From contig JADNRZ010000009.1 in assembly GCA_015501605.1 (NCBI GenBank), forward strand, positions 1,426,001 to 1,490,000: DNA of 64,000 bases, given 5' to 3'. The stretch's first letter is position 1, and each line of letters opens with the position of its first letter. This document shows positions 1 through 64,000 of this stretch, in pieces. A model generated the notes under the pieces. The model did no database searches and was not told where the DNA came from. It saw only the letters and a program-made list of their open reading frames with translations. This DNA comes from Panaeolus papilionaceus. Lineage: Eukaryota > Basidiomycota > Agaricomycetes > Agaricales. A program made the position numbers and the translations under genes.

Positions 1-1559
1 ACTGAGTCTGAGCATTGTGACGGTTCCCGCGCTCCCCCTAGGCGAAATCAGGGCTTCCCAGGAAATGGAAACTTGGTCGGGCGATTTGTATGATATTTCA
101 ACTGTAATTGAGTGTAACAACGTGCCTTGTGCCCAATTCTGAGGAGAATTCTGACGCCGCGTCGGGGAGGAAATTGTTACATGGGATATGCGAGGATATG
201 CATCCATCTTGGTTGTGGGTGGTACATGTACGCGCTGATGAGCCAAGAAGTGAATCGGTTCAACTGAGTGATCGATCAGTTTGATTTCCGTATTTGGCAA
301 CACCACATCCTTTCTGGTCTCTTTATCTTGTCCAGTTCGCTAAAGGATCCGGGGCCCCTCATGAGTCCTGTCCTAAACCTTTTTGTCGGATTTCTCTAAA
401 TGGACATCGTTTGAAATATGCGCGCCTTCATTTGGTTATATAACTAAACTCCTAGAATCCGCACGCTGCGACCATCATCTACCGGCGACCGGCGTCAACC
501 AAAGGTCCCAGCTTGCTGTCAATCTTCTCTTCCAGAAACGTAGACGCGTCGCAACTGTAGTGTTTTTCTCGAGCCATGCCTCCGCATTGGTCTATGAGAA
601 TCTAGCCGCCGACAGCAATATTTTTTTTGAATCAATTGAAATCTGTTTCCTCTTTGTTAGTGGGGATATCTAGCTAACCTTGCCTATTTGAGCCCAGTCC
701 GATGTGCCTCCTTTTACCGCTTCATCGCGTATATATGTATGGTGGCACTCAACTATTTCTTCACATGATCCTCTCTGTTAGAGGCGAGGAAACAGGGGTA
801 TAAAATGAATCGACAAATCGATAAACTGCTCACATGAACGGGTTATGGCGCATGCCGAATTCAAACTACAGACGCCACATATTCCACGTGCTGGATCTGA
901 CTCAGAACGATCATCCAAAATGAACCACTGTAGACCCCATGAACGCGGCTTCCGTGTACATGTGCGCACTTGGTTTAAAGGAGAGAGGAAACCTATGAAT
1001 CCAGGTCGCTCTATCATAAAAATAAAGGCGATCAAGTTCGCAGAAAGTGGTAGTGAGAAATGCTCACAAGAGGCGGATAGATGCTGCTCCGTCTCCCCAA
1101 CTTGCGGCTATATCTGCACGAGTGAGAATCCTGCACAATTGTGTGTCTTCCGGCAGTTTGTCCACTGCGGTCAACTTGGGGACGAGCAAAGGTGAGCTGT
1201 CACGATTACCTCACAAAGCAGGGACATCATGTTCTAAATGGTTTGCTTACTCAAGCCCCTCAGCTGCGGCGCAACCATTCGCAGCAAGGACTCGCATGGC
1301 AGCCTTTCAATGCAGGGATGTGATTCAGAATGACACGAGAAAGTCAGATATTGTAATCAAGGTCTTTCCCGACCATGTAAGACAAATTAATTAGTGATTC
1401 TCCTCAACCACGATCCTGTTTGACAATCAAAGGGACTGACAAGCTACACAGCATAGGTCCCATATCTACATAACTTAAAAGATGCATCCCCATAAGCCAA
1501 TTTCCACCGGGCACAGTCCATCTGACACGCGTCCATTTGTCCAAATAGGCGGCAGCGGA
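1..1559. other. Intergenic, no gene recognised
   Basis: I see no supportable gene here. Short open frames exist (for example 383-673 and 845-1195 on the + strand), but they match no family I know, overlap each other in different frames and have no flanking exons. The stretch next to 1560 probably carries the 3' UTR and terminator of the ILV3 gene. The rest may be promoter or 3' DNA of a gene beyond the left edge. Confidence 0.5.
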
Positions 1560-4500
1560 CTATGAGTCAGTGACACATCCATGGCTGGCATCGGTGACCA
1601 CCTTGGTGTACTTGTACAAAGTACCTTGGGAAACCTTCAGAGGTGGAGCCTTCCACTCCTTGCGCCTTCTCTCCAGTTCTTCGGGGTCAACGCGAAGCTC
1701 GATAGTATTTTTTATCGCATCGACGGCGATGATATCACCGTCTTTAACCAAAGCAATGGGGCCTCCTACTTGAGCTTCCGGAACGACGTGACCGATGCAG
1801 AATCCATGGGATCTATACCAAAGAATGAAAAGATATGAGTCAGTATAAACGATGCAATAAATCAATTCAAAGATAGTACGAAAGCAAGAAAGACTTCGAA
1901 AGCAAACGAATGGAAGTAATGATTGTTAATGGTATCAGAAACCCATCAAACCGTGGGACAATGGACTTAAGCGAACAAGAAAAAGGCTGCGAAAAGATAC
2001 CGCGTGCAACGTGTTTGTGAATTCACAGCGCAGTGAGCACGCCCTCCGCACATGGAAACGACAGCTGGCGCGGAAGCAAACGATCCAGTTACAACCGCAT
2101 AAAAAAAGGTGTTCCCGAGGAATGACAGACCGCGCACAAATTATGAACAGCTGTACCCATTTTATGAATCAGGTCCCTGGCAAACGCCAAAGCCAAACAA
2201 TTGCTTCCGAGCGTGAACAGCGCTTAAGAAGCGATCCTTTGCCGAGTGTGAGGAAGGGTAAATGCGCATTTGGGGCCGCGAATGAAATCAACTGCGCCAG
2301 GCAGTATTGCACAATAATCAGCACTTGGCTGCGAGGGGCCATATCAAGAAAAAGTCCAAAACAAGTACCCGAAAGATCCACGCATCTGATGCAGCTGGAC
2401 AGGGTAGACAATGGGAAGAAAAAGAAGCCAGCAGCCACAGGGTTCATAGAAAAAAAGTTTCAACAGCAATTTGAATGTTGGTAGCAAAACCAAGTAATTG
2501 GCAATCTCAGCGTGAAGCAAGGCAAAGTCATTGTCTCGCAGTTGGATGCAATTAGAAGGTGGATACGATGAGAGGAAATCAGAAGGAAACAAAAAGCAGA
2601 ATACAAAGTTTCCATGCGTCAATAATAGACGGCCGTTAAATGACGAAGAAGCGATCGAACGGAACGCAATAAACGGACAAGTTCATAAACATGCGGGATC
2701 AAAAAATATTACTTACCCTCCGCTGAATCGACCATCCGTGAGACAAGCAACGTCCATACCGAGGCCGGCACCCATGATGAGACTGGTGGGCTTGAGCATC
2801 TCAGGCATTCCTAGATATAAACCAATGAACAAGAAGGCAAGTACATCAGTAACGGTGAACAATATCAAAATGTTGATGGCGACATGAACCCGAGTGCAAC
2901 AGTCAACATTAGACACCACGGTAACGATGGGAAAAAAGGAAAGTCATAAGGAAAGATCATAGTTGAAGAAAGGAAAACCAGGGAGCGTGTCACCCGAGCA
3001 CGGGATAATAAGTTGAGGAATGAACGTGGCGACTCAATGTACGGTTTTTCCGAGGCCTGCAAGCCTGGATTGGAAGCAATAGATGACGAACAATGAAGGA
3101 CCCAATGGCGCAGCGTTTCGGTGTGGTGCAGTGTTTAAACGCGTTCCACGCTGGTGCCACCATCGTTGTATGTGTGCGCCTTTCGAAAGGCTTGAGTTAT
3201 CCTGGAAAAACATGCGTACCGAGTCCTCCACGAGCACTCGGACACAACCAACAAAATATGTTCATGGGAAGGAGCCTTGGCCGTCAAATACCACGACAGA
3301 AAAACAAAACGACAGGAGAAATAGAAACACAGCCAAACCGATGGCGAAAGAAAATCGCGAGAATCGCGAACACAGGCGGAGCGAGTTGTATGTAGAGTCA
3401 AACATCAAGGAATTAAGATAACTCACCGGGTCCTCCTTTGGGTCCTAGGTACCTCAGAATAACGACCGTCTTTTCTCCTTTCTTGATAGAGCCGCTCTCG
3501 ACGGCTTTGACAAAATCGTCTTCAGTGTCGAATGCACGTGCTTTGCCAACGAATCCCAAGCCCTCTTTCCCTGTAATCTTAGCAACGGCGCCACCGGGGG
3601 CAAGGTTGCCTTTGAGGATCCTAGTTGTGAGAAGAAAACAATGAGTACAATGCGGTCAAAAAGAGTCATTGATCATGGTTAAACCGGATATGTCGAGTTT
3701 CTGCTCGACAAAAAGGAAGAAATGGAGAAAACATAAGAAAAGGGGGTCGTTCGGACGGAACAGAAAACAAAAGTCAGATTCCCGCAAGTCCGTTTGGGTT
3801 TCAAGATTTGAAGATGGGGGATGAGAGGTTAACGAGGTTTTTGGAGGCAAATGATGCAAGGCGTGGGGGTAAGATTCCACTACACATGATCCAAAAGGTT
3901 TTGTGGAAACCAAGGGAAAGGTTCTTGGAAGGTCAAGAGATGAAATGAATGAATGGGAACGGCAAGTATTGCACGGTTGGGAAAGATAAGCAGCCAGTGA
4001 TGAAAGACTATGTAATACATCGCCTTGGCTCATCGCAGAAATTTCCTCGACTAGTTGATGAGAATCAAGGTATGGGATAAAGATAGAGAATAGATAACGC
4101 AGCCAAATAGCCCACTGATAACCAACCAGGGTTTTGACGGCGAAAAGAACAGGACATCTACATCTCATGCCTGTCAGAAGAAAAATGGAACATGGCCAGT
4201 TCAAACGCTCATAGAAGAGTATTGAACAGATAGGAGTGGTTTATCTCCATCGTCTTCAGCGAAGATCAAGCAAAGCAGGCGAGCTCGAAAAAGTCCCATC
4301 GGTGTTCTATGCCAGCACCGTTGTGGACACGACACGTCGAAAGCTGTCCCGCAAAATTTCGTCCCTAAAAATACAATTCGGTCCGTCTTTGAGTGCCCCA
4401 AATGACCACCAAGAGACGTCTCAAAAAGAAACGACCGGAAAAGGGACTCCGAAAACGCCAGGGTTCCACTTTGGCACGCTGTTCATTGTAGAGAATGGCA

Positions 4501-7500
4501 AGCGTAAAATGGAAGAGAAATCCTGGCACTCCCAGGATCCAAGCACAGGATGCAGGACAGAATCCAGATCACCCAGCCTCTGGGTAGCAGGAAGAACCCG
4601 TGAGCATGCCTCGAAACGGCGTTACCGATAGGCATTCCAACGCTGTGGGGTTGGTGAGCCAAAGCCTCAACCCGGCTCAACAGTGCCCGTTTTAATTTGG
4701 TGAACCAGAAGAGTAAGTAGAAAGAAGGGACGAAATGCAACCAGTCACACGACAAGAATTAATGGTAGAAGAAATGAAAGGAGACAGCGAAAAGGTGGAG
4801 GACAGACCTGATATGACCTGTCTCCTTGATGGGCTTGTTGAGAGGACGTATGACGTCCTGTGTGTAGAAATCGAGCTCGCCATGCTTGTGCACCCATCTC
4901 TCAAGGTTCTCACCGAGACTAAGACCGGTGACAGTCATGTTATCACCGTCAATAAGTTTGTTCTTCAACAAGAAGTGGAGGATTTCTGCGAGGAATGACA
5001 TCAGCAAGTAGACTTTCAACGCAGAACAAGAATACATACTGGGAATACCACCAATCTTGTACACATCCTCCATGACATATTTTCCACTGGGCTTGATATC
5101 AGCAAGGAAAGGCGTCCTGTCCGACACATTTTGGATATCGTCGATGGTGAGGGTAATACCGACCGAGTGAGCCATGGCAATCAGATGCAGTACGGCATTA
5201 GTCGAGCCACCCAGGATCATCGTCAGGACGATCGCATTCTCAAACGCCGAGCGGGTCATGATATCCCTAGGAAGCACATTCTTCTCCAGAAGGTTAAGCA
5301 TTGCTGGGCCGACCTGAGCGCATTCCACATGCTTCTCCTCTGACTCAGCAGGGAACGACGATGAACCGGGGAGCGTCATGCCGAGCGCTTCTGCGGCGCT
5401 AGCCATAGTATTGGCAGTATACATCTAATAACCCCAAGAAAGATGCAGGTTAATCATCCGCACCAGAAGCACAAACGAGAATGGAAGAGATTCGAAACTT
5501 ACACCACCACAAGCACCAGGACCGGGGCAGGCATGTCGTACAGTTTGGTATCGTTCCTTCTCAGCCGCATCTGTGCGTCCGTCCTGGAGATATTTGCCAT
5601 AGGACTGGAACGCAGATACGATATCGAGCTGTGGAGCACCCTCGCATGATCCCGCACGGATGGTGCCACCATAGACCATTAAACCAGGGCGATTGAGACG
5701 TCCCACTATTGGCATAAAAAGGACCATGTATCGACGGTATGCAGGCGCGGTTATGACGTAGTTGTTTCAGCACAGCATCGGAATTGAGTGTTGCGATGGA
5801 TTACAGGTAATGCAAAGGAAAGAAAGACACCAAATTGCCGGATCCACAGTACGGTACCGACCAAAGGAATAGGTTTTTGGCATTGCCCAAAAGAATGTTG
5901 TCCAAGCATTCAAAACAAGTGCCAAGCCAAGAATAAAACGAGAAATGCCAAAAATATATTTAAGTTTTTGACATTAGTGTTGGATGCCGTCGCCATTTCG
6001 GTTACCAAGCACATCGGCGTTGGCGTCGGGAGTTGCGTAACGTCGGTTGGGTGGGAGACAAGCGTGATAAGCGCGTTGGGTAAGATGCATTGTCGGGAAA
6101 CAAATTGGTCGAGCCAGCCAAAGTGTTAATGGGGATGCAAGCAAACAACAAGGTGGTGCAAGATCGATAGCCACACGTCCCCGTAGATTCGATACGGAAT
6201 CGATTTGCGGTAGGTACCCCAACGATATGCATGGCATTCGCCAAAATGAGTTAGATAGGTCCATTAACGGATGGGTTTAGCCACAAATCCATCGCGGTAG
6301 GGACCACGTTTTCGATTGTGGGCGAGTGTCCAGGATCCGCAAAAATAAAATGAAAGGAACAACAACAGCATGGGGGACGTGGCGATGGCAGAGGGAATGT
6401 TTGGAAAGCGTGTCAGTTGACCCAACGATTATATCGTATCAAAAGGAACAGGAAGGTTGATAGGATTTGGTGCAGGCAAAGCAAGACGAGGCGCACATGC
6501 ACACGAGGGCATATGCGTTTAGCAGTCGAAAAAGAAGGACGGCGGATGATGGATTGCAATGATGATTGCCCATAACACATGATGAGCCATTAGAATCCAA
6601 TCAAGGTCAAAAGGATCCGAGCGCGAGTGGCAGTTTAGGCATGTATAATTCCGGCACGAAGACAGTAAGGACACGCAGCAACAGAGGGTCAATTCCAGGA
6701 CCGAAGTCGAAAGAAATGACACGAAACATGTGTCCAGGATTGATGTGTACAGCAAAAGGGACAGAAGTCGATCACGGGTTTAGGAAGCAAATTTAGCATC
6801 CGCGTTGTTTTTGGGCATTTCGGAAAGTCAATTGAAGAAGATTATGAATGGTTGGTAAGATTGTTTGACCATTCAAAGTCAATGTGTGGCACCAGGTGGA
6901 GAATACGGATTTAAGATGAAATGGGGCATTAATGTGGATGCAGTGCAATGACAGTGGCCGATTGGAAGGACATGTCAATAGCGATTGGCATGTATTCAAC
7001 AGACAGATCAAGGTGGGTGGTGGTGGTGGGTTTGTGATTTTTGAAAAGAGAGATTCGAGGGGGTATAGGAGTGTGCAAGAAGCAGAATTTGGATGGCGCA
7101 TCATGAAACAAGTGGTCGGCAAATACATGCCAAAAATAAGCAGTTTAGTGACCGATATGATTGAATGAATTGAAATAGTTCGATTCGTCGGCAATCCATG
7201 CAGGTTGATGAAGGGGGGTGAAAATGAGTGATAATGAAAAGAAAGAGCACAGTCAGTTTTTTTTACTCCAAGACACTTCGTTTGATGAAAGTGGACAAAA
7301 TGACACAGATGTGCAAAGTAAAATAAGACTAGAATTAGATATCAAGGGATCTCAAACGGGTTGAGAGCCGAAATTAAAGGACGAGATGAAAACAGGCATC
7401 TCGTTCACAATCACCGAAGTTGAAGAGTAAAAAGAAAATTAAACCGAGTTGATGGGGCAATGAACAGTTTACTTGGTTCCACCAATGTAAGAAAAAAAAA

Positions 7501-8208
7501 TAGACGCGTGTATTGGGTCAAGAACGCGTCGAAACGAGGATAAGGTAACATTGAACAAGAAAATGAAACTGGGTCTAATGGTTAAAGAAAATCAAAGAGC
7601 AGTAAACTCACAGGCCATTAAGACACCAGGCATATTCTTGTCGCATCCAGGCACGACGACCATACCATCCAGATGGTGACCACCCGCTGCTGTCTCTACC
7701 TGATCGGCTATAAGGTCGCGAGATTGCAGAGAATAGGACATTCCGCGTGTACCCATGCTGATGCCATCACTAACACCAACTGTACCAAACTGGTAGGCAA
7801 TAATATCAGACTTTGAGAGAGAAGACTTTATAGATTGACCAAGTCCGAGCAGGTGTTTGTTGCATCTAAGATATTGGGAATTGAAACACGAGACAATGAC
7901 TGGTTGTTAACAGAAACACGCACGGGTTTCCTTCATACCAAACGCTACCAACACCGACCATTGGTTTTTGAAAATCTTCATCTGAATTTATACCATCTGT
8001 AGCATAGAGCATAGCCTATATGAAGAATGAGAGCTTGAAATATGAGCAAAGATATGAAACTAACCTGACTTGCACCCTGATCTTTTGGTTGAGTTATAAT
8101 TTTACTATACCTGTTAAGAACAGGTTTTTTTTCTTTGGCATTTGCCGACCATTTTGTTGAAGTTGACAGAGCACGACGTGCAATAAGAGACTTTGTACGT
8201 GGAGGCAT
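1560..8208 (-). CDS. ILV3: Dihydroxy-acid dehydratase (mitochondrial)
   Basis: Catalyses the fourth step of valine/isoleucine synthesis, dehydrating 2,3-dihydroxy acids to 2-oxo acids with an Fe-S cluster in mitochondria. Nine exons on the minus strand join to 598 codons: 8208-8065, 8015-7924, 7865-7612, 5705-5503, 5424-5040, 4985-4808, 3620-3427, 2810-2717, 1812-1560. The start is the ATG at 8208, opening a basic, Ser/Thr-rich stretch typical of a mitochondrial presequence. IlvD/Edd signatures are GNPCNKHLL (C80), PGCDKNMPG (C153) and [18 protein letters not shown] (C229), the three expected Fe-S cysteines; the end [10 protein letters not shown] is also typical. Four introns are very long for this genome (1906, 1187, 904 and 616 nt). 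The others are 49-78 nt. No frame damage is seen. Confidence 0.96.
5706..7611 (-). other. 1,906-nt intron 3 of ILV3
   Basis: Canonical GT (7611) and AG (5706) ends join the codon for Leu164 exactly in phase between the exons encoding VLMA and GRLNRP. The interior is pyrimidine-rich on the coding strand and contains only short open frames without family resemblance. I found no terminal repeats, transposase-like frame or recognisable RNA gene. ILV3 introns of 1187 nt (3621-4807), 904 nt (1813-2716) and 616 nt (2811-3426) have the same look. Confidence 0.8.
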
Positions 8209-8552
8209 AATGTCAAAAGTCAAAAGTCGCAAGTCCTAAGTCCGAAAAGAAAGAAATCAAAAAAATAAAAAGGAAATATCGGACCAAGCAAGCTGGTTCA
8301 GTTTATAGTCTTGGCTCCGACATATAAGTTTTGAACGGGTCAATTCAGATTAAGGTAGATACCGTTGTCTCGGTTCAATATTTCCATAACTGGTAGTTGA
8401 TATATCAGCGGGAGTAACGATTGTTGGTCGATCGTTCCGTGCACTTTGCTGTGTTATTTTTTTTTTTGACTTTATTTTGATAATTTTTTTTTACATTTAT
8501 TTAGGGAAAGGGCAATGAAAAGATTCATGTTGATTCAAGTCCAACAAGGGCA
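8209..8552. promoter_or_regulatory. Divergent promoter region ILV3 / Zn2Cys6 gene
   Basis: The 344 bases between two outward-facing start codons (8208 on the minus strand, 8553 on the plus) must carry both 5' UTRs and promoters. T-runs near 8458-8465 and 8486-8493 are the main visible feature. I could not assign a TATA box with confidence. Confidence 0.5.
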
Positions 8553-9969
8553 ATGCGACGCAAAATCACTCAGAGCTCATTACCAGACTCATTAATTCCA
8601 CATCTATACTCGGCTCCTCAACAACCTGCTCCCACTTTAAATCACAACGACGACGACGACAACGACGATGAAGACGACAGAAGGCAACTTCAACCTGATC
8701 AAAATAATATACGTCTTCAAGGTCCTTCAGTAGCACCACGTCCAATTTATTCAGATCCAATGTTTTATTCTTCAAATGCTCGTTTACCTTCCATTGCCAG
8801 GCGTGGTTCAAGCTTACCACCTCCACCACGTTTAACACCACCTCCAGCACCTTTGTTACAGCAGCAGAATCAGCTTCATCACCAACTTCATCATTCCTAT
8901 CATGATCGTCCACTTCCACCTCCTCGTGCTTTCTTGAGAGATTATGAAGATTCTTATACTTCATCTATGCCAGCTCTAGCATCCCTTTCCATCTCCGCTC
9001 CGACAGCTTCATCATCTGCTTTTTCTAGATTCCCAGACAGTCCGGAATCTCACCAGCCAGAGGATTCCCATAGACCTAATACCCCCACCAATAATCCCCG
9101 GGACGGTTCTAGGAAAGGGAAGAAACGAAAGAGTTCTCCTGACCCCGATGATGACAACACTAGGAAATCGAGGAATCCTAGAAAGACTCTCGTCGCTTGC
9201 AATTTCTGCCGAGGTAAGTAAATCCTATCTCTTTTACATCCTCATTTCAAAACATAAATCTATTCTTACATACCTTTTTACCATTTTTTTCCTTTTCCTT
9301 TTCCTTTGGTTTTTCTCACCCCAATCAACCTTAATCTGTCCAGGTCGTAAACTTAGATGTAATGGAGCGAGACCTGCTTGCTACAATTGTTCCATTCGAA
9401 ACGCAAAGAAATGTGAATACGTTCCTGTTCAACGACGTAGAGGTCCAGGTAGAGCTCCAAGGGGTAGTCGCGCCAGAAGAGCCGGTCAAGCTGCTTCGAG
9501 GGCTTCTCAATCTGCCTCGAGGTCTGACCCTGCTGTTTCCACAACGGGATCTTCCAACATTACATATGAACTCGAAACGTTAGCACCTGAAGTTCGACCA
9601 TATACATCGGTCATGACATTCGATCCTCCAAATACTACATTCACTTTTCGACCTCCGACACCGCCACGTCAACCACCTCCACCTCCACCACCTTTACCAC
9701 AACCCACCCAAGCTGGACCATCATCTGGTCAGATTTCACAACATTCACAACATCACTTTTCGTTTTCATCTGGGTTTCATCAATATATTCAACAACATCC
9801 GCACAATTCTACTCCTCAACACCAGCAGCAGCAACATCAACACCATTATCACAATGATCCTTATCATCATCATGGTCGTACCCCCCGAAGTCAAGAAACA
9901 AGCTCTGAAGATTTAGAAGATCGGTCGGAAATTGACGAATTCTATAGACGACGACGATACGGATCATAG
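8553..9969 (+). CDS. Zn2Cys6 (Gal4-type) transcription factor
   Basis: Fungal binuclear zinc-cluster regulator of 428 aa in two exons (8553-9213, 9344-9969; 130-nt intron). The DNA-binding cluster lies in the middle: six cysteines from C216 to C244 with spacing C-X2-C-X6-C-X6-C-X2-C-X7-C, starting ACNFCRGRKLRCNGARPAC and followed by a strongly basic Arg/Gly linker. The N-terminal half is low-complexity (Asn/Asp/Pro/Ser/His) with a basic stretch just before the cluster. The C-terminal half is Pro-, Gln- and His-rich, as in activation regions. There is no fungal-specific TF middle domain. The intron splits the codon after CNFCR, exactly as in both clusters of the downstream hybrid gene. DNA targets cannot be read from the sequence. 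Confidence 0.9.
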
Positions 9970-10774
9970 GATTCCTCCGGTTAATCTGCGTTGGTTGCCA
10001 TCCTGCCTTTGACTCTTGCTTCTCCGATCCTCCCATCATTCCGCCAGCGGCGTTCATCCACCCCCCTCCCCGGCGCGCCCTCGTTTCTATTTTTTTTCTT
10101 TTCACTTTCCTTGTTCCTTTCTGCCAACATTGTACCTTCCCCACATTCATTCAATCTCAATTCTACCAATGACAGATCCTCCTGGCAGTTTGACTTACGT
10201 AGGCTGTTGCCATCCTGTCTTTTCTTAGCGGCGTTACATGCGCACTTCGGGCGCATACCTACCACTCCCACGCTGAGAGTACCCTATTCCTGGTATTTGG
10301 AGCACCTTCTGTTTTATATAACGGCCCCCCCTTTTCTTTCTCTGTGTTGTGTTTTTTTTCTTTCTTTCTTTCATTTTCTTAAGGTAGTTGTAAAGGTTTT
10401 TCTTATATACTCCAAAGGTCTATATAATCAGTTTAGTTGTATATGAATTTGTAGTAGATATGTACATAGATAATAAAGCGGATTATATTATAGATATAAT
10501 AAAATTGAACCTTGATTTGTTCCGATTGGTTCGGTGGGAATACTGGATTGTTTCGGTTCTGGCATCAGAGTCGTTTTTCGAAATCACCGCGCCTTGTTGG
10601 ATTTTAGATTTGCGGGCCAATTAATCCTGCTTTCCCCGTCACGGCTCTAAGGGCAAGCCGTTACACCGACGAGTCCTCCTCCCTTCCTCCTCCTCCTCCT
10701 CCTCCATACTCCTCCTCTTCTCCTTCATAATATCTAAATAAACGATTTTTATACGACAATTTAAAAGAGTATTC
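9970..10774 (+). other. Intergenic region with pyrimidine tracts and TCC repeat
   Basis: Carries the 3' end of the Zn2Cys6 gene and the promoter of the hybrid septin gene. It is strongly pyrimidine-biased on the + strand, with T/C runs around 10085-10110 and 10350-10380. An AATAAA at 10472-10477 is a possible poly(A) signal. No additional gene is visible. Confidence 0.5.
10685..10735 (+). repeat. (TCC)n trinucleotide tract
   Basis: Repeated TCC units with small interruptions, ending 40 to 90 bases before the hybrid septin gene's start codon at 10775. Pyrimidine-rich tracts just upstream of start codons are common in basidiomycete promoters and 5' UTRs; a role here is inference. Confidence 0.7.
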
Positions 10775-13700
10775 ATGAACCCTTCTGATCATAGGCTTCG
10801 TCACGACGACCAAGATCGCTCTCTACCGCCATACTCATCCACCCCGCACATAACCCCAGGTACTATCATCATCTTTGCTTCCGTCTCGGCAACATACTCA
10901 TCCTCATCCTCCCGCTCAACAAAAAGACATTACTCGTCCAGAATTTAACCTACTCGTCGCTGGATGTCGAGGAGGTATGTCTTTATAAAATACTAAAATT
11001 CTTATCTACTCTTGATTTAACAAATAATTTCCTTCTAATTTTCAACATTTACGCTCGGATCAGGCAAAACCTCGTTTCTCCGCCTCCTCCTCGACACGAG
11101 TATCGTCTCTCCCAGAACCTCTAAAGACCAGCTAGCATCCGTCGCAAAGTTTGTACAGGGTTGCAGTGCACATACCACTTATATTCGTTCGGCTTCGGTG
11201 GACATCAACCTAGACATTGATGGCTCCGGACAGCAGCGTACTTTGGGCCTCACCTTGATTGACACACCTTCGTTAGACTTCAGAGATGAAACCGCAGCAG
11301 AGAGAACTCTTTCAGAGACGATTAGACAGGTCGACGCGCGCTTTGCAGAGGGAGTTGAAGATGTACGCCATTGTTCTTTCTTCCTCATTGTTATCCATTC
11401 TCTTCCTCTCTTTCCCCTATGCATATGATTTATTTTATATTTTAATACTGATTTCTAATCTATCTAGGAGAGACGAGGAAGGACAGGCGATCGTTATGTT
11501 CATTTGTGAGTATGAGCTTGCAACATGCACCTCCTACATTTCCCCACCGATTCCTTGCTCTCCGGAGTCGGGTGGCATATCATTCCATGCCCTGTTCCTT
11601 TCTTTATCTCGGCTTACTCTCTTCATAATCGCACCCTTTTAATCTCTTGAAATCATAACAACTTATTCCGACTCATTTCTTCCTTAGATGCATCTATTTC
11701 CTAGACCCGGACCAAATTATCCCGCCTCCTCCTCCCAATCTCACTGCCCCGCTCATACCCCGCACCCGCGCCAACAGTTTTACCCATCCACAGGATCATG
11801 AACCTGTCATCTTGGAGCCCCCTGTCACTACCAATGTCCGAGCTACGCTCCCTCAAGCCGACATCTCGACTATCCGTCGTCTCTCACAGCGCGTCAACGT
11901 CCTCCCGGTTATATCCAGAGGTGACCTCCTTTCCAATGAGCGTCTCGCAGCTGTGAAAGTCGCCATTAGGAGGGACTTGGCGGAGGCTGGAATCGGCTTC
12001 GGCATATTTGACACAGACCCCTTACATCTCCATACTCAACAACAGGGGCCACCTCAGAGGCAAGAAGGGGATGATGGCGGGACCGGTCGTCCGTCGAGCG
12101 CTGGAAGACCTGGTTCGGCCAATGGCTACACTGCACCATATGCAAACGGCGGTGCACCCAATAGCCCGCCCACATCTCCGACGACAACACCATTGCTGCG
12201 TCTTCCATATGCTCTGATATCTCCGGACATGTATTCTCATAGTGATGGCGTCTCGAGGCGGGTTCCTGCCCGCCACGAACTCGTGCAACAGTATACGCCC
12301 TCGACGCTCTATACTCCGCATTCTCAGCTTCCCAGGGGTAAATTCGTTCGTCAATATCGGTGGGGCACCTTGGATGTCCTTGATCATAGCGATTTCATTG
12401 CTCTCCGTACAGCCATTTTTCACCACATGGAGGTAAGTTGATCTAATCATCCATCTATTGCCTCGGATGGGGTATTATCCATCACCGGACGCTCAACTTT
12501 TCTGCTATGTAGACCTTGCAAAAGTATACACGAGAGTATCTGTTCGAAAAATTCAGGATTGAATACGCCAATCTACACCCACGCCCGTCTTCCCGCCACT
12601 CCATCTCCCATCTTTCACACATGGCACAGCCCATGACGCATACTTCTAGACCCATACTCGCCATCGATACTGCTCCTCATCCGCCCTCACATAGGCATTC
12701 ATTATCCGTTCAAGAACACACGCAGCAGCAACGCCAGGGACCACCACCAGCGCAGGCTTCAGCGCAGCCGCAATCTGCGCCGCAACATAGAGAGGTTTAT
12801 TCGGCCGCAGACGTTCGTGCGACGAGCTCCGCCAGCCGTGCGGTCGTAGGTAAGCTAATGTCCCATCTTTCACCTGTCACCGTCGACCCCCCCGAATGGA
12901 TGTTTTTCCTCGGTGTCGTCTAGCGCCACCTCATGTTATTTCTCATCACGGTTTTAAAACATTATGCTAAATCTTTATATTGCGTTGTGATAGGGAGCAA
13001 TAGACAGCGCACGAAGAAGATCACCGTCGCTTGCAACTTTTGTCGTTGTATGTTTTTCCGATGCTTATGACCGCAGACATTCAATTTTGATCCCTGTTGT
13101 TTCTCATCAGCCCGCAAACTGAAATGCGACGGTGGTCGTCCAGCCTGTGGACAATGCGTCAAAAGGAATAATCCTTGCGACTATATGCCTCAGAACACCA
13201 AACGACGAAATATCAGGCAAAGGGTCAGAGGGGATGAGAGTGAGAGTGAGAGTGGCGATGAACGCTCCGCGGAAGCAGACGAACCGTCGCAATCGCCTGA
13301 GATCCCATCACAGACAACTTCACGGCGTAGCTCCAACGTGGGTAGGCACCCACACGATCCCTATCCTCCGTCTTTGCCTTCCATGTCGGCGCTGGCAAGT
13401 CGACGGGATGATGGTCCGTCGTCGTCGGCGCGCCCCAAGATGGACGCTTCGCCTGGGAGTGGCCTGGCAAACAGTGCTGGGCCTAGCACTTCGAATGCGA
13501 CATTGAGCACCGTTGCGAGTGCGAGCCACGGTGGAAGGGGATATTTCCCTGATAATGATGTGCCGCATATCGCGACGCTACCGTTGGAAGGGTCGCCACC
13601 GACCCCTGCACCCATGTCCGCCCCTACTCTCCCACCCATAAGGCCAGCTAGCGAGCTGCAGGCAGCACAAAGGAAAAGAGCAGCCACTGTGCCCAACAAG

Positions 13701-14169
13701 AACAGTCGCCAGACGACGAGCTCTGGGCCAAAAGTTGTGGCATGCAACTTTTGTCGAGGTTAGTGTTTTTGGTTATGTACTTTTGATGAGATGCTGATGA
13801 GATGGTATAGCCCGAAAAACCAAGTGCGATGGAGCCCATCCGGCATGTGCGAGTTGTGCGAGGAGGCAGCTAGACTGCAATTATGTGCACGACACGAATA
13901 ACGGGGCCAATGGTTCTGGACAGAAAAAGGCCAGGAGAGCATCGACCTCCAAGGGACTTGTTACAGACAATTCCCCGCAATCAGCGTCTCCGCCTTCTTC
14001 GAGGATGATTCCTACTCCCTCTACGGCCAACGACGTGCATGAAATCCGCGAGCTCGGTGATGCGCAGTTGAAAGCTGAGGACATGGACTTGAAAAGGCCC
14101 ATGAGTTATACTGATAACAGACCCTCGAAGAGAATGAGGATGGATCACAACCTTGCTGGTATACCCTAA
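10775..14169 (+). CDS. Hybrid septin-like G domain with two Zn2Cys6 clusters
   Basis: Nine exons join into one open frame of 870 aa: 10775-10859, 10927-10974, 11064-11362, 11468-11505, 11688-12432, 12513-12849, 12994-13047, 13111-13758, 13811-14169. All introns are GT-AG. Residues 35-430 are a septin-type G domain close to the gene at 14999: P-loop region AGCRGGKTS, LIDTPSLDF (111-114 DTPS), VISRGD (233-236) and the septin-unique RQYRWGTLDVLD. A Gln/Pro/Ser linker follows, then Zn2Cys6 cluster 1 (C531-C558, CNFCRSRKLKCDGGRPAC), a 190-residue disordered spacer, cluster 2 (C747-C774, CNFCRARKTKCDGAHPAC) and a basic tail. Compared with septins, one P-loop residue is missing and DTPG is DTPS. Alternative reading: two genes, with a regulator starting at the ATG at 12619. 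No stop or promoter-sized gap separates the parts, so I favour a fusion, unproven without transcripts. Confidence 0.72.
12850..12993 (+). other. 144-nt intron at the septin/zinc-cluster junction
   Basis: Donor GTAAGC at 12850 and acceptor TAG at 12991-12993 join the linker to the first zinc cluster in phase 1. If the intron is retained, translation continues for about two dozen codons and stops at 12921-12923, giving a septin-only product without either cluster. This is the only place where the two halves could be separated by splicing. Confidence 0.7.
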
Positions 14170-14998
14170 ATGTTACAAATGTGTTTGTGCTTTCGCTTTT
14201 TTGCCGTTTTGCACAATTTTTTTTTTTTTTCATTTCCTTCCTTTCTGTTTTCTTCTCTTCTCTTATATTGCTTCTGCTTGCAACCAATCATAACTCTCTT
14301 TCTATCTTGCTTTCTGTAGACTACTTACGATCCTCGACGTATGCCATCTTTTTTGCTCGTTCCTACATGATCACAAACCACATCCATCCCCCCCCTCCCT
14401 CCATGCCAACAACATTCTACACCCATTTCTTCTGATTAAATACACCACATTGTTTTCTATCCTTTTTCTCCAAAGTCTGCTGACTTGTTCATAGGTTTCA
14501 CTTTCGGGTTCTGGCAGTATTTCTAGCTATATTTCTCCTCCTTTTTTTTCTTGTTGGATATGAGATAGCGGTGAAAGCTGCAAGTTGTATTTTTTGTTGT
14601 CGTTTTAAAATGAAGATTATAAATTTGCGTTTTTATATTTTTGAACTTTGAAGAATAGACCGGGATTTGTATATATGTGTGAGAGAAAAAGGTGCCTTGG
14701 CGAAGAGAATGAATATAGTTTGTTTTTCGAGTTTGATACAACCCTGTCTGTTTCCTGTGACTGCACCAAAGGCTCGAGCGCTCCCTTGCCCGTCGTAACA
14801 CTCATTTTCAACAGTCCATCAAAGGTTTTATTTTTCTTTGAATATCTTATCACTTTCCTTTTCACTTGTTCCTTTTCAGTTTCTCGTTGTTGCTGGTTCT
14901 TCCCCTTTTGTGTTCACAATATCTCTCAACCTTTACACACAATTCACCTTTTTACTTACCTCATAACAACTACCGAGCAAGCTCAATAACCCTTAACT
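14170..14998 (+). other. Intergenic region between hybrid and septin-like genes
   Basis: Contains the 3' UTR of the hybrid gene and the promoter/5' UTR of the septin-like gene. Long T/C-rich runs (for example 14218-14280 and 14825-14890) dominate the + strand. No coding signal is seen. Confidence 0.5.
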
Positions 14999-17310
14999 AT
15001 GTTCTCTTTCCGTCGTAAACCAAAGAAGGCACCAGACTCTCCTGGCATTCGCACCTCCCCATCGTTACCAGAGCTCAATCCGCAAGGTATCCCCTGGCCA
15101 GAAGACCTTGTCGACATTAATGCTATCCGTGACGACGAAGGTCAAGAGGCTCCCGGAACACCTGTAACTGCCAATGGCAAAGTCTCTTTCCAAACCGATA
15201 ATGGTACTATACCATTCCACAAGCCTTTCCGTCCGTCGTTGGGCACTAAACCTGGGGAACATGTGCCCATTTCGTCGCTTTATGCCTCACATCCGCCATC
15301 CTCGTTCGACAAGAAGGTTCCGCCTCATTCGACAACTCGCTATAGTCAAAGGAGAAACCGTATTCCACCTACCTTCAACCTAATGGTGCGTTTCTCGTTT
15401 TCTGGTCGTGATTTGGGCGCGTTTGATGCTGACTATGTTATTCTTGTCTTTGTCTAAATTGATCTTCGGTGGATGTGCGGTGCTGGGTTTTCGTTAATTA
15501 AATGGATACTGGGGTGTTGGTTGCCATCTTGCGGTGTCGTACTTGGTTGACATCTTTTGGATGGATCTTATTACTATTAGGTCGTCGGTGGGAAAGGAAC
15601 GGGAAAGACGTCTCTGCTGCGTCTGCTGCTCGAAACGGCCGACACATCTCCTGGTGCCACTGTTGACCAAAAGGCCGCTGTTGAAAAGTTCCTCAAAGGG
15701 ACCACAAAGTCAACTCAGGAGATCACTACGGCATGCGTCGAAATTTGCGAATCGCGCTTCGACCGCGTTTTGTTCTCCGTGATTGATACCCCAGGTCTCG
15801 ATTTCTTGGAAGGCAGGGAGCTGAAGCTTGAGAGGCAAGTCAATACCGTTCTCAAGTATGTCGACGCACAGTATGCCGATACGATGAGTGAGGTAGGGCC
15901 CTATTCTCCGGTCCCGTGTGCAGTGTCTAAGATATTTCTTATCTAGGAATCCAAAGTTATTCGAAAGAGCAAGGGAGACCAGCACATCCATCTGTGCGTG
16001 TTTATACTTTCATACTGTTGAACTACTACTCACCGTGCCACAGGTCCATCTATATGATTGACCCAAATTCCATCATGACTGCTGAATCTCGTAGTGCCCT
16101 CTCCTCGCTTCATCCCACTAAAACTCGCTCCGAGTCCACCGTAGCTAATGGAAACCCTCCGGACCTGGTTCCTGATACCTCGAGCGAGCAAGAAGACGAC
16201 GAAGATGAAGAGCAGACAGAAGTTTTGACCATGTCTCCTGCTGAAATACGTGTCATCAGAAGGCTCTCGGCAAGAACAAACGTGCTACCTGTCATTGCTC
16301 ATGCGGACTCACTGACGGACGAAAAGCTGATTGCGGTCAAGAAAGCAGGTGGGTTCAATTAAAATTTCTTTTATAACCTGTTTTGCTTTTATTTCAAACG
16401 TAATACGACACTGAGCTTACTCTACTTTGCTTTTTTGATTACATTACACTCTTTTAGTGCGTAAAGGACTTGCTGACGCAGGGATTGATTTTGGTGTATT
16501 TGGTCCTGTTAAGAAGCCTTCAAAAGCGACGACACCCAAGAGACAAACCCATTTTGCAACACCCGGTGAAGAAAATGGAAACGGTCATGCAAACGGTGCC
16601 AGCGAAGATATTGCAGAGGTCGACGAGGAAGAGGAAGAAGAAGACAGGCAGTCTCGGCCTGTAATCAAACTTCGCTCCAATCGTCATGGACGGGCGCTTT
16701 CCCGCTCCCGTTCTCGACGAGACTTGTCACTTGCAGCTGAAGACTCTCGACGACCCATCTCTCCTGATGCAAATGACATGGAAAGTGTTGCAAATGTCCG
16801 ATTTTCGGCACACATCGTCTCCAAAACCGACATCAGCGCCCTGATGCCCTTTGCACTTATTGCTCCTGAACCCAAGAGCCGTCGACCCCGACCCACTTCT
16901 CCCGACAGTACAACGTCACCCGCTACTCCCACGCAACAATCTGAAGATGGGCATGCCGAGAACGGAGGCAAGGCTGCATCTGTCAGAAACCAGTTCCTGC
17001 AGAATCCTCCACAGGACCTCAAGGGTGTTTTCACAAGAAAGTTCAGATGGGGAACTGTGGACGTCTTGGACCCTAATCACTGTGACTTCGCTGCCCTCCG
17101 AACAGCTGTCTTGTCTACTCATTTGAATGTAAGCTAGCCGTTCACACTGTCAGCTCGAGGACACTAACCTAATAATGTCTGTTTCAGTTGCTCAAAATTC
17201 ACACCAAGGAAGTACTCTATGAGGCATACAGGACGGAGAAACTGCTGGCACGTCGTGCCACCCGCGCCATATCTGAGGAAGAGAGGCAGCGATTGTTGGA
17301 AGGTTTGTAA
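14999..17310 (+). CDS. Septin-like GTPase
   Basis: A 614-aa septin-type G protein in six exons: 14999-15385, 15581-15892, 15947-15993, 16044-16348, 16458-17128, 17188-17310. Septins are filament-forming cytoskeletal GTPases of the cell cortex. Motifs: P-loop VVGGKGTGKTS (G132-T139), VIDTPGLDF (198-201 DTPG), VIAHAD (334-337; classical septins have AKAD), and the septin-unique RKFRWGTVDVLDPNHCDF before the end. An acidic, low-complexity insert interrupts the G domain around residues 285-310, and a second charged insert follows G4. It has no long C-terminal coiled coil, unlike the CDC3/CDC12 groups, so it is probably a divergent septin. An extra 65-nt intron at 17303-17367 could replace the last residues with a short tail ending near 17387. 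It is the clear paralogue of the G domain in the upstream hybrid gene. Confidence 0.88.
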
Positions 17311-18102
17311 CCATTTTACCAAGGGCTCAAGATTCAAGATATTCATCAAACACCCCAACTGCCTTAGATCTCGGTCTGGGTGTGTGATCGCTCTCGCCAT
17401 ATCCTAACCCTCTGTCTCTTTCTTTTGTAACTGCCATTCATTCAAGCCCCGTTTCAACACTATGACTCCCATACCTATGGACACTGGCGACTATACATTC
17501 TGATTCTACCATCTATGATTCCCTATTTTACCCCATTTTTGCCCTATTCATGATTATTATATACCATTTGGAATGGGTTATTGTTATTTTCATTTGCTGC
17601 TTCAAATTGTTACCCCTCCCACACTAGCATCTTATCTTCGGAATGGAATTTGCTTGATATTTTCTAACGTTCTTACTTGTTGAGGATCTGTCTTTCATTT
17701 CAAGGCCTTCTTTTTTCACGCCTTGCTGTTTTTTTACTATCTATATGACATCCATTTGTCTATCATAGCCTTGTCTCTTGATTGCTTTACTTCTTATACT
17801 TGCCACTTCGTTCTCCGGACGTTCATGTCCATTGTCCACTTTCTCGAAACTTGTCTTATTTTTCTTTCGTTATTCAATTGTACGTACATGGCTTTCTCTG
17901 CAATCACAGGTTATAGCATTTTACTTTGATAAATTATATATATCCAGCCGTTGAACATGTTACAGTTTAGTGGGAGATTGTGAAAAAAATAGAACGGACC
18001 CGAAGTACGCGAAACTAGATAACAACATAACAGGAGAACGAGGAAACCCATGCTTATGAAGCAAGGGGGGCAGCATGCAATGCCCAGCCTTAGGGATGTC
18101 TT
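17311..18102. other. Convergent intergenic region
   Basis: Lies between the 3' ends of the septin-like gene (+) and ARO7 (-). AT- and T-rich sequence fits two 3' UTRs. No gene is recognised. Confidence 0.5.
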
Positions 18103-19403
18103 CTACGAAGACCCTTTGGGCTTAGACAGCTTCTCGATCTCTTCAGGGGACAACCCGTCAAGTCGCTGGAGAAGATAATCAACCTGTGAGAGTACCGGGT
18201 TAGTTTCAAGTTGATTTTGTTCCGCCATTATGGCTCGGCTCTCTCAGGCTCACCTCCACCTCCTTGGTCAACGGGATGATATAACTCTCGTAGAGATCCA
18301 CGACTCCGTCAACATCGATCTTGCTCGAGTTGTGCACTTTTCCGTTAGTTCCGTTTACCGCTGGACCCTCTCCGTCTGCAGCGATATCTTGAGCATAAGT
18401 GGTGGCCTTCTTGAGCAGCCGTTGAAGAAGCTTCCGTTCGACTTCTGGTTTAGTAATAAGTGCCTCCAGAGCTTCTCGGTTAGGGTTCAGGATATGAGGG
18501 ATGAATGCAGCGGGATTCTCCACGAATTTAGATTCCGAGACAAATTTGCCTGAAAGAGAGAAAAATGTTCCCGCAGGAAAGGAAATGAAAAAAAAAATGA
18601 AATGAAAAAGGTACTTTGATTAGCTTCCTGCGAACACATGATGGGTACAAGTGGGGCTTGAAAAGGGTACCACACAGGACTGTCAAATGAAAAAGGAGTT
18701 GGGAAACTGACCATAATGAACACGCTTGCTTATCGATTGCAAGACTTCAACATCGAGTGTGGCTGCACTTCCATAATTGCCGTCATCTTCGAACTCTTCG
18801 CTGCCAATGATACCCTTTGCCCTCTTCTTCGCTGCAAGAGTGAGTGTTGCACGCCTTGCTATGCGTGGGACGATAGCACAGGTGTAGAAGGAGAGAATGG
18901 AAGGGTTTGCGTTTATCTTGTTAGGATAAAGTATAGTGGGGAAGTTTAGTGGTGGGAGGACGGGTGCAGGGAGGTCTGACGTGAAAGGGTACTCGTCTGG
19001 GCTATGTGGCAACGAAGAGAAGGTGCAATGTTATGTATAGATCCTTAAAAAGGTGCATGAGAGATACTACACACCTCGTGTACCTCCGTGCTTTTGCTGT
19101 GAAATGAATAGAATGTGAAGAAGATATGTGAGATTGATGTGAGAGAGAGACTTTATTGAGTCAAGCTTATAACATACCATGAAAAGATTCAATCTCTTTC
19201 AAGAACCATTCTAGCCAGCTGCCAGTATATCCAAGATCTACAAGTTCTTGAAATGCCCCTCGCTGGTACATGCGAGGGTTATGGGCAAATTGTGCTCGCT
19301 CAATAAGACCAAAGATAATCGTATCTTCGAGTCTAGTTAGCACAGAACGAATGCGATCCAGAGAGAGTGGATCCTCTCCAGTCATAAAATTCAACGATGG
19401 CAT
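18103..19403 (-). CDS. ARO7: Chorismate mutase
   Basis: Converts chorismate to prephenate, the committed step to phenylalanine and tyrosine. Five exons give 304 aa: 19403-19178, 19096-19075, 19001-18712, 18549-18254, 18183-18103. The fold matches the all-helical yeast Aro7 type: [20 protein letters not shown] at the N-terminus, [39 protein letters not shown] and the C-terminal [13 protein letters not shown]. Exon 2 is only 22 nt. A hydrophilic insertion (around [15 protein letters not shown]) lengthens the loop before the last helices compared with the roughly 256-aa yeast enzyme. In the yeast enzyme the regulatory Tyr/Trp site lies between two subunits; whether it works here cannot be told by eye. 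Confidence 0.95.
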
Positions 19404-20697
19404 AGTAAAACGGTGAATCTTGGAATAATGTAGGGGGAAGAACAGTTAATGAGTGCTCTGTGTTTTAACCGATTAAAGCCGGACTCACATAAATACTAGC
19501 CGATGAGTGGCACTGTTAGGAAAAAGGTGATTGAGTCGGAGGAATGGAGAGGACAAGCCCGTCTTTTTTATCTTGTCGCAGTAGTCGTTGTGCGGAGCTT
19601 GACAGCAAAACCTTTCAGGATCGATCGGCCAGAGGGTTTGTCCAACAAGCTGTCGTGATTCATGATCGTCGAACCAGAAATAAAATAATTCTCCCAGACA
19701 AATAGGTCCGTCATATTATAAGACCCTTGTCACAATTGAGTCATGTCAAAAGTTTATGAGACATCAAGTTGACGCTGGAATGTGTAAAGAAAAGGTAAAG
19801 AGCGCGTAATCTACTCTTTATAGTCCATTATATACATCCATCCAGACCCCATCCGCGTTCACCAACAGGACCAAGTCAAATCAAGTAACAGATTAGATCC
19901 TTAACCTCTCCGGCCCGACCATCATTGCCAAGCATGACCTTTCGCAACTTGCAACGACGCAGGACGGGTTCAATGCGAGTCATTGTGAAAAAGTAAATGG
20001 CACATCAAACTATTTCGCCTGTGTCACCTTAACGGCCTCACAAAGAGCGCGCGCTCCATCTATGACCCGGGGTTTTTGTAATTTAGTAGTCATCCACAAC
20101 GTTTTTCGTGAGACTTCGACTTCGAGCCATCATATACTAATACTTGCGCCTCTGCTGCTGAGTTGAATTGATAAGTAAAAATTCACGGCCTGAAGATAAA
20201 ACGTCATCTATAGCCTATCAAGATATTTTTAAGAAGACACATCGTCATAATATGTGGCGCGTATAAAGGGCGTTATCTGCTTCAATGAATACAACGATTG
20301 GAGATTAGTCCCCTTCGAATGCAACATCGCCCCGTGTGCGGTGAAATAGGTTCATGGGAACAACGAAAGGCACCCTACATTCCATGAGGAACATATTATT
20401 TGTTCGAGAATCTTCCAGCATATCTCGGACTCGGTAGGACTCGGTACATGAGCTTCTCTACCCCAAAATATTACCCAGGAGCCAAGGGTGCGCTCCGAGT
20501 ATGACTCTTCATTGGCTGGAACGCCATCGCCTGACATCAGTGTGGCTCTGTCGAATCAAAGGGCGAAGGATAATCAAAAAGAAAGATCAGTTCCTGACAT
20601 ATAATCTCTAGCGCCAGGGTATAAAATGGCTGAGGTTTAAAAGATTATCTTTTAAAGGAAAAAATTCCAAGCCCACCCATAGTACTATCACATCATC
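19404..20697. promoter_or_regulatory. Long divergent upstream region ARO7 / THI4
   Basis: About 1.3 kb between two outward-facing genes with no supportable ORF. THI4 is usually strongly thiamine-regulated, so long upstream DNA is plausible. I looked for the TPP-riboswitch landmarks (CTGAGA and the ACCTGAT...GGATAATGC-type core) in this region and in the THI4 introns and did not see them. Confidence 0.5.
20620..20626 (+). promoter_or_regulatory. TATA box of THI4
   Basis: TATAAAA lies 72 bases upstream of the THI4 start codon, in the context GGGTATAAAATGGC. This is a good core-promoter match and a sensible distance for a highly expressed gene. Confidence 0.7.
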
Positions 20698-21909
<1,212 letters not shown>

Positions 21910-22380
21910 AAGAATACGAACAGTACAAGTTGCGTAAAATATGTATCATTAAATATTGACAGTATGGATCTAAGGTTATACATGGATGTGATAAAACATT
22001 TTTTCGTTGATAAATCTGAAATAAAGAGAAGTTGTCAGCAAAGAGTCGAAAAGACATGAAGATTGTGTAAAGGGGATCAGAACACTATGAAATTGATTCG
22101 GCATGATTGACAGCGTTGTCTAGACGCTTCTTGGAAACACGGACCATAGTAAAGATCATCATATCGAGAAGGCAGAAATGATATGACAAGAATATGAACA
22201 TGAACACACCTTTGACGAACGGAAAACAGTCAACGGAGAGAAGAACCTCAGGACAAGAAGCATACTCAAAAAAATTGGATGATCGGACAAATATAAGGTG
22301 ACTTTCAAACTCCGATGTATTTGCGCTGATGGCTTCGAATTAAACAAACCTATTTCGTCCTGCGCTTGAGCTTGACGCGC
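21910..22380 (+). other. Intergenic region after THI4
   Basis: About 470 bases holding the THI4 3' UTR and the promoter of the next small gene. No gene recognised. Confidence 0.5.
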
Positions 22381-23069
22381 ATGACGATGGCCGGCCTTCG
22401 ACAACGAATACCTTTTACTTTTCAAGATGATGACAAGGATAACGATAATGTTATTATAGATGAACAAGGTGAGTCAAAACCTTTCTGATTTTATAACATT
22501 CATTTCAACTGGATGTTCAGAGCAGGAAGCTCTTATTGAGGGCATGAAGCGCGTCAACGACGAGATCAATCGTCAATATATTCTAGCTCTTCAAGTGGTG
22601 CTAAGTCTCTCTGTTATACTGTCAGTCTTCATAGCAATTTCCTTTACTGCTACTCACGCAATTGCATAAATGCACTAGGAAACTCCTGACCTTTTGGGGC
22701 AATCCTTTGCTTGCTATATTTCCAAGTGACGCAGCAGCGTCTGCACTCCCACTACCTGGAATATTCGTTCTGGTTTCCCTGTTCATACACTTCAATCTCA
22801 TGCTTATAAGCATGTCAGAACACCTCCGGTCGTCCATAGGGATTCCCTCCAATTTGGTCCTTCCACTTTCATTCTCATTGCTCTATACCCTGGCAGCCGT
22901 GGCACCTACACTTTCACTCTTCCTACAGAGGTCATGGCAGACGACGGTATGGTGGTGTGTCACGCCACTCATTGTGTATTTCAGCCATGGCATCATGGAT
23001 ACTATTCAGAGGAGCGAACAGAGTATCGCGGAACTTCACAACTTAAGATATGACGCCCGAGGGGCGTAA
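22381..23069 (+). CDS. Small multi-pass membrane protein, unknown function
   Basis: Three exons (22381-22468, 22521-22620, 22679-23069) give 192 aa. I do not recognise the family. It has an acidic, Asp/Asn-rich N-terminus, a short helical stretch (QEALIEGMKRVNDEINRQY), then about four hydrophobic segments: around ALQVVLSLSVIL, LPGIFVLVSLFIHFNLMLI, LVLPLSFSLLYTLAAVAP and TVWWCVTPLIVYF. It ends in a polar tail. Two splice junctions fit in phase, which favours a real gene. The start is uncertain: a second ATG lies two codons downstream. An ER, nuclear-envelope or mitochondrial location is possible but not indicated. Confidence 0.6.
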
Positions 23070-23477
23070 CTATTCAACCATCTGGGAGCACTTGCGAAGT
23101 AGTTTTTATTTGCGGGGATGGATAGGACAACGATTGCAACATATGTTAGCAACTGCGATTTAACACTGCATTCGCTCCTGAAATCGGTATGTACTCAAGT
23201 CCGTGTTCGCAATGCGACAAAGGATCTATTCTTGAGCCTAGGGATTGACTTGCTTCAGTTGTCACGTAATGTTCAGCCGTATCTCCAGCACATTAACACA
23301 GTATGTATACTCGTCAGGATACCGCATTTATTATTTTAATAGATGATAATGAGAAAAACATTTAAAGATAGAACGAGGGCTCAATGGCACTGGACATGGC
23401 ATGGTAAAGAGGTCAACTGGTTCACACGCTCGACGTCGATCATAATTCGTTTGGCTTGTGCTTTACCGTAACCCACC
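23070..23477 (+). other. Intergenic region
   Basis: About 400 bases between the membrane protein gene and the WD40-cyclophilin gene. A 73-codon open frame at 23118-23339 has no partner exon or family likeness and is left uncalled. Confidence 0.45.
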
Positions 23478-25993
23478 ATGTCGTCCAACTCAGATACATC
23501 CCCAGAACCGCAAGACGCGTCAGTACTCGGTAAAAGGGCACGTGAAAGTGCTGCCAATGATTCTGAACATGTGTCCAAAAAGGTTGAAATGGAGGTGGAT
23601 GATTCAGACGATGATGTTGGACCAATGCCTATGCCCGCTGCTGCTGCTGTTAAGAAGAAAAAGAAGGGTATGTTCAGGATCTTTACTCTCAATATTTTGT
23701 AATGATACTGAACTATTGACATAGTTCTGCCACATGAAAAACTATACCTCGAACATCTTCCGAACGCGGATATGTACTATAAATCGTTCATGCATCGCGA
23801 TGTAATCAACTTTTCTGTAATGACGAGGTACGTCTTTGCTTTCTCGATTCTTAATTACCAGCATAGACTCATGCTTACCTTGTTAGGACTGAGTTCCTCA
23901 TCACAACCTCCATCGATGGATTTGTGAAGCTGTGGAAGAAGCAAGATCAAGGCATTGAATTTGTCAAAGTCTACCGTGCACATCTCTCACCCGTCGTTGC
24001 TGTGTCTGCCAGTGATGATGGCCAGCTCTTCGCAACTGTGTCGGAGGATATGACAGCGAAAGTGTTCGATGTGGTGAACTTTGGTGAGTAATACTCCCAA
24101 CTTAAGCTATCCGACCAGCAACCTAACCGCACATTCTCCTCAGATATGATTAATATCATCAAACTGGGGTTCAAACCGCACTCATGTTGTTGGGTGCACA
24201 AGAGGGGTCAATATCAAGGTCTATTAGCCGTGTAAGTTTCCTTCATTTGAGCTCTTTATAAGAAATAATTGACCGATAATTCAGAGCAGATGCGACATCC
24301 GGAACCATTCGTCTTTACGACGGACGTGGCGGCGACACCCCCATATTAACGGTGGATAGTGTTCATCGATTCCCTGTTCATGTCATGACTGTGAGTCAAC
24401 CCTTTCTGACACTATACTTCCCCGACTTACACTCCTGCTAGTATAACGAGCGATTTGACACCGTGATCTCTGCAGACGAGGGCGGGTTTGTTGAATATTG
24501 GCAACCAACCGAACCATTCGGCCTTCCGAAAAATGTCCCTGGTCTTTGGCAGTATAAAAGCGAAACAGACCTTTATGATTTTAAAAAGGTTGGTTTCTCG
24601 ATTCCTCTGCTTCTCATCTGCTCACCTCCATATTAAAAACCCTCAGTCAAAATCCGCGCCAACCTGCATCACCCTTTCACCCGACTCGACATCCTTCGTC
24701 ACCTACTCTCTTCCAGACCGCCAGGTTCGGATATTCTCTTTCCTCAGAGGGAAGCTAACCCGGAAATACGATGAGTCGCTGGAGGCCATCCAGGAAATGC
24801 AACAAGCTGGGACAGCTGTATACAAAGTCGACGATATGGAGTTTGGTCGACGGTTGGCAGTGGAAAGGGAGCTTGAATTACCTGGACCTGATGGGGTCAC
24901 TCCTGGACGCTGGTGTAACGCAATTTGGGATGAGAGTGGGGCGTTCATCATTTATCCGACCTTGTTGGGGATTAAATGTCTGTGGTCCATACTCATTTTG
25001 GTTTAAAAGCCGCTAACGCATGTTCACAGTCGTCAACACTGTTACAAATCGTGTTGCCAGACTTTTGGGCAAGGATGAGGTTGTACGATTCATGAATCTA
25101 ACAGTCTACCAAGGGGCTCCAGCGAAGAAGACAATTACTACCATGGTTTGTCTATTTGACACATGCTGTCTTTACCCCTCTGACAATATCCCTAGGCCAT
25201 GGCAGCGTCTGCAAACCCTATCCTCGCTGATAAGGGCCAGCGAGACCCTACTCTTGTTTGCACGGGATACAAGAAGAACCGTTTCTACGTCTTCACTCGT
25301 TCAGAACCAGAGTCCGTTCTTTTTATAGTCTTTTGCCGTACTAACGACTTACCCATTCCTTTACCAGGGATAACAAGTCTGGAGACCGTGATATTTTCAA
25401 CGAAAAACCTACGAGAGAGGAACAGACAGTCGCAGCAGCGACTCTTACAAGTCGTGCTGGTCCATCTCCGTTGGCAAATTCTGCAACGATCCATACAACA
25501 TTGGGAGACATCCATATGCGCTTATTCCCTCAGCAAGCTCCCAAAGCCGTGGAGAACTTTGTCGGCCACGCCAGAAGTGGCTATTTCGAAGGCGTCATTT
25601 TCCACCGTGTTATCGCCAAGTTTATGATTCAAACAGGAGATCCATTAGGAGATGGAACAGGAGGAACGTCAATTTGGGATCGCGAGTTCGAGGACGAGTT
25701 TTCTGATGATCTCAGGCATGATCGGTATGTAATTTATGCTTCATACCTCTGTTAATCTTTCTAACATAACGTTTAGGCCTTACACTGTCAGTATGGCCAA
25801 CGCCGGTCCTGGTACTAACGGCTCGCAATTCTTCATTACCACCAACGCGACGCCTTGGCTGGATAAGAAACATACCATTTTCGGACGCGTGATATCCGGT
25901 CTCGAGGTCGTGCACACGATCGAGAACGTTAAAGTTAACAAGCTGGATAAACCATTTGAGGATATAAAGATTATCAACATAGACGTTGAGTAG
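23478..25993 (+). CDS. WD40-repeat peptidyl-prolyl isomerase (PPWD1/CYP15 type)
   Basis: Spliceosome-associated cyclophilin with N-terminal WD40 repeats; human PPWD1 is the likely counterpart (646 aa; here 655 aa). Eleven exons: 23478-23667, 23725-23827, 23887-24083, 24144-24231, 24285-24390, 24442-24588, 24647-24977, 25030-25145, 25196-25311, 25368-25724, 25777-25993. A Lys/Asp-rich N-terminus with a basic KRARE stretch precedes [20 protein letters not shown], the usual PPWD1 start. WD repeats include [13 protein letters not shown] and [15 protein letters not shown]. The cyclophilin domain (about 500-655) keeps catalytic residues: [26 protein letters not shown] and [14 protein letters not shown], including the cyclosporin-binding Trp. 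The stop codon is one base from the stop of the opposing gene. Confidence 0.95.
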
Positions 25994-25994
25994 A

Positions 25995-27102
25995 CTAGAA
26001 GGATAGTTGCGGGACTGTGGCTGTTGAATGTATGATTTCGATGGACCCATCTACGCCGTTCGCTGTTGATCTCTCTTGGAACATGATTTGTAAACGATTG
26101 GTGATTGCCCGAGGAGAAAGATGGTCAACTTCAGACAATGAGGATGGGCATGAGAACTTCATGACGCTGTGTTGTGTGATGTCTCGTTTATTGTGCTTTG
26201 TTGGTGTCACCTCACTACTCCAAGTCAAAATCGCCTCGTAAAAGTTCAGAGAGACGTTCGAGAGGGGACCTCCATCTGTGGAATTGGGAACATAGGCAAC
26301 AGGGTAGTCCAATAAGATGGCAGCCACTGGGACCGATACCGTTGCTGGTGTATTTTCCGGGAGGGAGAAAGACGTAGATAACGGTAAATCAGACAGCTGT
26401 TGCGAGAGGGTAGTGCAGACCTGCAAAACGGTGTCGGGAGGCCCATCCATCTTTGATAATCCAAGTCAACTTCGTTAAAATGTAATTTCAACACTTTGAC
26501 GAATGCAAAACCTACTATTTCAGGAGGTTCGGAAAGCTTTATGAAAGCTATATCGTCCGAGCCATGGTCAGCTCCCAGCAATGTTCTTGATAACGACGCA
26601 GCAGTCAGACGAGTGTTGAGAAAGAAACTTTGCTGAGAGACGGGTTCGTGAAGGTGAATGACTTCAGAGAAATAATCTGTAGTTTGTGAAGACTGACAAA
26701 GCAGTGGTGCGGTTGTCAGATAGTGCTCAAGATGGCTATATACGGCGGATACTTACAGAACGCAAAGCCAGTAGAATCTTGTCGAACGTTTCAAAGGGTT
26801 TCTCTAATATAAAAATGTCCAAGAGATAACCCGTCCTACGTGTACGCATTAGGCCTCATAGAAAATTTTACTAGCCTCCTATTCGAAGAGCGTAAACAGA
26901 CGAACCGTACACCCAACGCCACCAAGGCAAGATTTCTTGCGAACATGTGGATATTGTGAAATGACAGTCGCAGTCGTATCTCGACACTAGATGCAAGCTG
27001 ATCTTGAATGCGCCTGACCACTTCACCAAGGGGAACTAACGGATGGTCCATGGCTTTCCGTGCACCCCGATTGAATGGGATGGTGGTGATGGTGGCGGAC
27101 AT
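25995..27102 (-). CDS. Conserved-looking protein of unknown function
   Basis: Four exons (27102-26906, 26835-26757, 26692-26516, 26450-25995) splice in phase to 302 aa. I do not firmly recognise it. It begins with a polar segment, has a leucine-rich helical region (VRRIQDQLASSVEIRLRLSF, then TGYLLDIFILEKPFETFDKI), a middle Ser/Thr-rich part, and a C-terminal module with PVAAILLDYPVAYVP, LSNVSLNFYEAILTW and SVMKFSCPSSL. That C-terminal pattern loosely resembles the DUF4504/UPF0739 (C1orf74-like) family, but this is a guess from memory. No signal peptide or membrane segment. Its 3' end abuts that of the WD40-cyclophilin gene. Confidence 0.65.
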
Positions 27103-27454
27103 ATGTGCGCCACGTACTTACGAGCATGTCGAGTCATCGGTTTGATCCAATCAACGGTGGCGGAAGTAGCGATCCAAAGTTCACCGAGCGCTTATCACCA
27201 AAGCAATATAGCATCCAGGCTCAAAAAAATACATAGGCTTGATATTACAACGCCTCTCACAGACTGACGCAGCTCTGGACGAAGTAGAGATCCTTCATGG
27301 TGGTCATAAAATCAAGATCATCATCGTATGTCCCTCACGATCCCAGCACGCAGGCGTAACATGGAAAATCTATTACAGATGCTAAATTATATGATACAGA
27401 TGGTGTTATTGCCATGTCGATGTTGGTTCGCATATAGAGATGTTGTTTTATAGT
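27103..27454 (-). promoter_or_regulatory. Gap between UFD2 3' end and the unknown gene
   Basis: About 350 bases containing the 3' UTR of UFD2 and the promoter of the downstream minus-strand gene. Nothing else is visible. Confidence 0.45.
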
Positions 27455-30400
27455 TTAAGCAGTCGTGTCCATTGTGTTTTCATCAGCGGGGTCCAAAGGT
27501 TCCAGTGGAGGAGCATCCATGATTTTATCCCTGTCTCGTCTTTCAATCAAAAACTCTTCAATACGCGCCTTCAACTCGGGGACTGAGGAAATACTTTAAT
27601 AAGAGTTATTCCATTAGACGCTAAGATCACTCACCTGGGACGACATCCTCGATCTTAAGAGGGGCACGGTTGAAGGGGTCCTTTGAATCTGATAAGAGAT
27701 GAGATTTGATGGTAGCAAGATCCAGGATCGTTTTCGAGGATGGCAAGAGAACTGGGTTTTTCATAACCGTAAACATCAATGGGTCTGCAGGGGCGAAATT
27801 CAGTACCCTGAAGAAAACGACAACGATGTAAATCCTTACCCAGGAACTCATCAGGCACCTCTCCAAGATCCTCTTCAGCTTCAAGGTTTGCCTTGGCCTC
27901 TTCCACCTTAGCCACAAATGCTCTCAGCGTGGCGATTTCAGCCTCAGACTTGAGCGTCCTCCTGATTGCAATATCTGCTGCCCTGTCAAAGAGTTCCTTG
28001 CTGTAACTTCGTCCATCACCAGCAACGGACTTGATAAATGTTGGCTGGTCACTCAAGTTGAGGAAGACTTGGATGATATCGGCCAATAGCGCCCTCGGGT
28101 TGAACTTGAGCTTCTCTGGTTCTCTAACTTTGAGATCTTGACAGCGCGGGCCAACGAGTGCCTCGAGGTTGTAGTCCAACATTGCCGCCAGACGATCTAC
28201 GATTTCAGGCATCATAAAAGGCGCCTTCGTCTCTGCTGTGAAAATCTTGAGAAGTTCGACAGTGGAACGGCCCAAAGTCGTGTAGCCTGATGCGTGTCTT
28301 TCTAAGGATCGAAGAGTGCCCTCGCGTTCGCGGCGATACTCCTGAGGTTTAGCTGCCCATGCCTCCTTGTCGTCCATCTCAACCTGGATGTTGTGGATCT
28401 GGGTGAGCTCAGAAAGAGATTCATCCATGAGGTAGGTGACGTCGTTGATCATGAGGTTAACGAAGCGGACGAACTTGTCCACATTCCTGATACAGAAGGT
28501 AAGAATCGCCTCCAAATCATTCCAAAGAAATTCACGTACTTTGCTTCGAGAGCAAGGGCTTCGCGATGAACTGGGTTGTTCCACACAACCTTAAGAATGT
28601 GCGAGATATTACGTCTATTATGGGACAGATTAAGACCATGTAAATAGCATGGTTTATAGCGACAAACCTTGCATCTAATTCAAAGCATCAGCTATCTGCC
28701 AGAATAGCAAGACGGAATAAATACTTACTGAATTTATCATAGAACTGCGAACTAGCTCCCGTTTGTTCAACCTCTATCACAACGGTCAGTAATGATCCCG
28801 CAACCCAAAATTCCTTAATTTACCAATATAGAAGTGCATCAATGCAGGCATCAAGTGTTTGAGGGCCAGAGGGTGGGTGTTGAGCATATTGCCCAAAATG
28901 CCGTTCCTCTCGCGACCATAACCCCAGATGCACATGAACAACACCTTGCAAAAATATTAGACAGAAGGTTTGTAACATCCCATGTGCGCATACGCACATC
29001 GTTAATCTTGGACTTCAAGAAAGGGTTCTTGATGTACCAGGTCGAGGTCAAGAATGTCAGAACGAACGTCATAAGCTCGACTTTACCAGCCATCTCAAAC
29101 TTCTCGGGTGACGTTCTACGAAATGACTCAGTATGTGTCTCCATAAAAAGCGCCAGAGTACTCACTGGACGGCATAGTACAGATAGTCCACGATATCCTC
29201 GACAATGTACTCTGGAAGAACCCTGAATGCCATAGGTACCCCAGTGGGCAGCGGCAGTCTGTGGGGCACATAAGTAAAATCAGGTAACAGAAAATTATGG
29301 CACGTACGCAACAGCAGGTGTTGGATGGGTCTTTTTGGGGTCAACCTGCCTAATCAACCACGTCGACAAGAAATTGGTGAACCCAATCGAGCGGAACATG
29401 AGCTCTGGTTCCAAGAGACCTGTATCGTATGCTAGTTGTTGGGAGCGAATTTTAGCCTGCTCATTCTTGATATGCTTGATAGCAGCTTCGGTTCTCGCCT
29501 GGAGGGGACTCTGATAGTTCACAGCGAATATGAGCGCCTAGGATTATAATTTGATGGCAAAACACATACCCCCATCCACGATCCATCCCCGTTCAACATA
29601 TCGAGGTGTCGCTGGAGCTCGTCATAATGCTTGTTCAGATTGTTGTAGGTCTGGATGGTCTTCAAGTATCCGTAATGGCTCATAGCGACAGCGAGGAAGA
29701 AAATGTTGGTGATAAAATTGGGAGCGGGAGCTGGTATCGACAGGTGAACACCTTAAGTTTACATATAAGAGATATTGCATACCACCGGGCTTTTTGTTGG
29801 CCTCATCCCATTTGGCTGCTTCCTCACTCGTGGCTTTGATACGTGTCTCCTCCTTCAAATCAATTCGATTGCAGTTGACGAAGTATAATGGGTCGATGCG
29901 GTCCATCTACGCGCCATAAAAATAAGTGAGTGTTCAACTAGGGCATATCTCCTGTGTTACCTTGGTGAAGTTAGCATCCATGAAGGGCTCTGCAAACCTC
30001 AGTAAAATGCTCTGCATGTTGTACATAAAGCTGTCGGAGGCAACGGTTGCAGGATCAACCTAAAACAGTGCTCAATATGAATCTAGCCAGTTACAACTAG
30101 ATGTGGTATTTACCTGCATACCAGCCCTCTTGACATTCAACGAAATAACACGGGCAAAGTAGTCCAAAACGGCTTCTCTTGACTCTGCAGACGCTCGAAC
30201 AAGGGTGTTGAAGATTTGGAAGAGAGAAGACTATACATAATTCAGTGTAGTTTTGACTTGAAACAACTCGAAGGATACTCACCTGCAGGCTTTTGATGGT
30301 CCCTCTCAAACTCGCAAAAGAGGATTCGACGTCATCTCTCGTCCTGCGTTCAGGCTCCGAGAAGTAACTCTGAGCGATGCCTGGCTGCAAATAATTCGAT

Positions 30401-31977
30401 TTAGCATTACGCCTATCCACGCTCATGAAAACTCACCCAGTCAGGATAAAAAACGCCCAACCGACACAACGGACCCATCAGCGAAAACTGTTCAAAATTA
30501 TGAGCAGTCGCGTTCGCAGGGATCCACTCAGGCATGCGAGTAACCATCGTCGCAATGCTCTTGATAGACACGAGCGCCTCCAAACCGCTGATAACACCTC
30601 TCCAGCTTGCATCTCCACCACCGAGACCTTCAGGCCTGAACAAAGATGGATGGAAGAGGAGCCCTCGGATGACGGGTGCAAGGATATCGTCAAGTTCGTT
30701 ATCAGGCTCGAAACGGTGTGCAAGGTCTTGGAGGAATTGCTCAATATCGGAAGGTGTTAAAGTGTTGGGGTTCGGCGTTGCTGAGGAGAGTGGGGCTGAG
30801 AGTGCTGAGAGTGAAAGTAGAGGCGCCACGAGTTCAGGAGGTCCGAGTGCCCGTCTAAAATTAAAATTAGAGGTGCTATTGCAGGGAACACGCATGAAAA
30901 TGAATACCCTGTAGGCTGCGGGAACATCTCTGGCTCCTGCAAAGTCAACCCTGCATAACTGATAATCAGCGTGCGGATTTTCTCAAGACCTTTCTCCGCG
31001 TTTTCCCTATCGACAGGCGTATAATTCTACGAAACGGATTACCACTTGCGCTGAAGCAAAATTAGACGCCTTACCTTCTTAATCAGGGCAGATCGCGCAG
31101 CGTTAAGCCTCTTCCAGCATCCTACCAGGTACTCGAACACGGTTTGCTGAGGAGGCAATGAAACCATGATAGGTAGATAATCCAGTTCATCCCTGTGGTG
31201 ACATAAGAACGCGTTCCCTCCCACCAAAAGTCAATTAAGGATGACTCACGTCATGACTTGAGGATCGAGCTCCAGTCTCGCTATCAGTAGACGATCCAAG
31301 ATATCAAGAGTAAGCTTGTCATTTGCTATAGTATCCACCGAGTTAAAGCAATACAAACGCGAGTCTATCGAGTAAACCACTTACGAATACTCTCAGCGGC
31401 AAGCTCAGTCGCCAAATGCTTCAACCACACAAGATCATACCCACTCTTCTCTGCCACTTGACTCTAACCCTCTGAAATCAGCGTCAAGATCTTAGCAGTC
31501 AGATAAAATACATACATCGAGCGTTACTTTGAGGACAGCGCTGATCGTCTCGTGCTCCCAAACTTCAACGTCAAGTTTTACCACTGCGGGTTTCTTCTTG
31601 ACCAATCCGGCAGCCTGACGTGGTGGGGGAGGTGGTGTAGCAACGGAGGGTTTTGGAATCGGCTTTGGCTTTGGTGGTGGTGCAGCAGGAGTAGCAGTAG
31701 CACTGGGTGTCGTGGATGGAGGACGAGGACTCTGGGTACCCGGTGTCGGTGAAGCTGACGAAGATGCGGGCGATGATGAGGCTGCGTTCTGTAACTTGGC
31801 TAGACGTTTAAGACGGATCTATATTGTCCAATCCCATATCAAAATTGTATATTAAATCATAGATGAATTTGCTGAGCATCGAATGTTATATTGATGAGAT
31901 ATAAGTCAGAAATAACATACGCGATCAGCATCGTCCTGAGGTGTTGGTTCATTCGTCGGAGGATTACTATCGCTCAT
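27455..31977 (-). CDS. UFD2: Ubiquitin conjugation factor E4 (U-box ligase)
   Basis: Extends ubiquitin chains on substrates handed over by Cdc48 in the UFD and ER-associated degradation routes. I traced 22 exons from the ATG at 31977 to the TAA at 27455; they sum to 1127 aa. The N-terminal 100 residues are low-complexity (Ser/Ala/Pro). The Ufd2 core follows, with ESRREAV-type helices, FMYNMQSILLRFAEPFMD, FITNIFFLAVAMSHYGYLKT, VLFMCIWGYGRERNGILGNM and SQFYDKFNARRNISHI. The C-terminal U-box spans about residues 1035-1105 (DEFLDPLMFTVMKNPVLLPS, then DPFNRAPL). One exon is just 7 nt (28668-28674, encoding part of FNARR), supported by the Ufd2 pattern FYDKFNxRxNI. The gene is head-to-head with bL35m, starts 197 bp apart. 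Confidence 0.95.
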
Positions 31978-32174
31978 AATTGTTTCGTTATTGAAATTGA
32001 ATAGTTTGTATAACAGATGGTGGTGGTTTAAAGTAAAGTCGTAAATGCTCAAGCTAATCTTTCCCCAGAGTCAAAGGCATTAGTGCAAGGTCACGTGAAC
32101 GTTCTCATCCTTCTGCAACTTCAAAACTCTTTCTCTTCACCATCCTCGGCGCTATTCCCTCCGATATTTCAAGC
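31978..32174. promoter_or_regulatory. Bidirectional promoter UFD2 / bL35m
   Basis: Only 197 bases separate the two outward-facing start codons, so both promoters and 5' UTRs share this segment. Confidence 0.6.
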
Positions 32175-32555
32175 ATGCTCTCTAGACTCTTCGGAACTGC
32201 ACAGTCATGCCTAAGGATATACCAGCAACAACCGGTTGCTCTGTCACAACGTTTATTCTCGACAACATCAGTCGCGGAGGGGGGTTATAAAATGAAGTCG
32301 CATCAGGGTGCTAAAAAGCGTTGGAGGTCATTGGCGTCAGGGAACGTATTCAAGCGTGTGCGTTACAACTTATATTGTCTTCTAAGTTGTATAAGCTGAA
32401 ACTGAACGCCAATCTCACAGGGCAAGGCTGGACACCAACATTTGAACGTTTCTAAATCTGCCGTGCAGAAGAACCGGTTGAGCACGACGGCCTACTCGAA
32501 TTCTGCTCAGACACACAAGCTCAAGAAGCTCTTGTTACCCTATGGAAACAATTAG
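32175..32555 (+). CDS. Mitochondrial large-subunit ribosomal protein bL35m
   Basis: Two exons (32175-32357, 32421-32555) give 105 aa. After a roughly 35-residue presequence rich in Arg, Gln and Ser comes the L35 core, YKMKSHQGAKKRWR, then GNVFKRGKAGHQHLNVSKSA and THKLKKLLLPYGNN. Small basic protein of the mitochondrial 50S-like subunit. The donor is chosen as GTGCGT at 32358 because only this keeps the KRGKAGH frame. Confidence 0.9.
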
Positions 32556-32882
32556 ACAGTTTTATCTGCTTATACATGTATCATAATTATTTCTATACAG
32601 GTATGTTACTTGTTCAGCTTCAACCACGCTACTTGACCAATTCACGCTTATTTGCAGAAATGCGTATATTAATAGGGCAAATTCATTCCTTGCGTCCATT
32701 TAGCATTATCCTTATAGAGGATGTTTTGAGAAGCAAATTGAATCCAGCAATTAAAGTGGTAGCAAAAGAAGGGTTGAATGCAGCATTGTCCGTCCACTGG
32801 TATCGTGTCTTTGGGTATAAGCACCGCCGTCGCGGCAGTTGGTCTTTGTGTTCGAGCTTCACTATCGTGGATTTTGTTTTCC

Positions 32883-34076
32883 TCAACTCGACCTGGAAGG
32901 ATTTCCCCTTTTTTGACCTGCTTTCGGGGCACCTTTCCCTCCAAAAAACGCTCTGATGTCCTTTTGAGCTGGGTCATGAGCCATGCTTCCAATCCCTTTC
33001 TGCCGGTGCTAGATGTTGAATCCATGGGTTCATATTTGTCCTACACCAGAATCACAATCAAACCGAAATGTCTTACCAATGTGGCCAGGTGGGAGTGCTT
33101 GTTAAAAGCCAACAACTTGACGTCAAGCAGAATTGGACTTGGAGCGGGCTCATTTGCATTCTGAATAGAAATTTACCGCATATATGCGCGTCAGATGGAG
33201 CCAAACGAAGAATGGAGACAAAAATCATACAACTCGATGTGCTGGAAGTACTTCGACCTTGGTCCATCCGGTGTTCTTCAGGCCTCGGAGCTGCATTGCT
33301 TCCAGAGTCTCTTTTTTCAAAATAACCAGCAACAGTTCAGCAATAAAAATTCCGTGGCTGACAATCGCCACCATCTTCTGAGGTTTCCCAGCTGGTACGT
33401 CTTCCAAAATATAGGGCATCAGGATGTTGTTCAATGTCTGGCGAGCGCGTTCTGCGACTGCGTCAAGGCTTTCACCTCCTGGGAAATGATGCTTTCGCGA
33501 ATAGATAGCAGGGAATTTGCCCTTTGCGTAGTGTTGAGCCATGGTAAGGTTTTTGTCCTTGGTTACGATTAGCCTTCCTTCACCACCCCCAAAGTCTTGC
33601 TCGCGAAGCAGATGCGATTCTTGAACGGCAAGCTCTGTATTGCCTTGAGCAGCGCATATAATTTGCGCAGTTTTCCTAGCGCGTTGAAGGTTGGATGAAT
33701 GAACGGCTGCGAGGGTTACGCTAGACATTTCTTTTGCGAGAGCTTCCGCTTGCTACAGCCGTTATAGAGAAAGCTCGAAATTCTGTCAAATGCAAAATAT
33801 AAAGACATACTATGACACCTGTGGTATGTGAGCATCTATTTTGCAATAACACTGTAAGCACAGACGTCTTACCATGATTCGACAGTGGCGAGTCTTTGGA
33901 TCCTGCCCAAAGTTTTTTCTGATCAAGGCACTTGTTAGGGGCTTTTAGACGCGACAATGGAAGAAAAAGGTACCAAATTATCTTGCGTTTCACCATGTCG
34001 AATCTGTAATCATAATGAGGTTAAATGTCATGTACGCTAAATAAATATTTCCACTGACAAACAAGAAGTGGACCAT
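32883..34076 (-). CDS. Histidine phosphatase (phosphoglycerate-mutase-like)
   Basis: Seven exons (34076-34059, 34003-33974, 33918-33873, 33818-33811, 33752-33231, 33160-33077, 33008-32883) give 277 aa. The catalytic phospho-acceptor motif is in MVHFLFIRHGETQDNL (R8-H9-G10-E11), followed by KLWAGSKDSPLSNHG, HSSNLQRARKTAQ, LLREQDFGGGEG and the second histidine in MVAIVSHGIF. The C-terminal GIGSMAHDPAQKDIRAFFGG is seen in fungal members of this group. The substrate is unknown; the TIGAR/PGAM-like clade covers sugar-phosphate and protein phosphatases. Exon 1 has six codons and exon 4 is an 8-nt micro-exon. Cytosolic by appearance. Confidence 0.85.
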
Positions 34077-34438
34077 TGTACAGGACAAGTGAGTAGTGTG
34101 TCAAGAACACAGATGTTCGTCGCGTATGTTTTGAACCCTGACGCGACTCGGACACATGGGAAAATATACACAGCCACGTGGCTTGAGTCATCTTGCTGAC
34201 CCATCAATTTAAGCAGCTAAGCTCGGCCTTGGACAGCTCTCATCCCCGCTCATCAACAATTCAACAGACCCGTCTAGATACTTCTGGGCATTGCGCAACT
34301 GGCCGCGTCAGCGCTTGTTTCTGTCCTTATTTAAACATTCCTTCATCTTAATATCTCCTTAACTTACCTGCTCACCACCACCATCTCTTATACTTAACCA
34401 GCACCCTCTCACTGCATCAGTAACTGCGCAAATATCCA
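34077..34438. promoter_or_regulatory. Divergent promoter, histidine phosphatase / AN1 protein
   Basis: A 362-base gap between outward-facing start codons. It holds both promoters; CACGTG at 34173-34178 is an E-box-like palindrome. No other feature is seen. Confidence 0.5.
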
Positions 34439-35726
34439 ATGGCTTCTTCTTCCAACGCTGAGCGCGATACCACTTTGCTTCATGTTGGCAAGCAATGCTC
34501 ACACGATCATTGTCTTTTGGTCGATTTCCTGCCCTTTAAATGTCAACACTGTCAGCTCGATTTCTGCCAGGAGCACTTCAAAGTCGATGTGCACAAATGT
34601 CCAAAGTATGACGAGGCAAAGTTCAACAGGGTAGCACCCAACTGTATGCCCATCTACTTACTACAGAACAGACTCAATAGCTGACTTCATATTCGTAAAG
34701 GCCCTTTATGCAATACCCCTGTCGCATCGAAGCCAGGTCAAGATCCTAATATCCGAATGGACCAGCATCTCGAACGAGAGTGTACAGTCGTCACAGGCAG
34801 AGTCAAGACTTCCACCATGCCTCTTTGTGCAAGAGGTACTTGCAAGAAGGTTCTATTCTCGCCGATCCGGTGTGACGTACGTCCTGCTTCCTTATCCCCA
34901 TTTCATCTGTTCAATTAACATTTCACTCCAGACATGTCGAAAGCAATATTGCATATCTCACCGATTCCCTGCCGATCACACTTGCGTACCTACTAGCCAG
35001 GGTGCACCAGCTCGAAGACCTATCCCCGCACGTAAAGCGACTACAAACACCAACATTGACACCTCGAAAGCCCTCAATAATCTGAACACTGAGGTCAAGA
35101 AACTCAACGTGAAAGCTTCTGTGGCTGTAGACAATGTCAAGAAGCAAGTCGCTGCTACCACCGCATCGAGCAACGCAGCTATCAACTCTCTGCCCTTCAG
35201 CAAGATGGAACGGTAAGCCTCATCTCACTACGTCGCGTATGAACCAACTCATGAAGCACCAGTTCTTCCACTGTCCCTGTGTCCGCAACTTCATCCACAA
35301 CTGACGAATCTAACGACACCACTCCACCGACGACTTCACCTACGAATCCATTCAATCGACCCACGACTAACGCTACCCCTAATGCTAATGTGACCAATAT
35401 TAAAACTAAACCTGAACCCGTAATTTCGGCCATGTCCTTCATCCCTCGGTCTATTTTTGCAACTGCCTAATCATGTATCACCCACACCACCATGTATTTC
35501 TACACTCGTTTATGTATCTATTAGTCGGGCAAGAGCTGAGAGAGAGAGTCGCTTGAAAGCGATGCAGATGAGAGCGAAGCGAGGGGTAAGAGTCCATTCC
35601 TACCCGAATTCTACATGTCGCTGACGGATGGTTGAACTTTAGTTGTTGAGTGAGGAAGAGAAGGTGATTTTGGCTTCAGAGGAAGCGGCGGCGGCGGAGA
35701 GCAAGAAGGATTGCATCATCATGTAA
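34439..35726 (+). CDS. AN1-type zinc-finger protein with C-terminal CaaX box
   Basis: Six exons (34439-34643, 34701-34876, 34932-35212, 35263-35448, 35525-35585, 35643-35726) give 330 aa. Two AN1 zinc fingers: the first within residues 19-55 (CSHDHC, CQHCQLDFCQEH, then HKC), the second around 107-140 (CARGTC, CDTCRKQYCISHRF, HTC). A Ser/Thr/Asn-rich linker follows, then a charged helix (RARAERESRLKAMQMRAK), an acidic stretch (LLSEEEKVILASEE) that may act as a ubiquitin-interacting motif, and a last tetrapeptide CIIM, a CaaX prenylation box. This architecture resembles the ZFAND2/AIRAPL proteasome-associated proteins, which act in ER-linked protein quality control. If the intron at 35449-35524 is retained, the frame stops at 35468-35470 and the helix and CaaX are lost. 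Confidence 0.85.
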
Positions 35727-35945
35727 ATGCACCTTTGAACATTTGCAGAACATCTATGTTATTAGGATCTCAGTACATATACCCAATATACAACTATTCC
35801 TTGCTCGATAAGTGCTGGATATATAAAAAAAATTAATGGATCATGCAGGGTAGATACACTGATAGGGGTACTAAAGTACAAGTGAGAATAAGCAGCGAAA
35901 GCAACAGAGAACCCGGAAAAAGTGTCCAATAAACAAGAAAATGGA

Positions 35946-37038
35946 TTATTTTTTCTTTTTCTTGCTCCCTCCCCGCGTTGTCGCTGCAGCACCCCGTGTA
36001 GCTCCTCCCCGACCACGACGACCTCCTGCACCCGCTTTACCACGCCCTCTACCACCACCTCTTGTCGACGCTGTTTCTTGTGCTGCTGTATAATACCATA
36101 AATAACCTTTTCAATGAATATGGAATTAAAAACATACCAGGTGAAGGATCGCGCATCTCCACATCTTCGTCCTCAACATCATCCGTCCCGGCATCCGTTC
36201 CTGTAATCACACTCTCCCTCGGCGTCTCCGGCACATCCCCCTCATCCCCACTCTCCTGCGTCAACGCGCTACTATCACTATCCCCACTCAACAGCCCTGC
36301 TTTCTGACTTAACGAACTCTTCGTAATCGTATTTGTCGCCCCTTTCCGTCTTCTCCCTCCCGGTCCCGCGCGCCGACCTGTCGATGCCAATGGTGTGCTT
36401 CCCCTCGCGGCAGTCGCCGAACCTGATTGTGGTGCAGGCGACGAACCCCCCACGCCTGCTGCTGGTGATGAAGGCAGTGACGCTGTCGCTCTCATCCTCC
36501 TCTCTGATATAATAGGTTCAAACTCTTCATACGGCAGCGAAAATTCTTCTCTGAAAAATGGGTGGGCAGCGAGGTTCTCTGAGGGCGACGGGGAGCGGAT
36601 CGGTATTGATGCTGAAGACGAGTTGGTGCTGCCCGTCTTTTGCACGAGGTATGAATCAGCTTCGAGGTCCTGTGAAGGATAAAGAAGAATGGAATGTGCC
36701 GTATAAGCTGGCTGTACTAAATTAATTATAACGCGACGACTTTGTGGAAAGGGTGCGCGTGGGGGAGTGGATAAAGTTGAGCGATGGTGACTTACGATAG
36801 ATTCTAGCGCGTCAAGGTCATAACACTGGCGCAGTTTCTCCCAAATAGTTTCGATATGTATTGGCCTGCTTGTTTCTTTGATGATTGCATTGCGAATGGC
36901 GATGACGTGGAAGTAGCGATGCATGCCCACTGGACGCGCGCGCATGATGGCTCTGAAGAAAGCAATTTCGCCTTCTACTGTATCGAGGAAAGCATGTTCT
37001 TCTGCGCGGTCTGGTGTTGGAGAAGTTGCCACTGTCAT
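35946..37038 (-). CDS. EAF7: NuA4 histone acetyltransferase subunit Eaf7
   Basis: CT20/Eaf7 (MRG-binding) family, a chromatin subunit of NuA4/TIP60. Three exons (37038-36796, 36669-36138, 36085-35946) give 304 aa. The conserved N-terminal domain shows EIAFFRAIMRARPVGMHRYF, ETIWEKLRQCYDLDALES and HPFFREEFSLPYEEFEPII. The rest is disordered: a basic Arg/Gly patch, an acidic stretch (DVEDEDVEMRD) and a Gly/Arg-rich end with a Lys5 tail, likely DNA/RNA-binding or nuclear-localising. Skipping the 126-nt first intron (36670-36795) restores the typical spacing between the CT20 segments; reading through it would also stay open, so retention is possible. Confidence 0.9.
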
Positions 37039-38148
37039 TGAGGAGTATGATTGTTCTAAAAAGGGAGAAGCGCAAGATTATGGCTCCTGAATAATGAGCG
37101 CCTTTGAATTCCGCTGCTGTTGAATGATGACCATGACTTTGGTTTCAAACTCTCAATTGACCAATGTCCACTTTTGTTTGCCACCATCACTTATATCAAA
37201 CACCCGCTGCTACCCTTGGTTTCCAAGACGCCATTACTTTTCTCATCATCACTTAGAGTTCTGGAGCAGTTATTCAGTCAAGTAAGAGTTTTTTATTCTC
37301 CATGTAATGTTCTCTTCCTGAACAGTATCAAATATTATGTACCTTACTACTTGACCCTTTTAACCGTCGAAACTACTGCGCACTAATCCCATCGCGTCCA
37401 AGAAACAGCAAACGACCGGCTTCATGATCCCAGAAAATCATGTCTTTCACAACAATAATCTCTTGACATCATCAGTAAAGCTTTGATTGATGACAGTTAT
37501 TATTGCACTGACTGTCAGAATCCCCTGTTTTACTTGCAGACAAACTACTGGGTCACTTCATTTTCAACTGCTCAAATCCCAGGCATCTCTGCCGGGATGA
37601 TGCCTACGGGATGGATGGCATGATCCTTGCGCTAAATCAGCAGTGTTCTGGTCTAGGTCTAAGTGTAGTTATGCCAGTATCACCACCATTACCGTAGTTT
37701 CGTTCCTCGAGACCTATAATCCCGTCCTCATTCGCTGGTTATAAGCGAAAACATCTTCGCTCTAAATTTAGACTCGTCGCAACGTCCTAAAAATAGCTCT
37801 CCCATCAAGGCAAGGAGGACGCTTTCTCATCAAGAGCTCGTCTCGGTCGAGTAAACGACGAAATCTCCCATGAAAAATGTATGCTGCAATGCTATAAAAT
37901 CCTATAGGAACCTCTGCTTGCTCTTCATTCCCCTTCGTTCTTTTTCCCTCTTTTTTTTTTGTCTTCCAGACGCCTGGCCAGGTTGCCTGTTTCTTTTTCG
38001 CCTTTCAAGTCCAGATTTATCCTTACTTTCCTTCAACCTTCTATCTTTCGAGGTATGTATCACACCGAACCTCGTATGAACCTGTGTTGACGAATAACTT
38101 GATTCAGTTTCTTCTTTTAAATCCAAGCACTCTTTTTTTCCAATCAAA
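37039..38148. promoter_or_regulatory. Divergent upstream region EAF7 / secreted protein A
   Basis: About 1.1 kb. TATAAAA at 37893-37899 is a likely TATA box for the + strand gene. A candidate 5'-UTR intron with GTATGT...TTCAG ends lies at 38053-38107 in a T/C-rich leader. I see no additional gene in the remaining sequence. Confidence 0.6.
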
Positions 38149-38880
38149 ATGTTCTCCAAGATCTTCTTCAAGGCCGCAGCTGTGTCTGCTATCTTTGCCT
38201 CTGCGATGGCTGGCCCCGTTCCCGCCCAGATCTCTTCCTCCCTCCGTACATCTTGATCTCGATTTTTCTACATATACCATCCTGACACTTTTTTCTTTCA
38301 GTCGCCCGCGGTGGTGATCACTCCTTCAACAACTGGAATGGCATCTCTTCTCTCAATGGCTTCGACAACTTCTACGGCTCTGATAACTTCAGCGGCCAGA
38401 TCTCATCAGAAACCGTCGTAGAACAAGACTCTCAACTCGTCTGTCACAGCCAGTCCATCCAGATCATCCAACAGCGTCTCCTCATTCTCCAGGAGATGGC
38501 CAAGAGGTAAACAACCCAATCATCTATCGAAGATGTCATGTGCTGACAATCAAAAACACAGGATCATCACGGAACAGATTTGTGACGTCGAGACCCAAAC
38601 CATCGTGTTCGAGCAATTCCACTCGAGCATGGGTCACTTCTCTGGCGACCTCCGCCACAAATCGAAACGCGGCGTCGGCTACGACCGTGGTATTTCGAGC
38701 CACTTTGGCAGCATCGTTGGATCCGACGGTTCCCTCAGCTCATCCGACTTGGGCTTCAGCGGACACGATGTGGGAAGCCAATACGTTATCCCCGGCGGCT
38801 CGAACTGGAACGACGCTTCTTCCCCCGCGTCTGTTGGTGCTGCGTTCAACGCCTCCAGGAGCGCCATCAAGGATCATTAG
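38149..38880 (+). CDS. Small secreted protein A (tandem paralogue)
   Basis: Three exons (38149-38245, 38302-38506, 38562-38880) give 206 aa. A signal peptide (MFSKIFFKAAAVSAIFASAM, cleavage after AMA) precedes a Gly/Ser/Asn/Phe-rich segment (SLNGFDNFYGSDNFSG), then a helical core (QIIQQRLLILQEMAKR, then EQICDVETQTIVFEQFH) with two cysteines (LVCHS, EQICD), and a Ser/Gly/Asp-rich end. I do not recognise a named family; the pattern occurs in small proteins of other agaricomycetes as far as I remember. Intron positions match those of paralogue B. Cell-surface or extracellular role is inference. Confidence 0.85.
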
Positions 38881-40197
38881 TCAAGTAAAACAATTGACGC
38901 TGAAGCGCTGATAGCGCATAAGGACCAACGCGATGTCCGTGTCCTCCTTTGCCTTTCCTTTTCTTTTACTTTTCGATGATACCCGGATACCATTCGTAGC
39001 ACACACAGCACCTTTTAGAAGCTCTTTTTGATTGGACTATTTTAATATATTTGGGCTTGGAGTTTATTTAGTAGGCACTCATTTTGTTAGTAGTAATGAT
39101 TTGTCTGGCATCAATTCATTGGCGAATTTTCAACCAAACTTTATGTGGGGAGAGATCAAAGGTGTTTCGATAACTGAACTTCTGGATGTCAATCCTGCAT
39201 CGCTTCAGAGCATCAAACGAAATAGTTAGACGTCTTGCACATCCTAGCGTTTTTAATAGATCGTTGCAAGGTATTATAAATCACTAAACGCTTCGTTTCT
39301 TATCTGTGACAGGCTTGTGAACTGCACGGGCAACAACTATAAAAGTGGTTTGAGTGTAACATCATTTATCATCAATGTCATCACTGCGCACCTTTTGATC
39401 TCGAATGATACCCATGCAGAGTAGTTCAACCCATGAAACACGAACGCATTAATCGACTGTCAGCGCTGGCTGACGAAAAGATATTTTAAGACCTGGTCAC
39501 CCAGCAACAATCAACGTATTTAGGAGGAAAAACATATCCGACGTTGTCTGGGAATATTTATGATATTTTTACTCTTCGCACTAGACGAAAGCTCAGCGCG
39601 CCGTCGTAATTATATACCTCTCTAACATGAGGCCAGTACTGAAAAAACATATAGACAAATCCTCAATGGGTCTCGAAGGTGATCTCGCTGATACTTCGAC
39701 GATAACGTCCTGGCATCCTGAATAGGCGCTCATCGTTATGCTGATCCTCGAGCTCGAACACTCGACGCTTGGAAGTTGGAGCAATAAACATGTTGACCGA
39801 CTTGACAATGGGTAAAAATGAGCACACCGACACTAAAAGTACTCGACACTGGCACTTGACGTGACTTGACCTCGAGCGGGCGGTAAAGTTACAAGTCAAA
39901 AAAACTGTCCAGAGCTTCTATCCTAACAACTCGGGCGCGGTTTGTAATGCCCATTCCATTATAAAACCTCTGCAGCTCTGTCCATTACTCTCCATCTTTC
40001 GTTCTTCACTTTCTCTTCACTTCTCTTCTTCCTTTGGACGCTTTCAATTTTTTGGCCAGGAGCCTCTTACCTTCATTCTTTCACTTCAACAACTGGTCGG
40101 TTAATCCCTTTTTTCCTGATAGCAAAGCATATTCTTATCAAAGTGACAACACTAGCACCTCTCTTTAAAAATTTACTTTACCTTTAAAATTCCAACA
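38881..40197 (+). other. Intergenic region between the secreted paralogues
   Basis: About 1.3 kb with no supportable gene. TATAAAA at 39960-39966 is a plausible TATA box for paralogue B, and the leader after it is strongly T/C-rich. The 3' UTR of paralogue A occupies the left part. Confidence 0.55.
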
Positions 40198-40930
40198 ATG
40201 TTCGCCAAGCTCGCCAACGTCGCCGTCCTCGCCATCGCTCTCATTGCCGGTGCCGAAGCCAAGCCTATCCCCGCACCCGCTGCTGGTCAAGCCCTAGGTA
40301 CATAGTCGGCTATAGCCCCACATCTTATCTCATTACGCCACTGACATCATCCACCCCATTAGCCGCCCGCGGTTACTACTCCTTCGACAACTGGGGAGGC
40401 TACTCATCGCTCTCCGGCTTCGACAACTTCTACGGTGCTGACAACTTCGTCGGCTCCTTCTCCAGCGAGACCGTGGTTGAGCGCGAGTCGACCCTCGTCT
40501 GCCACTCCGAGTCCATCGAGATCATCCAACAGCGTCTCCTAGTCCTTCAAGAGATGGCCAAGAGGTTCGTTTATTTATTGTGCTTTTAGTGCCTTATTAA
40601 CCCATCGACGCTACACTCAGGATCATCACGGAGCAGATCTGCGAAGTCGAGACTCAGACCATCGTCTTTGAACAGTTCCACGCCAGCCTTGGATCCTTCA
40701 GCAGCGATCTCCGTCGCCGCTCGGGCCACCAGGTCGGATATGACAGCGGTATCGCAAGCCACTTTGGCGATGTCGTCTCGTCTGATGGTTCCCTGAGCAC
40801 CAACGACTTGGGCTTCAGCGGCCACGACCTTGGATCCAACTACGCCGTCATCGGGGGCTCCAACTGGAACGATGCCACCTCCCCAGCTTCGGTTGGTGCT
40901 GCATTCAGCGCTGCTCGCTCTGCTATCTAA
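40198..40930 (+). CDS. Small secreted protein B (tandem paralogue)
   Basis: Three exons (40198-40297, 40363-40564, 40621-40930) give 203 aa. Signal peptide MFAKLANVAVLAIALIAGAEA, then a short Pro/Ala pro-like segment and LAARGYYSFDNWGGYSSL, GFDNFYGADNF, the core IIQQRLLVLQEMAKRIITEQ and VETQTIVFEQFHASLGSF, and an end rich in Gly/Ser (LGFSGHDLGSNYAVIGGSNW). Both conserved cysteines (LVCHS, EQICE) are kept. Similarity to paralogue A runs through the whole mature protein, with the same phase-1 and phase-2 intron positions, so the pair arose by tandem duplication. Confidence 0.87.
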
Positions 40931-41544
40931 GCGCTCAAGGTCGTTTGAATGTAGTACTCGATAGTAAATCTTAGAGAGAGTATGCAGTAGTTCCTGGTCC
41001 TTTTCTGATACGTTCATGTTTTATATTTCACACCTTAATGTTTATAATAATAAGGTGCATGCTATGCATGATTAATACACCTGTGATCCATAAAATGCTG
41101 ATCCCGACAGGCACAAGCCTGGCTTTAGTCACTAGAACGTTTTAATTTCAGCCAGCACGGTTACCTCGGGCTGTTTGGCATCTGGGATGAAGCTCAAGGC
41201 CGTTGACCACTTCAAGTTTATAAAAGCAACTTGTTCGGACAGTACAAAAATCGTAACATAATAGCAACACAATGTTGTACATCCACCAGGAAAATGGTAA
41301 AACGTAAGGGTGATAGGTATACTAAAGGGTGAAAAAAGCAGAGAGGAAGAAATCTGAAAACAAGCTCGGATGGCAGCTGCTCCATTAAGGAGACAGAAAG
41401 AAAATAAAAGATGGAGGATAGTAATTAAGGGAACTAAAGGGGAATCAAGGTAGAAAAGAGTTGTAGTGTGAGATACAGAGATATCGTCAGAAACATAACA
41501 TGTGAGCGATGATATAAACTGATAGGGGCGATATGTACATGAAT
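40931..41544. other. Convergent intergenic region
   Basis: About 600 bases between the 3' ends of secreted protein B (+) and RSP5 (-). Purine-rich on the + strand from 41330 to 41460. No gene is recognised. Confidence 0.5.
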
Positions 41545-44488
<2,944 letters not shown>

Positions 44489-45571
44489 TGATTCTGAGAG
44501 GTACTGGGGATGCACAGAAGCCCAAAAGCACGGGCTAAGCTGCGGAGGGGAAGGTGGGGAGGAGGAGGAATTGTGAAAGAAGGACGGCACTCAGCAACAC
44601 TCAGTGACACATTCCCGTCTGTGACCACGTGCCGTCAACATCGGACACAGCTTTGCCTTCGAGAACTTTGCTCAATCATAGCCTTCCGTCTCTTCTCAGC
44701 ATGGTCGATTTCAAATAAATTTCAAATAAAAATAAAGTATGTATAGCATTGTTCAAGACTTGTATGTGGTCAAAGGAATCAGAATATTTATTTGTCTTGA
44801 GAATACGACAAAGGGATGATATGTATGTCAGATTATGTTCAAATGCAAGTTTATCTGGCACTGGCACCGGCAAGTTGGAAGCATATAAAAATAATCGAGG
44901 ATCCATCATACGCAGTCACTAGTTGTCAAGCTGCACGATGTGGTCACTGGTGGTGTTGCTCTCCATCGATGATGATTATGATGGAGAGTCTATTGATTAA
45001 ACATGTCCAACTCGCCCAAAACATCTGTATTGAAGCTAAATACATTATTTCTTGATTCCTAGTCAAAAGTGTCTTTGTCTTCAAGTTTGACGAGTTCATT
45101 AGCAAGTTCTTCCAGGGATAGCACATGATTCTCTACCCATAACCGCATGGCCAAGCGTACAAAAGCGCCCGCCCATCAATTTCTCCATGGTTCGGCCATC
45201 AGCTCTTCCGATTCAGAGCACTCAACGCAATCTTCCATGCCCTGAAAAAAATACTGCAGTATCACAGTTCATCTGCAATATCTTCTTGATCTCGTAGATT
45301 TAAGTCACCCTTTTTGAGTTGCAATTTAGCATGGCACGTAGATTTCGCCCGCTTCCAACAATCCAGGACAACGATTAATCCTGCAGAATTAATATCCAGA
45401 TAAGATGGCGTCGGGTTCTACCAATTATAGCACAATGAGATCACGGCGGCGAATGGTACAATTTTGAATGAGGGTACTCGTGATGGTGCATGGCTTAGGC
45501 ATATGTGCATACTAACACTGACATCTGCATATGTCCCATAAAAAAACTACTCCGGCTCTACAACTTCGCAT
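44489..45571 (-). other. Intergenic region RPL17 / RSP5
   Basis: About 1.1 kb holding the RSP5 promoter (right of 44488) and the RPL17 3' UTR (left of 45572). Open frames at 44510-44746 and 44816-45055 have no family likeness. No gene called. Confidence 0.5.
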
Positions 45572-46422
45572 TTAGGCACGGCCAGCCTCAATGCGTCTCC
45601 TGGCCATCTGTCGTCGGTTGAGTCCAGCGAGCGAGACGGCGGATGATGGGACGTCAGTGGCCTTCTCGACCTCAGCGTCGCTTGCGGAGAGGATGATCTC
45701 AACATGGCAAGGGTGTCCCTGGTAGGGGTTGATACGACCGTGAGCGCGGTAGGTGCGGCGGCGGGTTTTCTAACAAGTTATCTCGGTCAATAAAATCAGT
45801 GCAAAGTAATAACAGCAAAACATACAGGGGCTTGCTGAACGACGATGTTTTTGATGGTGAGGTCCTCAACGTCAATGTTTTTAGCATCAGCGTTGGATTC
45901 GGCGTTCTTAAGAAGACGAGTGATGAATTTGACAGATTTCTCGGGCCAGCGACCTGTCCCTCTTATGAGATAAGTCTTTCAACTTGAATTGATCATTACG
46001 CACCTTGTGTGGCCTTGAACTCCTTAGCCTGGCTTGCCCTTCCAACACCACCAGCAAATCGTCTGAAGGGGATCACTCGCTTGTGCTCCTTAACATCACC
46101 AAGGTATGCGTAGGCCTTGGAGAGCTTCATGCCTAAAATCCGATTCATATAAGTTCCTTTTCCAAATTGACGCCCAAACAGCACAAACGAACCCGAAAGA
46201 GCAGCAGCTACCTCACGCATGTTCTTGAAATGTGTGCGGAGGTACTCGCCGCGAGCACGGGCGGCTATAAGGACAACAACATCTCAGTCAACGCATTCGT
46301 GTATTCCATTGGGAAAAAGCGCACTTTTTTCGGGGTTGGTGGCAAGGGCAGCGGCGGCGTAGCGAACTTCAGGAAATCATGAATACAGATGAACGGACCG
46401 ACGACGAGCAGCACTTACCCAT
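45572..46422 (-). CDS. RPL17: 60S ribosomal protein uL22 (L17)
   Basis: Six coding exons (46422-46419, 46366-46325, 46264-46193, 46132-46004, 45953-45826, 45769-45572) give 190 aa, the usual size for eukaryotic uL22. Visible family segments: [86 protein letters not shown] and CHVEIILSA. The first coding exon holds only ATGG before intron 1, common in ribosomal protein genes where intron 1 sits next to the start codon. All introns are 50-60 nt, too short to hide a box C/D snoRNA plus splice signals. Confidence 0.95.
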
Positions 46423-46767
46423 CTTGAGGTCTTGAAGTTGTCGTGCCCGCGTTTGCTGCGATAATTGTTACAGTAGGGAGTATCATCGGTGGCTTAAACC
46501 TTAATTTTGCAGGTTAGCGGCAAATGCCGAGTGGCTTCAATTCGGCTCTTCGGCATTATTTGTACAACACAATTGCCAAGCGGCACCTTCCTCTTGTTTT
46601 CCAGACAGTGGTCATTCAATAGGCTCGTTGTAGACGCGCTTTATCCAAAATGTGGTGAATTAATACTTGTACATGATGATTTACTTATACAGCAAAGGGC
46701 AATAAATAGTACTGAACCCTGAAAAGTTAAACCAAAAAAACTCCCCTCCAGAATAAGAATGTAATAA
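46423..46767 (-). promoter_or_regulatory. RPL17 promoter and RICTOR 3' end
   Basis: About 345 bases between the RPL17 start codon and the RICTOR stop codon, both minus strand. The part adjacent to 46422 is expected to hold the RPL17 5' UTR and promoter. I see no clear TATA box and no gene. Confidence 0.45.
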
Positions 46768-49700
46768 TTAAGCAGCGAAACCCACAATTTTCTGTAGTGG
46801 TTTGAGGGTGATAGTTGGTTGGTCGACTGGTTTGGTAGGAGCTGGCGGCGTGTCCAAACCGTCTTCCTCATCTGAATCATCACTTTCTGAGGGTCTCCGT
46901 GATTTGCCTATGCGGCCGAATACACTCATCCGAATGGTGTCAGAACGAGGGGCTTTGTACGACGGTGAAGCCTTTAGACGCTGCGACGCATCCGTGAGGG
47001 CAGCGATAAGTTGTTCGTTTAACTCTTGGTTAAAAAGATCCATAATGTAGCGTCGGACAGGGAGGCGATATCTCTGAGTCGATATGATATGAAGGGCGCG
47101 ATATAGGGTATCGGGGGATGTGAAGAGGTATCGTGTATCAGGTTTTGCTTTCAAGCTGCAAGTCATTGCAAGTCAGATGCGTCTCTGTGAAAAAGAGAAA
47201 GAACAGGTAATTACCGTGATAATGATCTTGAAGCAGCATTCGCAATAACTGTGTTGGCTAGATTTTGGATAGCTGTGATCGCCTCAATTTCAGGTTCGGA
47301 TGTTGGGGGAAGAAGTTGAATCGGTTTGTCCTCAGGAACCTTGGGCTTCCATGACGGCAGCTATGCAATGTCAATAAGAGATAAGCGCATTGAAAAGGAA
47401 ACAACGCACTGTAATGAATTTCTCAATATCCGCAGGAATACATAGACCCATTGGGAAACCCAGCGGTGACAGGGTTGATTCCCATTGATAATCGTCTAAA
47501 AATTCAGCTCCCTGTGTTGTCGATGAAATGAGGCCCAGTACGAAGAAACACGTTCTAAAGGGGAATATGAGTGAAGGTCGTATTCGCCGCGAGTCAAGCT
47601 TACCCTCGAACAGATGGGATCGGTGAATTTTCTGCGATTTCTAGAATAGCAGGAATGATGTCTTCTTCTTCGCAAAAGTGTAGACCTCCTTCACTAGCTC
47701 CAATATTGCCCTATAACTGCGTAAGAAATAGGGAATAGAACCAGCGTAAAGGCATACCACCGCCCATAGAATGCTCTTCAGCTTGAGTATGAGATCCTTG
47801 TCTTCATTCTCATGACTGTGCTGACGAATAAATTGCGCAAATTCTGCAAAGTGGCCCTTCTCTTGCAGCACCTGGCATCCCAACTCCGTCTTGGCCATTT
47901 CGCCATAGAAATGGGACGGTACAATGCCATCGAAGTCGCTAATTTTAAGGTCAAACATGGCTACATGAAGGTAACAATTGACGTACTCATCCTCATCAAC
48001 CATGGTATAATTGAAGACTTTCGCCAAAAAGACCTCAACATTGATGATGTATGTCAGGTTACGTTCCTAGAGAATGTAATCAGCATGAGATTTTATGTCA
48101 AGGAGGGCTGCAGCATTACATTAAACCAGGATTCCATTTCTCGGTCAATGTATCCTGCATCATAGAGGAACCTGAAGCCTATTGGTGTGGACATGAATCT
48201 ACAAGATAGGTAAGGCAACTGCACAAAGCTCCCAGTTGTTTCACTTACTTCATCAGCAATGTATGGCCAATGTCGCCCAAATGATCCATGGTTGGCTGCA
48301 TTTCCACAACAAGTTGCAAGATTTCTTTCGAGTCGCAGGCCTCCTCTAGGTACTCGACAGCCAGCTGGCAGACCTCTGGTGCAGGGTCATATAATTGAGT
48401 CAGAAGGAGTCTCAATGTCCAAGCATTAGCTTTCAAGGACCCGCGGATAAGCGAGCCCAGGTGCTTGGTTGCGAATAATCGAATGTGCTATTGTTCTGAT
48501 CAGCCAAAAGCATCGTCTTCAGTATTTGCTTTTCATACCTTGTAACTGGATGTCAGAGCTTTGGAAAGAACAATTCTGGGGTGACCGTCACTGCGAATGT
48601 ATGTCAGCTTGAGAATAGTAGAAATAGAGTTGATAACTAACATGCTATAGTCTAGGTTTTCAATGATGCCTTTAATAAGATCTTCCCGACTTCGAAGTTC
48701 ACTAAGGTGGTAGAAGGCCGTAAAGATCCTAAACTTCTCTAGTAGCCTATAGGTACGTCGTTAAAAATAACATTGGAGCAAGGAAGGAGTCGACAACATA
48801 CTCTATGCCTTCTTTGTACTTGCTCAATGTGCCCAGCATTTCCAGATAACCATACGTGAGTGTGTCTGCGACGCGCTTTTTGGAGAAAATGGGATCTGAT
48901 TCTGGAACACCGTTGAACTGGATACTTTAGAACAAGGTAGATTCCAATGCAGGCATTCTACTCACTGGGTCGAGTTGTGCAAAGCTCCTCACGATCTGAG
49001 GCAAAAGGTGATCTTCTGTTGATAGGTAGCGTACACCGTCCGGGCTTGACATTAACGTAGACAGGAGTGAGCATCCTAGCCTAACCCATTTGACGTTACT
49101 CTGGGAAAAAAAAAAAAGGCACATTGAGAATTTTAAACTGCATAAGAGGATATTGCAACTGACCCTTATGCGCTTGATGTCAGAAAATCTGTGGCTGAAC
49201 GGGTGGAAAAATGACATCAGCCGTCGGACGACACGAGATACTTTGATCGCCTCCTCGAGCCGCTTGGAATTGAGCAAGGGACCCTCGATGAGCTCTTGGA
49301 GGGTATCGAAGTTCCATTTTGTATGGTCTTTGGTTGTCATAATCTATCAGAAAGATTGGACTGAGCCCTTTGGCTGATATGCTTGAAACAAACCTGTGTC
49401 TCCAGAAGACATGCTTGGAATGTCTTGTCATCCATTTGCAAGTTCATCTTCAACTTGACTTGTTCCACCTGACGCTGACCACGACGAACGGCGTCCTCGA
49501 CCGAGTTAGCTCTAAGCCAGGAGTCAATGTTGAAACTACGACTCTAAAAAGTATGAACACACCTTTGTCGAGCTCCTTTCACTGGACCACTGGGTTCTAA
49601 CCTCGTTCTATTTCTATTGAAGCTGTCAATTGCAGATAGTGCCGACGTCCCTACTATTCGGTGCTCTCCGTCTTTGTAGTCAGTTGCCATCACAAACACG

Positions 49701-52101
49701 TTGGGAATAGCCTGCAGACGCGTTCCTTCAGGTACCCGGATAATGTATGTGCAAACAACATACCTGGATCTTTGCTGCTATTGAGAGGGGTAAGACCCGA
49801 TTCGACATTGCAAGGACCTCAGCCATTAACAGGGTTGCCTTTCGGGACAGATTTGTTCCAGTAGTGGATTCCTCGAGCATAGCCGTAATCGCCTAGAGGC
49901 GTGTTAGAGACACGACGATAAATTCGGAAAATTCGTTGACCTCACAAAGACCTGCATTGGTGAGGATGACGAGGAGGAGGGCGAGATATTGGTCCGTAAG
50001 TTTGAGAGTTTGATTGACTTTTTCTGCGTGCTCGGGTGGTTCTCCCAGCATGTCCATACCGTCTCTGGCGTCTCTTGATTTCCGGTACACTAAAATGCGT
50101 TAATTCACAGACACGACATTGAATAAAGTAGAGAAGGCCCACTTGTTAATCTCCTTCCGTCAATGAATGTTTGATACCATGCAGGAGTCTTGATATTTAA
50201 AAGGTCGAAGAACATATCCAAAACAATTTCCTTCAAAGTATTTCAACTTACATTAATTACAAAAAGTAAATGGATGACCTACCCGAGTCTCAAGCGATGG
50301 TATTCGAAGTGTGTCGATTAAGGATCGTATGGCCCGCATATCGTCCATGCAGAAAAACATAAGACCTAGACGACGTCAGATGATTAAACAGGTTGTGAAA
50401 AGTTGTAGCTCACCGCTCCATGTTCTAAGCATCAGTTGTATCACCTTCGTACAGCCTCTCATTCTCTCCGCATGGTCCGGTGGCTTGCCGTAAGCATCAG
50501 TAATGGCACAAAATGCAATCTACGCGAATCATTAGTCAAACAAATGGACCTGGCTGCCATCCAAATGTGGTACCTCCAAATCTGTGCCAACTTGAATGTA
50601 GGCACGGGTTCTCGGACAATCGACAAGGTGGAGGAAGATATGAGCTAAAATGGGGGTAATTTCGATTGGCCCTTCGCCTAACACATGCAACAAGAAACGG
50701 ATGACACCAGTACGGGCCGCAAGATCAATATCCAGAATCACTGCATTTCTTATGAGAAACACTTTTTAGTAGAAAAGGTGCAGGTCGCTTACTAATTTCC
50801 GCCAGTGTTTGTATACAGATGAGCCGAAATGGATCTTCTAGATGTTCGGCGACCGCGATTATTGAGCGCATTACGCGTTCTGAAACGGGAACTGCTAGGA
50901 TTTCGTTTTCATCGTCCGACTCCCTTCTAAGAGTCCCCAGTTCAACGACTGATCTAATCAGTTTGATTGCTTGCTCTTTCTCTATGGCGTGCTTGTGATC
51001 ACGGAGTAGTGTCCTATGACGAAAGTTTGAAAAAACAGACATTGAAACACGGTATAATGCCTACTTGATGATGTACCAGTCCACGGATTCCCCAAGTTTC
51101 ATTACCGAGTCCTTATCGACCAGCGAATGTCTAATAACTCTGTAGGCTGATGCACGACACTGTTTCGAGCACTTGTCAGTGAGACAAGGAAGAATGCTAA
51201 GTAAGATGTCAGTTACAGAGGTATAGAAATACTGGCACAACTAACGCGTGAAGGACTTCATTAAAGCTGAGTTCGTATCTCACTCGAACGGTGCTGCGTA
51301 GGACTTCGATGAGTTTAACCAGAGTCTCGACCCTTTGCCCGTTTAGTTCCACTGCAGCTCCTGACTGGAAGGCTCCCTTCGTAGCTGAACTTGAACTTGA
51401 AGCGGACGACTGTGATGCCTCTGAGCGAGCTAAGGATTCTAATTCCTTGATGCAATTATTGGCGGTTTGAAGTGCAGTTTTAAAATCGCCATCTTGAGAG
51501 AGTGATGGTGTCAGTCGTGTGGGCGTTCAAGTTGGCAACCGTGCTCACTATGATCTCCACTTATTCCGCTAGGTTTCTTCTTCGACAATGACTGGTCGTT
51601 CATGACATTTTTGCTTTTGACCCGGGCGGACTCTTGTGCACTGGTTAGCTTTGGACCCACCGAGACGGGGGACTACTCACGTTGCTCTATCCGTTTTGTA
51701 ATTGCGTTTATTTTCTGTTTCGCAATTGAAAGTTCTTCTTGTACTTGTTGTCTTTGGGATTCCTAAGAAACAAGCGCTGTTATTGATTATCAAGCAGATG
51801 AGCAACACGTCAAACTTACAGTCAGTTGCAAGTTAAGGAAGTTCTCAGCTCCTTCTTTAATGCGGTTCTCCACTGCTAGTTGCGTGTTGAGTGTCTGAAT
51901 CTAAAATAACTACGATGAGCTCGCAATAAAGCGTAGAAGGTGGTAGTAACTTACCTGTTTTGAAGGATCTTGGTCTTCTAAGTCCATGAACGACACGAGT
52001 CCTGTATCGGTATTGCTAGATCCATTAACTAGAGTCGCCGATGATGATGTTGTGATATGAGAGCCATGAGTTTGTTGTCCTACGCCAAGATGCGTTGGCA
52101 T
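46768..52101 (-). CDS. RICTOR/Ste20-type subunit of TOR complex 2
   Basis: Scaffold of TORC2, which controls AGC kinases, actin and membrane stress responses. Many short exons; I traced the first six plus the start of a seventh in phase (52101-51955, 51900-51820, 51762-51681, 51632-51549, 51492-51246, 51196-51065, from 51013) and the 3' region. The N-terminus is Ser/Thr-rich, followed by an HR1-like coiled coil (ESQRQQVQEELSIAKQKINA). Rictor-specific segments: RYELSFNEVLHAILPCLTDK, LLRDHKHAIEKEQAIKLIRS, a middle block around 48300-48430 (LLLTQLYDPAPEVCQLAVEY, VVEMQPTMDHLGDIGHTLL) and the RFLYDAGY-type region. The C-terminal exon (47157-46768) ends ITLKPLQKIVGFAA after an acidic serine stretch. 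No frameshift noticed, but several middle exons were not placed exactly. Confidence 0.88.
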
Positions 52102-52316
52102 GGTCCTGTCCGGCTGCAGATCTAGACGATAGAAGAATAAATTGTAAGATACAGGACTGGGATAAAAGTCAAGCAATGGTCAGGTCGGTCGGCAGAACAT
52201 CGATGATGCTACACTTGCTCAAATTGGAAATACTCGTGCGAAATATTTCCACAACAGAATTCAGCAGTCAGCATCAATTCTTTCTCAACTCTTCTCCTTA
52301 ATCCCTGTGGCCCCTT
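52102..52316. promoter_or_regulatory. Bidirectional promoter RICTOR / NDUFS4
   Basis: 215 bases between outward-facing start codons at 52101 (-) and 52317 (+). Both 5' UTRs and promoters must share it. Confidence 0.6.
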
Positions 52317-53067
52317 ATGTCTTTCCTTACTGCTTGTAAGCAATCCACGGCATTGCTTCGAAATACTGGGGTCCCAACTGTAGCCCGTCTGGCTCGTTCA
52401 CTGTCGACGGAAGTCCCGAAAGCGTCCACGGAAACCTCCGCAAAGGCGTCAGATGCTGGCGATTTGACTGTTCAACCAACACGCGATGTTTTGGTAGCAG
52501 ATGTTATCAGCGGTGCTCCGAGTGCGTTGTAAACCACATGTAAAACGAGTGTGCTCTATAACTTTTAACTTAGATGAACTCCGTCACCGTGCTGTGCGAA
52601 TCTATCAGGCTACTCGTAATACCATGCAGTCGGGCTCTGGCAAGTCGGAACGTTGGAGACTTGATTGGGACATCTTACCTGGTGCTGGACGATGGGAAAA
52701 CCCCCTCATGGGATATGCCAGCTCGTGAGCATGTTCAAAGTCGCAATGCTGTTGTGTTACTTATATGAGCATAGTGCCGATTACGTTCAGGGAACTCGTA
52801 TTACTTTCAAGAGCAAAGAGGATGCCGTCCACTTTGCCGAGAAGCAAGGTATGTTAGTTATGTTCCCATTACACAATGGTGCTAATTTATCGTTACAGGC
52901 TGGGACTATTATGTGTATGTTTTCTTGCCACATGTAACAAAAGCCTTGTTCCGCATACTAATATCTGTTTCAGCCAACAACCTACCGTCAAGCGCATTCC
53001 CCCCAAGAACTACGCAGAGAACTACGTCTACAAGCCTCACACCTTGAGAATTATGAGGACAAAGTAG
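52317..53067 (+). CDS. NDUFS4: Complex I 18-21 kDa subunit (NDUFS4/AQDQ)
   Basis: Accessory subunit of mitochondrial NADH:ubiquinone oxidoreductase. Five exons (52317-52521, 52574-52724, 52775-52848, 52899-52914, 52974-53067) give 179 aa. A presequence with Arg/Ser (VARLARSLSTE) precedes RDVLVADVISGAPNELRHRA, RIYQATRNTMQSGSGKSERW, RWENPLMGYASSADYVQG, FKSKEDAVHFAEKQGWDYYV and the end KRIPPKNYAENYVYKPHTLR, all hallmarks of the family. Exon 4 is a 16-nt micro-exon, required to write GWDYYVQQP. Confidence 0.96.
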
Positions 53068-53385
53068 AGCGATTATTTTTATTGTTGATAGTGCACAATA
53101 GATTTTTTGTTGTTGAAAGGACAATTTTACAGTAATTCGGATTAAGTTGAAGCTAAATCTGTTCTACTCTCATGAATTGGTGTGGGCTTTCTTCTGAATT
53201 GAAATGTCACGTGGGTAGGGGTATGATGTCTAAAATAGAATTGGAGACAGTTGTTGTTATTGCACCACTCGTCCTGTCCTCTGGTTCTGTGCTCGACTTG
53301 TCCTTCATTCCTCCCCATTTCTACTTAATGTCCTTCTTCCCTTGACCTTATTCCAATATTATTCATAACCCAATAACAACAACGA
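53068..53385 (+). other. Intergenic region NDUFS4 / CSC1
   Basis: About 320 bases; 3' UTR of NDUFS4 and promoter of the channel gene. A CACGTG E-box-like hexamer occurs at 53209-53214. No gene seen. Confidence 0.5.
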
Positions 53386-56300
53386 ATGGGTGATATTCAA
53401 ACCCGACCCTTCTCTAAGAATTACAGGTAAAGTTTGATAGCTTTGATGTTTCACTCAACCATATCATCACCTGGTCTTAACACACTCCTCCTAATAGTGG
53501 TCTAATAAATCAATCTGTCATTGCCATTGGTATCACCGTGCTATGTGTTTCTGGTCATGAACTTATGAAGCGGAGGCGGAGAGGGAAAGCATTGCATGAT
53601 CCACCTCCAGGTCTTGGCAGCAAGGAGTCTTGGGAGTTTGGATAGTTCGTACCTATCTGACGCTGCTTTATTGATTCCATTCTGATTTCTCGTTTTCTAT
53701 CAGCCTTTATCAAGGTAGATCATGGGCTAGGTAATTTCTACGCTTCTTGGTAGGATCCATCGTTCTCATGTCTATGTTAGATCACCTTCGCCTCCAACCC
53801 CAGCTGGTTGGCCATTATCTTGGGTCAAGGAAGCAATCAACTTCCCAGAAGAGAAGATCAACGAGCTCAGAGGCCTGGATGCTGCTCTCTATATAAGATT
53901 TCTCCGTGGTTGCTGTAGGTACCTCCCTCTGATATGCGAACTACCCCTGATGCTTTATGTAGTCTGGTTTGCATTGACGCATTTCCTTACCACTTTTCCA
54001 ATTCTCTTCCCCATTCACGTTCGCTTCTCCGACTCATCAGTATCGAGAAAGTCAATGACACGAGCGTCAATATCCTCCTTAGTTGGGACTCAAACAGGGA
54101 GATCTCTATTGTGGATTCATATCTGCCTTCTATTTTGGGTGACTTTGACCTGGATCGCGACGCTTTTCTGGATATGTAACGGCGGTTTCAGGCTTCGAGC
54201 GGCTACTTTACGCGCACAAGCCCAACGGACCCAAGAAATACAAGAAGGGACATATCAGGAGGAGTCGACGTACTATAAACATCCGCACCCACAGTACGCG
54301 TTTAGAGATTCGTCAACTAAAGCGACCGATAATCCAACGCGAGGCCTGCGCCTTCGAACAATCATGGTCACCAACATTCCCAGTTCTTTACGAAACGAGA
54401 AGGACCTTCAGGAGTACTTTCAGTACTACATGTCGCGGAAGGTTGAGAAGCCATCTATGGGTCTCACATCATCGACGCAACCAGGTTTCCTCAACAAATC
54501 CTTTGCATTTCTGTTCAACAGGGCAAAACGGCTCCCTGCTCATCTCCCAACGCCCCTAAGCGGCCGTGATAAAGATAATGAAGCCGACGAAGGTAAAGGG
54601 AGGGACGCGAAACGGAAGTCGAGAGCCTCGTTGGAAGTTCCTCGTATTGAACGTGTCGTCATTGTCCGAAAAATGACCGAACTTGCCTCTTTGCTCGAAC
54701 GAAGGGAAGACATACTCTCCCAGCTGGAAGCCGCACACATCAAACTGGCCAATAAAGCACTGCTTGCTGTCAAAGCCGCCATGGAGAAGAAGGGCGCCAA
54801 TAAATCGATTGCGCAATCCACATCCAAAGCTATGGAGGTAGCCCGCAACAAACGACGTTCGCTTGCGGTAGACCCGGAACGAGGTGAACCACAGGAAGAA
54901 GGCACATTGAACGAGGAGGAGCGAATGGAACAGCTTATCGATGTCCTCGGTCCATTTGTGGAAGAGTTTGGTACACAACGCTCGCTCACGACAAGGTCCA
55001 AAAAGGCAGTATCACGTACATCCCGGCAGGCGTTCAAGAAACTTAGAAATCAGGGGGAAGATTCTGCCAGTGAACAGAGTGATGGTCCAGCAGCCTACCC
55101 ACCTTCTCCAACCACAAAAAAGAAAATGCAGTCGCCCAAGTACTGGACGATATGGGATGCCCTACTTTCTCTCCCCCGTGATAGTTTGGACGCATATCAG
55201 CCTTTGGTGAATCTCAGCCATCTCTTCCGAGGCCGTATCGTGCCCTCCATCGACTACTACACCGCCAAGCTGAACCTCCTGACTTCGCTCGTGATTGAGA
55301 ACCGCGCAAAAGCTGTTACAGATTACGATTCTGTTTCCACTGCTTTTGTCACCTTTGTGAATCCAGCCGATGCTCGACGAGCCTGCAAATATCTTGCTGT
55401 ACACCCCAACAACCCTCTCGCATGCTTGGTGACAATGGCACCTATGTATTCTGATATTGACTGGACGCGTATGATGAAATCTACTTTCAAGGCAGAGGTA
55501 CGAACATCTCCAGTTGAAATTTTCGTTCTATCTCTCATCCTTTTTTCAGTTTTTGAAGGACTGGGTAGTGAGCATTGGCGTCTGGTATGTACCCTTTCAA
55601 GCCATGAACACCACAAGTTCTTAGTATTTCACAGGGGATTCACGTTGTTTTGGCTCTTTCCCGTCTCTTTGCTTGTTGGTTTGGTGTCCATTCAGAATAT
55701 CAGTTTGTTCTGGCCTCGTTTGGTGAGGAGTTTATGTTTGCCGAACCAACAGCATCACTCATCTTGTATTTAGAAAGCGTACCTCGACCACCATGCATGG
55801 CAGAGCGAAGTGCTTCAGTCATTTATTCCTACTCTTCTCGTCGCTTTGCTCGCTATTCTCATACCCCTTATTTTGCTACTGATAGCCAAAAAAGCACACA
55901 CGATTACGACTCTATCTGCCCTTCACGACCTCATAATGACACGCTACTACAAATTTCTTATTGTCAACGTTTTGGTTTTCTTCTGTGTTGGCACGGCAGC
56001 CATGCAATCTTTCCTCCTATCTTTTCGTTCTACGGAGCGACCGAATGTTATTCAAGTTGTGGCCGATAGTTTCCCCACAGCTGGACCCTTTTACGTTGGT
56101 TGGCGTGAGTGTTTTCTACCTATCTCCGAGCTTGCCTCTCATTTCTGTCCAGTTATTTTTACGACGGCTATGCACGGTGGCTTTGAATTGGCTTTATGTA
56201 AGTGCTCATTGCACCACCAGACCTTTCTCTGTCTGACGAATATCCACAGTGGGAGTGTGTGGCGCCTTCATGCTTTATTGTTCATCTCTGACGAGTGCTT

Positions 56301-58422
56301 AGCTCCCCCTTATAATGTATCCAACGACAAAGCGCCAAACGGCTCCGTACGTGCTCTGTATTCTTATGACCTTCATTTTCCACTAACGTTGGCTCTAGAC
56401 GAAAACGAACTGTTGGTGTACGACCCCGTACCTTCAATTTCTATTGTCAGTTTTCATCCGACACTTGTCAGATCTGGTTACTGATACTATTATATTATAG
56501 ATTGGTTACCCAATCACACCCTTGTCATCCATGTCCTTCTCCTCTTCTCGGTTTTTAATCCATTTGTATTACCATTCGGAACATTGTATTTCTTCATTCA
56601 AAGCGGTAGGTTTTGACTGATGATATCACTTTTTCTACCACTAATGCATAAAACATATTTTGTTTGTTTTTAGGTGTAGTAAAAAATCAGGTAGGAATTG
56701 CCCCTATCCAGCATGACGACTTCTAGAGCTCAATCAATACGTCTTGCTAGCTAATTCACGTGTACGCCAAGAATTATGAGGGAGATGGACGTGTATTGAT
56801 GATTCGGATGGTGAGATATTCGCTAGACGGTGCGTAAACAGCAACTCTTTTTGGTAACCCAACCTAACCATCCAAATAGGGCTTGTATTAACACAAGCCG
56901 TATTTCTTGCATACATGGTTGTTTTGAAGAAGACAGCCAATGTAGGCCTTGCGGCTTTCCTGATCGTTGTAACAGCGATCACTAAATTAATGTGAGTCAT
57001 TCATGATTTTTGGACCATTCAATTTCGCTAATTCAACCTAGGATTACTCGCATGATTCGCGCTCAGTACGAATCAGATGATATCTTGGAAGCCGACATCG
57101 TGTGTAACGGTCGCCTAAAGTCACCTATTCCTGAACCAGATTCAGAAAATGAAGGCCTAATCACGACAATGGATATCGAATCCAGCGGACTGATCAAACA
57201 CCACAAGGCGCGCACTTCGGTCTTGACGTGGAAATTACCTGCATGGGTCAACTTCTCGTACTCCACAATGCAGCGACGTGGCAATCGACAGCGGAGAGCA
57301 CCTAATCCTTTCGGTCCACATGCTAGTACAGATGATAGGGATAGTCCTCGAAAGAACCCAGAAAGCACTGCCAAAAGAGAGGAACTAAAATCTCCTTCTC
57401 CAGATACACCAACCATCAGGCTCGTTACACGACCGCAAACATGGTCTCCCCGCAGCCCCAGGAGACCGTCTATGGCTCTTGACATCTCACCTACCCAGGA
57501 AGAGACCCTTCCAGTTGTTCCACATCCGCCACCTGTCCCCTGGGACGACCAACACAATCTGGATTTGCCATATGACAACCCTTATTACACCAGAACCATC
57601 GAAAATGTGCTCTGGTTACCCCGGAACCCCGCTTGTGTGCTTGATTTAGACGATACCGTGGACCTGAGGGTCTCTATTACCGTGGAAGTTGCGGCCGGGC
57701 AATTAGGAACTTGGTTGGGTTTACCCGAAACATCCTCCCCCGATGAAATGTCTGTTCATTCAAAACCAGAGTCACTCGCACCGTTTGCTTCAACGTCCGC
57801 CCTGTCAACAACCAGTCCCCTATTTCCACCATTATCCCTTCCGGAAGTCGATGGGACCGAGGAAATTGACCTGCCAGAGACAATTGCCAGACGTATTCAT
57901 TCGAAAGAGGCCGATGTCGATCACGTTGTCCGCCCGCGTAAATCAGTTGCATTTTCCCGCAAAGCATCTACGAATCACGACAAAGCTAGTGTCAATGCTT
58001 TATCAACAGGGACTCGTAGAAGGCCGTCTATGTTGGAGGTTAGATCTCAGCGATCATTTTCCGATAGCATTTCACCAGGACGTCCAAGATCAGCCTCTAT
58101 CTTGTCAACTTTGCAGGTTCCTCCCCCAGCAGGCCTACCATTATTTCCCAATCCTTCTTCGGATCAAGAATTCGGATCTCGACCTGACGCCCATGCTCAG
58201 GCAGAATTTGTTGTGAACAATAACTCGTCTTCTCGACTGTCGGTTTCGGGGCAACGGAGGCCTCGTACTCCTAATGTTTCAGCAGCTCAGGCCATTTTCC
58301 ATGAGGTTCTCGAGGAGGAGAGGCAGGCACTTCGTGACCGCCTAGAAGAAGAAACAGCTGAGGAACAATCCCAGAATAATTCGTCGTGGCTAACATCATG
58401 GATGTTCAAGAGGGCACAGTAA
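53386..58422 (+). CDS. CSC1/OSCA/TMEM63-type stress-gated cation channel
   Basis: Seventeen exons close in frame to 1390 aa: 53386-53426, 53498-53644, 53704-53730, 53781-53914, 53963-55497, 55550-55584, 55635-55722, 55774-56104, 56153-56197, 56250-56254, 56303-56346, 56399-56445, 56501-56605, 56674-56690, 56751-56829, 56880-56991, 57042-58422. Membrane helices: one near the N-terminus (SVIAIGITVLCVSG), then HFLTTFPILFPIH and LLWIHICLLFWVTLTWIATL, and a cluster after the large cytosolic loop. The loop has the RRM-like start TIMVTNIPSSLRNEKDLQEYF and ends FVTFVNPADARRACKYL. It carries a long charged, helical insertion around residues 265-425. Channel-core matches: IFTTAMHGGFELALLGLPLI, MYPTTKRQTAPRKR, FNFYYWLPNHTLVIHVLLLF and VFLAYMVVLKKTANVGLAAF. 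The roughly 460-residue tail is Ser/Pro-rich and disordered. A 5-nt exon (56250-56254) is needed for LLGLPLIMYP. Confidence 0.92.
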
Positions 58423-58738
58423 ACATTCTAACTGGATATGCGGAGATTTCTACTTTATCTGATGAACGCATTTGATACCCCGGAATAATCATAGAGTGTC
58501 ACAATTCATAACTTGTATACTAATTACTACCGCCAATTACCCGCATGATGTGCAGTCATGGCTAATTCTTGGACTTCTTAAATTTCATTTCTCCGCCACC
58601 GATGTTTATCCCAAAGACGTATCCGATGTGGAGCGAATGTACGCCGATAATAGGATGGTCAGAAGTCTGACTTCTAACTACAAGCGATAGGTATAAAAAG
58701 GACGACATCTCTGAACCTTCCTTCACGTTACTACAGTC
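58423..58738 (+). promoter_or_regulatory. Intergenic region with GH131 TATA box
   Basis: About 316 bases. TATAAAAA at 58692-58699 lies 40 bases before the GH131 start codon, a strong core promoter typical of inducible secreted-enzyme genes. The left part is the channel gene's 3' UTR. Confidence 0.65.
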
Positions 58739-60065
58739 ATGCTCTTCAAGTCGACAATCCTTGCGGCAGTCGCTGTTGTTGCTCAGGCGGGAACCGTCAT
58801 CTGGGACGGTACATTCAACAACTTCAACAGCGCGTCTGATTTCGACAAGTGTAAGCGCCTTTGTTCCCCTCGGCTGTCTTGGCTGTCGTGTATTCACCTA
58901 TTCTTGACAGGGTCTTGGGCTAGCCAAGTCGGGACATACCAATGGGTCAGTGGTTTTCCAGACTCCCCAGAGTCGTCAAAAAGCTTATCTCCCCACAGTA
59001 CATTCACGGAAGCGGTGCCACCTCAAAGTACATGGCCCTGGATTCCTCCTACAAGAACCCAGCCCAAACTAATGAGAAACATGGTCTTAAGATGACCATC
59101 GACACCACTGCCACCTGGAACTCTCAGATGGAGAGAGCGGAGCTTATTCCTCAAACCACTGCCAACCTCGGAACTGGCACACTATTCTATCACTTCTCCA
59201 TCAAGCGCTCCAACACCAACGCACCTGATGTTCGTGAATTAATCGGTCTCTTTTTACGCGGTAGTTGACGATGCGCCATTTTAGTCGTCGCTTGAGCATC
59301 AGATTGCTTTCTTCGAGAGCCACTTCACCGAGGTAATTCCCTTGACCGAAATAGAAACGCAATGCACTTATTGGTCCTCGTTCTCAATAGCTCAAATACG
59401 GTGTCTCTCCTAACCCCACAAACCTTCAATGGCACGTTGGTGGTGTGTCCAAGTGGGGTACCCCATTCACTGCCGACACATGGTTCAACTTTGCATATGA
59501 GATCAACGTATGTGGATGGGCATCCTATACACGAGCATTGTGTAATAGAGTCTGACATACTTTGTACACAGTTCTCTGCTCAGACCGTCGGTCTCTGGTA
59601 CTCAACTGGTGGAAACCGTTTGACTAAGGTCGTTCAAAACATTGGAGTATCCACCTCGACCAATTCTGCAGACTTCCACGTCGGTGTCCTTCGCATCGTC
59701 AACAGGAACCCACCCGAAGATTGGTATTGGAGTGGCGTCTACATTGAGAGCGGCTCCATTAACACTGCCATCGGAAATGGAAGCGGTGGAGGAGGTTCGA
59801 CTACTGTCCCTACCACAACTCCTACCACACCTCCTACTACCACTCGTCCAACGACGACCGTTCCTTCGACCACAACAACCTCAGGAGGACCTCAACAGAC
59901 CCAGTGGGGACAATGTGGAGGAACTGGCTACAACGGACCCACTGTGTGTGTGTCTCCATATACCTGCAAGGCTGTTTCCCCTCCATACTACTACCAGGTA
60001 CGCTGTTTACTATACGATAGTCTCCTCGAAATATCTAACCTGTTTTGTCTTTGCAGTGCCAATAA
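58739..60065 (+). CDS. GH131 beta-glucanase with CBM1 cellulose-binding module
   Basis: Secreted plant-cell-wall enzyme; characterised GH131 proteins act on beta-1,3/1,4/1,6-glucans. Seven exons (58739-58850, 58911-58945, 58999-59229, 59285-59332, 59391-59507, 59572-59997, 60057-60065) give 325 aa. Signal peptide MLFKSTILAAVAVVAQA, then GTVIWDGTFNNFNSASDFDK and WSWASQVGTYQWYIHGSG. Further family segments are AELIPQTTANLGTGTLFYHF, HQIAFFESHFTELKYG and NFAYEINFSAQTVGLWYSTG. A Thr/Pro linker leads to a C-terminal CBM1 (QTQWGQCGGTGYNGPTVC, ending YYYQCQ). The last cysteine is encoded by a separate 9-nt terminal exon. Confidence 0.95.
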
Positions 60066-60529
60066 ACGCACAACAGTGGCTGACTGTCAATCGGGGTTGG
60101 AGATGTTGTTCCTTGTTGTGTATTATATTGTTGCAGAACACTGGCTTCAATCTATTTCTGTCTCACGACGATCTTGAAACTGTGTGAGCGCTCGTCCTGA
60201 TACGCACTCGAAGCTCATAGGGTCGTCTCGTCTTGAGTAAGACTTGCGTAGTAATTGAAAGAGATTTGTGATAGTTTCAACACCAATCCAGCCAACAACC
60301 ATGGGTGGCTTGGCAGACGACGTCTAGATTAGCGCTCGCTCCGCCCCGCTGGCGCTCGGGTCTGATCTCAGGCAAAGTTTCAAGTGAACATCAAATCATC
60401 GGAAACTTGCACGGAGTTAAAACTCCGACTGAATACTCCAAGCAATTGCTTGAGTCACTCGAAGTTCGATTTTACTGACCTTTACGTAGCTTACGCTTGC
60501 CTTTATTAGCCCCATCGTGGCACGCAAAA
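60066..60529 (+). other. Intergenic region GH131 / F-box gene
   Basis: About 460 bases. It holds the GH131 3' UTR and the F-box gene promoter; no other feature is recognised. Confidence 0.5.
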
Positions 60530-62102
60530 ATGCTCACTATCACGATAAAGCCACGACCAAAACGGAGGAAAAGCAGCGACACCAACTCCGCGGCCATCAT
60601 TAAGGCTAATCGTGCGTATGTGCTCCCCGAAGAACTATTCAGCAGAATATTCGGTCATCTCGAAGACATCGATATCGTGCCATCAAGAGACTTTGATGAA
60701 TACCCATTCGTTCGTACGACATCTGCGGCCATCATCACCTGCTCGCAAGTTTGCAAGCTATTTTTGAGAATCTCCCGGAGACACATCTTTAAAGAGATAT
60801 CAATCCAATTCAACATGCACGGAGTGGAAAGGATGCTTCAGTTCGTCGATATCTTGGATGCGACACCCTGCATTGCAAGCTGTGTGCAGGTATTGAAGGT
60901 GGACTGCACCAAATGGTTCGGCAATATTCTCCCTGCTACATTACTTGGAATTCTCCAACGGGTCCTGGCACAGCTCCCAAACCTATCGCATTTTTCTGGA
61001 GGCCTTCCATCACAGGACCTTGCGTTGAGGGATGGAAACGAATCGAATACAACACATCTAGACTTTCGGGACCGATTGGTCGAGAGATATGCATTCGACG
61101 GATCACTTCGATCTTTACACCTTTCCGTCCTCACCCCAAACACTCCGCTTTCCGACATTTTTAGGTCTGTATCGCTAAGGAAGTTTAAAATATCGTCTAA
61201 AGGAAGAGATCTCGTCGCTTTTCTCGACCTCCCAGACTCACGCTTGACTCATCTCGAAATTGAAACGAAAGTGTTTCGATTCTCTACACTATGGTTTCTG
61301 CCTCATCTGGAGGTACTGAAGATAACCGCAGAAAAGGGTATCGCACACGATGCGCCTTTCCGGTATCCGTCTTTCAAGCTCAAGACCATCTGTTCAAATT
61401 TCGAGATGTCAGAATGGAGTTATCGGCTCCTGAGCGTCTTGCAGAGCAAAGCCCGCGACAGGAACCAAAAGCCATTCGAAACTCTTGAGAGACTCGAAAT
61501 TTCTCTGAAGAGCGCATCAGTCGTCCAGAACGTTTTATATATCATCCAAGGGATGTCGGCTCTTCGTGGGCTGGATGTTGTTGGTATGTGTTCAGGTTTG
61601 ACGGTTCACGGAGTTCGAAAAGCTTAATCTCTTCTTAGCACCCTGTAACAGTGTTACACTTGCAAACCTACAACTACACAAGCTGATAGCAGGCCACTTG
61701 TACGCCCTGACCAACCTCGGCATCACTCTCAAGAGCACAGATCCCTCTGGTTCAGATGAAGCCTCCGAAAGCTTCATTGATGATCTATGGCTCCTTTTCA
61801 TGTCTATCTTCAGTGGCAACGTCTTGCAAGTCATTTCGATTGACCTCACAATGTCTACACCAGCTCAAGGATCTCTGAAAAATCAGTCCTGGAAACGGAC
61901 TGCTAAAATGCTGGCGTCTCATACAGCTTTTCCGAGATTGATGACGGCGACCATCAACATCACGCTTCTCAAGCCGGGAGGAAGCTACGAAGCAGCTAAA
62001 GCTGTCCTCGCGAAGCTCGAAGATTCTATTGAACAGGTTTTTGAGCCTCTGAGGCATAGACTTGGCTCTGAGCTTCATGTCGCAACATCTGTCATTCGAT
62101 AA
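60530..62102 (+). CDS. F-box protein of the agaricomycete type
   Basis: Two exons (60530-61583, 61639-62102) give 505 aa. After a basic N-terminus (IKPRPKRRKSS), residues 30-90 form a degenerate F-box: YVLPEELFSRIFGHLED and ITCSQVCKLFLRISRRHIFK. The remainder has spaced leucine-rich stretches (LRSLHLSVLTP, HLEVLKITAEKG, TLERLEISLKS) consistent with irregular LRR repeats that could bind substrates of an SCF ubiquitin ligase. Such F-box genes are highly expanded in agaricomycetes and evolve fast; the target is unknown. I start at the ATG at 60530 because the upstream in-frame codons lack an ATG. Confidence 0.82.
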
Positions 62103-62365
62103 TTCAGAGTCGTCTCTTCTTGGTCCGTTTTTTCTTGTTAGTAGCGTCTTCATATCATCCCGATCATTACGAGAAGTCAACTCGTTGGATTAATTTCAGT
62201 CCAATATATACGATAAATAAAAAGTTCTTATCAAAGATCGTGACAAAATGTTCAAAAGTTCTACGCTCAACGTTCAGGGTGATTATGGATTGCGCAAGCA
62301 ACCACATTTTGCGTAAAGTACGAAAAAGAGAAACGAAGAGAGTCTAATCAAGGGACGGGGTTGTT

Positions 62366-63173
62366 TCATGATGCGATGCCTATAACGTCGACTGTCAGAA
62401 CCCGGGGGTGGTACAACACATCTCATTAATACTCACCGATAATGCCGCAGGCCACGCGTGCACCTGCGTGTCCAGTGGTAAGACTGTCGTTCTGACCACC
62501 CTTGCCAAAATCGTCTTGGTCGGCGTGGACAACAAGGGCACGGCTAATAGTACAAAGAAAAACAAGGAGTCGATCAGCTTCTGCTCAGTCGAAGTCCAAA
62601 ATTTGAACAATGCACTCACCCAATGATGCTGGTGGTGAAGTTCTTGAGTGAAATAACGTCGTCGTAGAAGTCGAAGAACGCATTTCCTGATGCGTCGGAT
62701 TGAATGTTTCCGAGATCTCCAACGTGACGAACGGTATCAGTGGGTGCACCGTGGGTCTGGTTGAAGGGGTTGAAGTGAGGACCTGCAGAGGTGCATTGCG
62801 CAGTCAAGTTGCCCAGTTGGCTAGAAGGGTAGAAATGTATTATTAGACAAGAGGGGGATGGTAACTTCAAGTAACAAACATACTGAACGTGGAAGCCATG
62901 CTGAGTGTTGGCAGTAAGTCCCTGAATAGTGCCAGAAATTCTGACGGTTTGGTTTCTGGCTAGCTGTTCGAATACAACTGTGCCATTGACTTGGGAGCCT
63001 GTCATGGAAAGAACTGCAATGGCCTGTTCAAGGATCGGGTCAGATAATTAATTTCGATCGCATTTGGGAGGATGATTAGATTGACTTACAGTTCGGTTCA
63101 AGCTCTTAACGCACAATGCGTGTGTGAGCGTAGCCTGAATGAAGAGCAGGAAAAAGATGGGGGAGAAGATCAT
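62366..63173 (-). CDS. Secreted Cu/Zn superoxide dismutase
   Basis: Dismutates superoxide outside the cell or at the wall. Five exons (63173-63090, 63023-62884, 62820-62620, 62543-62437, 62391-62366) give 185 aa. Signal peptide about residues 1-19 ([19 protein letters not shown]). Metal ligands are all present: HGFHVHQLG (H73, H75), [12 protein letters not shown] (H90, H98), RHVGDLG (H107, D110) and [10 protein letters not shown] (H148). The disulfide cysteines C84 and C174 and the active-site arginine in [10 protein letters not shown] (R171) are kept. It has several potential N-glycosylation sites (NRT, NGT, NQT, NLT, NFT). The 3' end converges with the F-box gene 263 bases away. Confidence 0.94.
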
Positions 63174-64000
63174 TGCGGTGGATTTATGGATCGAAGACTG
63201 GGTTCGTCTGGTTCGTTAAACGAAAGAGTGGCAATCGAGCAGCTGGTGCTGAAGTGAGTTGGTATGCAAAATGGGACTTGGTAATATACAGTGGCAAGCG
63301 TCAGAGGACGTAGATGAAGGAAGAAGGAAAGGAAGATATAAGCGCGGCAGACGTCAAACCATCTGTTTTATAGTGGACAATGAAACACCAAACTCCACGC
63401 CGTGCCCATGCTAAACCCAAAGGCTGCATTATTCGAACCATCCATTACGGCAGAATGAACGACCATTGTTGTGGGAGTTTATTGATGCCGAGCCCACGGT
63501 GAACCAATGAGGATTCAACATTTCCAAGGGTCATCAGTCTCCGATTCACCCAGTCCCCATCCTGGCCAGCATCACCGTGTTTCATTGATTGATAATTACT
63601 CAACCACGCAAAGCTGTGGTCAACCAGCGAACATTTCGAACGGCACAAAGCGCAAAATTTGAGCTGGAAGCTCGTTTAGAGTTGTGTGGCGAAAGGGTGG
63701 TGGAAAGCGGTGGCTGTACACCACCTTCAGCCAATGACAGTCATTTAATTCTAACAATGGGCGGCTCTGGGAGTTTTGAGCATTTAAACATTATACATCT
63801 TTTGAATACAAATAACAACGAATTGTTGTAACTTACCCACCTTTTACCCGCTATCCATCTTTACCCACTCAAAGCCTGGCCAATTTCCTTTGGCGTACTT
63901 AACAAGGGGCGCATATCTTGGAGAGGTGATTGCGAAGGGAAAATGGCACATTCGAACTCCGAGTCGGCTTTCGATGATCAAACTTGTGCAGTTTCGCAAC
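63174..64000 (-). promoter_or_regulatory. Upstream region of the superoxide dismutase gene
   Basis: About 830 bases to the window edge. The part near 63173 is the promoter and 5' UTR of the dismutase. Short open frames at 63445-63648 and 63589-63831 overlap on opposite strands and have no family likeness. No other gene is supported. Confidence 0.5.

Follow-up and report, generated by a model that had tools for sequence, protein, structure and literature searches.

The analysed window comprises 64,000 nucleotides of contig JADNRZ010000009.1 from Panaeolus papilionaceus and contains, at positions 10775-14169 of the forward strand, a gene in which a septin-derived G domain is fused to zinc clusters. 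The gene is composed of nine exons separated by eight introns, all of the GT-AG type, and forms a single frame of 865 codons from the ATG at 10775 to the end of the stop codon at 14169. The nine canonical exons and the one frame had been described in the initial annotation and are confirmed here, while its 870 codons were corrected to 865 upon recounting. In the encoded protein the G domain occupies roughly residues 29-417 and is followed, after a long linker, by two Zn2Cys6 clusters. Two further genes flank it on the same strand. Upstream lies a gene with one Zn2Cys6 cluster and a Gln/His/Pro-rich tail (8553-9969; two modelled exons, 8553-9213 and 9344-9969, with a provisional start), and downstream a septin gene of six exons encoding 614 amino acids (14999-17310), referred to below as the neighbour septin.

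Exon 1 (10775-10859) provides the start codon and a poorly conserved N-terminus, exon 2 (10942-10974) the first half of a shortened P-loop (FNLLVAGCRG) and exon 3 (11064-11362) the P-loop residues GKTS as well as DTPS in the G3 position (11261-11272). Exon 4 (11468-11505) is a microexon of 38 nucleotides, and the introns on both sides of it match introns of the neighbour septin in phase (0 and 2) as well as in position. Exon 5 (11688-12432) carries SRGD in the G4 position (11914-11925) and the septin element RQYRWGTLDVLD at 12349-12384, which is the signature to which the initial annotation had referred. The final septin helix TLQKYTREYLFEKF and the linker, including the linker motif SRPILAIDT (12645-12671), are encoded together in exon 6 (12513-12849) with no stop between them. 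Zinc cluster 1 (13032-13047 plus 13111-13178) begins in exon 7 (12994-13047) and is completed in exon 8 (13111-13758), which continues through the inter-cluster region into the start of zinc cluster 2 (13743-13758). Exon 9 (13811-14169) contains the remainder of cluster 2 (to 13878), the tail and the stop codon.

Pfam assigns the protein to both families, with 96.8 bits for Septin (cut-off 26.2; 1.7e-27) in three stretches and 68.4 bits for Zn_clus (cut-off 21; 5.7e-19) in two, so that the presence of a septin G domain and two Zn2Cys6 clusters in a single frame is confirmed. It had been assumed that no septin-zinc-cluster fusion was described, and this has to be corrected, as the consulted portions of PMC7295025 report PoZCP55 from Pleurotus ostreatus, a protein in which septin domains are combined with two zinc clusters at the C-terminus. 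In these portions PoZCP55 is mentioned briefly in three places, namely a sentence on its domains, a list of C-terminal zinc-cluster proteins and a tree of 66 zinc-cluster proteins, where it forms its own clade; its origin, conservation and mechanism are not given there. Judged by this description, both proteins have the same order of a septin part followed by two C-terminal Zn2Cys6 clusters, although three septin domains are counted for PoZCP55 whereas the three Pfam stretches of the window protein represent one interrupted G domain. Searches of open-access papers gave no account of the family's spread, origin or G-domain decay, and PMC7295025 was the only paper noted there as reporting the fusion; both "septin" and "zinc cluster" also occur in PMC12194055. 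The word "zinc" is absent from the main texts of PMC6323724 and PMC11238149, and a septin-zinc fusion is not spoken of in the consulted part of PMC1931588.

That adjacent genes are merged by gene finders in this part of the genome favours the alternative that two genes or transcripts were united only by exon prediction. In the gene models P0001, P0008 and P0013 the fusion is joined to the septin downstream, and in P0018, P0026 and P0090 to a zinc-cluster gene on its upstream side. In addition, three short-contig records (P0242, P0243 and P0280) contain the zinc part only, with a frame that begins in the linker, and represent either truncated cDNA or a shorter product. The septin-to-linker junction, however, lies inside exon 6 in one open frame without a stop. 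Within 12350-13150 we found neither AATAAA, ATTAAA, TATAAA or AATATA hexamers nor T runs of 8, while each of the intergenic stretches flanking the gene contains three such hexamers and two T runs. Further evidence against two genes comes from six short-contig database records of other species (longest contig 2345 to 5153 bases), in which uninterrupted frames lead from the septin element through both clusters. P0010 and P0030 are essentially full length, three others start shortly before the septin element, and the frame of P0088 starts near the P-loop and includes apparently unspliced sequence. As the same stretch contains four introns in the window, these frames most likely represent spliced cDNA; the record label lgn presumably denotes assembled read archives.

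The zinc-bearing tail was also used as a query, with a length filter that excludes most full-length fusions. The 111 proteins obtained comprised 23 with both Pfam labels, one with Septin only and 87 without Septin, and many rows of 210-320 amino acids resemble single exons read off genomic contigs. Eight species-named matches lack the Septin label. One of these, Grifola P0291, begins in the last septin helix and is therefore regarded as a cut-short model of the same fusion, which again speaks against two genes. The others are Suillus lakei P0321 (244 amino acids, one cluster), Serendipita P0327 (marked partial, two clusters), Schizopora P0329, Auriculariales P0330 (the model of which begins inside zinc cluster 1), Coniophora P0337 (one cluster) and the weak matches Fusarium P0340 and Russula P0341. 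A clean separate orthologue was not seen among the 23 tail-search rows examined (10 of the 23 by Pfam). The two-gene reading was rejected on the basis of the single open junction exon, the short-contig frames and this search, and we regard it as very improbable. Since neither the merging of gene models nor the zinc-only records can explain the junction exon and the six through-running frames, the fusion is taken as real, and of this we are practically certain.

The fusion is not restricted to Panaeolus. With the whole protein as query, 192 matches were obtained, and PF00735 and PF00172 were both present in all 120 matches listed, so that the combination reflects neither chance nor an annotation artefact. 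The closest among the matches listed is from Panaeolus cyanescens (Agaricales) with 85% identity, and P0029 from Pleurotus pulmonarius is 53% identical across 99% of the window protein. Seven listed species that were looked up belong to the Agaricales, Boletales, Russulales, Polyporales, Gloeophyllales, Jaapiales and Atheliales, i.e. to at least seven orders. According to a count of the cysteine pattern in the 120 matches listed, two clusters occur in 103, one in 14 and three in 3, part of these exceptions being merged gene models. In databases, fusions are found under names such as "GTP binding protein", "Septin-like protein spn3" or "Cell division control protein 11", which conceal their zinc-cluster half.

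With septins (Cdc3/10/11/12; Group 5 AspE type) the fusion shares the G-domain fold, the WG septin element, the G4 aspartate and the order of motifs, but it differs in the short G1, the DTPS in G3, the missing polybasic stretch and the added zinc clusters, and its structure model has no helix of more than 5 residues after residue 425. The AlphaFold monomer model of P0002 has a mean pLDDT of 55.6 and a pTM of 0.48, with the G-domain blocks mostly at 75-97 and the linkers below 50. Septin entries made up 50 of the 50 Foldseek matches listed for this model, and in the structure comparison VIA Z reached up to 24.6 for septins with the first non-septin at 13.1, so that according to the model the septin G-domain fold is kept. 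The structure model of the neighbour septin (mean pLDDT 51.9) was set aside.

The septin G1 pattern GxxxxGK[ST] (PMC1931588, in part) is not found in the fusion, in which GCRGGKT has three residues between the glycines and not four. Compared with VVGGKGTGKTS of the neighbour septin, the P-loop VAGCRG-GKTS is one residue shorter. This region fits only the looser Walker pattern A-x4-GKT. The short form is also found in orthologues, 41 of the 120 rows falling outside the search pattern, some of them with GKS or with the region lacking from the model. In G3, DxxG is replaced by DTPS with the serine present in 69 of 70 orthologues, and the neighbour has DTPG in 106 of 120 listed. In G4, xKxD is replaced by SRGD in the window protein, and of 70 orthologues 61 have R and 4 have K in the lysine position. 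ARAD was found in 92 and AKAD in 12 of the 120 listed fusions, as compared to 55 and 10 of the 120 listed neighbours; G4 is therefore a weak septin test, as the neighbour septin often fails it too. The polybasic region before the G domain is missing from the fusions (mean net charge of 20 residues -0.6; 68 of 120 measured) but carried by the neighbour septin (+5.1; 85 of 120 measured), although in the consulted part of PMC6323724 Group 3 and 5 septins are also described as poorly conserved in this region.

Other septin residues are well kept in the fusions, including the P-loop lysine and the G4 aspartate (69/70 each), the tryptophan (69/70), glycine (67/70) and arginine (70/70) of the septin element with its WG, and a nearly invariant histidine. 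This aspartate, arginine, tryptophan and histidine belong to the residues conserved across all septin groups (PMC6323724, in part). Because it departs from the septin patterns of G1, G3 and G4 and lacks the polybasic region, we classify the domain as septin-derived and not as a septin proper. From its residues it may still hold nucleotide, and it looks like a further case of a septin pseudoGTPase. Core septins that turned pseudoGTPases, as described in part of PMC10731463, share with it the substitutions in conserved GTPase motifs; those septins, however, are filament-forming hetero-oligomers, whereas the window protein is fused to a DNA-binding part.

Sequence matches over cluster 1 include GAL4, HAP1 and PUT3 chains, and one lysine is nearly invariant in both clusters of the 70 orthologues. 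We take this lysine to correspond to Gal4 K18, a DNA-contact position. With GAL4, PUT3 and HAP1 the fusion thus shares clusters of the type C-X2-C-X6-C-X6-C-X2-C-X6-C and, presumably, the contact lysine, but it has two clusters per chain in the C-terminal half, lacks a Fungal_trans domain (at E up to 1 Pfam yields Septin and Zn_clus only) and carries the septin domain in the place expected for a coiled-coil dimer element. The linkers are probably disordered, as suggested by their low model confidence. Within the first of them the motif SRPILAIDT is well kept (I in 70/70, P in 69/70) and is a possible docking motif. The orthologue consensus has a basic, KKMR-like C-terminal end which, judged by eye, could be a putative nuclear signal. 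Both clusters fit the Zn2Cys6 pattern C-X2-C-X6-C-X5-12-C-X2-C-X6-8-C (PMC7295025, in part), with the cysteines present in 69 or 70 of 70 orthologues.

The neighbour septin, which had gone unmentioned in the initial annotation, explains the origin of the G domain. Judged by sequence comparison, the septin part of the fusion is a tandem duplicate of this downstream gene, which has the P-loop GGKGTGKT and DTPG and is 39% identical to the fusion over 268 residues. Three introns are common to both genes in position and phase (0, 2, 0). Two of these bracket a microexon of 38 or 47 nucleotides, a stretch that no intron interrupts in the other septin loci obtained by a Pfam Septin search of this genome (5 of 5), where two of the three shared introns were compared. 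A tree built from 37 G domains unites the 17 fusions in a single clade (100/100) and separates fusions and neighbour septins jointly from the five other septins (100/99); the group of neighbour septins is weak by bootstrap (63/99), the tree carries a long-branch warning, and the five outgroup rows fill only 29-35% of the columns. A search with the neighbour septin gave 385 matches, and the 120 listed all have the Septin label and none a zinc-cluster label. The gene order is old, since the 120 listed fusions (116 distinct contig sizes) and the 120 listed neighbours (97) have 63 sizes >5000 in common, read as shared contigs, and since locus tags of fusion and neighbour are consecutive in 11 of 13 species (picked by eye for sequential tags in both lists).

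The adjacent septin gene would thus have been duplicated and the copy joined to a zinc-cluster coding part, most likely only once and before the sampled agaricomycete orders split. The zinc part perhaps came from a gene of the type found next door upstream, although its capture from there is only a suggestion. The identity between the cluster of the upstream gene and the extra cluster in P0018, P0026 and P0090 amounts to 68-74%, against 59% or less for the rest of the 25 rows printed, and a similar single-cluster gene seems to precede the fusion in these merged models. The argument that the zinc-cluster intron proves a derivation from the upstream gene was considered and dropped, because four other genomic matches start at profile position 7 or 9, like the second cluster halves of the fusion, and the position of this intron is thus not special.

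Septins are known from membranes and the cell cortex, zinc-cluster proteins from the nucleus, and other zinc-cluster proteins use a coiled coil for dimerisation. The reading we lean towards, with moderate conviction, is that of a two-cluster DNA-binding protein which uses its septin-derived domain as an oligomerisation platform and has a single origin from the adjacent septin. The protein would be a nuclear, sequence-specific regulator, probably away from the membrane, whose two clusters would read CGG-type half-sites. Its G domain would no longer be a membrane-bound filament subunit or a switching GTPase and would, in place of the coiled coil, provide a platform for dimers or oligomers and thereby determine how many clusters come together and at what spacing. 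The idea of such a platform had already been put forward and is compatible with the septin fold predicted to be kept. The kept P-loop lysine and G4 aspartate point to kept nucleotide binding rather than a dead pocket, which counts against this reading.

The other early suggestion, a coupling of transcription to the state of filaments or membranes, loses weight through the missing polybasic stretch and through G1 and G3 being off the septin motifs. These same features argue against a tethered regulator, the septin part of which would reside in cortical or septal septin complexes and hold the zinc part there until a change in assembly releases it or sends a signal to the nucleus. The predicted septin fold, the residues conserved in all septin groups (G4 aspartate 69/70; arginine 70/70 and tryptophan 69/70 of the septin element; the nearly invariant histidine) and the neighbour septin as an obvious partner are nevertheless in its favour, so that tethering, although rather unlikely, ranks second to the oligomerisation platform. 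The lack of a fungal-specific transcription factor domain (Pfam, E up to 1) would also suit zinc clusters that, instead of acting on promoters, bind protein or RNA or have a structural role within a cytoskeletal protein. This is improbable, however, given that the cysteines and the lysine we equate with the Gal4 DNA contact are nearly invariant in both clusters. More speculatively, a nucleotide-bound septin-type domain, assembled with itself or with its neighbour, might switch or space the two clusters on DNA in a widespread agaricomycete hybrid fixed before the sampled orders split; if true, this would connect the septin system directly, at the molecular level, with gene expression.

Apart from the choice between these readings, a conserved hybrid with its parent septin still adjacent offers a case in which the recruitment of a cytoskeletal domain to DNA can be tested, and the fusion is a candidate regulator of mushroom-forming fungi that has hardly been studied.

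The neighbour septin contains long inserts as well as acidic and SR-rich stretches, its N-terminal FSFRRK is conserved, and from its sequence it is possibly of the AspE (Group 5) type. Prolines directly precede its P-loop (RIPPTF), and a proline is noted for Group 5 septins in part of PMC1931588; for the fusion and its neighbour, Group 5 membership is to be taken as a lead only. The frames of P0088 (fusion-type) and P0192 (neighbour-type) both belong to records with a longest contig of 5153 bases, and co-transcription of both genes may occur there if this contig is cDNA.
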